From: Pomphorhynchus laevis
Taxonomy: Eukaryota; Acanthocephala; Palaeacanthocephala; Echinorhynchida; Pomphorhynchidae
Direction of reading: 5' to 3'
DNA length: 64,000 nt
NCBI GenBank assembly: GCA_012934845.2
Contig: WNNJ02003654.1
Span: 226,636 to 290,635 of the forward strand
In this document: positions 1 to 64,000 of the stretch, one piece after another
Layout of the letters: each line of letters opens with the position of its first letter
How positions within the stretch are numbered: the stretch's first letter is position 1
The notes under the pieces: generated by a model
Database searches by the model: none
What the model was told of the DNA's origin: nothing
The model's input: only the letters and a program-made list of their open reading frames with translations
Position numbers and translations under genes: made by a program

Positions 1-1318
1 CTCCTTGGGGTGACTTCAGGAGCAGGGACTTATCTGTTACAGATATCCTTAACTCATGGAAGCCACTTCCGGGCACCTCTAAATCCGTCGCTTCACTATC
101 TTCTCGGGTCTATCAGCTTTTGACAGCCGATCAAAGAAGAGAAGTGGCCGTCACAATGCTTTTAGCCTCACCATCCAATGTAGCCGCCATCAATATTAGT
201 CGAAGAACTTTTTTACCCAAGTGTAGTCCGGTTTCATGTCCTAAAGATCTGCGGCCTTTTTAAATTCAAAACTCCCTCATCTCCATTTACGAATGAGCGC
301 TTTTGCATAGAATCCGCGACCATTTAAGTATGCGTAATTTGATCCCACCGAGTTTTCATCGGTCTGTCAAAGGACGCTCGGTCCATTCAGCAATAGGTGA
401 AGTGTTCAGTTTTGTACGGATAATATCCATCAACTAGCTGTGGCTGTTTTCCTTGACTTTTCTGCTGCATTTGATCGCATTTCCATTCCCTTTGTTATAT
501 CTTCTCTCAGGTCCCCAGGGTTGCCTGCAAGAATTGTTGACATGGTGGAAATATTGCTGTACACCAAGCGATTCTTCTTTAAAGACGACCTGATGCACGT
601 CAGTTCTACCCTATTACGGGTGTGCCTCAAAGCTCCACACTTTTCCAATCTTATATCTTGCTGCCTCCATTGAACTATACAAAAAATTAAAACGCGATCA
701 AAATCTAGTGGTATACGCTGATGACACCACGGCCCTGTTCTATGGACCCAGGTGCACAGATGTCGCCTCGGACATCAGCCGTATCTTTTTAAGATTAACA
801 CACCTGCTGACCCCATCCAATCTTTGTTTTAATTCCTCCTAATCGCAATTGGTTGTCTTTCATGGCACCCCTGATATAAAGAAAAAATTAAAAAGACTAG
901 CACTCTCAGCTCTATCTTCCATATTGACTAATCAACCACTTCTTACCTTCATAAGTCGAGTAAAATACCTGGGGTTAACTGTTACGGTGAACCGGTCGGC
1001 GACAGCTGACCTGGATAGACTTAAACGTATCTTGAAGTAAGCTAGGTGGGCCCTGAAACGGGCTCAGCATCTGTCGTTGAATGGGAAAAACCAAGTGCGC
1101 CTCTGGGGTTTTCGGGCTTTCTCGGAATTAGTCTTCTTTTCGAGAGGACGTCCTCCAGAGCTAAGACTAAGGTTTCTCAAGCTCCTTGTCTAGGTTTACG
1201 CAGCATAGTCTGCCTCGACTGGACTCTTCGGAGGGTGAAATACTCCGGATGGTTCAGTCGGAGAGCGGCGTGTTGGATTGGCTGGAGTGCTCAGATCCCA
1301 CTGGACCTGAGGTCATGA
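1..1318 (+). pseudogene. LINE-A reverse transcriptase, 5' cut by window edge, decayed
   Basis: This is the ORF2 reverse transcriptase of an APE-type non-LTR retrotransposon (family A here; I/Jockey/R1-like, clade unresolved). Seen in order: a finger region reading RPxxIQNSLISIYE-like near 250-300; RT motif A with VFLDFSAAFDRI at about 446-480; a GxxQGS-like region near 620; the catalytic YADD at 713-724 followed by TTALFYGP; and a thumb/C-terminal part at 849-1318 with VVFHGTPDIKKKLKRLAL. Frameshifts and stops break it into three frames (440-673, 849-1040, 1046-1318). Bases 1-1310 are almost identical to the reverse complement of 21272-22581, so the two copies are recent or were homogenised. 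It probably continues upstream of the window. Confidence 0.85.
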
Positions 1319-1822
1319 AGATAGATTGAAGACTTCAAACAAACTAAATTAAGAAGATATTTCTGATATGCTTTTGTTATTCGTATTTTTCTTTTTTAAC
1401 TGACATTTATCGTCATGTATTATTTTGTTAAGCAAATCTTTATTTATTTTATAAAAATGAAGAAATAAAATAAAAAATAGAGGAATTTAAAACATTTTAA
1501 ACAATAGATTACAAACATTATTTATGTTATATAAAAAGAAAATACAAAAAATATAAAAAATATGTTTTGTTATAAGATAACTTTTGCTAGTAGTTACTTG
1601 CAAAATATCAAAATATTGTTTCGTGTCGTTCAACTATACCTGATAGTTCAAGGAAATTAAAAAATTTAAATACAGATCAGGATGGATATATTTCTAATAA
1701 TCTTTATCCTTTATATCCGTCTAATTTTAAAAGACTCGGTGATATCTTCACCTATTCTTTCGATAATGTAAAGAAAATAAAAAACTAAATAAAAAATATT
1801 TTTATAATCAAAAGTTTTCGTT
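1319..1822. repeat. AT-rich stretch with a terminal-repeat-like block at 1584-1660
   Basis: No gene is visible. Bases 1584-1660 match a dispersed block also found inverted or direct at 18261-18330, 26631-26680, 33836-33900 and 34012-34076. Its hallmark is GCTAGTAGTTACT followed by a T/G-rich tract, then ACCTGATAGTTC and GGAAATTAAA. In orientation this copy looks like a right-hand terminus of a DNA-transposon or foldback family. From about 1455 onward the sequence also parallels 20217 onward. Confidence 0.5.
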
Positions 1823-2330
1823 TATATTAATTTTAAGGTTAAGTCAGCTTTATTACCAACAATTAAGTTATCCTTTAGTTTGTTAATATAAAACGCTTCT
1901 AAAATCTTATGTTTAAATATACTGGATTCTTTTGATAATATGGTAGTTCCATCGAAATTAATTATGTGATCATTATTAATGCTATGATCAACTAAGGCAC
2001 TGCTTGTTCCAAGTTTAAATGTGAATTTATGCTGGCTTACTCTTTTATTTATACTGTATTTAATTTTTTAAACATTATACCATTTAGGCATTCTTTTATT
2101 GTACAAAACAATATCATAGGATGTTGAAATTTAGTTTTCATTAATGTATTTTTAAAGCGATTATTCCGTGTATCATTGACATATGAAATCCCTATATACT
2201 TCCGTTCTTTTGAAGGACAAAATATATGAATTTTATTAGTTCTGGTCTTATATAAAGCCTTTTCAACTACCCACTCTGGAAATTGGTATTTTCTTAAAGT
2301 GTCAATTATTAAGCCATCACGTTATTTCAT
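1823..2330 (-). pseudogene. Canonical Penelope-like element, C-terminal GIY-YIG region
   Basis: Translated on the minus strand, this holds the RT-endonuclease linker and the C-terminal part of the GIY-YIG endonuclease of a canonical PLE. Seen: PEWVVEKALYK, a KYIGISYVNDTxNNRFKNTL-like linker, and the tail with SALVDHSINNDHIINF, ILSKESSIFKHKILEAFYI and a natural stop at about 1823. The H..H, E and ILEA pattern is typical of the domain that ends canonical PLE proteins. The catalytic GIY-YIG core is missing or scrambled. The RT half of the same kind of element follows at 2330-2650 in the opposite orientation, so the element is internally inverted. The whole block recurs at 20217-21060. Confidence 0.6.
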
Positions 2331-2650
2331 CTCGACAAAATCGGAGCAAATCAAATTGTTTCGCAAAACAATGATCTAGCAGCAGCTACTTTCCAAGTGT
2401 TAAGGGTTTTTGAAGACCAAGAAACAACATTAGGTTTCAATCCAACCTTTTGAAAAACTGATGTTTTCAAATTATTTCGACGATACATTTGTTGTTCCTG
2501 GTAACATAGACGTCAAACGGTTGTTATCTAATTTAAATAGTTTTGATAGAGACATACAATTAAAAATGACGGAAGAGCAAAATAATTATTTAACTTTTTA
2601 AGATACACTCGATAGCAGGCTTTCAAACAATCACACCTGATAGTTCCTAG
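2330..2650 (+). pseudogene. Canonical Penelope-like element, RT palm fragment
   Basis: The plus strand encodes a PLE reverse-transcriptase palm fragment. The catalytic motif NYFDDTFVV lies at about 2470-2493, with Y-F-D-D at 2473-2484. It is followed by a helix ending NSFDRDIQLKMTEEQ and the motif NNYLTF, then an in-frame stop where FLD is expected and DTLDSRLSN after it. The order YxDD, then I-x-FTxExE, then LxFLD is that of Penelope RTs. Upstream, 2330-2455 reads openly as DKIGANQIVSQNNDLAAATF, which I do not recognise. The fragment is inactive. Confidence 0.6.
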
Positions 2651-2689
2651 ATATTTAGAAATTCCAAAATATTTTTTTTGAATTTGTGA

Positions 2690-3440
2690 CTTAATAGCTG
2701 ACGTTGTGACTAATAAATAACAGACGTTGTATCAGAATAAGGATTAGAGGTCATCAGTGGGAAGTACTATGCTATCAGGTTTCGGCCCCTTACTACTCTA
2801 CCCAACATAACAGCGGGGCAAAATACATGCTAATGATGTATTTCCTATGAAATAACTATCTAGTATCTTATTCTAATACAAAGTATATTATTTATTATCC
2901 ATCCATAAAAATTTGCCACTTAAGAGTTTAAATTTATTCTTCATATTATTGTGTTGATATATATTTTACTATTTTCTGCTTGATGTTATTTTTATAGTAA
3001 CCTAGTTTAAAATATGTATCTATTAAATTATTTAAATGATTTTGAAGAAAGCCAATATCATTACATATTGTTGCAATTCTTAAAATTTCATTATTTAATG
3101 TATTATATTTTATATTATATGGTATGCATGAATGCTCATGCAAAAATATGTTTCTTGTAAATTTAAATATGTCATCTTTACGATATAAATTAATAGTAGT
3201 TTTAGCTAATGTTAATTTAATGTTCATATCTAGATAAACACCTTTTTTATCATTAATATTGGTTTTGTTAAGAATAAAGCTTTCTGGATAAATGTGTTCA
3301 CTAATTGAATAAAAATTATTAGAATTAAATACACATATATCATCAATGTATCGAAACATATATTTCATATATTTATATTGTTTAGATTTAGTTTTTAGAT
3401 TTAGTTTTTGTACAGACATTTATTCTGTGAATTTATTGGC
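2690..3440 (-). pseudogene. Naiad-type PLE copy a: RT palm/thumb and 3' end
   Basis: This minus-strand copy of the second PLE type carries RT motif 5 (FRYIDDICVFN, about 3330-3360), then YPESFILNKTNINDKKGVYL, a YRKDDIFKFTRN block, HEHSCIPYNIKYNTLNNEI, and a C-terminal RT/thumb segment ending near 2946. The frame is open for 157 codons, so this part is among the best preserved. Downstream on the minus strand (2690-2945) lies the conserved 3' region with CTGATGA, CCGAAAC and ACAACGTCTGTTATTTATT motifs shared with the copies ending near 5625 and 29345. The 5' half of the element is absent. Confidence 0.75.
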
Positions 3441-4439
3441 TTTTAATTTTTGGTTAATCTATCAGCATTCCGTCGATTCATTATTTAATTGCCTGTCTAG
3501 CATTGATTGGCAGCTATCGCAACTTAGAGAAATCTAAACTTCTTTGATGATGTATAATTTATTTTGAATTTTGTGATCTAAGAATATTGAAATCTTCTAT
3601 AAATTTGCTCTGATTGCAATAACATAAAATAAAGTCAGTACTTTAAGAATCTGCAATAAGTAAATCAAAATGCTTACGCCGATTTTGCACTGTTTCAGTT
3701 TTTAAATTAGCTTTCAGCTTTGATGAATATGAACAATAATTATAAAATATTATCAAATATTTTGTATATTGAATATTTTAACAATCAGAAACAAGAACTT
3801 TAAATGATAAATATTAACCATGAACTTTAAAAACGTTGATAAACAAAGCTATCAACGTATTAATTTGCTAATTATTATGCCGTTATGGCACAAAGAACAA
3901 CTAAATGATGGTTAACAACAATTTTTGTAAAGCATTTATCAAATGTGTGTTGCAAGGTAATCAGAGAATATAAGTAAAAAATATGATCTTATAAAGTGAT
4001 CATTTTAAGTGATAAATTACAAAGTGATTACTGTTAAAAATAGTGGTCTGATAAATATAATGCCTCTTATTTATTAGTAATTCATAAAATAATATTAAAA
4101 GTTAATAATATTATGAACAGTAATTCATATGATCAATAATATCTTTTTCCGAATATAAGATTAATTAATTTTACTAACGCTTCTTTAATATCTACTAATG
4201 CATACCATATAATATAAAATCTATCATATCTATCATGCATACCATATAATATAAAATATAATACATTAAATACTGAAATTTTAAGAATTGCAACAATATG
4301 TAACGATATTGACTTTCTTCAAAATCATTAAAATAATTTAATAGAAATATCAAATTATATTAATATTTTTTATATAAATATAAAAATATAATATAATATA
4401 TTTTATTTAATATATTATATTTTTTATATATTAAATACG
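3441..4439. other. AT-rich intergenic sequence
   Basis: No gene or RNA gene is visible. A short scrap of the PLE block (CATACCATATAATATAAAA and following bases) recurs twice around 4198-4330. The terminal PLE motif CTTATTTATTAGT sits near 4066, upstream of copy b. Confidence 0.5.
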
Positions 4440-5625
4440 TAGTGAGTTAAGTTTAGAAACAATTATTACAAGTCACTGTTCTATAATGGATAAAAAGGGT
4501 ATTAAGGTTGAATCAGATAAAACTATACCTATATTATATTGGAATCCAAAATTGCATAAAAATCCAATAAAACTTAGGTTCATTTGTGCGTTTAAATGTA
4601 CATTAAAACCACTTTCTGTCTATACGAATAAAATACTTAAAGTAATTAAAACACAGTGACTAATTAAGTAATTAAAGCACACTGTGTTATAATAATTATA
4701 ACGCCTATCTAACAAAAGTTAAACCATCAAATAAATATAAATATATGGATAAAATTGAATTAATAGAATCCTTAAATATTCTGATAAATCAAAATTATTT
4801 AAAAGTAGGGACATCTATATTTAGACAAGTAAAAGGTGTTCTAATGAGTGGTAATAGTAGCCCAATTATAGCTGACTTGTTTTTAAGCTTTATAGAATAT
4901 GAATTTGTTCATAACTGTGCAAAAACTAAATCTAAACAATATAAATATATGAAATATATGTTTCGATACATTGATGATATGTGTATTTAATTCTAATAAT
5001 TTTTATTCAATTAGTGAGCACATTTATCCAGAAAGCCTTATTCTTAACAAAACCAATATTAATGATAAAGAAGGTGTATATCTAGATATGAACATTAAAT
5101 TAACATTAACTAAAACTACTATTAATTTATATCGTAAAGATAACATATTTAAATTTACAAGAAACATATTTTTGCATGAGCATTCATGAATACTATATAA
5201 TATAAAATATAATACATTAAATAATGAAATTTTAAGAATTGCAACAATATGTATTGATATTGGCTTTCTTCAAAATCATTTAAACAATTTAATAGATTCA
5301 TATTTTAAACTAGGTTACTATAGAAATAACATCAAGCAGAAAATAGTAAAATATATAAATCAACACAATAATATAAAGAATAAATTTAAACTCTTAAGTG
5401 GGAAATTTTTATGGATGGATAATAAATAATATACTTTGCATTAGAATAAGATACTAGATAGTTTTATCAGAGGAAATACATCATTAGCATGTATTTGGCC
5501 CCGCTGCTATGTTGGGTAGAGGAGTTAGGGGCCGAAACCTGATAGCATAGCAGTTCCTCCTGATGACCTCTAATTCTTATTCTGATACAACGTCTGTTAT
5601 TTATTAGTCAATTCATAAAAATGAC
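4440..5625 (+). pseudogene. Naiad-type PLE copy b: RT with frameshift after YIDD
   Basis: The copy starts within the RT fingers (ILYWNPKLHKNPIK-like at about 4530-4570). It has an internal deletion around 4660-4690, then IESLNILINQNYL, the motif-4 region FRQVKGVLMSGNSSPIIADLFLSF and motif 5 FRYIDD at about 4960-4979. A 2-bp loss immediately after YIDD shifts the frame. The next block (FNSNNFYSISEHIYPESLILNKT) continues in another frame to about 5400. The 3' region to 5625 keeps CCGAAAC (5532-5538), CTGATGA (5560-5566) and GTC (5592-5594). No endonuclease domain is present. Confidence 0.75.
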
Positions 5626-5990
5626 GTTTATTTTAAATTTATTTTTTTAACTTGATTTAAATTATAGAAAATCTAAAAACAATTATTAATTTTATTATTA
5701 AATTATTAAATTTTGATTTAGCATTATTAGGTTTTTTTTTATAATTATATTAAATACGCAGACTCAGTTAGCTGATTTAATTTAATTGTAATACACCGGA
5801 ACATTTTAGTGATAAAATTTTCCGGTGTAATTGTTTGTTAATTGTTTATAAATATTGTTTATTTATGAAAAATAGTTATAAATTTTTTTAATTTATTAAT
5901 ATAATATAAAATTCCAATTGTTATATCGTTATAAAGCCGATAATAATTATTATTATTATCATTATTATTATTATCTTATTTATTATTTGA
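5626..5990. other. AT-rich stretch with PLE-associated motif
   Basis: No gene is seen. The motif AAATACGCAGACTCAGTTAGC near 5752 recurs as AAATACGTAGACTCAGTTAGC at about 29620, 29759 and 30119, always downstream of a PLE 3' end. It may therefore belong to the element's distal 3' region. A short CCGGTGTA / TACACCGG inverted repeat lies around 5790-5830. Confidence 0.4.
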
Positions 5991-6660
5991 TATCGGCCTG
6001 ATTATCATAAAGCCGATATCATTACAAATTGTTGCAATTCTTAATATTTCATTATTTAATGTATTATATTTTATATTATATGGTATGCGTGAATGCTCAT
6101 GCAACAATATGTATATTGTATATTTAAATATGTCATTTTTACGATATAAATTAAAAGTAGCCGATGTTATTGATGTTATTGATTAATTGATGTTAATTTA
6201 ATGTTCATATCTAGATATACACCTTCTTTATCGTTAATATTGGTTTTATTAAGAATAAGGCTACCCGGATAAATTTGTCCTCTTATATATTTGTTCAATA
6301 TATAAAAACTTGTATTTTTCATTTCTTTATATAATTTAGATATATATTTTACATAGCTATGTACATATTCATATTCTATAAAGCTTAAAAACAAGTCAGC
6401 TATGATTGGGCTACTATTACCCCAAATTGGAGCACCTTTTATTTGTCTAAATATTGATGTATCTACTGTTAAATAATTTTGATTTATCAAAATATTTTAA
6501 GATTCTAATAATTCAATTATATATACTTGATGGTTTAATTTTTGTGAGATAGACGGTATAATTATTATAGCATCTATATGTATTTTTTTGCGAATATAAG
6601 ATTAATTAATTTTTCTAAGGTTTTTTAAAGAAGCCTTAGAAGCCGTATAAGACTCAGAGG
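5991..6660 (-). pseudogene. Naiad-type PLE copy c: fragmentary RT
   Basis: Minus-strand debris of the same PLE family: a motif-4 region with FRQIKGAPIWGNSSPIIADLFLSF (GG of the motif replaced by WG), then a shortened stretch in which the YIDD catalytic motif is missing. The YPGSLILNKTNINDKEGVYL block joins nearly directly. The HSRIPYNIKYNT-like block lies near 6050-6100. A scrap of the SIFRQ/fingers region remains up to about 6640. The missing catalytic motif makes it dead. Confidence 0.65.
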
Positions 6661-7670
6661 CCACATATGCTAAATCTAGTTTGTATAAAGCGCACTAAAA
6701 TCGTACGTATTTATATTCTGAAAATTAATTCCTTCTCTGTATAATTTATATGATTTTTCTATATGATCAGTGTGACTAAATTGTATGCTTTTAACAAATA
6801 ATTAGTATCAAATATTTTATAAAATATTTGATAACAATAAATAAACATTTTATTAAATAAAAGAATTAAGAAAAATTTTATTAAAATTTTGTCATATCTA
6901 AATAAAATTATTAATAATTAATTGCTGAATTTTTTGATATTTTATTTATTGATATTTATTCTTAATAAAATATTAGATAATAATTCAATGCATAATGGCA
7001 TTAAGAAATTGTTAAAAACCATTATTGTTATTTAGAATTTATATTTATATTTTTATATGATTTTTCTATATAATCAGTGTGACTAAATTCAATTTCAAAT
7101 ATAAATAAATTATTTGAATTTTTGGCCTTATAATTGGATATTTAAAACGTCTGTTCAAAATCGCACGCTAAATTATTCCTATTAAAGAAATCCAATTATT
7201 GTGTGCATATATTTCAAACAACTAAATAATACAAAAAAAAACAAAATTAAATTACCAGAAAAAATAAATAATATATAAATTGTTTTGTAATTGATTACTT
7301 AATTATTTTAAATGACTGTCCAGATTGTAACAAACAACATTAAACTTTGTTTTACATACATCCATCTTATACTAATCATGGAAACAAATATAGGATAGTC
7401 CTGAAATGTTTCGTCATATTGTTCTATAACTCTAAAAGAGATTTGTATAAGACACTAAAAAATGATTAAATTGAGAAAATAGAGTTATATGTTTAACAAA
7501 TTATGAATTTGTTAAATTAGGTATAATGTTTTAGGTATAATGTATTTTGATATAATAAATTAAGATTTCATGTGCCACCATGTAATATTTTATTTTTATA
7601 AAAAATATAATATTATATTTTCTTGATTAATCAAATGCTTGTACATGTATGACAGAAAAGTTAATTATGG
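6661..7670. other. AT-rich intergenic sequence, nothing recognised
   Basis: Low-complexity A/T sequence with no open frame of note. A short phrase (GATTTTTCTATAT then ATCAGTGTGACTAAATT) occurs twice, near 6752 and 7060. Confidence 0.4.
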
Positions 7671-7672
7671 CA

Positions 7673-7990
7673 TAACAGATCTTAAATACATTTATAAATT
7701 TCTTTATCGTTGAATTAGAAAAGAATTCATTTTATCATATTTGAAATTCCACAAATAATATTTTTATCGACGCAATGTTTTAAATCGCAATTCAGATTTA
7801 TTAAAAGCTGGAATGCTTTTGTTTTAAAGAAATTGTGGCATAACATATCTTAAATATATTTATATATTTCTTTATCCTTTAATTAAAAAATAATTCATTA
7901 TTATCTTAAATTTAAATTCCACAAAGAATATTTTTATCGACGCAATGTTTTAAATCGCAATTCAGATTTATTAAAAACTAATTCTTCGTT
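7673..7990. repeat. Two diverged tandem copies of a ~170-bp unit
   Basis: The phrase TTTTTATCGACGCAATG followed by TTTTAAATCGCAATTCAG occurs at 7761 and again at 7931. Flanking similarity (CTTAAATA, ATTTCTTTATC, AAATTCCACAAA) extends on both sides, giving a period near 170 bp. The right copy abuts the 110-codon ORF. Confidence 0.7.
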
Positions 7991-7999
7991 ATTGTACAA

Positions 8000-8332
8000 T
8001 TATATGCAATTCAAGACAAAAGTAAATGCATTAATTAATACAATTGAAATTGCCCGTTCTTCTAATGATTGATCTAATATAGCTTTTGCAATTAATTTCC
8101 TAATGTCATTATTTATCAGCTTCAGCACTAAAGCCGGAGCTGAAATATCATTCAAGGATGTTTTAGCATGTGGTGGTAATGACTTGAACACGTCGAGCAA
8201 TTCATCATCAACTTTATTGAACAACAAACCACATGGTGGTAATTTCTGGCATTGAAGTGTGAGATTTTTGTTATGATGATTTGTTACGATCTTAATGACA
8301 TTCTCTTCGACTACTCTCTTGATCCAATCCAT
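8000..8332 (-). CDS. Hypothetical 110-residue ORF, possibly a gene fragment
   Basis: An uninterrupted minus-strand ORF of 110 codons in otherwise stop-rich DNA. The product starts MDWIKRVVEENVIK, is mixed helical in composition, contains LPPHAKTSLNDISAPALVLKLI and ends with a hydrophobic stretch (ISIVLINAFTFVLNCI). The frame stays open upstream of the chosen Met (KERSFTNWKVRAMDWIK reads through), so the true start is uncertain and the ORF may be an exon or a truncated element gene. I do not recognise the family. Its length against the local base composition is the only support for coding. Confidence 0.3.
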   Translation of the reverse strand: MDWIKRVVEENVIKIVTNHHNKNLTLQCQKLPPCGLLFNKVDDELLDVFKSLPPHAKTSLNDISAPALVLKLINNDIRKLIAKAILDQSLEERAISIVLINAFTFVLNCI

Positions 8333-8489
8333 AGCTCTGACCTTCCAATTCGTAAATGATCTTTCCTTGATAATACTCCAACATGATTTAGAGCAGTGTG
8401 ATCTTCATTTTAATTTTTGATCTTGTTTTCACATCTCAGGACTGCAATTGAGATTTCAATCTCCTCATACAAACTCACATTCCCTGTGT

Positions 8490-8560
8490 ACCTAGTATCC
8501 ATAGTATAGATCCATAGTATAGATCCATACTATAGATCCATAGTATCTTGCTAAGCTTGA
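8490..8560. repeat. Short tandem repeat (TAGATCCATAGTA-like)
   Basis: About four imperfect copies of a 13-15 base phrase, ATCCATAGTATAG and its partly inverted form ATCCATACTATAG, lie in tandem. Confidence 0.75.
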
Positions 8561-8817
8561 AAATTTGGTATCTCGAGAACATAAGGGTAGATTTGTAGAG
8601 AGTTTATCTCTCTTGACAAAAGACATAGATGCATATCTACTTCCTATTGTAGAGAGATTTTAGTGTGTAATACAGATTGTGAAATATATGAATATATTAC
8701 ATTTTAAAATATTATAATAAATTTATATTATATAAAACTATAAGATATTAGCAGCAGTTTATATATATAGTTTATATATTATAGTTTATATATAAACTAT
8801 AAGATATTAGCAGCAGA

Positions 8818-11290
8818 TTGATGCTCAAACTGCGGACTCTCGCATCCAGCATGGTCTAAAAGATGCGCGGTTTTCAAAGCATAACAGAAGAGGCACTCGA
8901 TCCCTTCTAACAAGAAAATCATGCCCGGTGCCGCAATGCTGTAGCCCAGAACCTTGAAACCTCAATTGATCAAATTTTCAACATAGTTAAAATTAAAATG
9001 GCGAAGAGATTGTTGGACATCGAATCTCTTCTCGAGAAACTATCTGACGCGATTTTATCGCTTGTTATAATTTCAACAACCGTTCTCAAGCAATACGCGA
9101 AACGACGCTCCTCTACAAGCAGAATTCCACTTTTAGAAGTTCACAAGCAAGGGAAAGTATGGAACCTTCAGGAATATGATAATAACTATCATCATGGCAA
9201 AGGAGTGGTCAGTTATCCTGCTGTTAGGGCTGAATGCCGGAATGGCAACCTTCCCCTTATGTGCCTAACTAATGGATCCACTGTCTCTTATAGAGACGAC
9301 TTTGAATGTAAAGTAAATTCGAACCGTTTTTACTGAGCATCATCCAGTGTAATTCGGGATGTGCTTTTTTCATTAGCGTCGAGATGCGGATGCTATAGTT
9401 ATTTAGTAAACTAGATCTATCCGGTCCCTCAGGACATTACTTGATTTATTCCAAAGCACATAACCACCAACTTTAAGCCGTTTACAACCCCTTTCCATTC
9501 TTCTCAAGGTATTTTAACGCTGGTAAAGAGCTTCTTAAGATCATCTTATTAAACTACTCTTGCCCAGCCCTTCTTGTTCAGTGATAACACTCAACGGTAA
9601 ACGTTTCATCATAGTCAATGTTTTTATTCGGCTTGGAGAGATTCCCAAGAACCGTAATCTCTTGGATATTAGGTAGCGACATGTTACTTGGTGACAAAAC
9701 GACAGAACTGGTGTTGTATTCTAACCTCAATTTAGCAACGAAAACATTTCAACCACCTATTATTGTCGAATATTCAATCCCACCTCGACAAAGCTCAAGG
9801 TCCTTGCAAAATTCTACACCTTCCCAACCTCTCTGTTTTTTTAGACAAGCACTCTTGAAATAATACTGGAGTTGTAGATATAGACTCCAGCTGAGTAGGA
9901 ATAAAGCGAGTATTGGTCGTCTTAGTTTAACTGTCTTTCTTTTGGAAGATATTCATGAAGAAGAATTTGTTTGCTGGAAGGAATTGGCATCAGACTGAAT
10001 TGCTAGCATAGGCTTTGATAAAGTTCTGGAGTAGTCACTATCCTACACAATTATGAAGTTACTCAATATACTCAAGAAACCTCGCCTTGGAGTGACCTCA
10101 GGAGCAGTGAGTTACTTGTTACAGATAACATATATCCTAAACTCCTGGATGGGGACTTTCTGATACCTTCAGATCCCACGCGCCACTCAATTTAATGTTG
10201 GCGGTATCAACATTAGTCGACGAATATTTTTACCAAAATGATACCGATTTCATATCATAAAGATCCGCGGCCCATTTCCATTCAAAACTCTTTCATCTCC
10301 ATCTACGAAAAAACGCTTGCGCGTAGAATTCACAGTCATTTATGTGGGCATAATTTAATCCCGCCGAGTTTTCATGAATTTGTAAAATATCGCTCGTTTT
10401 ATTCAACAATAGTAAAGTGTATCCATTTTGTCAAGAGAACAGTCATCAGCTTGCTGTAGTGGTTTTATTGACTTTTCTGTTGCATTTTACCGCATCTCAA
10501 TTCCCGTTTATTATCTTTACTCTTAGGACCCTAGGATTGTATGCGAGAATTGTTAAAAATGTGGAAATATTGTTGTATATCAAGCGCTTCTTTTATGAAT
10601 ACGACCTTGATACTTATCAATACCACTATACTACAGGTATGCCTCAAGGTTATCCACTTTCTCTTATCTTATATCTTGCTGCTTCTATTATATTCTTCAA
10701 AACATTTAAACGCGGTCAACATCTAGTTATACGCTAATGACACCACATCTAGACGCATACGCAAAGATGTAAACATCATCCGTTTCTTTTTAAGATTAAA
10801 AAACCAGTTACCACCATCCAATCTTATTCTCAATTACGCAAAATTCCACGTGGTTGTCTTTAATGGCGCCTCTGCAACTAAGAAAAAATTAAAGAGATTA
10901 GCACTATTAGCTCTCTCCTCTATTTTGCAGAATAAACCACTCTCAATCTTCACACATCAAGTAAGATATCTTTACCATTACGTTTAAATGGACGACCGGT
11001 CAGACTTGAATATTTTCAAAAGTGTCCTGAAGAGAGTTAGAATTGACCTGAAACTGGCCCAATATACGCCATTGAGTGAAAAAGCTCAAGTTCGCTTTTA
11101 TGGCACCTGATCTATCTCTCAATTAGCCTTCTTTTCTAGTGGACGTCCCCTAATCAAAGATCTATATCTCTTTCTTGCCTCGAGATACCTACCAAAGTAT
11201 GCCTAGGCTAAACCATCATTGTTAGAGACCCTGATTGGTTTAGAAGAAAGTCGGCGCACTGGTGTAGGCTGGAGGGATCTATTTCTTTTG
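8818..11290 (+). pseudogene. LINE-A copy, strongly decayed, ORF1 end to ORF2 RT
   Basis: The copy opens with a CCHC-like knuckle of the gag-like ORF1 (CSNCG followed by HPAWSKRC at about 8822-8875). It continues with the ORF1 tail (MAKRLLDIESLLEKLSDAIL at 8998), scraps of the APE endonuclease (LLNYSCPAL.. near 9545, DKTTELVL near 9690), and then the RT: RPISIQNSFISIYEKTLARRIHSHL at about 10270-10345, LIPPSFHEFVK, a motif A remnant near 10455-10500, a PQGYPLSLILYLAA motif near 10640-10690 and a thumb at 10850-11150. The YADD box is broken. Frameshifts are frequent, so this is older than the copies at 1-1318 and 21.3-22.6 kb. Confidence 0.7.
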
Positions 11291-13899
11291 CCCGCTATTA
11301 TAAGAAGACAACTTAACTGAAATAATATTTCATTACCTGCTCTCCTACTATGACAATTTTTCATTTTTGGTGAACTCTTTAATTTTGTGTTTTGCAATTA
11401 AGAAAATCTTATTTTCGAAGAAAGAAGCCGCATCCTGAAAAAGTTTAATGTTGAAGTAGCAAAAATGTTTTAATTAATATTAAAATATATCGAATATAAA
11501 CTATGACAAATTTCTTTATTTTTCTATACGTGTATATAAATATAAAGATATAAATATCAAAATATTTAGGTATACCAGACTTTATCATTTCGGTGAACTT
11601 GGAAGCCGGATTCGACTTGAAAACGTTTATGAGTTGTTGAAGAAATCAATATGGGCTCTGTAACGGGCGTAAAGTAAGATAAGGAATTAATAGTCAAGTG
11701 TAGCGTGGGCGTATGCTACTAGGATCAGGCTCAAACCGAATATTAACGTTTAAATGCCAGCCTCACTGATTTCTAGCCAGAACCAGAATAAAGAGTTTTC
11801 TTTATATTGTGACCAAGAAGAAATACTTTGTTTCTTCCTAATGTATCAGTCAGAATTTCCAACTAAAATGTGGTGTTGTAAAAGTATTTAAAATACTTTT
11901 AGACGGACATTAAATGCTAATTACCGTGATTGAAACGAAGTGAAATCATCTAATGGAAATAAAAACGTAAGAACTATTCGCTTTTACAAGAAACTACAAT
12001 TGTAATGGTCACGATAAAAAGGATATGGATTGATAATACTACAATCGCTTCCCTTGACAGAATCGATATGAAAATTTAATTACGTCATGGATTTCGAATG
12101 TATTTTTAGAATTGATTTTGTTATGCATAATCATACATGGCGTAAAGCAGAGTAAATACTTACAAATTATCAATTTAATTAAGAAATAAAGGATAATTCT
12201 ATTTTTTAAAAGTAAACATGATCAAAATTTATGAATTTGCTTACAATTTAGTTAAACACGACAACATTAGATGACATGGCGTTATCACATTATTAGACAT
12301 GTGCCTAAAAGTTTGAAAAACAAAAAATGACAGTTATGTATTTGTATAATAATGATGGAAATTATTACAAACCTGAATTAGATTTCAATTAATAGAAAAA
12401 CTGTCAAGCAGTCGAGAGGATTATTTGTAAATATTACAACTTAATAGCGCTGCTACCAATGCTAAAATCTATATTGAGCATATATGCTCAATAAATAATA
12501 AGTATATGCTCATAAATATAGAAAAATAATGTCCTGCAGTCTAAGAATAACATCAAACCTTTACGACAGTTTTCCTTGAGATGATTTTCAAAACCCGCGT
12601 ACAATACTGTCAAATATTCATTTACAAACGTATTTTTCATTAAATATTTTTTAAAGTTTATATTGATATTCAACGTGGTAAGCGTGAGATCATCGAAAAC
12701 ATCGATGAACTTCTAGTCATGACGTAAACACAAAACTGAAATTTAAATAGGTCAATAACTGTATACTTATATGTAAACACATGAGTTTTAAAACTGTTCA
12801 TACAACAGTTTTATAAAACTGTTGTATGTAAAATACAAGAGTTTTTAAAATATTTATAATCGTAATATTTTCACAGTTACATTAAAGGAATCAAATCAGT
12901 ATTTTAAATAAAAATTAAGCAAGTATTTATATACTTATATTATATATATACTAATATATTAGTATATTATATCTTGGCATATAACAAATATTTTGACTTA
13001 ATTTAGTAAGAAAACAGTATTTTTGAAGATAGTTCAAATATTAATATTTACGCGCTACTGAATTGTTTAATTTGGAGAATATCGGCAGGACAATCTGCAC
13101 CGTATGGATTTCTAAAAGATATAAAAAATCAAAAATATTTCAGATTTTGGAAACAAATATTTCGAGATGTACACCTTTAGATCAATTTACAATAATTATT
13201 TTAAACATTTTGAAGAACAAATATCGTCGTCTGAGTGATATCAAAATATCAAATTGTTAGAATTGATTTCAGTTTGCCCTGGAACATAATTTAAATGATA
13301 CTGCCTTCAGCTGGAAATCATTAGATTTCTCGCATATTATTGAGTTAAATAAAAACACAAAGTTTTCGAAGAGGAATTGAAACTGGGTGATAACACAATG
13401 ACGTGCTTTTTTATTAAAAGTACGTCATCGCGGATGCGAGATTTTGTATTCTAATAATTAATTAAGATTTCTGTATAAATTTATTTTTTAAACGTAATAA
13501 TATAAAGTGTGAAACTAGATATTGGCTGTAATGAATTGTCAAGGCTTAACACATTGCAGTATGTTCTAGAAAATGAAAATTCAGTTTATTAGCACTTCAT
13601 AAAAGCATACGAATATTCGTGGCTTTTAAAGTTTAAATTATTTTTTGCTTTAAAATTATTATTTTTTATTGTTTTCAATAGGACGAATTATACCAAGTTC
13701 AAAAAGTTCACTACGAATCAAATCTATTATACTCATACATAACTCAATTGTGTAGGATTGAATGACTTGCGCAACGAAATTAAATGCTCTGTTAGACCAC
13801 GAAGACAATTCGACGAGGATATATAAAGTTAGCTTTGGGAATGAGGAGACGAGTGAGAATCAATAAGTATATCTTCAGCGTACTGCATTACTCTGAAAC
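11291..13899. other. AT-rich intergenic sequence with short palindromes
   Basis: No gene recognised. Two perfect palindromes stand out: 12472-12493 (centred on GCATATATGC) and 12799-12828, a 30-base perfect palindrome made from CATACAACAGTTTTA and its complement. The short ORFs here look like chance. Confidence 0.4.
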
Positions 13900-14900
13900 A
13901 GAATTTATTAGTTATAAAAGATTAATCTCCAATAAGAAGCGTAAAGAGAATAGGAGCAAATACTGAACCTTGAGGTACACCACAAGAGATATATCGAGGA
14001 GACCACATAGAATTAGAATGGAAGGAAAATGATCGATGGGAGAGATTGGAAGAGAGTCAAGCCAAGGTGGATTAAGAGAAGGCATAATGATAGCGAAGAC
14101 GAAAAAGAATGATTTTGTGATCGACAATGTCGAATGAAAAATATAAAAGATTAATCTCCAAGAAGTAAAGTAAAGAGAATAGGAGCAAGTACTGAACCTT
14201 GAGGTACACCACACGAGAGAGAAGATAAATAAACATTTCTAATTCAATAAACATTGGATTAGAATTGACGGAAAATGATCTATTGGAGAGATATAAAGAG
14301 AATCAAGCTTAGATGCGAAGAGAAGCCATCATGAAAGTGAAGACGAGAAAGAAGGTTTTTGTGATCGACAATGTAAAATGCAGATTAACGATCGAGCGAT
14401 AATACCACACTACAAAGTCCTTTGTCACGAGAGGAGATAAGATCAGAAAATACTTTATCACATGCAAGTTCGGTGTCATGATTGAAGCGGAAAGCAGATT
14501 GAAAAGAAAGGTAGAACCGCGATGAAGAGAGATACTCTTAATCTGATATAATACAAGGTGTTAAAGAATTTTAGATAAGGTTGGTAAAATTGATATTGGG
14601 CGATAAAATGAAGGGAGAGGGGTCAAGAGAGGTCTTTTTAAGTAGGGGACGAACAATGACCGTTTTCCAACGAGCAAGAAATATTCCATGGGGGATTGAC
14701 GAGTTAAAGAGACTGTTAAGGAAAGATGTGAAGTCTGTTGACAACAATTTGAGAATTCGAGTAGGGATATGATCAGCAAAAGAGGACTTAAAAGGTAATG
14801 AAATAAGAAAGCAAGATACCTCATCTTCAGATATTCAAAGAATAAATGAATATTAAAAATATCATTAATTGTAAAAATATTTTTTGTAACATTCACTCCT
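13900..14900 (-). pseudogene. CR1/L2/Jockey-like LINE RT remnant with local duplication
   Basis: Minus strand, in coding order: VPYLKR and LPSFYRPISILPTLSKIL near 14560-14670 (the P-x-x-YRPISLLPxxSKIxE signature of CR1/L2-type RTs). Next come a motif A scrap FSFDIVDHKIILFRLRYHYAFS, and the motif 4 signature CGVPQGSVFAPILF, which occurs twice (near 13950-13985 and 14180-14215). A segment of about 230 bp carrying the motif A to motif 4 stretch is thus tandemly duplicated. The YADD motif and most of the protein are missing. Confidence 0.7.
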
Positions 14901-15179
14901 GATGATAGCCTTTAGGCTATTAAAAATTCGATTAAATAAATATTTTCTTTACTCGCTCAACTAATAAATAATCCAATATGAGTGAACAATCAATTTATAA
15001 TATTAAAAATATCAATCGAGCAGTAGCCAAATCTGATCACATTGACCCTCATAAAACGAATTTTGGTGAATAAACATTTTTGAAACATTTAAATTGACGA
15101 GATGGCGTAGAAACAGATATTTTTTATATTTTTCTATAAAAAATATAAAAAACTTACAACAAAAAATTTCTTCTCAATT

Positions 15180-15797
15180 TGGCTTTAAATTGTAAGCTAT
15201 CGATTCTCATACATTTACTGTTCAAGCACCTAAAAGTTAAACACTGAAATGTTAAAAACGAAAACAAGTAAAAATAAAAGGAACATTCGAAAATCGTAAT
15301 TAAAATTGTATACTGAAGTAATTCAAATTAAGATCGCTTTATGAAACGAAACTATTATAAAATAACAAAACCTGTACAGAATATATTCAGCTAAGGAATT
15401 ACTTACAGAACTACAAGATTCGTAAGGTTCTTTATCAGCACAGAAGGAATAGAAGTATTACTGATGCTAAATATTCAAATAGTATGTAAAATTCTTTCTT
15501 GCTAAAACGGTTGGCTACTTTAGATATTCAGTCGTTCCACTGTCAAAACTGATGACATCAGAAATATCGCTAAAGTCGAAAACGAGTTATAATCAGATGC
15601 AAAGCATTTAAATAGCAAACTAAATTTAACCAATTTACATTATTCGTAGATTATAGAAATTGCGAATATTGGTAAGATCAAGATATTTCAGTGGATTTCC
15701 AGAAAGATTTCTAAAGCAGCCTATAGCAAATTCAAAAAAGACAATCTAAAAGTTACAAAATTTTCAGAGTTGATGGTATAATGTCCAGAGAACTTTT
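15180..15797. repeat. Dispersed repeat, inverted partner at 59.4-60.16 kb
   Basis: The stretch matches the reverse complement of about 59420-60160 over several hundred bases. Shared phrases include GGCTTTAAATTGTAA-like, TGATAAAGAACC (inverted) and the terminal ATGTCCAGAGAACTTTTGATA. No coding potential is seen. Confidence 0.7.
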
Positions 15798-18240
15798 GAT
15801 AAAATGAATATCACTTTCTATTAGGGACCTAAGCATCAACATTACAATATAAATTGTTTCATTCTATTAAGTATTTTGCAAATCGCTTACAACACTCGCA
15901 ATTCAGGCACCTGATCAGCCAATGAGCAATTCAAAGAATACAACTCAAAATTTTGCAAATGTCTAAAACGGTAAGTATAAACGACACAATAAGTATAGGG
16001 ACTATTTAGATTTACAATTTTTTTAATTTTATCCATCGAGTTGTCACTATTATTGCAAAAAGTTTCTTACTGTTATCAGGCTGAATTACTGTCCTGCAAA
16101 AATAAATTGTGCCACATGAAGTCACAAGGATGTTATCTTACAATTCCAACAAAGTCGAGTTCAAGTGAGTCAACTCTTTGGAATCCGACAAATTGCTAGC
16201 ATTTTTTATGTATCTGAATAACAGATGCAAATGAAAAATAATCAATTGCAGGGAACAAAGTATAAAATACATTTTACTACAGATTTATTGTACTATTATC
16301 TTCTATAAAATAGTTTAAAAATAGTTTTTTTCTATAAAATTCAAACGAAATTTATCTCAAGATAATAAAAAAACGATGTTATGTAAAAAAGAACATTTAA
16401 AATATAAGAGTTTTTAATATTTTATTAAAAATATTTTATTTAATATTTTGAAAACGTAAAATAACTTTAGTAAACTGTTTGGAATCCGACAAATAGCTAG
16501 CATTCTTTATATATCTAAACAACAGATAAAAATTAAAAATAAGAACAAAGTTTTCAATACATTTTACGTCGAATATTTTATAAATATAATATCTATAATA
16601 TTCAAACGAAATGGATAGTAATCTTATAATTATCTTATTTATCTTACTTATTTATTAATAATTACTTATAAATAATTACTTATTTATTAATATTAACTTA
16701 TTTACATATTTATTAATATTATTTAAACGATGTTTTCTTTCTTCTATTGAATAATCATTAATTCCTGTGGATGAATACGACGAAATGTTTGATTCATCTA
16801 GATAGCCGCACAAATAATAAATCTATATCAATATAAGACTGGAGATTGTAGCTACAAAATACATCTATTTTACGATAGATTTTTGATTTGGCAACGAAGC
16901 TGTTTATAAAAATTAATGCTATAAGCTCGATTCATTAAAAAATCTATTATTTTGAGTTGTTATAATTTATTATTAAATCAGATAACATTTATAATTAATT
17001 TAAAAATAAATAAATTGTCAAAATTTTCAATTCTAATTTATTTTTAAAAAAATGGAAAATTTAAAATATTAGATAATTTAATATTTTATATTTTTGGAAA
17101 CGTAAAATAATTTTATCTACGAAAATTGTATGCATTTATTCCATCAATGAGAATTGTAGACAAATGTTTGAATTGAATGTTTATTTTGTCATCGGGTTTA
17201 GTAGAGCAAATTCTGATTCACTTTGAAGGAGCTTTGAACTCGAGTGAAGTCTCGTATTAATAAAACGAATAATAGTATTTTTGTAATTTAAGCATAATGT
17301 AGATCAAGACGGGCATATCAGCTTTTATTTTCGGTATACCGTAATATGGCATGAACCGTCGCTTTATCGTTAATAGAATGTTTAATAAATGTTAACATCC
17401 TTCATGTTATACTCACAGTAATGCGAATTTATGGTCTAATATGTTAAGTAATAACGGGTATAAAAAAGTGAATTTATGTAAGCACAAAATGATTTGAGAT
17501 ACTCATCCAATTGTTTAGGTCATTAGCAGAACTGTATGGATATTTAGTCAATGTAGCATATTAGTAGCCTTTAATATAAGCAAACGATGCTAATATATAA
17601 TAATCTTAATCATTATAATAAGCTTCCTCATTTTTAAATGCTCAATAAATTGAACTATTCGGTTCAATTTGCATTAACCAAATTGAACTCAGAGTTTAAA
17701 AGTAAAGTTTAAGAAATTTAAGTTTAAAAGTTTTTTTTAAGTTTTATTATTTGAATTTAAATTTTTTATCATTATCTAGTTAAAATATTTTCCAATTTTG
17801 TGCATTGCATCAATTAAACACGATTGTTTCTTACTTAGAAAGAAGCATAAATCTATCTAAACATTTTATACTCATCGAAACATAGTACAGGGATAATTTT
17901 AAAAATAGACTTTCAAAATTAAGATTTTTATAAGCTTTCCAAGTTTGAAGTAAATCAAACTATCAAACTTTTAAAAGTACGATTTTTACAAACATACGTT
18001 GAGTATTTTTATATTTACTATAAGGTTTTTAATGTTTCACAATTAAAATATATTATAACTTAAAAATAACGACTAAATAAGTACTTTAAATTTCAAAATA
18101 CAAAGCATTCAAACGTAAAAGTACGATTTTGATAAACTTTTAAAGTTTGGAGTAAATCAAACTTGTTCAATCAAACTTTCGAAACTTTTATATAGGTCAT
18201 TAGCAGGACGAATCATATATTAAAATATATTCATCCTGAA
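15798..18240. other. AT-rich intergenic sequence with a diverged duplication
   Basis: No gene recognised. A segment at about 16180-16360 recurs in diverged form at about 16478-16610; both begin GGAATCCGACAAAT and continue with GCTAGCATT and AACAGAT phrases. The rest is low-complexity A/T sequence. Confidence 0.45.
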
Positions 18241-18260
18241 CTCTATTTATTTTTTTATTT

Positions 18261-18330
18261 CCAGGAACTATCAGGTCTATCTAAACGACAACAAAAAAAT
18301 ATTTTAATATTTCGCTAGTAACTACTAACA
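18261..18330. repeat. Terminal-repeat-like block, left-end orientation
   Basis: CCAGGAACTATCAGGT, then AAACGACAACAAAA, then TTTCGCTAGTAACTACTA. This is the reverse complement of the blocks at 1584-1660 and 34012-34076 and pairs with the inverted copy at 26631-26680. The two could bound a composite region of about 8.4 kb, but I see no transposase between them. Confidence 0.5.
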
Positions 18331-18597
18331 TATTCAGGAAAAAAACATAAAAATAAAAAAATCACACAAATAAAGTTTCTTGTCGGTTTCCTTATTGATG
18401 CTGGAATCAAAATTGTTGCTTGCAATTGTTCATTTAACATTTTCGTTTGTAGAAACCGCAGCAAACAAAACACAACAATTAAACAAAAAGAAACAATGTT
18501 TTTATCGAACAAGTAAATTTAAACATAAAAAGTACACTATTAAAGGATTTTACAAATTGTTTAATATAATGAAAACACTGAATATCCAAAGTAACTA

Positions 18598-20049
18598 TAA
18601 TGAATGATCAGATTCTAAATCCTCACCGATCGGCAAGGATTTTGTAAGCTCCGGCTTATTACTGTACTTTTTAGAGTTATTTCTTTGTGATCGCTGATAT
18701 TCTTCGCTATCATGTTCATGCGATCCATGAGCGTTGCTGTGACCACTATCTTCCGATTCGGTTGATGTATTCGCGGCCGCGGTGGTGGCGGTTGTAATGA
18801 ATTCGTTATTTCTTCGAACCATGTTTGAGCAACTCTTCAAAATTGATGCGATATTACTTCTTTTATTCGTAATTAAGTGATTAGTGGTATTTGTTGTCGC
18901 TATCATTTGTACTGCCGATGGTGCGTCGTCATGTTGATCATGCTCAACACCTTGAACATAAACAACATTGTCGGGTAGTATAAGATCATCACACATGTTG
19001 AGTAACTGATGAATGATCTGGTTGAGATGATCATTACAATTGTCGGGTGTATGATCGGCAACACTAGATTGGCTGTAATTCATCGTGGAAATTTAGGTTT
19101 TACCATTGTCAATCATAGTTTCTTCTTGGTTACTACTCGATGATACAAAGAAAGGCGCAGCAGATTCGTCGGCACCGGGTTCGTTGATAGAACCAGAAGC
19201 AAATTTTGCAAATTCATTCGATGGATTGCAATCAAGCCCATATTTAGGATCATATGATGTAAATGACATCATTGGTATTGTTGAATTGCTGTTAAGTATA
19301 AATGATGACGATTCAAACTCCAATCCCTGTTGAGATGATCTTTTTAATTTTATCGTCAAGTTATCATTATCCTTGATTGGACAACAACTTAGATTATTGA
19401 ATTCGTTCATTTGATTATTATTTATTTGCATATCATTACTAGCTAAGGGATGCATTGAACTCTGATGCAGCTCACCAAGTTGTTGGATCTTATTTATTTG
19501 ATCGGTAACTTGTCCTGTCGGTGCATTAGCAGACATCAATAGATGACTTTCAGCATCAGTTGTAGTTGCACAATAAGTAAATATCATTTCTTTTTCGAAA
19601 TCTGTTTGACCGTAGTCCGACGATTGCTTTCTAACTTTGGTAAGAGATTTGGCTACATCAGTATCGTCATTATCGTCGACATTAAGCTGGGAATGATGAT
19701 GCTGAAAAACATCATTAGTAGCATCGAATGGAGTATCGTGCTTAGTGATATTGGCAGGAATGTCATCGTTACATTGAGACGCATGCTTGTTTATCGGTTC
19801 ATTATCTGCGACTATCGTAGAAGTGGCGCTTACAGCATTATGCTCAGTTTCAATTGATCTGGAGTTATATGTATCACAACGTCTAGTCATACAGGGTAGT
19901 CTTATCACATCACGAGTTCGGCTCGAAGCACAAGTGTCTGGCTCGAAGAGGCGTTTCCCGGATTCACCTGTTTCCTGGTGTCCACCATCAAATGTGGATA
20001 TTGGGATCTGATCAAGTGACGCTAGCATTGCTTTGGCGTTGCCTCTCAT
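18598..20049 (-). pseudogene. Host-like low-complexity gene copy with one in-frame stop
   Basis: The minus strand reads from an ATG at 20049 to a natural stop at 18598 in one frame, about 480 codons, interrupted only by a TAA at about 19093-19095. Composition and codon use differ from all surrounding element debris. The product is polar and largely disordered: Asn, Ser, Thr, His and Asp rich, with DQIPISTFDGGHQETGES near the start, SSDYGQTDFEKEMIFTYC in the middle, an HHHSQLNVDDNDDTD stretch, and a C-terminal part with NYSQSSVADHTPDNC, ATTAAANTSTESEDSGHSN and a Lys/Ser-rich end. I do not recognise the family. The absence of introns over 1.45 kb and the flanking repeat ends suggest a captured or retro-copied gene, or one long exon of a decaying gene. 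The start is bracketed by an 18-bp inverted repeat, so the residues before this Met (to 20085) derive from the hairpin arm. Confidence 0.55.
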
Positions 20050-20077
20050 TATTGCAATAGAGAGGCAACGCCAAAGC
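20030..20077. repeat. 18-bp perfect inverted repeat at the gene-copy start
   Basis: GCTTTGGCGTTGCCTCTC at 20030-20047 is exactly complementary to 20060-20077, with a 12-base A/T-rich loop. The left arm is the gene's own first codons (MRGNAKA, antisense), so the right arm is an inverted copy of gene sequence made at the junction with the flanking repeat. Confidence 0.9.
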
Positions 20078-20216
20078 AAAAACAAAATGTTTTTGAATTA
20101 AACAAAAACATTTTCGTTTGTAGGAACTTCATCAAAAAACAACAATAAACAAAAACACTAAAAATGTACAACAAAAGTACAAAAAATATGTATTCATAAC
20201 ACAACAATAAAAATGA

Positions 20217-21060
20217 TAAAAATGAAGAAATAAAATAAAAAATAGATGAATCCAAAACATTAAAACAGATTACAAACATAATTTATGTTATATAAAAAGA
20301 AAATGAAAAACTAAATAAAAAATATTTTTATAATCAAAAGCTTGCGTTTATATTAATTTTAAGGTTAAGTCAGCTTTATTACCAACAATTAAGTTATCCT
20401 TTAGTTTGTTAATACAAAACACTTCTAAAATCTTACGTTTTAGCACACTGGTACGTTTAAACATACCGGATTCTTTTGATAATATGGTAGTTCAATGGAA
20501 ATCAATTATGTGATCATTATTAATGCCATGATCAACTAAGGCACTGCTTGTTCCAAGTTTAAGTGTGAATTTATGCTGGCTTACTCTTTTATTTATACCT
20601 TGCCCAGTTTATAAAAGGGATTTTATAAACAATGGATATATTGTTGTTGATGAATTTAATTTTTAAAACATTAAACCATTAAGGCATTCTTTTATTGTAC
20701 AAAACAATATCATAGGATGTTGAAATTTGGTTTTCATAAATGTATTTTTTTAACGATTATTCCGTGTATTATTGATAAATGAAATCCCTACATACTTCCG
20801 TTTTTTTAAAGGACAAAATATATGAATTTTATTAGTTCTGGTCTTATATAAAGCCTTTTCAACTACCCACTCTGGAAATTGGTATTTTCTTAAAGTGTCA
20901 ATTATTAAGCCATCACGTTATTTCATCTCGACAAAATCGGAGCAAATCAAATTGTTTCGCAAAACAATGATCTAGCAGCAGCTACTTTCCAAGTGTTAAG
21001 GGTATTTGAATACCAAGAAACTACATTAGGTTTCAATCCAACCTTTTGTCAAAACTTCTG
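20217..21060. repeat. Second copy of the rearranged canonical PLE block
   Basis: Direct repeat of about 1455-2450. It carries the same minus-strand GIY-YIG C-terminal tail (LVDHGINNDHIIDF-like, then KESGMFK) and the same inversion junction near 20925. It shares the GATCTAGCAGCAGCTACTTT stretch but ends near 21060, before the YFDD motif. At 21113-21135 lies TTTTGTTTGCTGCGG followed by CTACAAACGAAAATG, the inverse of a phrase at 18435-18470. These two phrases bracket the gene copy. Confidence 0.7.
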
Positions 21061-21271
21061 CGATAACATTTTTCATGTATAAAAGATGGTATAGAATTAC
21101 TGACTAAGTTTTGTTTGCTGCGGTCCCTACAAACGAAAATGGTACGTAAACAAATAATGAGGCATTTCTTAAATAAATAACTAACAACCACTTAAAAATA
21201 ACGAAAAGAGACATTAGAAAAAAAACAACTGCAGTTCAGATAAGACAACTCATAACAGCATTTAGTCTTCA

Positions 21272-24200
21272 AATTGATGTCACAGCCTCAGGTCAAGGGG
21301 GATCTAAGCCCTCCAGCCAATCCAACACGCCCCTCTCCAACTGAGCCATCCGGAGTATTTCACCCTCCGAAGAGTCTAGTCGAGGCAGACTATGCTCGGC
21401 CTCGATTGGACTTAGTCTTAGCTCTGGGGGACGTACTCTCGAAAAGAAGACTAATTCCGAGAAAGCCCGAAAACCCCAGAGGCGCACTTGGTTTTTCCCA
21501 TTCAACGACAGATGCTGAGCCCGTTTCAGGGCCCACCTAGCTTACTTCAGGATACGTTTAAGTCTATCCAGGTCAGCTGTCGCCGACCGGTTCACCGTAA
21601 CAGTTAACCCCAGGTATTTTACTCGACTTATGAAGGTAAGAAGTGGTTGATTAGTCAATATGGAAGATAGAGCTGAGAGTGCTAGTCTTTTTAATTTTTT
21701 CTTTATATCAGGGGTGCCATGAAAGACAACCAATTGCGATTAGGAGGAATTAAAACAAAGATTGGATGGGGTCAGCAGGTGTGTTAATCTTAAAAAGATA
21801 CGGCTGATGTCCGAGGCGACATCTGTGCACCTGGGTCCATAGAACAGGGCCGTGGTGTCATCAGCGTATACCACTAGATTTTGATCGCCTTTTAATTTTT
21901 TGTATAGTTCAATTAAGGCAGCAAGATATAAGATTGGAAAAGTGTGGAGCTTTGAGGCACACCCGTAATAGGGTAGAACTGACGTGCATCAGGTCGTCTT
22001 TAAAGAAGAATCGCTTGGTGTACAGCAATATTTCCACCATGTCAACAATTCTTGCAGGCAACCCTGGGGACCTGAGAGAAGATATAACAAAGGGAATGGA
22101 AATGCGATCAAATGCAGCAGAAAAGTCAAGGAAAACAGCCACAGCTAGTTGATGGATATTATCCGTACAAAACTGAACACTTCACCTATTGCTGAATGGA
22201 CCGAGCGTCCTTTGACAGACCGATGAAAACTCGGTGGGATCAAATTACGCATACTTAAATGGTCGCGGATTCTATGCAAAAGCGCTCATTCGTAAATGGA
22301 GATGAGGGAGTTTTGAATTTAAAAAGGCCGCAGATCTTTAGGACATGAAACCGGACTACACTTGGGTAAAAAAGTTCTTCGACTAATATTGATGGCGGCT
22401 ACATTGGATGGTGAGGCTAAAAGCATTGTGACGGCCACTTCTCTTCTTTGATCGGCTGTCAAAAGCTGATAGACCCGAGAAGATAGTGAAGCGACGGATT
22501 TAGAGGTGCCCGGAAGTGGCTTCCATGAGTTAAGGATATCTGTAACAGATAAGTCCCTGCTCCTGAAGTCACCCCAAGGAGGGATTTGTTGGAGTGATTG
22601 AGTGGCTCTATAATTATGTAAGACAGTGACTCCTTCAAAACATTATCAAGGCCTATGTCTAATCCAGCTTTAAGCTCTATCTTTCCAACTACAAACTTCT
22701 CGTTTTTGAAAATCTATCAGAAGGAAGACTGAGAAGTGTTAAGGTGAGCAATGCTCGCCTTATCCTTGCTCAGCTGGAACCTATATACTGTGCCCCAGTA
22801 TTCATTCTAGAGGGGCTGGCGGAAATATAGACATTGGGAAAGTGTAGCATTTTTGCCAGAACCTTGAGTTTTGTTGGAGTGGGATTGTTAATAAGACATT
22901 TATAGGTAGTCGAAAGAAACGCGGTAGTTTGCGATGAGAGGTAGGAATTAAATTCGGTCAAACTCTTATTACCAATTCTGGGTAAATTTAAATAATCGCC
23001 TGAAAGAAAGCCACTGAGATGGGATCAAAGTGAAACCTCTTTCTAAGCAACGTATCTTGATCTATCCGCTAACGAATTAGGTTATGAGAAATGGTCTGTT
23101 TTTGGCGCGACTGCTCAGTACAAATTGGTTTCAAACCCACATCTTATGAATCAGTAATATGTCGAGGAGAGAATCAGTTGTTGAGCAATGAAAGGTGGGG
23201 ACGGTGGTTTGTGAATATGGTAGTCGTTCCTGTCTCTGCGGAGTGCTGCATTAATCCAACGACCAGTTCTTTAGTTGTAGTCACCGGGTCACATGTCATA
23301 GCAACTACCCAAAATACGGTCAAAGAGCTCACGGTTCTTGTGAATTTCCCCAAGCCTAATATAGATATTGGCTATACTGATACGTTTACCATTCTTTCAA
23401 AGTGATATTGCTAAACAAGACAGGGCTGGGCAAGAATAGTTTAAAAGAAGGGATGATCTTATGGAGCATTTAACTAGGGATCAAAGACCTCGAGACGAAG
23501 AGGCGTGAGGAGGGGTAATGTACGGTGTGAAGTGGGTGTAGATATACTTGGGGATAATTCGAGTAATGTCCTGGGTGAGACGGATAGACCGCGTCTTCTG
23601 AAGAACTATAATATCCGCATCTCTACCTGATAGAAAGCTAAGGGCGGAAGCACCTTCCAAATTCCACTGAAGTATATTAAGTGAAAAAGGCTCTGACTAC
23701 TTTGCATTGTGTTACGTCAGCTGGAGTGGGATGGCTACCTCCTAGCAAGAACTAGGAGAGATACAGTTGCTGTTCTCACTCCCAGCCCTACAAGGATAAG
23801 ACACTTACCCACCGACATTGTCTTTATCTCCCTTTGAGGCCAACAACTTCCAGTAGATTTCATATTTTTTTCGACCAATTCAAGGAAGCCAGCTTTTGTT
23901 TAGAAGAGGATCTCTTCTTAGAACGGTGGGCTATCTTCGAAGAGGTAAGAATCGTCGATGGAGGAGAACGGAACTACTCGAATTTTGCTATCAGATGATT
24001 CATTAAGGCTCGAATCTGGTCCTTGTACGAGTTTGATAATGTCGGTGTCTGTCATACCAGAACCGGTTTAATTGGATAAGCTGGCATCGGCAAAGTTGGC
24101 CGGTTTAGCCGGTGCCCCACAATGCCTTAATTTGTATTCTTTGAAGATATGACATCTTCTAGACTAGGACGGGTGCTGACCACCACAATTGGAACATAGA

Positions 24201-24333
24201 GGGGGAGTACATTTTCCTCTCATGGACTTCAGAAAATCCGCAAACCCCACACGTATGGTGGCCTTGTGTAGTTTCAGGACCAGTGCCCCCAAATTTGGCA
24301 CACATTACAATAAGAGTATGTTATGTCGTCAGC
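21272..24333 (-). pseudogene. LINE-A copy A: ORF1 end, APE endonuclease, RT
   Basis: Minus-strand LINE-A. From 5' to 3': CCHC knuckles of ORF1 (YCNVCQIWGHW, then CGVCG, about 24170-24330); the start of ORF2 with the APE endonuclease (about 23000-23700, including the NYSCPA and VYI-like motifs); a linker with TEFNSYLSSQTTAFLSTTYK (22770-22961); then the RT, with motif A VFLDFSAAFDRI near 22110, YADD at about 21858-21869 and the C-terminus to 21290. The RT part mirrors 1-1310 almost base for base. Stops and frameshifts interrupt every domain. Confidence 0.8.
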
Positions 24334-26020
24334 GTCTACAATTTTGAAAGAAAGGTTGTGCCCCAAAAATTAATTACCTTTACTTTTAGCCATTTACAGT
24401 TCTTAACGAGTAAAACTACCAAACAAGACTGGGCTGGACAAGAGTAATTTATAAGGAGGGAGGATTTTAAAGAGCACTTAACTAAGGTCAAGACTCTTTG
24501 ATATGAAGATGAGTGAGGTGGGGTTATGTACGGAGTATAGTGGGAACAAATTTGCTTTGGGACAAAACGAGTAATGTCATGGGGGAGACGGATAGACCGC
24601 GTCTTCTGTAGAACTATAACATCTTCGTCTCTACCAGATAAAAGTCTAAGGGCAGAAGCATTTCCCGAATTCCACTGAATGATAGTCAGTGAAAACGGCT
24701 CGGGTTTACTCACCATTGTGTCAGACAAGTTGGACGGGGGAGCTAACCTAGACAGAGCTAGGTGCAGGAGGGTTGCCCCTCCCGCCGCTTGCCCCATCCA
24801 GGGTCAGAGCCCCTTGGGCAATATCTTCATTTCCCAACGAGGAGGCCCCTTTATCTTGCAGCAATTTCCTTATCTTAAGGGGAGGAACCGTTTGTGCTGA
24901 TGCACCACGTTAATTGTTTTTTTAGGCCTCACTATACTGGCTCAAACGCCACTGAGGCTGAACCAAGGAAAGCCGCCAGAAGTAGGGCCATCATTCTCTC
25001 CATCTGTGCCAATATAACTTTCTAATTGTTGTCAATTAGAGATAATATGTCAGACTTTGACATGCTGTCTGCAGGCGCAGAAACGGTTGCGTAGTATTTT
25101 GAAGTAGGGATCGACTTGGCAGAGAATCTTCTTTGATAGTCTTTGAAGATTCGGCAGCGTCGCGACCACGCGGGGTAGTCTCCCCCGCAATTGATACAGG
25201 CAGGAGGTGTCAGTGTCACACACCTCTCCCCCTTAGACATATTATCGCATGAAGTAAATCAACAAACTCCACATATTTTTTCACGCGAACAAGACGAGGC
25301 CCAGTGCCCCCAACTATGGCATAGTTTGCAATGTGGATAAGTAAACGAGTCTTGATAAACCAGGGTAAACCTTGAGTTATACTCCAGAAAGGGGTTTATC
25401 GCGGCCTTGGATAACAACAGAGCATTATCAAAATCTGATGTACAAAAGGCAATCGGAAGTACATTTCCTGTCTTCGACTCAAGCCCTCCTATTGAGTCCA
25501 ATTTATAAGTCTTCCGAAGGAGGTTAAAATCTTCCTATTTGAGTTGAGGAGGGTAGTTCGTAATTTTTAGAGTCGCCTGAATAGGCTTTACAATAACGTT
25601 CCTATGTGGGATAGGCTGTTCTTTAAAAACTGTTCGTAGGCTTCCAACAGAGCAGGGGAAGCAAATGAAACTTTGACAGTGTTTACATATGTTCTCACAG
25701 AATTAAAGACTATTCTCCTGTGGTAGATTTTAACGAAGGTACGGAGAAAGACAGTAAATAATCTGTGCCTTTCTACAGGTTTTGTAGCTGTTATAATCGC
25801 AAAATTATTAAGTTTTAGAATAGGGGGAAGTTCCCCCGAGTCAGATGCTGAGTTGAAAACAAATTTACTAACCTTAGGATCGTTGATTGTCATTGTAGAA
25901 GTAGAAAGCATACCTTTTACGAGAGATTTCGTTCCAAAATCGAAGATTTCTGAAGCATTTTCGCACGAGCTTTGATGCTCCGACGCACACCAAACGTTGT
26001 TACTTGTACACATTTTTTGA
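24334..26020 (-). pseudogene. LINE-A copy B: gag-like ORF1 plus start of ORF2
   Basis: Minus strand. ORF1 runs from about 26013: MCTSNNVWCASEH, then an RNA-binding-like middle (PVERHRLFTVFLRTFVKIY), three zinc-knuckle stretches (CKLCHSWGHWASSC with CGVC at 25259-25350, and CINCGGDYPAWSRRC at about 25140-25200), and a tail SMSKSDILSLIDNN. The start of ORF2 lies at 24340-24800, with the APE motif FSLTIIQWNSGNASALRLLS and later NYSCPAQSCLVVLLVKN. It breaks at 24334, where copy A's ORF1 begins, so two truncated copies lie head to tail. ORF1 is split by frameshifts at about 25240 and 25510. Confidence 0.8.
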
Positions 26021-26089
26021 CCCTGTCAATGTAACAATGAGAAAGCGTACACATGTTAGCAACAACTTTAATTCCAATATCAATGTGTT

Positions 26090-26430
26090 CACCGTTTCGG
26101 TGAACTGATCGGCTAAAGCCGACCTAGATAGACTCAAACGTATCCTGAAGAGAGCTAGTTGCGCTCTGAAACGGGCCCAGCATCTGTCGTTGAATGGGAA
26201 AACCCAGGTGCGCCTTTGGGGTACCTGGGCTATCTCGGGATTAGTCTTCTTTTCTAGAGGACGTCCCCCAGAGCAAAGACTAAGGTTTCTGAAGCTCCTT
26301 GTCTCGCGCTTACCCAGCATCGTCCGCGCCGATTGGATTCTTCGGGGAGTGAAAGACCCCGAATGGTTCAATCGGAAAGCGGCGTGTTGGATTGATTGGG
26401 GGCTCAGATCCCCATGGATTTGAGGCCTAC
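26090..26430 (+). pseudogene. LINE-A 3' end fragment, opposing orientation
   Basis: This is the C-terminal ORF2 region with LSLNGKTQVRLWG, SGLVFFSRGRPPEQRLRFLKLLVSR and VRADWILRGVKDPEWFNRKAACWID. It is equivalent to about 1000-1318 but only moderately similar to it, so it comes from another subfamily. It faces copy B 5' end to 5' end. Confidence 0.75.
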
Positions 26431-27585
26431 GCAATGAGAAGAAGTGATTATGAAGAATATGCAGTCTCACTGTTGACTTAACTTTTTATAACTAATTTAC
26501 TTATTTATCCCTTTATGTGTAACATGTTATCTCTTTTTTATTAAGAAAATTCTTATTATTAATATCAATGTGCAAACCGACAAGAAACTTTATTTATTTT
26601 ACTTTTTTATTTTTAAGGTTAATTTTCTGAAGATATTTTGTTGTTGTTTAAAAAAACCTGATAGTTCCTGGAAATTAAAAAAAAACGTGTATTTCTGTCA
26701 GCACTGAATGATTTCCGTACGCCTTCAATTGTTCAGATCAAATAATACCCTTAATATAAAGGTATTATTATAAAGGTAATATAAAGGTATTAAGGTTCAG
26801 ACCCTTAATATAAACAAACAATGCTACTCTGTAATTTAAGAAAAATATAGTGTCATTAAGCTACAATGCATTGTCTCTATAACGAGCATTAAATGACTAT
26901 CGATAGATTATTACCTTGTCCTCAATACTAATTTAAATACATACAATATCTGTAACTGGACGAGTTCTCCATAATTAAGATATTCTAATGGTCGATCGAG
27001 ATTTTCCAGGTATCTAAAGTGAACATGTTGTTTACTAAATTATTTAAAATATATGCAAATTACATTTCTTTTAATTGCGCTATAGGTTTGGGATGAAAAT
27101 CTTGAGATGTAAAAGGATTACCTAGCAAAATACTGTGTTCAGCTGTAAAATTATTAATAATATGATCTATAACGATTACATTGATTCGATGATGTCGAGT
27201 TTGTAGAAAGCTTGAGACACGTTTCGAATAAGGTTATTGGACAGATCACTACAAAGTATTAGTGTAGAATAATATAAAATGAATTTAATTTATTTGATAT
27301 TACTCTTCTTTCGAAATTAGCAATGAAATTAAAACTATCAAAACTAATATTAACAACACTGCTAGCATAATGATAATGGCTGTGTTGCCAATAAAGGATA
27401 CAGAAGACTACATATAAATATTGTCTCATAAATCGTTTTAACTCATTTTCTGCTGCTTTTTCATTTAATTTTTTAGTATCTAATTTTTAAATTTGGATTT
27501 ATTGATTTATCATTATTATTTTTATTTATTTGTTTTCATTTATTTTTAAAATTCGTTTGTTAAATTTGATTCGTTTATTACATTT
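26431..27585. other. AT-rich intergenic sequence with terminal-repeat block at 26631-26680
   Basis: No gene recognised. The block TTTTGTTGTTGTTTAA, then ACCTGATAGTTCCTGGAAATT, is a right-end-oriented member of the family described at 18261-18330. Short duplications of TAAAGGTATTA occur near 26757-26800. Confidence 0.45.
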
Positions 27586-29345
27586 AAATTCTGATACAAC
27601 GTCTATTATTTATTAGTCAATTCATATTATTTAATATCTATATATATTCACTTTACTATATTAAAGATAAAAACTTGGAAAACTTATATATTAGATATAA
27701 TTAAACAGAAAATGAAAATAAGAAACAATTATAAGTGGAAAGATCATATGAAGAACTCACTAAAACTATTGATAAAGTTAGTAATAACTTTGTCTATATA
27801 TGCATAAGACTGTATTATTATATACTGATGAAAGAAGTTAATTATAATGAATTTAATGTAAGCGCAACATATGAACGTAGTGATTTAAGTTTAGAAACAA
27901 TTATCACAAGTCATTGTGTAAAACTGTATCTATATTATATTGGAATCCAAAATTACATAAAAATCCAATAAAACCTAGGTTCATATGTAGTGCGTTTAAA
28001 TGTACATTAAAACCACTTTCTGTTTATAATAATAAAATACTTTAAGTAATTAAAACACTTTAAAAAATATTTTAATCAACATTAATACTGCTATACAACA
28101 ATTTCAGTATTAATTTTACAACAGAATTTTTAGAACATACAAAATGAAAAATCTTTCAGAATATAAATACGTACAATTTTAGTACGCTTTATACAAATCT
28201 AAATTTAACAAATATTAAAAAAGCGTTAGAAAAATTAATTAATCTTATATTCGGAAAAAGATATACATCTATGTTATAATAACCATAATTCATACCTTAC
28301 GAAAATTAAACCATTTAGTAAATATAAATATATGGATAAAATTGAATTATTAGAATCCTTAAAAAGCGTTAGAAAAATTAATTAATTTTATATTGTTAAA
28401 AAAGATACATATATATGCTATAATAATTATAACGCCTATCTGACAAAAAATAAGACATCAAGTATATAAATATATGGATAAAATTAAACTAATAAAATCC
28501 TTAAGTATTTTGGATAAGTCACGATTTTTCAAAAGTAGAAACATCTTTATTTAGACAAATAATATATGCTCCAATGGAGGTAATGATAGCCCAATTATAG
28601 CTGACTTGTTTTTAAGCTTTATAGAATATGAATTTGTTCATAACTGTGTAAAAATTAAATCTAAACAATATAAATATATGAAATATGTGTTTCGATACAT
28701 TGATGATATATGTGTATTTAATTCTAATAATTTTTATTCAATTAGTGAGCACATTTATCCAGAAAGCCTTATTCTTAACAAAACCAATATTAATGATAAA
28801 GAAGGTGTATATCTAGATATGAACATTAAATTAACATTAACTAAAACTACTATTAATTTATATCGTAAAGATGACATATTTAAATTTACAAGAAACATAT
28901 TTTGCATGAGCATTCATGCATACCATATAATATAAAATATAATACATTAAATAATGAAATTTTAAGAATTGCAACAATATGTAATGATATTGGCTTTCTT
29001 AAAAATCATTTAAATAATTTAATAGATACATATTTTAAACTAGGTTACTATAAAAATAACATCAAGCAGAAAATAGTAAAATATATAAATCAACACAATA
29101 ATATAAAGAATAAATTTAAAATCATTGGCGGAAAATGTTAATATATGGATAAACAATATACATTGTATTAGAATATAATACTAGATATTCAAATTTTATC
29201 AGAGGAAATACGTCATTAGCACGTGGTTGGACTAGCTGCTAGTTGTGTCGAGGAATAGGTGGCGAAGTCTGAAAGCATTGCAGTTCCTCTTTATGACCTC
29301 TTATCTATATTCTGAAACAACGTCTGTTATTTATTATTCAATTGA
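27586..29345 (+). mobile_element. Naiad-type PLE copy d with matching terminal motifs
   Basis: The motif CTGATACAACGTCT(A/G)TTATTTATTAG occurs at about 27590 and again at about 29311, framing the copy like the pseudo-LTRs of PLEs. Inside, in order: ELTKTIDKVSNNFVYICIRLYY (27750-27820), YERSDLSLETIITSHC, fingers ILYWNPKLHKNPIKPRFICSAF-like (about 27930-28000), a decayed palm, motif 4 (GGNDSPIIADLFLSF, frame-broken, 28575-28620), motif 5 FRYIDDICVFN intact at about 28690-28720, and the thumb to 29141. An internal duplication (KALEKLINL region) lies at 28205-28400. The N-terminal GIY-YIG domain is missing. Confidence 0.75.
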
Positions 29346-30360
29346 TAAAAATTGATTTTTACTTTATAATTTATTTAAATTTCAATTTTTTAACTCTATA
29401 TTTGTTAAGCAATAAGCAATAACGTTCTTTTTGCAAAATACAGCAGCCAGCATTATAGTATGCTGAACGCCGATAAAGTAGCGTTTTGATTTAAGTCTTA
29501 TACCAATTATTTATAATTATTTATTATCTAATTATTAAATATTGACTTATTGATTTAGCACTATTATTTTTATTTATTTGTATTTATTATTTTTATTTAT
29601 TTATTTTTTAGAATTATATTAAATACGTAGACTCAGTTAGCCGAATTGATCACAAGTTATATAAAATATTATAACAATTATTTATAATTATTTAATATCT
29701 AATTATTAAATTTTGATCTATTGATTGAACATTATTATTTATTTATTTTTTTATTTTATATTAAATACGTAGACTCAGTTAGCTGAATTAATTCATTTTT
29801 AATTTTGAAGTTTATTATCTAATAAATTATAAATTAATTAAATTATTATAATATTTTAAAATATTATAACAATATTATATAATATTTTACAGAATGTGTT
29901 TGTTAAATACAAGTAGAAACACATTATAAATTGTAATTCATTGAAAATGTAATGTAATTCATTAAAAATTGACTTTTATTTTAAATTTTTAATTTTATTT
30001 TAACCTGATAACAGTTATATAAAATATTATAACAATTATTTATAATTATTTAATATCTAATTATTAAATTTTGATCTATTGATTTAACATTATCATTTAT
30101 TTATTTTTTTATTTTATATTAAATACGTAGACTCAGTTAGCTGAATTGATTTTGTTTGATACAGGTATATTAATATCGATGAATTTAAGATATCGTTTGA
30201 ACCTACCATGAATTCAGAAAATCAATTAATTTACTTATTATTAATAATATTAATCTTTATCAATATTATAAAAATATTATATTTAATATTTATATTAAAT
30301 TTATATTATATTTATAATTTAATATTTATATTATATTTACTCAGTTAGCTAATTCGATTC
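29346..30360. repeat. AT-rich tandem-like repeats with TACGTAGACTCAGTTAGC motif
   Basis: Units of roughly 130-150 bp recur around 29500-29650, 29655-29790 and 30010-30150, each ending in AAATACGTAGACTCAGTTAGC and then (T/C)GAATT. A degenerate end lies near 30335. The same motif follows PLE copy b at 5752, so these look like repeated PLE distal tails. Confidence 0.65.
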
Positions 30361-30790
30361 ATTTGAGCATTTAAACATTTTTTGTTATAATTACAAAAGC
30401 TAATTATTAAGCAGCTTAGTGACAGTCGATTATGTATGAAACTGGTACTGATTGCCAATTTACATCTTATTAGAGCGGCCCAAGCAACGTATGTTCGACA
30501 TTTGTCGATCAACGGCTAAATAATTGGCCGGCTTTTATCAGCCATAGGGATAGTCATTTCATAGACTATTTCAGATCCCTTCGATGACTCCAACAGAGGA
30601 TTTAACAATGGACAAAAAGGCGGAAGAGTCACGGATTCCTGTTTCCTTAGAGTACCGATGCTGTAAGACTAAATTATCCTACTGTACTTTTAAGTAGAAT
30701 ACATTTACCTATCATTCAATTACAAAATGATGTAATGACTTATTGTTATTTTAATTATTGTTTACTTTTGTTATTTATTTATTTTTATTT
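30361..30790. other. Less AT-rich stretch upstream of the ribozyme array
   Basis: Base composition is more balanced than in the neighbouring sequence (GAGCGGCCCAAGCAACG, AATTGGCCGGCTT). No coding frame or known RNA is recognised. It may be the unrecognised flank of the retrozyme-like element that follows. Confidence 0.35.
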
Positions 30791-30828
30791 TTGTAAAACA
30801 TGTAAGCCAGACGCGAAAGAATGACGAA

Positions 30829-30907
30829 TACCGTTTCGTCATCACAATGACTCATCAGTGCCAAATCCCTCCCACTACTGGATGCAGAGAAGGACTGGCA
30901 GACGGCA
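30829..30907 (-). ncRNA. Type III hammerhead ribozyme, unit 1, intact core
   Basis: Minus-strand reading: stem III strand UGCCGU, then C17 (cleavage between 30901 and 30900). Stem I is UGCCA pairing UGGCA, with an inner CC..GG helix. Then come CUGAUGA, stem II GUCAU / AUGAC with loop UGUG, GAAA, and the stem III return strand CGGUA. All conserved core bases are present and stem III pairs fully (one G-U). This is the best candidate for activity. Confidence 0.9.
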
Positions 30908-31132
30908 ATCAATGAATGAATCAATGTGAATGATATACTAGAAAATTTTCTAGTAACATCATAGAGTACTAAATTAGTACTACAGCTTCACCAAAAAGGA
31001 TCATTAGCAAGAGCACTGGCAAATGCCAGCGCTGGTCTCTTTAATATCGGCTAACTTTTATTTAAGGAGAGTGAGACCATTCCGCGTGAATTTCTTGTAA
31101 AACATGTAAGCCAGACGCGAAACAATGACGAA

Positions 31133-31211
31133 TGCGGTTTCGTCATCACAATGACTCATCAGTGCCAGATCCCTCCCACTACTGGATGCAGAGGAGGACT
31201 GGCAGACGGCA
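31133..31211 (-). ncRNA. Type III hammerhead ribozyme, unit 2, one stem III mismatch
   Basis: The core CUGAUGA, GAAA and GUC is intact. The stem III return strand reads CCGCA instead of CGGUA/CGGCA, leaving one C-C mismatch inside the helix, so activity is doubtful but possible. Confidence 0.85.
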
Positions 31212-31436
31212 ATCAATGAATGAATCAATGTAAATGATATACTAGAAAATTTTCTAGTAACATCATAGAGTACTAAATCAGTACTACAGCTTCACCAAAA
31301 AGGGTCATTAGCAAAAGCACTAGTAAATGTCAGCGCAGGTCTTTTTAATATCGGCTAACTTTTATTTAAGGAGAGTGAGACCATTCCGTGTGAATTTCTT
31401 GTAAAACATTTAAGCCAGACCCGAAAGAATGACGAA

Positions 31437-31515
31437 TGCCGTTTTGTCATCACAATGACTCATCAGTGACAGATCCATCCCACTGCTGGATGCAGAGGAG
31501 GACTGGCAGACGGCA
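31437..31515 (-). ncRNA. Hammerhead ribozyme, unit 3, G12A core mutation
   Basis: Same fold as unit 1 with stem III perfectly paired (UGCCGU / ACGGCA). The GAAA box has become AAAA, and stem I has one mismatch (UGCCA / UGUCA). G12 is catalytically essential, so this copy is probably inactive. Confidence 0.8.
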
Positions 31516-31740
31516 ATCAATGAATGAATCAATGTGAATGATATACTAGAAAATTTTCTAGTAACATCATAGAGTACTAAATCAGTACTACAGCTTCACC
31601 AAAAAGGATCATTAGCAAGAGCACTGGCAAATGCCAGCGCTGGTCTCTTTAATATCGGCTACCTTTTAGTTAAGGAGAGTGAGACTATTCCGTGTGAATT
31701 TCTTGTAAAACATTTAAGCCAGACGCGAAAGAATGACGAA

Positions 31741-31819
31741 TGCCGTTTTGTCATCACAATGACTCATCAGTGACAGATCCATCCCACTGCTGGATGCAGA
31801 GGAGGACTGGCAGACGGCA
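31741..31819 (-). ncRNA. Hammerhead ribozyme, unit 4, G12A core mutation
   Basis: Identical core state to unit 3 (AAAA for GAAA), suggesting that units 3 and 4 arose by duplication of one mutated unit. Probably inactive. Confidence 0.8.
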
Positions 31820-32005
31820 ATCAATGAATGAATCAATGTGAATGATGTACTAGAAAATTTTATAGTAACAACATAGAGTGCTAAATCAGTACTACAGCTT
31901 CACCAATAGGATAATTAGCAAAAGCACTGGCAAATGCCAGCGCAGGTCTCTTTAATATCGGCTAACTTTTATTTAAGGAGAGTGAGACCATTCCGCGTGA
32001 ATTTC

Positions 32006-32095
32006 TTGTAAAACAGGAAGTCCTCCTCTGCATCCAGTAGTGGGAGGGATCTCGCACTGATGAGTAATTGTGATGACTCATCATTGCCAGATCAT
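32006..32095 (+). repeat. Truncated inverted hammerhead unit
   Basis: Plus strand: CCTCCTCTGCATCCAGTAG, then CACTGATGAGT and a stem II hairpin. The sequence breaks where GAAA should follow (TCATCATTGCC). It is a partial unit in the opposite orientation to the array and marks the array's end. Confidence 0.75.
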
Positions 32096-33240
32096 TATAA
32101 AAATACATCTACATAAAGTTCAAAATTGTAGAAAAGCTTTTATCACAAAAGCTTTTTTGATATATGGCTAAGTTTGCATTTTTAAAACCTTTTCGGTATC
32201 ACCACTTTTTATCAAAAGTGGTAAATGAAATAATCAAAATGTGTATAATTTGATAATATTAGACTTAACGGAAAAATTAATTGTATCTTTTATAATAACT
32301 ATCAAAAGCGTTAAATTGATTTATTGAACAACTTGTGTATAATTTAAATGTTTCATTTGAAACCAATCTGGTGTATAATTTGTGTATAATTTAAAACTAC
32401 ATTTTAGTATTACCGTCAAAAATGAATGTTTCATTTTAACGGTAATACTAGACTTGTAGAAACAGATAAAGACGAAATTTGTAAAATCTACAAATTTACA
32501 GATATATTTGAAAAATCACTGTTGATCTTAAGTTGTCAACGTGTTGTAAAAATTTTATTAGGTTGAAAATATATTTTTAACATAATTTTAAAATATATAA
32601 CTGTAGTAACATATCTATCTTTTTAGTATTTTAAATAATCATAATATAGTTTATATCTAGCATTAAACTACAAAGTAGCAATATTCGATTTTGCATTTTA
32701 TTAAATGATTATATTCTAACAAACATTTTAAAGTGTAATAATTTAAAATGACAATAATTTATTACTTACTCTGATTTATTACTTAATTTAGTTAATTGCT
32801 AACAGCAATTAACTAAATTAGCAAAACTAATATTAATTTTTATTATTATAATATTTTAATATTAATTTTTGTTGTAAAATTTTTATTAGGTTAAAAATAT
32901 ATTTTTGAGCTACAATTAATTTTGAATTTTTATACGACTGGAGCCTAAATTATCCTACTGTGACTTTTTTAGTAGAATACATTTACTCATCATTTTTGTC
33001 ATTACAAAATGATGTTTACTGAAGTTACTCTGTATTCTAGTGTATATAAGTGTATAATGATATCTATCTTTCAAGCTTTTCAAATTATCATTATGTAGTT
33101 TATATCAAGCTTTAAACTACAAAGTAGCAATATTCGATTTTGCATTTTATTAAATGATTATATTCTAACATACATTTTAAATACTTACATGACTTTTAGC
33201 GAATTCATCGGTGAGAAACTATATTGAGCTAGATGGTATA
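32096..33240. repeat. AT-rich repeats and hairpins
   Basis: The phrase TGTGTATAATTT occurs four times between about 32240 and 32395. ACCACTTTTTATC / GATAAAAAGTGGT-like and TAGTATTACCGT / ACGGTAATACTA (32407-32449) form hairpins. TAATTTAGTTAATTGCT at 32784-32800 is exactly inverted at 32804-32820. A block at about 32935-33210 (starting CCTAAATTATCCTACTGTG) recurs at about 52440-52685 and partly at 30660-30740 and 32590-32730. No gene is seen. Confidence 0.6.
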
Positions 33241-33835
33241 TATTATTGTTTGACAGATTTCTAATCAAAACAATTTTATTTTCAATTACAATTTACAGTA
33301 AACCCACATTTCACGCAAATGTCCGGCTTTTGCGAAAACTGATCTGTAGATATAAGCAATTTTATTATGACTCAAATCACTAAAGTTTATAATTTTATGA
33401 ATGGCAAAGATTCATTAATTACATTGATTCAAGAAATATCAGAGTGGAGCCTATTTCGCCTCCAAGTGTATCAATTTGATTCGACGACATCGTTCTAAAT
33501 ATTATCATTAATTAGTAAAACCGAATATAAAATATCAAAACTATAAATGTGAGATTTGCGAAAATGATTTTAAAAAGAAATATATGACATTAGTTTTGAT
33601 CGAATTATTTGATCGTTAATATTTGTTTAAATGTGTTGTGAAAATTGTTATATTATCATTATTTTGCTGTATTTTCACCTGCTGATACTATTTTTAAATT
33701 ATATGAACGTTCTTTTATTTATTGTATTTTTTCCAAATAATCGGATCAGATACTTAGCAGTGAAATCTTAGTAATGGTAATACTCTCTGAAACTTGTTTA
33801 ATTAAATGAAAGGAAGCAAAAATATGAATATCAAG
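33241..33835. other. AT-rich intergenic sequence, nothing recognised
   Basis: No open frame, RNA gene or repeat partner was found in this stretch by eye. Confidence 0.35.
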
Positions 33836-34076
33836 GAACAATCAGGTATAGTTGAACGACAACAAAAATTATTTTGATATTTCGCTAGCAACTACTAGCA
33901 TCTTCATAAATTTCTGAAGCAATTTTTGAAGCAATCACTTAATCAAATTTCTGAGCAATAACTTAATCAATAATCAAATTTCTGAAACAATCACTTCACA
34001 ATTTATAAATATGCTAGTAGTTACTAGCGAAATATCAGAATAATTTTTGTGGTCGTTTAAGTAACCTGATTGTTCT
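33836..34076. mobile_element. MITE-like foldback element, about 240 bp
   Basis: The arms at 33836-33900 and 34012-34076 are inverted copies of each other: GAACAATCAGGTATAG, CGACAACAAAAATTATT, TTTCGCTAGCAACTACTAGC against its complement with a few mismatches. The spacer is short and non-coding, with repeated TTTCTGA(A/G) phrases. The same terminus occurs singly at 1584, 18261 and 26631, so a dispersed family exists. No target duplication could be fixed. Confidence 0.65.
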
Positions 34077-34579
34077 GGAAATTAAAATACAAATCAGGAT
34101 GGATATTTCCTATTTTTTAATTATATAAAGATTTTATTTTTTAATTACATACTTCGTTAATTTTTGCGTTTTTTGCCCTAACGTATTGTATGCTTACAAA
34201 TTAAAGTTTCGGATTTGCACTATATCAAAAAACGAAAACACAGTACGAGTCTGAGCAAACAACGGAAGATAAATATTTCTAAAAAATATACATAGTGTTT
34301 ATTTGTTGTTAGAGATTTCGGTTGTTTTATTGAATTGTAGTGATAACAATGGTCGGAAATCTAATTAGTAAATAATATTAACTAATAACTAATAAAAAGT
34401 TAATAAGTTAATAATAAGTTAATAATTATTGTAGATATACATAAGTGGACAAACTGGGAATTAAATTCCAGATCGACAGTATTAGTAAACATATGAATTT
34501 AAAATTATATTAGTAGATATAATTTGAATTAATATAATTATTAACTTATAAATTTTATAAATTTTATATTTTTATATAA

Positions 34580-35690
34580 TTTGAATATAATTTGTACATA
34601 TAATATAAATAGTTCACGATTGAACCTTGAACTTTTCTGGAGTTATAAACGGAAAGCGACGGCAGGTGGGTATAGATATATTTACAAGTCCCCGGTTGTC
34701 GCACGTGGTAGAGAGATTAAACCCAGTGAACGAAAGGCTAGCGTATCTGAGACTTTAAGTCAAAGAGCGAAAGGGGATAACTGTTGTGTGTGGGTATGCT
34801 TTCAACATCATCTCGGCATACATAGTCTTCGTTGAAAATCTTTAGGCTCTGCTTGATAGTACTACTGTTGTGAGATTTCCTAGCTTTATTGGGTGACTTT
34901 AATGTTCATTTTGGTAGTGACAGTAATACTTGGAAGAAAGTGTAGCGGAGTAACAGACTCTCCCATCTGAATACGAGTGGTTTTGAATTATTGCCGTTTT
35001 ATGAATGTTGGTTGATATCTCCAAGACTGTCACTATGTGTTCTTGTCGGATTCAGGTGTCAATGTCCACCCGGATTGGGAAAATGTTCTTCCTGATGTTA
35101 AAGACATCAAGTATCTTCGGATATTGTTCTCGAAGAATGGCATGATCATCAGGGAGATTTAGAAGCGGATCTGTTTAGCTAACACAGTAATGCGTTCTTT
35201 GTACATGTCTGTCATGGTGAAGCGGGAGTTGAATCTTCCTGCGAAAAAGGAAGATTCAATCTTCGTTTTTATCTAAACCTATGGTCATGAGCATTGGGTC
35301 ATGACCGAAAGGATAAGATCTCGGGTACAGGCGACCGAAATGAGGATTTTTTACGGTGTGGCCGGTCTTAGCCTTAGTGATAAGGTTAGGAATCCAGTCA
35401 TCCGTTACAGACTCGGAATAAAGTTGTTGCTTATCCACGTTGAAGAAAGTCAGTTGAGATGACTATCGCCTTTCTCAGAGGGACTTCCAGGCCGTACTCT
35501 CTGGAAAGAGACCTCTAGGTACACCTCAATACTAGTAAAGAGATCAAATCTTGAAACTAGCCGAAGAACGTCTTGAGCTATCTGCAAGAGAACTCTGATC
35601 TGTCGCCTAGGATCGCGATGTCTGGAGTAGTTTTGTTCGTACATTACCTCTACAACCCGACATCCGAACCAGTGGTCGACATAGTATAGG
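34580..35690 (+). pseudogene. LINE-B copy 1, internally deleted (EN plus RT C-terminus)
   Basis: Family B is a different APE-type LINE. An endonuclease scrap with LLGDFNVHFGSDSNTWKKV lies near 34890-34945. It jumps at about 35030 to the RT C-terminal part: KYLRILFSKNGMIIREI-like, ANTVMRSLYMSVMVKREL, then at 35265-35690 the typical tail GHEHWVMTERI, RNPVIRYRLGIKLLLIHVEESQLR, FSEGLPGRTLWKET, VW and LPLQPDIR. The whole RT palm is deleted, and stops occur throughout. Confidence 0.65.
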
Positions 35691-35697
35691 AGCTTTA

Positions 35698-37880
35698 ATG
35701 TCTACTTCAGCTCGACACTCTAGCAAAACGTATGTTTTAATTCATGTTGGAGATTCCATCGTTCTATTGGGTGACTTCAATGCTCATGTTGGTGGCGACA
35801 ATAGCACTTGGAAGGGAGTGTTGGGGAGGAACGGACTCTCTAATCTAAATGCGAGTAGTGTTGAATTATTCACTGTTGTTCGCGTAATAATCTGTGCATA
35901 ACCAACACCACGTTTGAACATTAGGAGATTTATAGATGCACATGGCATCAAGATTCTCTTAGTCAAAGATCAATTATCGATTTTGTAATCGTTTCATCTG
36001 ATCTGCTACGTTATGTTCTGGACACTCGTGTGAAGAGAAGAACTGAGCTGTCAACCGATCACTACCTTATAGTTAGTAAACTTTGTTGGCAGAATCGAAT
36101 GCTAGACAAGCCTGGTAAACCCAAGCGTTGTGTGAGGGCGTGCTGGGAGCGTCTATCAGATGTTTTTGTCAAAGAACGTTTTTCTAACTACATTCGTGAA
36201 GACTTCTACTGGTTGCCAAAATAGGTGATAAGCATTGATCAGGAACAAGAGATGTTTAGATCTCCGCTTGCCAAGCAACTGTGAAAAGTTGTGGGTCAAA
36301 GGCATTAGGTGCTTGTAGCGGAAGAAATACTCGAACTGCTTGGTGGACACCAACAGTTAGAGATTTTGTAATACAGAAGAAGCTGGATCATAAGGCAACT
36401 TTGTCAGATAAATCAGTAGAAGCTGTTGACAAGTACCGAAAAGCAAAGAGAGTATCAGCTCGAACAGTTATTGAAGCGAAGAAGGAGGCTTCAGAGAAGT
36501 TTGGAGAGCACTTAGAACTTGATTATAGGTAAGCTTCGAAGATGTTCTGGAGGACGATCAAGAACGTTCGTGTTAAAAAGCAGTAAACTTCTCAAACTGT
36601 TTATGACAAGACAGAATCTATGCTGACTGACATTGAAGAAATTCTTGGTTGTTAGAAAGAGCACTTTAGGAGTCTTCTAAATCCGATGGATATGCCTTCT
36701 CTTGTAGAAGTAGAGCTTTTATAACCAACGGGAGAGCTCATCCATTTTGAAGAGGTCATTGCGCTGATAAAAAAAACTTTGAAATGGCAAGTATTATGAA
36801 GTAGATGAGATTCAACCTGTTGCTTTAAAGGCTCTCGACGTTTGGACATGAAGTAGATAAAACGAATCTTTAATGTTGCATTGAAGTCAAGCAAGGTTCT
36901 TAGTGGTGGCGAACTGGGGTGGTAGTACTGATATTAAAGAAAGTTGACCGAAGAGTGTGTTCTAATTGTTGGGGCATCACTCTTCTTAGCCAAACTGGTA
37001 AGCTATTTGCTAGGATTCTTAAGTTAAGGATACGGCCTATAGTTTAGGGACAGTTGCAAGATAAACAATGCGGCTTTCGTACAGATCGTGGAACTACAGA
37101 TCAGCTCTTTACTCTCTCAACTATCCTTGAACGGTCTTAAGAGTTCGCTCTGCCGATCTACATGTGCTTTGTAGATTTGGAGAAGGCGTTCGACCGAGTT
37201 CCACGTGAGAGGATGATGTATGAACAAAGTATGAGTTGTGTTCGTGTTCTAGGTAGGAAGTCTGAATCATTTTCAGTAGGCATTGGGCTACGTCAGGGTT
37301 GTCTTTTGTCTCCACTTTTGTATCTTGTTTACATGGACAAAATTTCTAGAGGGGCTGCTCTGACGGATGTCGATCTTCGGTCCGGTTCCATCAGGATAGC
37401 ATCTCTTCTTTTTTAGAAGACGTTGTTTTGTTGGCTTCTTGTCTTGAGGACTTACAGTGCCTACTAGATCGATTCACGATAGAATTCCAAGCGGCAGGGA
37501 TGTTGGTTAGTAACTCCAAGACTGTCTGTATGTACTCGTCTCGGATTAAGTTGCCAATGTCAATCTGAATTGGAGGAAAAGTTCTTCCTGATGTGGATGA
37601 TTTCAAGTATCTTGAGGCATTGTTCTCGAGGGACGGCAGGAACATCAATGAGATTGAGAAGCGGATTTGTGCAGCTAACGCAGCAATGCGCTCTTTGTAA
37701 AGTATGTCGTGATAAAGCGAGAGTTGAGTCTTCGGGCGAAGCTTTCGGTTTACTACACATTTTCGTTCCTATCTTAACCTATGGTCATGAGCTTTGGGTT
37801 ATGACCGAAAGGATAATATCTCGGATACAGGCGACGGACATGAGGTTCCTTCGCGGTGTGGCCGGTATTAGTGACTTATG
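35698..37880 (+). pseudogene. LINE-B copy 2, endonuclease and RT, 3' truncated
   Basis: In order: APE endonuclease [20 protein letters not shown] with [16 protein letters not shown] (35765-35890); IIDFVIVSS near 35965; a linker with TPTVRDFVIQKKLDHKATLSDKS (36340-36420); a finger region with WGITLLSQTGKLFARI (36975-37020); ERTDQLFTLSTILE-like; motif A MCFVDLEKAFDRVPRERM (37162-37215); motif 4 VGIGLRQGCLLSPLLYLVYMD (37275-37335); a damaged catalytic box (FLED in place of FADD, about 37405-37420, with a frameshift); thumb KYLEALFSRDGRNINEIEKR; and ILTYGHELWVMTERI up to 37880, where it breaks off. The sequence is of the RTE/L2-like type with FVDLEKAFDRVPR; the clade is not resolved. Confidence 0.75.
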
Positions 37881-39289
37881 ATAATTGTATCAAACTAAAA
37901 TCACTACGTTCATATGCTTAAATAAATAATATATTTTGTTGAGAAATTTGATTTAACAATAATAAAGAAAGTGTTGTGAACATTATTGCTTTCTAGATAT
38001 ATTCTTTCAGTGGTCAGTTTTTGATATTATACTCGTGTGGTTGTTTGAATTCTATCTGCATCACTGTACACTACAATCAACGTGGTTGGACCTCATCAGC
38101 AGTGAGCCCACGTCTACATTTCGTGTTTCGGTCCTGTCTATGTTTCTGCTGAACTTTTTATCGCCAAAGGCCGCTTTATATGAATTTTATACACAATTAC
38201 ACAAATTATGTGTTCTATATTTGGTATGGGCGGTAACTAATATTCGCAATTCGAATCCACCACACACCGAGCTTTTATTCCGTTCTTGGACGAAACGTTC
38301 ACAGGACAGTAAACCGCAAGCTGTAAAAATCAAGAGCAAAAAACGTAAAATAAATATCTCTAAAAGATATACGAAATGTTTAATTTCTTGATTAAGTGTT
38401 CTCAACGTGTTATTGAGATGCTGTGATAGCAATGTCCATAAATCTAATTTATAATATTAACTAAACACAATGAAATTAGTTAATAGAACTAATTGCAGTA
38501 GATATACATGAGTGGATAAACTGGGAATAAAAATACTAGTTTATATTCGGATCGAAATTACAAATAAATATATGAGATAATAATTATATTAGTAGATATG
38601 ATTTGCGATTCGCAACTCTTGTAAAGGATCTTTAATGTATACTTTAGTACGATACCCGAGTGAAGGTATTTACCAAATATATCTGTTTATCATCTTTTTC
38701 ATCAACATGCTACGAAATAAAATTTTAAATTTCAATAATTTAAAAGTATTTACAAGGAAAACGATTTGAAATATTTATCACTTCATGCTTACAGGTGACG
38801 AATAAAAATATTAGGCGTTTTGAAATTCAATTTCGATATATAGTTGAAGGATAGGTCCCTAGAAAAACAAAAATACACATGCAACAATTTTGATAGGATA
38901 TAAATCCATAAAAGTATCATCAAATAATTCGATTAATAAAACTAAATATTGATTTATTATATCAGCAACATTCACGATTATTGAATTTAATTGCCAACTG
39001 TTAGATATCTCATAAAAAATATAATGCAATACTTTTACTATCTATAATTGTCGAAACTCCGAGTTACATCTATAATGTACGTGTTTCTTTCAGATTTCAT
39101 AAACTTCAATAATTGGGTAGCTTACTAATGTAACTATCATTACTTATAAATATTTGTCTAACAAATGTTTGATTTTGTAAATTCTAGAATGCAATGTGTG
39201 TTTCTCAAAATAGTCTTCTATTTATAAATCGGAAGCGCTAATGAGAGTGTTCGGATTGTGTAAATCATCATAATTGCTACATCAACTTA
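37881..39289. repeat. AT-rich sequence with two dispersed repeats
   Basis: About 38320-38610 parallels about 34250-34530 (GTAGATATACAT(A/G)AGTGGA(C/T)AAACTGG, TTATATTAGTAGATAT), so LINE-B copy 1 lies downstream of one copy and LINE-B copy 2 lies upstream of the other. About 38620-38860 parallels 52690-52945 (AAAATTTCGAATT-like, GATTTGAAATATTTATCACT, TCAATTTCGATATATAGTTGAA). The 118-codon ORF at 38035-38391 is probably chance. Confidence 0.55.
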
Positions 39290-39742
39290 TAGCATTCCAG
39301 CACAATAACAAATCATTATGTATTTATAATGAAATTATTAGCATACATCTTACGTTACTCATTATAAAAATACGATAATTCAAGCTTGTCAAGTCATTAC
39401 TTAAAAACAATATTGTATTTTAATATATCGCATTAATTGAATATTATTACTAACGTCAATACGTTAAAAGTTGTAAACTTAAGGAGAATAAAACTATTTT
39501 TCAAAAAATTAAAAAAATCTCAATGTAGTGCATTTATTTTGAAATATTTTTATTTATATTACTTTTTTGAGATATTCATTTCAATTTGCAAACCTGTTCT
39601 TACAAATAATTTTGACAAATTAAATTTTAAAATTCACAATGGATTTGTATTTAAAAATGCTATTGAATACAAAATATAAAATAAATGTGGAGACAATAAT
39701 ATTGTGATAGGAATTATTATAATCATCTTGACTGAGTAATTC
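39290..39742. repeat. Repeat X copy 1 with an 80-codon ORF
   Basis: The block recurs at 53459-53900. From about 39430 on the two copies look identical for some 300 bases, including an 80-codon ORF (39437-39679; Lys/Phe/Ile-rich, LRRIKLFFKKLKKSQCSAF then a hydrophobic YFYLYYFFEIFISIC). The preceding 150 bases differ at roughly one in ten positions. I do not recognise the ORF, and base composition alone could explain it. Confidence 0.65.
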
Positions 39743-40915
39743 ACGCTTTTTAACTTTAGTTTTTTATAACTAAATAGATTGCAATGAAATTATACTTTTA
39801 AATGCTACACTTTTAATAAACTTACAATCTTTCTACGTGGAAATCTTCGATATTTAGAATATCATCATTTTTAAACAAATTGTGATGTAGTTTCCTAAAG
39901 CAAATCAAAACCTTTACGCAGTATATTACACTTTTAACATACAAGTGATTGAATTTGCAATTATAATATTCGATCGACGATATGAAATTCCACGACAGAT
40001 CACTTTTCAAAAATAAATGTAAGAACGTTTTATTACTTAAAATATTACAGTAACTTGACACGAAGGCCAATACATTCTGTACGATTAAGTGACGTGATTA
40101 TTGTGTTGTCAAGTGAAACAATGCGTATTTGGTTATTGTTGGCCAATCTATGAAAGAAAAATTGATGAAAAGATTAATTTAATGTTTTGTCGAACATGAT
40201 ATCAATCGGGCGCATTTGATATTTCTGTATTTCAAATGCACTCAAATGGTTATGGTCAATCGCACTAAAATTGAGAGATAACAAGTAAAATTTGCTCACA
40301 CAAATTAAAAAGAATAATTGATCTTATAAGCGAAGAATTTTATACAAATTCAGCGTAATTTCAAAATCGCAATAATTGGAATAAAATGATAAAATAATTT
40401 TTAAAAATAAAATAGTTACTGAGTGTTATAATAAGTCTTTGTTATAGACACAAGACATGCCTAATTTTATCTACTTTGTAAATAAAATTACCACTTACTG
40501 TATGTTTAATAAGTCTTGTTATAGATACAAGAAATGATTTTATAGAAAAAAGTTTATAAAAGGATTTTTATTAATTCACAAATTAAACAAACGGATTATT
40601 CATAGATCACACATTTCGTTTAAAATTAGTCACTTACAAGTAATTTAGGTTCCAAAATCTGCTGGAATTTACAAATGATATATTCTCAATGGCATTATGA
40701 GAGAGGATACTATTGTTAAGGTTTAAATATATAAATATTTGAAAAGGCAAACCTACATTTCGCTGTCTATAATGTTTATATCTGGTATTGTATGATCCAC
40801 AAATGTTTGTCTATTAGAGCTGAGTGTTCGATAACAGCCATCATTACTTTTGAAATGTCTAAATCGCTCTAACTTTATTAAGAAAATCGGAACGATTTTA
40901 AACTTGTGTAAGTGA
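39743..40915. other. AT-rich intergenic sequence, nothing recognised
   Basis: No gene or RNA gene is seen. The phrase (A)TAAGTCTTTGTTATAGA(C/T)ACAAGA recurs within 40430-40530. Confidence 0.35.
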
Positions 40916-41980
40916 TTCTAAAATTGTAAACCTGTGGAAGTCGTGATATTAGTAAAATTAGAATATTATAAACTAAAAAATTAGTAAACTCTTTTTAGAA
41001 GCTTAATTGTTTATCAAATATTTAAAGTTTAATAATAACATATCAAATATAGATGTGTGAAACGTTTGCAAAATTTAAATAGTTAAACAGAGGAATTTAA
41101 ATAAGTTTTTTTTGTCTCGTTAAAATGTCCAAACTGATCTAAGAAAATCAGAACGATCATATGAATTTCTTTATTGGACAAAAACTAAAATTGTAAACTT
41201 GTGGAAGTCGTAATATTAGTAAAATTATAATCTTATAAACTAATAAAAATTAATAAACTGTTTTAAGAAGCTTAATTGTTTATCATAAATTTAAAGTTTA
41301 ATCATAACATATAGATATATTTTCAATAATTAAACAGATGAATTTAAAAAAGTTTAGTGTTAACAGATGACGCTAGCAAACGAATCATATATAAATGTGT
41401 GAAACAAAAAATCGTTTTTAAATTAATTTTATAGTAAGTATGATCCGTCTGCATTTGTTAAGATTTAAAAAATTTTATAATAGGAAAGAATTAAGATATT
41501 TAAAACATTTCATGTAATGCAATTTTTATAACAACACGGGCCTTTATTCGTATCAATTTTATCAAGGATAAATACTCAATTACGTTTAATACTTGTTTAA
41601 TCAATGCATATTTAATAATAATATTATTTGCCATAATAATTAATAATGTCATATAATTAATAGTATAGCATTTCCATGTAGGCATTCACTTCAATGCATA
41701 TTTAATAATAAGCCGTCATATTAATATGACGTCACGATAATATGAATTGCTTTATTGGACAAATAAAATTTAAATTGTAAACTTGTGGAAGTCATGATAT
41801 TAGTAAAATTAGAATCTTATAAACTAATCAAAATTAGTAAACTGTTTTAAGAAGCTTAATTGTTGATCAAATATTTAAAGATTAGTCATAACATATAGAT
41901 ATATTTTAAATAATAAAACAGAGAAATTTACAAGAGTTTAGTGTTAACAAATGACGCTAGCAAAATTGAAATAATAAAAT
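40916..41980. repeat. Three copies of a ~200-bp dispersed repeat
   Basis: Units begin near 40916, 41185 and 41765 with AAATTGTAAAC(C/T)TGTGGAAGTC, then ATATTAGTAAAATTA, GAAGCTTAATTGTT and CATAACATATAGATATATTT. They end near GTTTAGTGTTAACA(A/G)ATGACGCTAGCAAA in units 2 and 3. They are diverged and separated by unrelated sequence. CGTCATATTAATATGACG near 41713 is a perfect palindrome. Confidence 0.7.
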
Positions 41981-42679
41981 TAAGATAAATTGATATTAAA
42001 TATGATATAGTGAGATGCTTGGAATGCTTTTAATATAAAATGATTTCTACTAAAGTGTATCAGGTATATATATTATTTCGATACTTGCTTGTTTTACAAA
42101 TAAATTTATAAATAAAGGCTTAGTAGCATTGATCGCTATCCTTAAACACTCACTGCAATCCTGTAAAAGTAACAAAGTCAAATCGCTTTATACATCTTTC
42201 GCTTAAATCCAAAGAAAGTGCATGATTGAGCAATATGATGTAAATAAAATATATCATCTGAAATTAGCGGAATTAAACAGAATTTATTTGTTTAATGCGT
42301 AAGACAAAACTAAATCTTAAATTAATTTTAAAAAAGTACATGAAACACGAAATGTTTGTTGAGATCATCAACTACAAAATTGGCATCACAATACAAATAT
42401 GACATTAACAAAGAAATGGATATGGGCATTTTAAGGGCGGAAACTTGAAAATACTGCGATTTGAGCAGAATAATGTGTTATATAAAATTTATAAGGTTAA
42501 ACAATTATCAATGTATAGAGCAATTCTTTGACTGGCGTGATGAATTTCTTTGCAGAATGGGATAATAATGTAGTTGCGTCGAAATTAAGTATTTAAAAGC
42601 TAAAAGCGCAATGCTGATAATTATTCACATTTGGTTCCCTGTACAAGAATCTATAGAACGCTTAAGAAGGGATAACGTT
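41981..42679. other. AT-rich stretch, possibly remote LTR-element debris
   Basis: No domain could be read with confidence. The last 150 bases may belong to the Ty3 polyprotein remnant that follows (IHIWFPVQESIERLRR reads openly at about 42630-42670). Confidence 0.3.
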
Positions 42680-43140
42680 TAGTAGCCTGAAGTTGATAAT
42701 GATGTGACCTCACATGTTTAACAGTGCAACGAATGTCAGGAACGCCATCTACAAAAACATAATACACAATTGTTTCAGTGGTCAACTACATGCCAACCCT
42801 GTTTCGATTGCACGAGGTCACGGCCTATTTTTCAGGGCCGGTGCTTAGAGTAGCTCCGCTAATTAGGGTGAATAATGTAACCAAATGGCAAGAGGTAATA
42901 AAACTAGGTTCAACCGTTGTTAGTCTTGTCATTGCATAGCTACGCGAAATATTAGCTCGATGGAGAGTACAAACTTTAAGAGTTTGTGACCACGGACACC
43001 CATTCACATCGTGAAAATTTGACAATTTTTGACTTGTCAACAACATACAGCATATCAAAACTACCCACAACTGTTTTTAAACTAATGGCTTAGCCGAGAG
43101 AATAGTCAACATTGTTAAACAATTGGTGCTTTTGAGTAAA
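42680..43140 (+). pseudogene. Ty3/Gypsy-type integrase remnant
   Basis: Plus-strand reading through frameshifts gives part of the H2C2 zinc finger (CNECQERHLQKHN at about 42726-42765). It then gives a catalytic-core end with DHGHPFTS (42990-43013, the second catalytic Asp region normally SDNGPQFTS), KFDNFLTCQ, and NGLAERIVNIVKQLVLLSK (about 43085-43140, normally TNGLAERxVQTxK). These are hallmarks of Ty3-like retrotransposon integrases. Several stops and the loss of the first catalytic Asp region make it dead. I saw no LTRs. Confidence 0.6.
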
Positions 43141-43479
43141 GGTAAGTAAGGATTTTGTTAAAAGATTAAATATAACCAATAAAAAGAAGACATGAATTAA
43201 CTAAGTATTGCAGGGTCCTAAGAAATCATTGCACTCAGAAACGTGTGAATATAAAAATTTTGTATTTTCTCCGAAATCTTAAAGTCGCTTTATATTCGTT
43301 TCAATCTTTAGGCATTCATTAATATAACTTGGGATTCAATCCCATCAGATGGAGATGGATCCACTATACCAGCCACAATTTCGCTAAAGCTTTCAACTAT
43401 TAATATAAACTTAAAATTTATAAATCTGAGGAGTGCCAGCATTCAATAATTCCTATGAACACATTATTTTCTCAATGCA

Positions 43480-43800
43480 TGACGTTTCATGAGAACGTTT
43501 CAGTTTGAAACAGTATTCACCCACTGGACAGCGTTGCAGCACTATTCCTTAAACAAAGTTCATGCGCATTGTCTGGCCATTTATTTGGTATTTCGCTGTT
43601 GTCTGGCATAGTTCCTTATGATTGAAAGATATCTGAGATGTAGCCATTATTCAAAAAAGAAGATACGTCTTTATGTACAAATTACCTAGTAATTTTCTTA
43701 AGTAGCATATTGTGCAAAATATTTGAACGAATTCTAGCAAAACTTATATATAATGACCTAACAAATGGGGGACTGAGAGTGAATCATATCATGAATTCGG
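43480..43800 (+). pseudogene. LINE RT finger fragment (PLFKKxDTS type)
   Basis: Plus strand: SGIVPYD, then KISEM, PLFKKEDTSLCTNYLVIFLSSILCKIFERILAKLIYNDL at about 43610-43765. This is the SGxxPxxWKxAxVxPLFKKGDxxxxxNYRPxSLTSxxCKxxE signature found in several LINE clades. It belongs to neither family A nor family B above. It is a short fragment only. Confidence 0.6.
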
Positions 43801-43849
43801 ATCAAAGCGCTTGACATTGAGTAATTTTCTATCCTATATACTCTTATGG

Positions 43850-44760
43850 ATCATTATTGTGGGTTGGAGGTCGATGCAATATAACACATTTTAAAAAATA
43901 TTGCACGGAAATCGAAATTAATTCTGGTATGAAGCACTATTTTAGTGCTTCATACCAGAATTTTTACATCATAAATTTTTCATCAAAAATTTCATCATCA
44001 ATTTTTTCTTCATACTTTTTATTTCTACGAAAGAATTTTTAGAACACGCAAATAGAATAAATTTTCGAAATATTAATACTTACGATTGTAGTAAGCTTTA
44101 GACAAATTTAGATTTAGCTGATACTAAAGAAGTGTTAAAAAAATTATTTAACCTTTTACTTTGATTAACCTTTTACTTTGATTAATCTTTTACCTTCATT
44201 AATATTTTACCTTCATTAATCTTTTACTTTGATTAATGTTGTATTTAGATAAAGCTTTTACTTTGACTAACCTTTCACTTTGATAAAATTGAATTAATTG
44301 AATCCTTAAATATTTTGATAAATCAAAATTATTTAAAAGTTGGGACATCTATATTTAGACAAAAAAGGGGTTTCAATGGGTGGTAATAGTAGCCCAATTA
44401 TAACTGACTTATTTTTAAGCTTTATAGAATATGAATTTGTTCATCACTGTGTAAAAAATAAATCTAAATTAAATAAAGATATGAAATATAAGTTTCGGTA
44501 GTAGCCCAATTATAGTTGCCTCTTTTGGGCTACTACTTAATAGTAGCCCAATTATAGCTGACTTATTTTTAAGCTTTATATAATATGAATTTGTTCATAA
44601 CTGTTTTAAAATAAATCTAAATTATATAAAGATATGAAATATATCTTTGGTACAATAATGAGATACGTGTATTTAACTAATAATTTTTATTCAATAAACG
44701 AACAAATTTATCCAGGATGCCTTATTCTTAAGAAAACTGATATTGATTATATCAATTTTA
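43850..44760 (+). pseudogene. Naiad-type PLE copy e, badly rearranged
   Basis: Pieces of the RT: HFKKYCTEIEINSGMKHYF at about 43888-43945, interrupted by a perfect 20-bp foldback (43920-43939 / 43943-43962); FRNINTYDCSKL-like and LADTKEVLKKLFN; then a minisatellite of an 18-20 base phrase (CTTTTACTTTGATTAA, 44152-44284). Motif 4 (GNSSPIITDLFLSF, 44380-44420) is duplicated at 44530-44590 with an inverted scrap between (GTAGCCCAA / TTGGGCTAC). The YIDD box is damaged near 44650. It lies directly upstream of copy f, as in PLE tandem arrangements. Confidence 0.7.
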
Positions 44761-44835
44761 TAACATATAATATACAGCATAATATAATATACAGCACTTT
44801 ATAATATATAATATACAGCTTTTTTCATGGAATAA

Positions 44836-45970
44836 AAAAGGAATAAGAAAAATTGTATAGTTTGTGATGTTATAAATAATAATAATTGTATTGTAAGTAA
44901 TACGACAAACAAATGTTTTTCATTAAATATTAATAATAATTGTAACTGCAATACCGCAGGTGTAGTGTATCTAATACAATGTACATGTGGATTGTAATAT
45001 ATAGGAAAAAGATATCAAATGTTAAAAACTAGGTTTAGGCAACACATATATAATATACAGCATAATAGTCAAACTATATTTCATAGACATATGAGATTAA
45101 TAGGACATGATATTAAAAACTGTAAATTATTTATTTTAGAACATATTATCGAAGAAAACATATCAATATTAAATCAAAAGCTATTAGAAAAAGAAGATTT
45201 TTTGGATTGAAAGGCTTAATTGCATGTACCCATTAGAATTGAATGACGTGGTACAAGGAATTAGCAGAAGTAGTATAGTACATAATAAACAACTATATTA
45301 TAATAATTCGGTTAAACGCAAACCAAGAAGTCATGGTGATTTAAGGAATAAGAAAAATAGACTTAAAAATATTAAAAAAGATATGTATAAAAATGAACAA
45401 TTAGAAATATTAAAACAACTTTTAAAAGATAATAAGCTGAAAGATCTTTATGTAAATATAAGAAGTTTTTCTAAAAATATCATTTGTTCAATAAATCAAA
45501 AATTAATTAACGACTATAATAGGCTGAGTTGTATAATAGACAGTTATTGTAATACAAAATACTATAATCGTACAATAAATGTTAATAATAACAATAGAAA
45601 ATATGCATTAACCATAAACTTCATTAATAAATGTATAGATAACATAAATATAGCCGGACTTTTAAATAATTCTAAAAGTAAAGAAATAATAGGGTCAGAT
45701 TTAAGTAAATATATTCTTAAAATAAGGTATAAACTCCAACCATCATTAGGACGAAAAATTTGTAATTATAATAAAGAATTAAAATCAATATGTAACGATA
45801 ATATTAGAAACATAATGGAAACAGAATGCAATTGTAAAAGTCTTAGTTTTGATAAAATAAATGAACATATATGTACCCATAATCTAGAATTAATTGAAAA
45901 TTGTGAATTAATAAAGTTGCTATTAAAAGGGTATAAATATAGATTAAATAATAACAACAACAAAAATTAA
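44836..45970 (+). pseudogene. Naiad-type PLE copy f: N-terminal GIY-YIG endonuclease and linker
   Basis: This is the 5' half of a PLE polyprotein in which the endonuclease precedes the RT. A cysteine-rich lead (KNCIVCD, then CNCNTAG) runs into the GIY-YIG core GVVYLIQCTCGL, then YIGKRYQMLKTRFRQH (44956-45060), HMRLIGHD, and the Glu-bearing LEHIIEEN. Two lesions are visible: a TAA at 44995-44997 just before YIG, and a one-base excess in the T run at 45198-45203. After that the frame continues as WIERLNCMYPLELND in the 248-codon ORF from 45224. That ORF is rich in Lys/Asn and near its end has CNCKSLSF, INEHICTHNLELIEN and LLKGYKYRL. These C-x-C, H-x-x-T and KGxKYR blocks link endonuclease and RT in Naiad-type elements as I know them. 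The catalytic residues look present. Confidence 0.8.
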
Positions 45971-45999
45971 ATTTGCAATTTATTATATAATAATTTAAA

Positions 46000-47760
46000 T
46001 GATTACTTTAGTAAGCTGATTAATAGTGAAAGCTCGAATATATCTAAGATAAACATTTAAAAAGATAATATATTTGATAAAAATTATAAATAAAATGAAA
46101 ATAACAAACAATTACAAAAAGGAAATATAAAATTAATAAAGATATGTTTAAAAAACTAACTAAATTAAAGGATAACTATATAATAACAACTACTGATAAA
46201 GCTAGTAATAACTTTATCTTCATATGCAAAAAGCTTTTTTATGATATACTAATAAGAGGTTAATTCTAATGATTTAAATGTAAATCCAACATATATAAAA
46301 AAGATTCATTTTTATGTGGAAAATGCGTGCCGGCGCGCGCTTACATGGCCACAACAAATAAACAACAATCAAAGTCATGTGTAGAGAAGGTGGGATCGGA
46401 AGAGGTATTTGAATGTGATACAGGTGAGGGCGGATTAGACGTCGAGATGGAGCTTATTCCAGGCAAGATTGAGGCGACGAGGAAGGGTCGGAGACCGTAA
46501 ATGTTGGAGTAATTCGGAAAGTAGAATAAGATGGAATGATGGGAACGCAGCGATAGAGAAGTTGGGCGAGTGTCGTTTAAGAAAGGGAATTTAATGAACG
46601 ATGAGAAACTAACAGAAATGAACGAACATATGAACGTAGTGAGTTGAGTTTAGAAACAATTATTACAAGTCACTGTTCTATAATAGATAAAAAGGGTATA
46701 AAGGTTGAATCAGATAATAAAACTATACCTATATTATATTGGAATCCAAAATTACATAAAAATCCAATAAAACCTAGGTTCATATGTAGTGCGTTTAAAT
46801 GTACATTAAAACCACTTTCTGTCTATATGAATAAAATACTTATAGTAATTAAAGCACACTTTAAAAAATATTGCAAGGTAATCGAAATTAATACTGGTAT
46901 AAAACACTATTACATTATTAATTATAAAAAAGAATGTTTAGAACAGACAAATGGAATAAATTTTCAAAATATATATACATACGATTTTAGTAGGCTTTAT
47001 TCAAATCTAGATTTAGTAGATATTAAAGAAGCGTTAGTAAAATTAATTAATCTTATATTCGGAAAAATATATACATATATATGTAATAATATTTATAACG
47101 CCTATCTAACAAAAATTAAACCATCAAGTAAATATAAATGTATGGATAAAATTGAATAAATAGAATCCTTAAATATTTTGATAAATCAAAATTATTTAAA
47201 AGTTGGGACATCTATATTTAGACAAATAAAAGGTGTTCCAATGGGTGGGAATAGTAGCCCAATTATATCTGACTTTTTTTAAACTTTATAGAATATGAAT
47301 TTGTTTATAACTGTGTAAAAACTAAATCTAAACAATATACATATATGAAATATATGTTTCGATACATTGATGATATGTGTATTTAATTCTAATAATTTTT
47401 ATTCAATTAGTGAACAAATTTATCCAGAAAGCCTTATTCTTAACAAAACCAAAATTAATGATAAAGAAGGTGTATATCTAGATATGAACATTAAATTAAC
47501 ATTAACTAAAACTACTATTAATTTATATCGCAAAGATGACATATTTAAATTTACAAGAAACATATATTTGCATGAGCATTCATGCATACCATATAATATT
47601 AAATATAATGCATTAAATAATGAAATTTAAGGAATTGCAACAATTTGTAATGATATTGGCTTTTTTCAAAATCATTGGTATAATTTAATAGGTATATTTT
47701 TTAAGCTAAGTTTCTATAAAAATAAAATCAAACAGAAAATATCAAAAATTAATTTAAACT
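46000..47760 (+). pseudogene. Naiad-type PLE copy f: reverse transcriptase
   Basis: This continues from the GIY-YIG half. LTKLKDNYIITTTDKASNNFIFICKKLFYDIL lies at about 46150-46250. An unrelated 330-bp insert (46295-46624) follows, and then ELSLETIITSHC. The fingers (IPILYWNPKLHKNPIKPRFIC at 46727-46790) and motif A-like YTYDFSRLYSNLDLVDIKEAL (46978-47040) come next. Motif 4 is FRQIKGVPMGGNSSPIISDL (47217-47275) and motif 5 FRYIDD (47358-47374). A 2-bp loss right after YIDD, a TAA at 47157 and a deletion near 47277 break the frame. The thumb continues (NNFYSISEQIYPESLILNKT) to about 47630. From 46859 onward everything is mirrored in the right palindrome arm. Confidence 0.8.
46295..46624 (-). 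mobile_element. 330-bp insert in the PLE RT, flanked by AACATAT
   Basis: AACATAT at 46288-46294 and 46625-46631 flanks a stretch much richer in G+C than the host element (GTGCCGGCGCGCGCTTACAT near 46329). Copy d has a single uninterrupted AACATATGAACG at the same point, so this is an insertion with a 7-bp target duplication. The minus strand reads ELLQHLRSPTLPRRLNLAWNKL, a stop, then SALTCITFKYLFRSHL, resembling the C-terminal end of a CR1/L2-type ORF2 followed by a short 3' UTR. That assignment is tentative. Confidence 0.55.
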
Positions 47761-48020
47761 CTAAATTATTACATCAGAGGAAATATGTCATTTGATCATG
47801 CAGCTATGTTGGGTCGATGACTATGTTTAAGCGAAATCTACTAAAGAAGAAGTTCATCCTGATGATATTCTATTTTTAGATTCTATTATCGTATATCATT
47901 TATTAGTCAATTAATATACATTGATTTTTATTTAAAACAAAAAGGTTATTAATTAGTAAATTATTTTAAATCTTGTATATCTATTTATTAATTATTAAAA
48001 TTTAATATATTAGAAACATA
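47761..48020 (+). other. PLE copy f 3' region, degraded
   Basis: ATCAGAGGAAATATGTCAT, a decayed hairpin region, and CATTTATTAGTCAATT near 47905 correspond to the conserved 3' region of copies a, b and d. The CCGAAAC box has become AGCGAAAT. Confidence 0.5.
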
Positions 48021-48407
48021 ATATATTAGCAACGTGGCCTTATCGTCAATGCATCGATATATAACGGACATTATATTTTAAGTATGCTACCGGACTTGTA
48101 AATGAATTTGTTGTGGTCATTTCAAGGCAGCACTTGCATCGTCGACTATTGCATGGCTGGCCAAGTCCTCGTTAATAACGGTTTTGTCGAATTTCAAGCA
48201 TATTTTGGATTGTTCGTGTGCTTTTGAATCCAATTATCTGCCAATTAATTAAGGATCGGCATTCTGGGTCTAGCTCCTTTATAGCTTCGGCAAGATCCTT
48301 GTTTAAATTCTCAAATGCCGGGTGGTAGTTCGAAGCCGTAGTGCTGATTTAGCACTCTTTGATGTTACTATAAGTGTTCTAGTACCTAGCACACATGGCT
48401 TGTTTCT

Positions 48408-48486
48408 TGCCGTCTGCTAGTTTTCCTCTGCATCCAGCAGTAAGTGGGATCTGGCGCTGATGAGTCATTGTGATGACTAAACGGTA
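48408..48486 (+). ncRNA. Solitary type III hammerhead, G12U core mutation
   Basis: UGCCGUC, stem I UGCUAG / CUGGCG, CUGAUGA (48455-48461 region), stem II GUCAU / AUGAC with loop UGUG, then UAAA where GAAA is needed, and CGGUA closing stem III. All helices pair, but G12 is U, so it is probably inactive. The surrounding 48020-48560 is homologous to the body of the 304-bp units: the AGTGCTAAATCAGCACT-type hairpin lies at about 48340-48356 in inverse orientation. Confidence 0.85.
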
Positions 48487-48559
48487 TCAAATACTGCTAT
48501 CGTCATTAATTTGCGTCTGGCTTAAGAGATTATAAACATAATTCACGCGAAATGGTATT

Positions 48560-49559
48560 ACCCTCGTTTGAGAAATTATAGAATATCTTATATAATTTTT
48601 TATTATTTATCTTTATTTTTAATTTAAGTTTTGTAATTGATTTTCTAATTAATTTTATTTAGTAATTTAACTTTAATAAGTAGACTCATTTTGCTTATAT
48701 GATTGGTAAAGATTGATGCAGTTAGCCAGTTGAAGCAAGCATGGTATCTATAATTTCGGCTGGCAAACGGTAGTTGTGGATTAGATAACCTGATTAGTTG
48801 GTTGATTTATTTATTCTTTTTATTTCAATAGCAAGCCTGTTCATCTGAAAACATCAATGCGTTTTGGGACATGCCATAATGATTTTTAAACCTTTTACGA
48901 AATTTGAATATTGCCAGTGCATCAGTCAACGTATTAAATACAACAACTTTATATTTCAAATAAATGGAAAAGATGTGCTCTGTATTCTAATTCAGCTTCG
49001 TCGATTGAACATTTTACATATTCGCTAAGGCACTAACTTTGATCGTATTACTTATTCGAACTCTACATATTTAATACTATTAAAACGGGTTGTAATTTAT
49101 ACCTTCACACGTTAAAATCACATAAAGCTCATCATGTTCCTTCCAGTATTTTAACATCTTCTGATCTCATCTAAAGAGAATTTTCCACTTAGATTTCATA
49201 CCTTAAAAATAATGAATATATTCTGCATATTTTTTAATTCTATTTTATTGTCAGTGATTGCTTGTAACAACAGTCACTATTGACAAATACTCATTCAGAG
49301 AAAAGAACAAATTTATTAATATATTATTGCATTTCGATTTTTTTAATTCAGGGAGCGCCTAGGTGAATGGAGTCGAACTTATTAAAATCTGCGTTTTTAC
49401 ATGAAATGTTAACCAGTTTAAACAAGAATAGTATCTACGATATAATTCCTGATGTCGATAGGGCAGTCATGGATCGGTCAACCTCTACGATCAGTAGTGA
49501 TTTAGTTATTAACAATATAAAATAAGCATAAATAGCGGAACGATAAAACACTATAAAGT
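48560..49559. other. AT-rich sequence inside the palindrome arm, no gene
   Basis: A degenerate AAGTAGACTCATTTTGCTTAT near 48677 resembles the PLE tail motif TACGTAGACTCAGTTAGC. Otherwise nothing is recognised. Confidence 0.4.
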
Positions 49560-50209
49560 TTTATCCAGTGACATGATCTATAAACTTACCGTACTTGTGA
49601 ATTTTGTAGATGTACTCGAAATAAATAATAGTATATATTTACAATATATACTTGAATTTACCTTATCTTGACAATTTCTATATGTGTACTCCTTAACAAA
49701 GAGTGAACCTTGTGAATTTATAAGTTTCTGTTTTATACTGAATAAAAAACTGTAAATTGATTCATTTCGAAGAAGCTAATTTAAATAAAAATGTAAACCC
49801 ACCTTACGTTTATAATAAATACATTTTCTTTAGTTAAGATGAAACTGAATAAAATCGTTAAATCTTTTTACTCATGTCTTGTTGTTCCTTTAAAATTAAA
49901 AAGAAAAAGAAATAAACGATATATAGTTCCATATAGTGGCACGATATATAAATTTACCGTTCTTTGTAAATTTCTGTAGTTATACTCTTTGAAATAAGTA
50001 AACTTTTGTGCATTTAAAATTTTATTTATTTTATAACATACTGAATGATGAACTCGAATATGATTCATGGTAGAGTAGCAAATTAAAATAGAAATGTTAA
50101 CGTTAATGCAACTTACATCTGAAATAAATGAATAGCTTGCTTTAATAAATGCCATATTTTTCCTTAGTTTAAATGAAACTGAATAACACCGTAATATGAT
50201 CTTAATCAT
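49560..50209. repeat. Two diverged tandem units of about 330-370 bp
   Basis: AGTG(A/G)CA(T/C)GAT(C/A)TATAAA(C/T)TTACCGT starts near 49568 and 49936. Both units end with (T)TTTC(C)TTAGTTTAA/AAGATGAAACTGAATAA near 49840 and 50180. A 113-codon antisense ORF (49868-50209) spans the junction and is likely incidental. It is identical in both palindrome arms because the arms are. Confidence 0.55.
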
Positions 50210-50304
50210 AGCTTGTATTTATGTTCATTGTGAATAAAAAAGGCAAAAAAAACATCTCAAGCAGAAAAGAAAATAACAAAACATTATATCAAGGTCCACA
50301 AATT

Positions 50305-50520
50305 ACAGTAAAGCCAAGATTTCCTGGGGGGAAATCTTGGCTTTACTGTAAGCCAAGATTGGGGGTGGTAAGGAATAATACCACCTCCAATCTTCGTGGG
50401 GGTGGTAAGGAATAATTACATTCAGTAAATACTCAACAACTATTGGAATCGTATTAGCGCTCATTGGAATTACTGACCTATTAGCGCTCATTGGAATTAC
50501 TGACTGAGACATAATAAACA
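50305..50520. repeat. Perfect foldback plus short tandem repeats
   Basis: TTACAGTAAAGCCAAGATTTCC at about 50306-50327 is inverted after a short G-run as GGAAATCTTGGCTTTACTGTAA. It is followed by two GGGGGTGGTAAGGAATAAT copies and by two 27-base tandem copies beginning ATTGGAATTACTGAC and ending TATTAGCGCTC. The G-run in the foldback loop is where the two palindrome arms differ in length. Confidence 0.8.
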
Positions 50521-50581
50521 ACAATGTGCAGTAGCGAAATCTTGTCGACGCTATCAAAGGCTTCTAATTCCAATGCTAATT

Positions 50582-52355
50582 TTACAATTTACAAGGGAAA
50601 ATTGCTGCAAAAGGTATAGATTTGTGCTCTTCCAATCGAAATAAAGACGATAAGGTAAGTGTTTTGTTGCGAAATTTTGCTAATGACTCAGGGGTACTTT
50701 CCCCTATACCTAAACTACACAATTTGCCCCTAATAACGTTCACTAAGCCTCTGGAAAGAGGCATAAATTATTTAACTACTTTTGAAGAGACTTCGTCAAA
50801 TTGTACTGTAACAGAGTGGTCTTCAACTCCGTACGTATGTACGAGGCTAATATAAAGATATCGTTTATTAATGCAGATATTATGAGTGAATACGAGTCAT
50901 ACTTTGCTACGAACCTAACTCATTTGGGTTCATAAAAAATTAAAGCCTATTCAGCCGACTCTCAAAGTATCGAATTTTCCGCCTCAGCGGGAGGATGAGG
51001 ACCTAAGTCTGCTTAAAAAGACCGCAAAACTCTTAACAGTGCGGACTGTCAAGTCTAAGGCTGGGATGGAATTACCTATGGCTTTTGGCACAGTGGATAT
51101 CGATCACGGACTTGTGCTTACGAAGTCGGCGTCGAACACTTTCTTAGGGTATAATCTATGTTATTGCTTATTGAGCAGGATGATAGAACGTACCCCCATT
51201 GCAATGTGTGCCACTTAAGGGGGCACTATAGGTTCGCCTGTTCAGCCCCGAAAATATGTGGTGTTTGTGGCAGCGTGTCCTGCGAAAGTATGCTGAAGGG
51301 GGATAAAATGCGTTGCTTCCCCAGCTTGCCATAATTGCTCGGGTGACCACCCAGCGTGGTCTAGGCGCTGCAAGTTTTTCAAAGCGTACCAAAACCACTT
51401 CTCCTGTCGTCCAATCTCGCCGATTTCTTCTTCCGGATTTTCAACAGTAGCTTCTTAATCTGACAGAATGTCAAATAAAGACATTTTACAATTATTTGAT
51501 TCGAACAAGAAGTTCATTTTATCGCAGATGAAACGAATGATTGCGCTCCTGGTAACAGCCTTTCTTGGCACTGGTAATACGCCGCCGATGCCGCCAGAAC
51601 TTATAATGCATAAATCCAAAAAAGGAGCGGCTTCGACCCGAACAGTTCCGCCTCTGAAGGTTGGTAAATTGCTGAAGCAGAAAGGCTCTACCTTCTCTAT
51701 CCTAGGAAATGAAGAGGTTTCCGACCCTGGGTGGGGCTAATGGCGGAAAAGGCCACCTTTCTGCACTTAGCTCTGTCTAGGTTGGCTTCCCCCGTCCAAC
51801 TTATCTGACGCAATGGTGAGTAAGCCTGAGCCTTTTTCACTGAATATCCTTCAGTGGAATTCAAGAGGTGCTTCTGCCCTTAGACTTCTCTCCAGTATAA
51901 ATGCAGATGTTGTAGTCAATCATTAGGCGAGGTCTATCCTTCTCCCCCAGGGCATTACTTGATTTATTCCAAAGCATATATATTCGCACTAGACTCTGTA
52001 CATAACCCCGCCTCACTCCTCTTTATCTCAAGGACTCTTGACTTTAGTTAAGTGCTCCTTCAGGTTCTCCTTTCTATTAAACTACTCTTGTTCAGCCATG
52101 TTTTGTTTAGTAGTTACACACTATAAGAACGGTAAACGCCTCAGTCTAGCCAATGTTTACATCCGTACAGTTGAGATTCACAAGAACGATGACCTTCTGG
52201 TAGTATTATTGACAGCGGCTATTACATGATATTTGGAGACTTCAACGACAGAACTGGTCGTTGGATCAACGCAGCACTTTGCAGAGCTAGGAACGGTTAT
52301 CTTATTCATAAACCACCCTCAACCCCATGATGATCCCAGGCGCCGATGCTGTTTC
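50582..52355 (+). pseudogene. LINE-A 5' half: gag-like ORF1 and APE endonuclease start
   Basis: Plus strand. ORF1 N-terminal part CSSNRNKDDKVSVLLRNFANDSG and KPLERGINYLTTFEETSS (50622-50855); a middle part with LLKKTAKLLTVRTVKSKAG (51010-51065); zinc knuckles YPHCNVCHLRGHYRFAC and CGVCG (51190-51275) and CHNCSGDHPAWSRRCKFFKAY (51335-51395); then the tail SNKDILQLFDSNKKFI (51468). ORF2 begins near 51815 with KPEPFSLNILQWNSRGASALRLLS, then NYSCSAMFCLVVTHYKNGKRLSLANVYIRT (52075-52165) and DFNDRTGRW-like at 52240. It is cut at 52355, the inner edge of the palindrome arm, so the RT is absent. Confidence 0.8.
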
Positions 52356-53458
52356 TCTATATATAAAGTTGTTTATCTCATATTTACAATATATTTATAA
52401 TACACAGTTATATAATCAATTCCAATTATTGAATTTGTTACTGTTGGAGGCTTAATTATCCTACCGTGCCTTTTTACTCATCATTTTTGTCATTATTGAA
52501 GTTACTCTGTATTCTAGTGTATATAAGTGTATAATGATATCTATTTTTCTAGCTTTTCAAATTATCATTATGTAGTTTATATCAAGCTTTAAACTACAAA
52601 GTAGCAATATTCGATTTTGCATTTTATTAAATGATTATATTCTAACATACATTTTAAATACTTACATGACTTTTAGCGAATTCATCCACGACGCGACATT
52701 CGAACCAGTGGTTAACATAACATAGGATCATTAATGTCTATTTCAGCTCTATACCCGATCTAACAGTTTATGTATTTTCTCTTCAACATGGTAAGACATA
52801 AAATTTCGAATTCTCAATTTCAATAATTTAAAAGTATCCACGAAGAAAAAGATTTGAAATATTTATCACTCAAAACTTACATGTTACGAATAAAAATATT
52901 GAGCGTTTTGAAATTCAATTTCGATATATAGTTGAACGATATATAGTTGAACATGCAATTGTAGAATAGCGAGCAATGAATAATATTTTTACTGAATGAC
53001 CTTAAAATTTAAAATTTTCAATGTGTATAGACGTTTAGTCTTTTGAAACACGGTAGGTTATAACGAATAAAAATATTAAAAGTAGTCTTCAAATAGCTAT
53101 TTTATTATGGAAGGAAAAATCATGATGCTTCTATAAAATAATTGCATGTGCAAATTGACTTGTCTCCATCAAAGCTTGATTTGTCTTTGATCCCAATGCA
53201 AAAACTCAAAATAAGTGTTAACCGGAAAATGAAATCTAGAATTTAGGCATTGTGAGATTTAAAATGATGATGTTGGGAAAACCAAACATAATTAATCTGT
53301 GCTAATAAAATCTAATTTAAAGCTGTTATGTTAAAAAATTGTAATGAAAAAAAAATAAAATATAATGCAATATTTTAAATATTTATAAAATACAAAATAT
53401 TTGAAGTGAATTTGTTTAAAATGCACTTAAGGATTATTAATTAAAAACATAAATTATA
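52356..53458. repeat. Palindrome spacer, left part: dispersed repeats
   Basis: About 52440-52685 matches 32935-33210, and about 52690-52945 matches 38620-38860. The rest is A/T-rich with no gene. The spacer sequence is unique to the middle and is not mirrored. Confidence 0.6.
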
Positions 53459-53900
53459 ACATTCCAACTCAGTAACAAATCATTATGTATTCATACTGAA
53501 ATTATTAGCATACATCTTACGTTACTCAGTATAAAAATACGATAATTCAAGCTTGTTAAGTAGTTAATTCAAAACAGTACAGTATTTTAATATATCGCAT
53601 TAATTGAATTTTATTACTAACGTCAATACGTTAAAAGTTGTAAACTTAAGGAGAATAAAACTATTTTTCAAAAAATTAAAAAAATCTCAATGTAGTGCAT
53701 TTATTTTGAAATATTTTTATTTATATTACTTTTTTGAGATATTCATTTCAATTTGCAAACCTGTTCTTACAAATAATTTTGACAAATTAAATTTTAAAAT
53801 TCACAATGGATTTGTATTTAAAAATGCTATTGAATACAAAATATAAAATAAATGTGGAGACAATAATATTGTGATAGGAATTATTATAATCATCTTGACT
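53459..53900. repeat. Repeat X copy 2, abutting the right palindrome arm
   Basis: Copy of 39290-39742, including the 80-codon ORF (53604-53846; one residue differs). It runs to ATCATCTTGACTGA and stops exactly where the right arm begins (53901). At 39742 the repeat continues differently, which places the rearrangement breakpoint here. Confidence 0.7.
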
Positions 53901-55674
53901 GAAACAGCATCGGCGCCTGGGATCATCATGGGGTTGAGGGTGGTTTATGAATAAGATAACCGTTCCTAGCTCTGCAAAGTGCTGCGTTGATCCAACGACC
54001 AGTTCTGTCGTTGAAGTCTCCAAATATCATGTAATAGCCGCTGTCAATAATACTACCAGAAGGTCATCGTTCTTGTGAATCTCAACTGTACGGATGTAAA
54101 CATTGGCTAGACTGAGGCGTTTACCGTTCTTATAGTGTGTAACTACTAAACAAAACATGGCTGAACAAGAGTAGTTTAATAGAAAGGAGAACCTGAAGGA
54201 GCACTTAACTAAAGTCAAGAGTCCTTGAGATAAAGAGGAGTGAGGCGGGGTTATGTACAGAGTCTAGTGCGAATATATATGCTTTGGAATAAATCAAGTA
54301 ATGCCCTGGGGGAGAAGGATAGACCTCGCCTAATGATTGACTACAACATCTGCATTTATACTGGAGAGAAGTCTAAGGGCAGAAGCACCTCTTGAATTCC
54401 ACTGAAGGATATTCAGTGAAAAAGGCTCAGGCTTACTCACCATTGCGTCAGATAAGTTGGACGGGGGAAGCCAACCTAGACAGAGCTAAGTGCAGAAAGG
54501 TGGCCTTTTCCGCCATTAGCCCCACCCAGGGTCGGAAACCTCTTCATTTCCTAGGATAGAGAAGGTAGAGCCTTTCTGCTTCAGCAATTTACCAACCTTC
54601 AGAGGCGGAACTGTTCGGGTCGAAGCCGCTCCTTTTTTGGATTTATGCATTATAAGTTCTGGCGGCATCGGCGGCGTATTACCAGTGCCAAGAAAGGCTG
54701 TTACCAGGAGCGCAATCATTCGTTTCATCTGCGATAAAATGAACTTCTTGTTCGAATCAAATAATTGTAAAATGTCTTTATTTGACATTCTGTCAGATTA
54801 AGAAGCTACTGTTGAAAATCCGGAAGAAGAAATCGGCGAGATTGGACGACAGGAGAAGTGGTTTTGGTACGCTTTGAAAAACTTGCAGCGCCTAGACCAC
54901 GCTGGGTGGTCACCCGAGCAATTATGGCAAGCTGGGGAAGCAACGCATTTTATCCCCCTTCAGCATACTTTCGCAGGACACGCTGCCACAAACACCACAT
55001 ATTTTCGGGGCTGAACAGGCGAACCTATAGTGCCCCCTTAAGTGGCACACATTGCAATGGGGGTACGTTCTATCATCCTGCTCAATAAGCAATAACATAG
55101 ATTATACCCTAAGAAAGTGTTCGACGCCGACTTCGTAAGCACAAGTCCGTGATCGATATCCACTGTGCCAAAAGCCATAGGTAATTCCATCCCAGCCTTA
55201 GACTTGACAGTCCGCACTGTTAAGAGTTTTGCGGTCTTTTTAAGCAGACTTAGGTCCTCATCCTCCCGCTGAGGCGGAAAATTCGATACTTTGAGAGTCG
55301 GCTGAATAGGCTTTAATTTTTTATGAACCCAAATGAGTTAGGTTCGTAGCAAAGTATGACTCGTATTCACTCATAATATCTGCATTAATAAACGATATCT
55401 TTATATTAGCCTCGTACATACGTACGGAGTTGAAGACCACTCTGTTACAGTACAATTTGACGAAGTCTCTTCAAAAGTAGTTAAATAATTTATGCCTCTT
55501 TCCAGAGGCTTAGTGAACGTTATTAGGGCCAAATTGTGTAGTTTAGGTATAGGGGAAAGTACCCCTGAGTCATTAGCAAAATTTCGCAACAAAACACTTA
55601 CCTTATCGTCTTTATTTCGATTGGAAGAGCACAAATCTATACCTTTTGCAGCAATTTTCCCTTGTAAATTGTAA
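53901..55674 (-). pseudogene. LINE-A 5' half, mirror copy
   Basis: Mirror of 50582-52355: endonuclease start at 53901-54450, ORF1 tail at 54516-54788, zinc knuckles at 54860-55070, ORF1 N-terminal part at 55401-55634. One visible residue change (NLALITF for NLPLITF near 55530) distinguishes it. Confidence 0.8.
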
Positions 55675-57768
55675 AATTAGCATTGGAATTAGAAGCCTTT
55701 GATAGCGTCGACAAGATTTCGCTACTGCACATTGTTGTTTATTATGTCTCAGTCAGTAATTCCAATGAGCGCTAATAGGTCAGTAATTCCAATGAGCGCT
55801 AATACGATTCCAATAGTTGTTGAGTATTTACTGAATGTAATTATTCCTTACCACCCCCACGAAGATTGGAGGTGGTATTATTCCTTACCACCCCCAATCT
55901 TGGCTTACAGTAAAGCCAAGATTTCCCCCAGGAAATCTTGGCTTTACTGTAATTTGTGGACCTTGATATAATGTTTTGTTATTTTCTTTTCTGCTTGAGA
56001 TGTTTTTTTTGCCTTTTTTATTCACAATGAACATAAATACAAGCTATGATTAAGATCATATTACGGTGTTATTCAGTTTCATTTAAACTAAGGAAAAATA
56101 TGGCATTTATTAAAGCAAGCTATTCATTTATTTCAGATGTAAGTTGCATTAACGTTAACATTTCTATTTTAATTTGCTACTCTACCATGAATCATATTCG
56201 AGTTCATCATTCAGTATGTTATAAAATAAATAAAATTTTAAATGCACAAAAGTTTACTTATTTCAAAGAGTATAACTACAGAAATTTACAAAGAACGGTA
56301 AATTTATATATCGTGCCACTATATGGAACTATATATCGTTTATTTCTTTTTCTTTTTAATTTTAAAGGAACAACAAGACATGAGTAAAAAGATTTAACGA
56401 TTTTATTCAGTTTCATCTTAACTAAAGAAAATGTATTTATTATAAACGTAAGGTGGGTTTACATTTTTATTTAAATTAGCTTCTTCGAAATGAATCAATT
56501 TACAGTTTTTTATTCAGTATAAAACAGAAACTTATAAATTCACAAGGTTCACTCTTTGTTAAGGAGTACACATATAGAAATTGTCAAGATAAGGTAAATT
56601 CAAGTATATATTGTAAATATATACTATTATTTATTTCGAGTACATCTACAAAATTCACAAGTACGGTAAGTTTATAGATCATGTCACTGGATAAAACTTT
56701 ATAGTGTTTTATCGTTCCGCTATTTATGCTTATTTTATATTGTTAATAACTAAATCACTACTGATCGTAGAGGTTGACCGATCCATGACTGCCCTATCGA
56801 CATCAGGAATTATATCGTAGATACTATTCTTGTTTAAACTGGTTAACATTTCATGTAAAAACGCAGATTTTAATAAGTTCGACTCCATTCACCTAGGCGC
56901 TCCCTGAATTAAAAAAATCGAAATGCAATAATATATTAATAAATTTGTTCTTTTCTCTGAATGAGTATTTGTCAATAGTGACTGTTGTTACAAGCAATCA
57001 CTGACAATAAAATAGAATTAAAAAATATGCAGAATATATTCATTATTTTTAAGGTATGAAATCTAAGTGGAAAATTCTCTTTAGATGAGATCAGAAGATG
57101 TTAAAATACTGGAAGGAACATGATGAGCTTTATGTGATTTTAACGTGTGAAGGTATAAATTACAACCCGTTTTAATAGTATTAAATATGTAGAGTTCGAA
57201 TAAGTAATACGATCAAAGTTAGTGCCTTAGCGAATATGTAAAATGTTCAATCGACGAAGCTGAATTAGAATACAGAGCACATCTTTTCCATTTATTTGAA
57301 ATATAAAGTTGTTGTATTTAATACGTTGACTGATGCACTGGCAATATTCAAATTTCGTAAAAGGTTTAAAAATCATTATGGCATGTCCCAAAACGCATTG
57401 ATGTTTTCAGATGAACAGGCTTGCTATTGAAATAAAAAGAATAAATAAATCAACCAACTAATCAGGTTATCTAATCCACAACTACCGTTTGCCAGCCGAA
57501 ATTATAGATACCATGCTTGCTTCAACTGGCTAACTGCATCAATCTTTACCAATCATATAAGCAAAATGAGTCTACTTATTAAAGTTAAATTACTAAATAA
57601 AATTAATTAGAAAATCAATTACAAAACTTAAATTAAAAATAAAGATAAATAATAAAAAATTATATAAGATATTCTATAATTTCTCAAACGAGGGTAATAC
57701 CATTTCGCGTGAATTATGTTTATAATCTCTTAAGCCAGACGCAAATTAATGACGATAGCAGTATTTGA

Positions 57769-57847
57769 TACCGTTTAGTCATCACAATGACTCATCAGCG
57801 CCAGATCCCACTTACTGCTGGATGCAGAGGAAAACTAGCAGACGGCA
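57769..57847 (-). ncRNA. Solitary hammerhead, mirror copy, G12U
   Basis: Exact mirror of the hammerhead at 48408-48486, on the minus strand, with the same UAAA in place of GAAA. The hairpin AGTGCTAAATCAGCACT of the unit body is at about 57899-57915. Confidence 0.85.
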
Positions 57848-58324
57848 AGAAACAAGCCATGTGTGCTAGGTACTAGAACACTTATAGTAACATCAAAGAG
57901 TGCTAAATCAGCACTACGGCTTCGAACTACCACCCGGCATTTGAGAATTTAAACAAGGATCTTGCCGAAGCTATAAAGGAGCTAGACCCAGAATGCCGAT
58001 CCTTAATTAATTGGCAGATAATTGGATTCAAAAGCACACGAACAATCCAAAATATGCTTGAAATTCGACAAAACCGTTATTAACGAGGACTTGGCCAGCC
58101 ATGCAATAGTCGACGATGCAAGTGCTGCCTTGAAATGACCACAACAAATTCATTTACAAGTCCGGTAGCATACTTAAAATATAATGTCCGTTATATATCG
58201 ATGCATTGACGATAAGGCCACGTTGCTAATATATTATGTTTCTAATATATTAAATTTTAATAATTAATAAATAGATATACAAGATTTAAAATAATTTACT
58301 AATTAATAACCTTTTTGTTTTAAA

Positions 58325-59396
58325 TAAAAATCAATGTATATTAATTGACTAATAAATGATATACGATAATAGAATCTAAAAATAGAATATCATCAGGATG
58401 AACTTCTTCTTTAGTAGATTTCGCTTAAACATAGTCATCGACCCAACATAGCTGCATGATCAAATGACATATTTCCTCTGATGTAATAATTTAGAGTTTA
58501 AATTAATTTTTGATATTTTCTGTTTGATTTTATTTTTATAGAAACTTAGCTTAAAAAATATACCTATTAAATTATACCAATGATTTTGAAAAAAGCCAAT
58601 ATCATTACAAATTGTTGCAATTCCTTAAATTTCATTATTTAATGCATTATATTTAATATTATATGGTATGCATGAATGCTCATGCAAATATATGTTTCTT
58701 GTAAATTTAAATATGTCATCTTTGCGATATAAATTAATAGTAGTTTTAGTTAATGTTAATTTAATGTTCATATCTAGATATACACCTTCTTTATCATTAA
58801 TATTGGTTTTGTTAAGAATAAGGCTTTCTGGATAAATTTGTTCACTAATTGAATAAAAATTATTAGAATTAAATACACATATCATCAATGTATCGAAACA
58901 TATATTTCATATATGTATATTGTTTAGATTTAGTTTTTACACAGTTATAAACAAATTCATATTCTATAAAGTTTAAAAAAAGTCAGATATAATTGGGCTA
59001 CTATTCCCACCCATTGGAACACCTTTTATTTGTCTAAATATAGATGTCCCAACTTTTAAATAATTTTGATTTATCAAAATATTTAAGGATTCTATTTATT
59101 CAATTTTATCCATACATTTATATTTACTTGATGGTTTAATTTTTGTTAGATAGGCGTTATAAATATTATTACATATATATGTATATATTTTTCCGAATAT
59201 AAGATTAATTAATTTTACTAACGCTTCTTTAATATCTACTAAATCTAGATTTGAATAAAGCCTACTAAAATCGTATGTATATATATTTTGAAAATTTATT
59301 CCATTTGTCTGTTCTAAACATTCTTTTTTATAATTAATAATGTAATAGTGTTTTATACCAGTATTAATTTCGATTACCTTGCAATATTTTTTAAAA
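58325..59396 (-). pseudogene. Naiad-type PLE RT, mirror copy
   Basis: Mirror of 46859-47930: degraded 3' region, thumb, YIDD with the following 2-bp loss (near 58880), motif 4 near 59000-59035, and palm start near 59215-59275. It ends at 59396 in the fingers. Confidence 0.8.
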
Positions 59397-59397
59397 G

Positions 59398-60160
59398 TTC
59401 TCTGGACATTATATCAAAAGTTCTCTGGACATTATACCATCAACTCTGGAAATCTTGTAACTTTTAGATTGTCTTTTTTGAATTTGCTATATGCTGTTTT
59501 AGAAATCTTTCTGGAAATCCGCTGAAATATCTTGATCTTACCAATATTCGCAATTTCTATAATCTACGAATAATGTAAATTGGTTAAATTTAGTTTGCTA
59601 TTTAAATGCTTTGCATCTGATTATAACTCGTTTTCGACTTTAGCGATATTTCTGATGTCATCAGTTTTGACAGTGGAACGACTGAATATCTAAAGTAGCC
59701 AACCGTTTTAGCAAGAAAGAATTTCACATACTATTTGAATATTTAGCATTAGTAATACTTCTATTCCTTCTGTGCTGATAAAGAACCTTACAAATCTTGT
59801 AGTTCTGTAAGTAATTCCTTAGCTGAATATATACTGTATAGGTTTTGTTATTTTATAATAGTTTCGTTTCATAAAGCGATCTTAATTTGAATTTCTTTAA
59901 TATACAGTTTTAATTACGATTTTCGGATGTTCCTTTCATTTTTTACTTGTTTTGTGAGAACTGGAAAACTTCTTAAGAATTTAATTTTATCTGTTTTAAA
60001 TGAATATAAAATTATTTATAAAATCTCTATGCTTATAAAATTAATATAATCAATCTCTTATGTTATTTGCAAACTTTCAATTTCAATGCTTTATTTTTAG
60101 GTGCTTGAACAGTAAATGTATGAGAATCGATTGTTTACAATTCAAAGCCAAATTGACAAA
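59398..60160 (-). repeat. Dispersed repeat, inverted relative to 15.2-15.8 kb
   Basis: Reverse complement of about 15180-15797 with moderate divergence. At its junction with the palindrome arm the phrase AGTTCTCTGGACATTATA occurs twice (about 59395 and 59418), a short duplication at the breakpoint. Confidence 0.65.
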
Positions 60161-61456
60161 TACGTTTACGCTGTGAGTTTTGTTAATACTTTTATTAAAA
60201 TATTATGTCGTTGTTTGATAAATATCAAATATACATAAATATCTTTAAATTTTTAAATAATGTTTATTCACCAAAATGCTTTTCCCAAGATGCCACTTTT
60301 TTATTTTTCAATTTTCAAATTCTTGTCTTTTACCGCGTCAAGTGTTCTAACCTTTTTTAAATGCTAAATTTATTTAATGTATCCCTTTAATTTTGTGCAT
60401 TTATGCCGATAGTGTATAAATATTTATATTATTTATGTAAATATTATCACTAATAACGGCAATGGTTTTGTTGGTAGTCACGGTGTATGGAATTAGAAGT
60501 CATGAAGATGGGATTTTGTAGCTGGTTTTCAATGCTTAATTCACCTTGTGTGACCTAGCAACTATTATGTATAATATACAAATTACAATACAAATATTGC
60601 AATATTCTCAAGTTATACCAGGTTCGATAAACGGATGTTCTGGGATACAGCCATACTTCAATTAAGTGTGTAGCCTTCTAACAACGCTATTTTCCAGTTG
60701 CCGTCTTGTCTTATAATCTACAATGCCATGATAAATTACTGCAGGGCTATTAACTACTGTAGCCTTCCAACAACGCTATTTTCCAGTTAACGTACGGTCT
60801 TATCATCTACAATGCCATGATAAACTACTGCAGACATAGCCCCGATAGCACTACTTGTTAATGCTCTTGCTGTTTTTAAAAGCTCGCATTTTTTGCAGTG
60901 TTTATCGCCTTACATCCGTTATATTCACGTGTTCGCGATTTTTATAGAATCCGTCTAAAATTTCGATTTTGCGTAAACCACACCAAGTTTTGGTATTTTA
61001 TTCACCGCTTGTATCGAACACGCAGCCTTATCACGCTGTACACGATTAATCAATAGATACTGTACAGGACAACTGTCACGAGGTCTTCGGGCTTTTGTTT
61101 CTAATGGCGTTAAAGTAATTCTTTGCGCTTAGATTTACGTTAAATTGTGAATCTATTATCATCTTTCCGTAGCTATTTTAAAAGAGATGTGACTGCAATA
61201 TTCTTAACTGTTCTTCAAAATATACTTGTTTTGAAGAACAAGAATATATTTCTTGTATTTTTATATCCTCATTAAAGATGAATTGCGTTTGACTGAAGGC
61301 AGATGGAAGCTGTATAAGAGAATGTACAACCATGGGTGAGGTGAACTACATCTATTTGCTGCAAGTGTGCGCCCAATAATCTAAAAAACTAAAAGCATAC
61401 GTAATCAAACGCAAACACAATACGTTTGATTATATTAAAACGATGTAGTATTATAC
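60161..61456. other. Intergenic sequence with an 89-bp tandem duplication
   Basis: No gene recognised. TAGCCTTC(T/C)AACAACGCTATTTTCCAGTT and ACAATGCCATGATAAA(T/C)TACTGCAG occur twice, starting at 60671 and 60760. Inverted repeats TGTTCTTCAAAA / TTTTGAAGAACA (about 61209-61240) and TAATCAAACG / CGTTTGATTA (about 61401-61432) lie just before the array. Confidence 0.45.
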
Positions 61457-61618
61457 CTGCCGCATCCATTTAGGATCCAACGAGTGCAGCGACAATTCAG
61501 CAACAACCTATGCCTAGTGTTTAAGGATGGTCCGCACAGCAATTCGATCTGGTTAAGAGCGTAAGCCTCAGACAATTAAGCAAAGTGTCGGAAACGCCTT
61601 TATTCACAATGTCACACA

Positions 61619-61710
61619 GGCAACCGAAACGACTAGTGTGTACCTCATTCTACTGATGAGTGTTGCCGGATACTCATCATTTCGATGCTGAAGTGGTCGT
61701 CTAGAAGTGA
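61619..61710 (+). ncRNA. Strand-reversed hammerhead core, unit 1, intact boxes
   Basis: Strand Y: GGCAACC-GAAA-CGACUA (61619-61635). Strand X: UCAUUCUA-CUGAUGA-GUGUUGCC (61645-61667). Strand Z: UGGUCGUC, cleavage expected after C61701, then UAGAAGUGA. Helix II joins X to Y, helix III joins Y to Z (one U-G here where unit 4 has C-G) and helix I joins X to Z. All conserved hammerhead bases are present. Confidence 0.6.
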
Positions 61711-61998
61711 CATGGTGACTAAAAGTCGTGAATCGAAGTCCAGTCTATCAAGCAACACCATTTAGTATAAATGCCGTATTTCGTAAAAAATCCTGGACCG
61801 TTGTTTACTCAGCACATCCGTGCACTACTATTATAACTGCCGCATCCATTTAGGATCCAACGAGTGCAGCGACAATTCAGCAACAACCTCTGCCTAGTGT
61901 TTAAGGATGGTCCGCACAGCAATTCGATCTGGTTAAGAGCGTAAGCCTCAGACAATTAAGCAAAGTGTCGGAAACGCCTTTATTCACAATGTCACACA

Positions 61999-62090
61999 GG
62001 CAACCGAAACGACCAGTGTGTACCTCATTCTACTAATGAGTGTTGCCGGATACTCATCATTTCGATGCTGAAGTGGTCGTCTAGAAGTGA
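61999..62090 (+). ncRNA. Strand-reversed hammerhead core, unit 2, G5A
   Basis: As unit 1, but the CUGAUGA box (62033-62039) reads CUAAUGA. G5 is essential in hammerheads, so this unit would lack its own X strand function. The Y and Z strands are intact. Confidence 0.55.
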
Positions 62091-62377
62091 CATGGTGGTG
62101 AAAGTCGTGAATCGAAGTCCAGTCTATCAAGCAACACCATTTAGTATAAATGCCGTATTTCGTAAAAAATCATGGACCGTTGTTTACTCAGCACATCCGT
62201 GCACTACTATTATAACTGCCGCATCCATTTAGGATCCAACGAGTGCAGCGACAATTCAGCAACAACCTCTGCCTAGTGTTTAAGGATGGTCCGCACAGCA
62301 ATTCGATCTGGTTAAGAGCGTAAGCCTCAGACAATTAAGCAAAGTGTCGGAAACGCCTTTATTCACAATGTCACACA

Positions 62378-62469
62378 GGCAACCGAAACGACCAGTGTGT
62401 ACCTCATTCTACTAATGAGTGTTGCCGGATACTCATCATTTCGATGCTGAAGTGGTCGTCTAGAAGTGA
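62378..62469 (+). ncRNA. Strand-reversed hammerhead core, unit 3, G5A
   Basis: Same state as unit 2: CUAAUGA at 62412-62418, GAAA at 62385-62388 and GUC ending at 62460 intact. Confidence 0.55.
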
Positions 62470-62757
62470 CATGGTGACTGAAAGTCGTGAATCGAAGTCC
62501 AGTCTATCAAGCAACACCATTTAGTATAAATGCCGTATTTCGTAAGAAATCCTGGACCGTTGTTTACTCAGCACATCCGTGCACTACTATTATACCTGCC
62601 GCATCCATTTAGGATCCAACGAGTGCAGCGACAATTCAGCAACAACCTCTGCCTAGTGTTTAAGGATGGTCCGCACAGCAATTCGATCTGGTTAAGAGCG
62701 TAAGCCTCAGACAATTAAGCAAAGTGTCGGAAACGCCTTTATTCACAATGTCACACA

Positions 62758-62849
62758 GGCAACCGAAACGACCAGTGTGTACCTCATTCTACTGATGAGT
62801 GTTGCCGGGTACTCATCATTTCGATGCTGAAGTGGTCGTCTAGAAGTGA
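62758..62849 (+). ncRNA. Strand-reversed hammerhead core, unit 4, best copy
   Basis: Y: GGCAACC (62758-62764), GAAA (62765-62768), CGACCA (62769-62774). X: UCAUUCUA (62784-62791), CUGAUGA (62792-62798), GUGUUGCC (62799-62806). Z: UGGUCGU (62833-62839), C62840 and UAGAAGUGA (62841-62849). Helix III is 7 bp without mismatch, counting the A15.1-U16.1 pair. Helix II is 7 bp with one bulged U (62800). Helix I is 5 bp, a bulged G (62846), then 3 bp. An extra helix GUACC (62779-62783) / GGUAC (62808-62812) encloses strand X. Confidence 0.65.
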
Positions 62850-62982
62850 CATGGTGACTGAAAGTCGTGTTACGAAGTCCAGTCTATCAAGCAACACCAT
62901 TTAGTATTAATGCCGTATTTCGTAAGAAATCCTGGACCGTTGTTTACTCAGCACATCCGTGCACTACTATTATATATATTAG

Positions 62983-63230
62983 TAGTGCGAAAAATCGCTT
63001 GAAACTGTGGTCCAGGAGCCTAAACTGGCTAATATTGATTTAAAATTCATATGACTGCTAAAAAACTGGACTTCGATCATCAGCTCCATCAGTCTAATGT
63101 ATCACTCAGAGACGCACTTAACCACCTAGCAGTCATCGTCAGTCGGATGAAGTGGTTAGGGTTCGTTTCGACTGCTTTTGTGATAACTATAAAGACACCA
63201 GCAATTCCCCACGGTGCTAAACAAAACTAA
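62983..63230 (-). repeat. Diverged inverted relative of the 380-bp unit
   Basis: On the minus strand this shares the unit's end (GCACTACTA), CGAAGTCCAG and the positions of all hammerhead boxes with the array units, but overall similarity is low. The far end is not sharply defined; similarity fades beyond about 63200. Confidence 0.6.
63102..63175 (-). ncRNA. Diverged strand-reversed hammerhead core
   Basis: Minus strand. Y: GCAGUC-GAAA-CGAAC (63175-63161). X: UCAUCCGA-CUGACGA-U-GACUGC (63150-63129). Z: GUGCGUC, cleavage expected between 63111 and 63110, then UCUGAGUGA. Helix II (GACUGC / GCAGUC) is perfect yet differs in sequence from the array's. Helix I keeps the 5 bp, bulged G, 3 bp plan with one mismatch. 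Helix III has one A-G mismatch within six pairs. An extra helix UAACCAC / GUGGUUA (63119-63125 with 63152-63158) again encloses X. Confidence 0.6.
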
Positions 63231-63543
63231 GGTGCAGAAAGCGTTTGTACTGGCTTGCTGCGTGTGTGGACCTTCTAGTTATTCTTTATATGTACAAATG
63301 CGTATCCGTTAGTTACGAGGGCACTGAATTAATTAATAATTATTAATTATTTTTAGAATAAATTAATTATTATTCGTTAATTACGAGGGCACCTATTTAA
63401 TATAGTGCTGTCGGCTACCATCAGCTCGTCTAGGAGTGATAAGGAAATCTGCTCTACTTGTAATCGAACTCCATTTTTTGGCAACATCTACAATTATTAA
63501 ACTGAAGCCTATTACCTCTTTAAGCAACACCATTTAGTATATA
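63231..63543. other. Intergenic sequence with short A/T repeats
   Basis: TTAGTTACGAGGGCAC and TTAATTACGAGGGCACC (63309 and 63375) frame a duplicated AATTAATTATTATT stretch. No gene is seen. Confidence 0.4.
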
Positions 63544-63837
63544 TATAGTTGTTCCTAATAAGTAAACGGGGAAAACGGACATAACTTGGTATTGTTAACC
63601 ATCACAGTCCATCAGTAATCAAATCCCTAGACCGGTTTCTGCTTATTGAGCTTCATCAGTAGGGTTCAGATTTTAAGAGTGTTCAGAGATCCTCCACCAC
63701 AGTTTAGAAGGGTCCATCACAAGGATGAAGCTCAATAAGCAGAATCCGGTCTAGGGATTTGATTATTGATGGACTGTGATGGTTTCCAATACCCAGTTAT
63801 ATCCGTTTCCCCCGTTTACTTATTAGTAACAACTATA
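63544..63837. mobile_element. Foldback element with ~114-bp arms
   Basis: Bases 63544-63657 and 63724-63837 are inverted copies with about ten mismatches (TATAGTTGTT at both outer ends, GAGCTTCATC at the inner ends). The spacer is 66 bases. It is non-coding and probably a MITE or foldback transposon, but no target duplication was fixed. Confidence 0.7.
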
Positions 63838-63949
63838 ATGCCGTATCACTCTGCGATCCGGGGGCAGGCTGCAAATACATATATATAAGAGGATTAGTCA
63901 AATCGGCGTTGCTCGAGATTGTCGTGATGACAATTCTTTCAAAATATTA

Positions 63950-63996
63950 ATAGATTTTCAAATCGAGCAATGAAATTGCTCGATTTGAAAATCTAT
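63950..63996. repeat. 22-bp perfect inverted repeat, 3-base loop
   Basis: ATAGATTTTCAAATCGAGCA plus two further bases (63950-63971), loop GAA, then the exact complement at 63975-63996. It would extrude as a tight cruciform. It has no poly-T tract or gene context that would make it a terminator. Confidence 0.9.
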
Positions 63997-64000
63997 ATAT

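What the first reader, a model, noticed from the sequence alone, without database searches (positions are those of the whole stretch)
61457..62975. Hammerhead ribozyme with reversed strand order in 380-bp tandem repeats
Each unit contains the three conserved hammerhead strands with matching helices: GGCAACC-GAAA-CGACCA, then UCAUUCUA-CUGAUGA-GUGUUGCC, then UGGUCGUC and UAGAAGUGA (unit 4: 62758-62849). Helix III has 7 perfect pairs including A15.1-U16.1. Helix II has 7 pairs with one bulge, and helix I has 8 pairs with one bulged G. In known type I, II and III hammerheads the cyclic order is CUGANGA, GAAA, UH. Here it is GAAA, CUGAUGA, GUC, which is the opposite cyclic order. One unit can form the fold only as a pseudoknot. 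Across tandem units, X of unit n with Y and Z of unit n+1 gives the normal topology. Two RNAs could also assemble a double hammerhead. I know of no described hammerhead class with this order; I could not search the literature.
Basis: partly seen in the sequence, partly recalled or inferred. Interest (0 to 1): 0.95.

Follow-up and report, generated by a model that had tools for sequence, protein, structure and literature searches.

The report
Reversed-order hammerhead ribozyme in mobile repeats
A family of repeated, apparently mobile DNA elements encodes what looks like a hammerhead self-cutting RNA whose three pieces come in the 'wrong' order, and the base pairing that this order needs is preserved across four diverged families.

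Summary
Each 380-bp unit carries the three hammerhead strands in the order GAAA block, CUGANGA block, cleavage-site block (G-C-S). A descriptor scan finds it in window units 1 and 4 and in none of 60 shuffles; units 2 and 3 have G5 changed to A. The order is not undescribed: Eckert et al. 2023 (PMC10085705) named it type GCS, from one bacterial candidate without covariation, and called its significance unclear. This genome holds four GCS lineages (A/A', B, C, D; at least 40 matches each). Across them 111 of 113 cells pair and 14 of 29 pairs change on both sides, in all three mutually crossing helices. The ribozyme blocks are the best conserved parts of diverged units. Arrays have variable 5' ends and preferred TA-rich 3' ends, as in retrozyme-like or Penelope-like mobilisation. 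Most likely these are working GCS hammerheads that process tandem transcripts. Because stem III caps its own CUGANGA strand with 1-2-nt linkers, I favour assembly between neighbouring units over a one-unit pseudoknot. Cleavage was not tested, and nested folding does not favour the inter-unit fold.

The parts
61449..62974 (+). Tandem array, 4 units of about 380 bp (family A)
   Evidence: Tandem Repeats Finder, 98% matches; 197 matches in the genome, a lower bound
61619..61635 (+). Unit 1 G block: GGCAACC-GAAA-CGACTA (stem II 3' side, core, stem III 5' side)
61645..61667 (+). Unit 1 C block: TCATTCTA-CTGATGA-GTGTTGCC (stem I 3' side, core, stem II 5' side)
61694..61710 (+). Unit 1 S block: TGGTCGT-C17-TAGAAGTGA (stem III 3' side, cleavage site after 61701, stem I 5' side)
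61999..62090 (+). Unit 2 GCS motif with CTAATGA at 62033 (G5 to A; expected inactive)
   Evidence: effect of changing this G as stated in PMC10085705
62378..62469 (+). Unit 3 GCS motif with CTAATGA at 62412 (G5 to A; expected inactive)
   Evidence: effect of changing this G as stated in PMC10085705
62758..62774 (+). Unit 4 G block GGCAACC-GAAA-CGACCA
62784..62806 (+). Unit 4 C block TCATTCTA-CTGATGA-GTGTTGCC
62833..62849 (+). Unit 4 S block TGGTCGT-C17-TAGAAGTGA, predicted cut after 62840
62965..62974 (+). Array 3' end TACTATTATA, followed by TATATTAGTAG: one of two preferred 3' ends of family A
   Evidence: 27 of 60 scored right ends at this offset
63102..63176 (-). Single copy of a second GCS family (D): AGCAGTC-GAAA ... 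TCATCCGA-CTGACGA-TGACTGCT ... GTGGTTAAGTGCGT-C-TCTGAGTGA
   Evidence: profile hit 63098-63224; pairs II 7, III 12, I 7; sequence read
63404..63545 (+). Family B-like fragment: S block plus a 3' end shared with family A

Best explanation
The repeats are retrozyme-like non-autonomous retroelements whose ribozyme is a natural type-GCS hammerhead. SHOWN here: the GCS order; the hammerhead core; three conserved, mutually crossing helices with two-sided changes; tandem arrays with variable 5' ends and preferred TA-rich 3' ends. INFERRED: a tandem transcript is cut after C17 of each intact unit, giving unit-length RNAs that host RtcB can close into circles and that a Penelope-type reverse transcriptase copies onto AT-rich DNA. 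INFERRED, weaker: the active fold is assembled between units. Each unit folds a long stem III hairpin (about 12-15 pairs) that displays its own CUGANGA strand in the loop. That loop strand completes stems I and II of a neighbouring unit, which restores ordinary hammerhead topology, and the hairpin end clamps the outer ends of stems I and II. A single-unit circle could not easily do this, so it would be protected from being cut again.
For: Descriptor hits against shuffles. In held loci 210 GCS, 2 CGS, 1 SCG hits (L001-L008 overlap other loci). Four lineages, one copy each: 111 of 113 cells paired; two-sided changes at 14 of 29 pairs (II 3, III 9, I 2); core identity between lineages only 38-52 of 67-68 (gaps placed by hand). 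251 of the 253 copies that a parser could read keep at least 6 pairs in all three stems by an optimising count; 51 of 304 copies were not parsed. Across units A-D identity peaks at windows holding the blocks G 0.84, C 0.75, S 0.71, elsewhere 0-0.55. In the representative rows of A', B, C and D the linkers III to I (1 nt) and II to III (2 nt) keep their length although the outer stem III sequence differs (sequences; two C copies in L064 lack one base there). Core alone folds as the stem III hairpin in 4 of 5 families tested (A', B, C, D), and adding a free C strand gives stems I, II and III in A' and C. Array ends. Partners present: 75 GIY-YIG matches and one RtcB.
Against: No cleavage, circle or transcript data. 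In nested folding of two-unit RNAs the inter-unit hammerhead is 10-16 kcal/mol above the minimum in all 5 families tested, and the inner pairs of the unit's own stem III are in the minimum only for B; the model cannot score the kissing form. In cofolding, A, B and D gave other or partial helices with the added C strand, and family A alone did not fold as the stem III hairpin. Family A, the window's family, has a 16-nt insert that interrupts stem III and could relax a one-unit fold. The published GCS-1 cut as a short transcript (PMC10085705), so a one-unit fold is not excluded. Within family A the G and S blocks are no more conserved than the rest of the unit. In the ten-row set 39 of 2000 column shuffles reach the number of two-sided pairs (0 of 2000 the percentage paired). 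By a full descriptor only 195 of 304 copies pass, 10 of 44 in family D.
Confidence: 0.5

Rival explanations
1. Type-GCS hammerhead that works within one unit as a compact pseudoknot: only the inner 3-4 pairs of stem III join the core and the outer part acts as a separate clamp between the ends of stems I and II, along the lines that Eckert et al. suggested for the type.
For: The three blocks lie close together (spans mostly 58-77 nt), which tandem assembly does not require; B, C and D have a bulge or internal loop between the inner and outer parts of stem III; family A has a long insert in stem III; published GCS-1 cut in vitro (PMC10085705).
Against: In B and A' the inner and outer parts are joined by 0-1 nt, yet would have to lie at opposite ends of the II/III stack with linkers of 1-2 nt; my rough estimate from helix rise (inference, not modelled) makes this strained.
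Confidence: 0.35
2. A former ribozyme or structured repeat that no longer cuts: the motif is conserved only because the copies are young and related.
For: Some copies are mutated (2 of 4 window units lack G5; by simple string tests 283 of 304 copies keep CUGANGA and 277 of 304 keep CGUCU); no activity data.
Against: Between lineages the three blocks are the best conserved parts and the helices stay paired through two-sided changes.
Confidence: 0.1
3. Chance or artefact: hammerhead-like words assembled by eye in a satellite.
For: Loosened descriptors do find 10 hits in 60 shuffles.
Against: Strict descriptor 0 in 60 shuffles; four lineages with the same architecture; slid pairings fall to 22-54% paired against 96%.
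Confidence: 0.02

Closest known systems
Type-GCS hammerhead ribozyme (GCS-1, Caballeronia peredens; Eckert et al. 2023, PMC10085705)
   Same: Same 5'-to-3' block order G, C, S; same core boxes; crossing stems I-III
   Different: There: one bacterial sequence upstream of a predicted protein gene, no covariation, significance called unclear. Here: four lineages in a 249-Mb genome, in tandem mobile repeats, with covariation and a long stem III that caps the C block. GCS-1's own sequence (supplement) was not seen.
Type-SGC and type-CSG hammerheads (same paper)
   Same: Same reversed cyclic order, read from another start; SGC has 583 predicted members and examples were validated in vitro there
   Different: Different linear order and connections; reported there from metatranscriptomes (SGC) and metagenomes (CSG), not from genomic tandem arrays
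Metazoan retrozymes with type I hammerheads (PMC7229834)
   Same: Tandem repeats of 150-450 bp in many copies; proposed cut, circularise, reverse-transcribe cycle; some act as dimers
   Different: Their hammerhead is type I (CGS); here GCS. Circular RNA was shown there, not here.
Penelope-like elements with hammerheads (PMC11167929)
   Same: Tandem copies, AT-rich targets, reverse transcription starting at preferred internal sites so that insertions share 3' ends
   Different: They encode a reverse transcriptase with a GIY-YIG nuclease and carry a hammerhead of ordinary order; these units are about 350-390 bp with no ORF of 120 aa or more in the window array

Membership tests
Hammerhead ribozyme (any order) | CUGANGA, GAAA, A15.1-U16.1 pair and H17 joined to stems I, II, III | tested here: met
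   H17 is C in 248 of 253 parsed copies
Hammerhead ribozyme (any order) | Covariation in all three stems | tested here: met
   Two-sided changes II 3, III 9, I 2 across four lineages; in the ten-row set percent paired is reached by 0 of 2000 shuffles for each stem, the two-sided count by 829 (II), 169 (III), 952 (I) and 39 (all) of 2000
Hammerhead ribozyme (any order) | Self-cleavage 3' of H17 that depends on the core residues | not testable with these tools
   No RNA work possible
Type I, II or III hammerhead within one unit | Cyclic order C, G, S | tested here: not met
   Order is G, C, S in A, A', B, C and D; it reads as CGS or GSC only across two units
Type-GCS hammerhead | Block order G, C, S with all core residues | tested here: met
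   order defined in PMC10085705
Metazoan retrozyme | Tandem repeats of 150-450 bp with a hammerhead, many copies, no long ORF | tested here: met
   no ORF of 120 aa or more listed in 61449-62974
Metazoan retrozyme | Type I hammerhead | tested here: not met
   GCS instead
Metazoan retrozyme | Host is an animal | not tested
Metazoan retrozyme | Abundant unit-length linear and circular RNA | not testable with these tools
   No RNA data
Penelope-type mobilisation | Shared internal 3' ends at AT-rich sites, variable 5' ends, tandem or inverted partial copies | tested here: met
   (family A: 47 of 60 right ends at two offsets; 43 distinct left offsets of 58)
Penelope-type mobilisation | An autonomous Penelope-like element in the genome | tested here: inconclusive
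   75 GIY-YIG matches, not examined for a linked reverse transcriptase

The most novel reading that the evidence does not exclude
An obligately multimeric hammerhead: each repeat hides its own catalytic strand in the loop of stem III and can only complete the active site of a neighbour, in a daisy chain along the tandem RNA. The reversed strand order would then be a topological lock that lets multimers be cut while unit-length circles stay intact.
Probability: 0.35. Interest if true: 0.92.

Novelty: new variant of a known kind. Interest (0 to 1): 0.8.

Why it matters
The one published search for type-GCS hammerheads that I found (PMC10085705) turned up a single sequence and left open whether the type matters in biology. 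A genome with four covarying GCS lineages, each with at least 40 matches, answers that at the sequence level. It would add the last of the six possible strand orders to those with comparative support, put non-circularly permuted ribozymes into tandem mobile repeats of a large genome, and offer a concrete, cheap test of whether strand order is used to stop RNA circles from cutting themselves.

Tried and rejected
Rfam at gathering score and at E 5: no hammerhead match in the window; I take this to reflect the strand order and, for the canonical array, its long stem I loop. Phage records: no match. A family-like pattern in genome contigs and viral contigs: 0 matches each. Two protein homology searches, one with a possible host ORF and one with a reverse-transcriptase-like ORF: no hits; Pfam on 7 ORFs: nothing above cut-off. 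Opposite-strand hammerhead at the array: both strands scanned, none there. A MAFFT alignment puts the stem III gap of B and C where the pairs do not line up, so counts were made on a hand-gapped alignment in a script; the count of structure pairs and covariance models were not used. Nested two-unit folding did not favour the inter-unit fold. A possible fifth lineage (L060:1620-1730) has stem I but a poor stem II and is not among the rows; it is the one poorly paired row of the group 'other'.

Full report
WHAT IS THERE. The window is G000:C2505:226636-290635 of an unnamed 249-Mb genome. At 61449-62974 lie four tandem units of about 380 bp, 98% alike. Each unit has, in order, GGCAACC-GAAA-CGACCA, TCATTCTA-CTGATGA-GTGTTGCC and TGGTCGT-C-TAGAAGTGA, with a few changes between units. 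The blocks pair as hammerhead stems II (7 pairs, one bulged U), III (7) and I (8, one bulge). A script that looks for the hammerhead boxes joined to three stems, in any of the six block orders and on both strands, finds three hits in the window: GCS at units 1 and 4, and a canonical SCG (type III) hammerhead on the minus strand near 30858. With the same settings 60 dinucleotide shuffles gave none; looser settings gave 10. Units 2 and 3 have CTAATGA in place of CTGATGA, a change at the catalytic G5.

LITERATURE. Eckert, Friedrich, Weinberg and Weinberg 2023 (PMC10085705; text parts 1-6 of 8 read; supplement not seen) call the blocks C, G and S. They describe three non-circular permutations: SGC (583 predicted members, five cut in vitro), CSG (two, both cut) and GCS (one candidate, from Caballeronia peredens, observed rate 0.014 per min, no covariation, significance 'unclear'). 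The order here is GCS. Three further searches for the type by name or by citation list no other paper on it in the library held; two structure-comparison papers (PMC11472068, PMC13355120; listing seen, not read) cite the 2023 work. Searches on hammerheads with retrozymes, pseudoknots, Penelope or satellite DNA (listings) showed none with this order in title or abstract start. The claim that nothing else is in print rests on these searches of open-licence papers alone.

RELATED FAMILIES. Searching the genome with one unit gave 197 matches. The flanks of fetched arrays held diverged relatives: B (360 bp), C (357 bp), A' (348 bp) and D (393-394 bp). Genome searches returned 40 (B), 41 (C) and 41 (D, one of them partial) matches; these are lower bounds because only the best candidates are scored. 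Window 63098-63224 (minus) is itself a D copy. In 271,162 bases of held loci (with some overlap) the descriptor gave 210 GCS, 2 CGS and 1 SCG hits. A profile found 304 full-length core copies in the window and loci L009 onward (slight overlap between loci); 253 could be parsed, and 251 of these keep at least 6 pairs in all three stems by an optimising count. By simpler string tests on all 304, 283 have CUGANGA, 298 GAAAC, 277 CGUCU, and 195 pass the full descriptor; only 10 of 44 D copies pass, as I read it because most D copies have 3 inner pairs and then an internal loop, which the descriptor does not allow.

COVARIATION. On a structural alignment of ten copies with gaps placed by hand, 272 of 283 cells pair and 15 of 29 pairs show a change on both sides. 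Reduced to one copy per lineage (A', B, C, D): 111 of 113 cells, 14 of 29 pairs (II 3, III 9, I 2). Sliding one strand by 1-3 bases lowers pairing from 96% to 22-54%. Column shuffles never reach the observed percentage (0 of 2000), but the number of two-sided pairs is reached by 39 of 2000 shuffles for all stems together, and by 829 (II), 169 (III) and 952 (I) for single stems, so the percentage paired is the stronger statistic. The three helices cross each other pairwise, so no ordinary nested structure explains keeping all three. Along the unit, identity among A, B, C and D is highest in the windows that hold the three blocks (0.84, 0.75, 0.71) and 0-0.55 elsewhere. Within family A, by contrast, the C block is least changed (0.8% against 2.3% for the unit) while the G and S blocks are ordinary (2.2%, 2.9%).

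ARCHITECTURE. In A', B, C and D stem III has about 12-15 pairs and encloses the C block with linkers of 1 nt (III to I) and 2 nt (II to III) in the representative rows, while the outer stem III sequence differs between lineages (sequences; pairs). Family A has a 16-nt insert in one strand of stem III. Folding the core alone gives this hairpin for A', B, C and D; family A folds otherwise. Adding a separate C strand yields stems I, II and III for A' and C and other or partial pairings for A, B and D. In nested folding of two-unit RNAs the inter-unit hammerhead lies 10-16 kcal/mol above the minimum, and the inner pairs of the unit's own stem III appear in the minimum only for B. That result goes against the inter-unit reading, though the program cannot score a loop-strand (kissing) complex in which both stem III hairpins stay closed.

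MECHANISM. Stems II and III of a hammerhead stack end to end (stated in PMC10085705). A closed stem III of this length whose far end sits 1-2 nt from the far ends of stems I and II cannot easily reach round within one unit; between units it lies straight. This is an estimate from helix lengths, not a model. I therefore prefer inter-unit assembly (about even odds) over a one-unit pseudoknot with a partly opened stem III (about one in three). Eckert et al. [quoted passage not shown]

MOBILITY. For family A, 27 and 20 of 60 scored right ends fall at two offsets followed by TA runs, while 58 left ends show 43 different offsets. B (4 and 3 of 14, with 2 more at a third offset) and C (6 and 3 of 11) also have two preferred right ends; D has one cluster (8 and 3 of 18). 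Measured from the predicted cut these preferred ends lie about 62-71 and 127-144 nt downstream. Eight of the 38 loci fetched have a partial inverted copy abutting the 5' side of a copy (L010, L015, L018, L020, L021, L022, L035, L044), and L013 has a 23-nt piece of that kind. This resembles Penelope-like elements, where reverse transcription starts at preferred internal sites and targets are AT-rich (PMC11167929, abstract and passages), and the circle-copying scheme proposed for animal retrozymes (PMC7229834, part 2 of 6 and passages). The genome has at least 75 GIY-YIG matches and one RtcB ligase match. A 304-bp family with a canonical type III hammerhead is also tandem and dispersed, with abutting inverted copies, in the same genome (196 matches, e.g. 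C2662), and two loci carry a type I hammerhead. This suggests that GCS is here an alternative ribozyme within one kind of element.

VERDICT. Observation confirmed; identity as a natural type-GCS hammerhead well supported by comparison (my estimate 0.88), activity untested, inter-unit working about even odds. The class had been named, so this is a new variant of a known kind, but it supplies the comparative evidence that was missing.

Noticed in passing
30787-32015, minus strand (cleavage base 30901, CTGATGA from 30858, GAAA from 30837): Four 304-bp tandem units with a canonical type III (SCG) hammerhead; one unit passes the strict descriptor; 196 genome matches; not found by Rfam.
   Followed up: partly
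L039:1206-1243 and L041:254-291: Canonical type I (CGS) hammerhead, in L039 TGCAA-CTGATGA-GGCTTCTCAAAGCC-GAAA-CGGTACGCCGTC-TTGCA, in loci that also hold GCS arrays.
   Followed up: partly
L060:1620-1730: Possible fifth GCS lineage: stem I TAGTAGTGA/TCATACTA and inner stem III fit, H17 is A, stem II is poor; one copy seen.
   Followed up: partly
C940:27500-32800 (L009): Same array with the same immediate flanks as the window end, nearly identical: an allelic contig or a recent duplication.
   Followed up: no
just upstream of the G block in A, B, C and D: A short motif TCACA 1-2 nt before stem II is conserved in the four units aligned; role unknown.
   Followed up: no
2946-3419 (-), 28555-28935 (+), 45188-45970 (+), 46605-47159 (+): ORFs that look by eye (recalled) like Penelope-type reverse transcriptase pieces; Pfam on three of the four and one homology search with the last gave no support.
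   Followed up: partly
50452-50504 and 55752-55804: The same two-copy 27-mer in opposite orientation 5.3 kb apart, like ends of a mobile element; weak SCARNA21 matches near both.
   Followed up: no
about 63545-63840: Large imperfect inverted repeat seen by eye, arms of about 100 bp, a possible fold-back element next to the B-like fragment.
   Followed up: no
20029-20147 (+): SNORA13 match, E 0.0095, below the family's gathering score.
   Followed up: no
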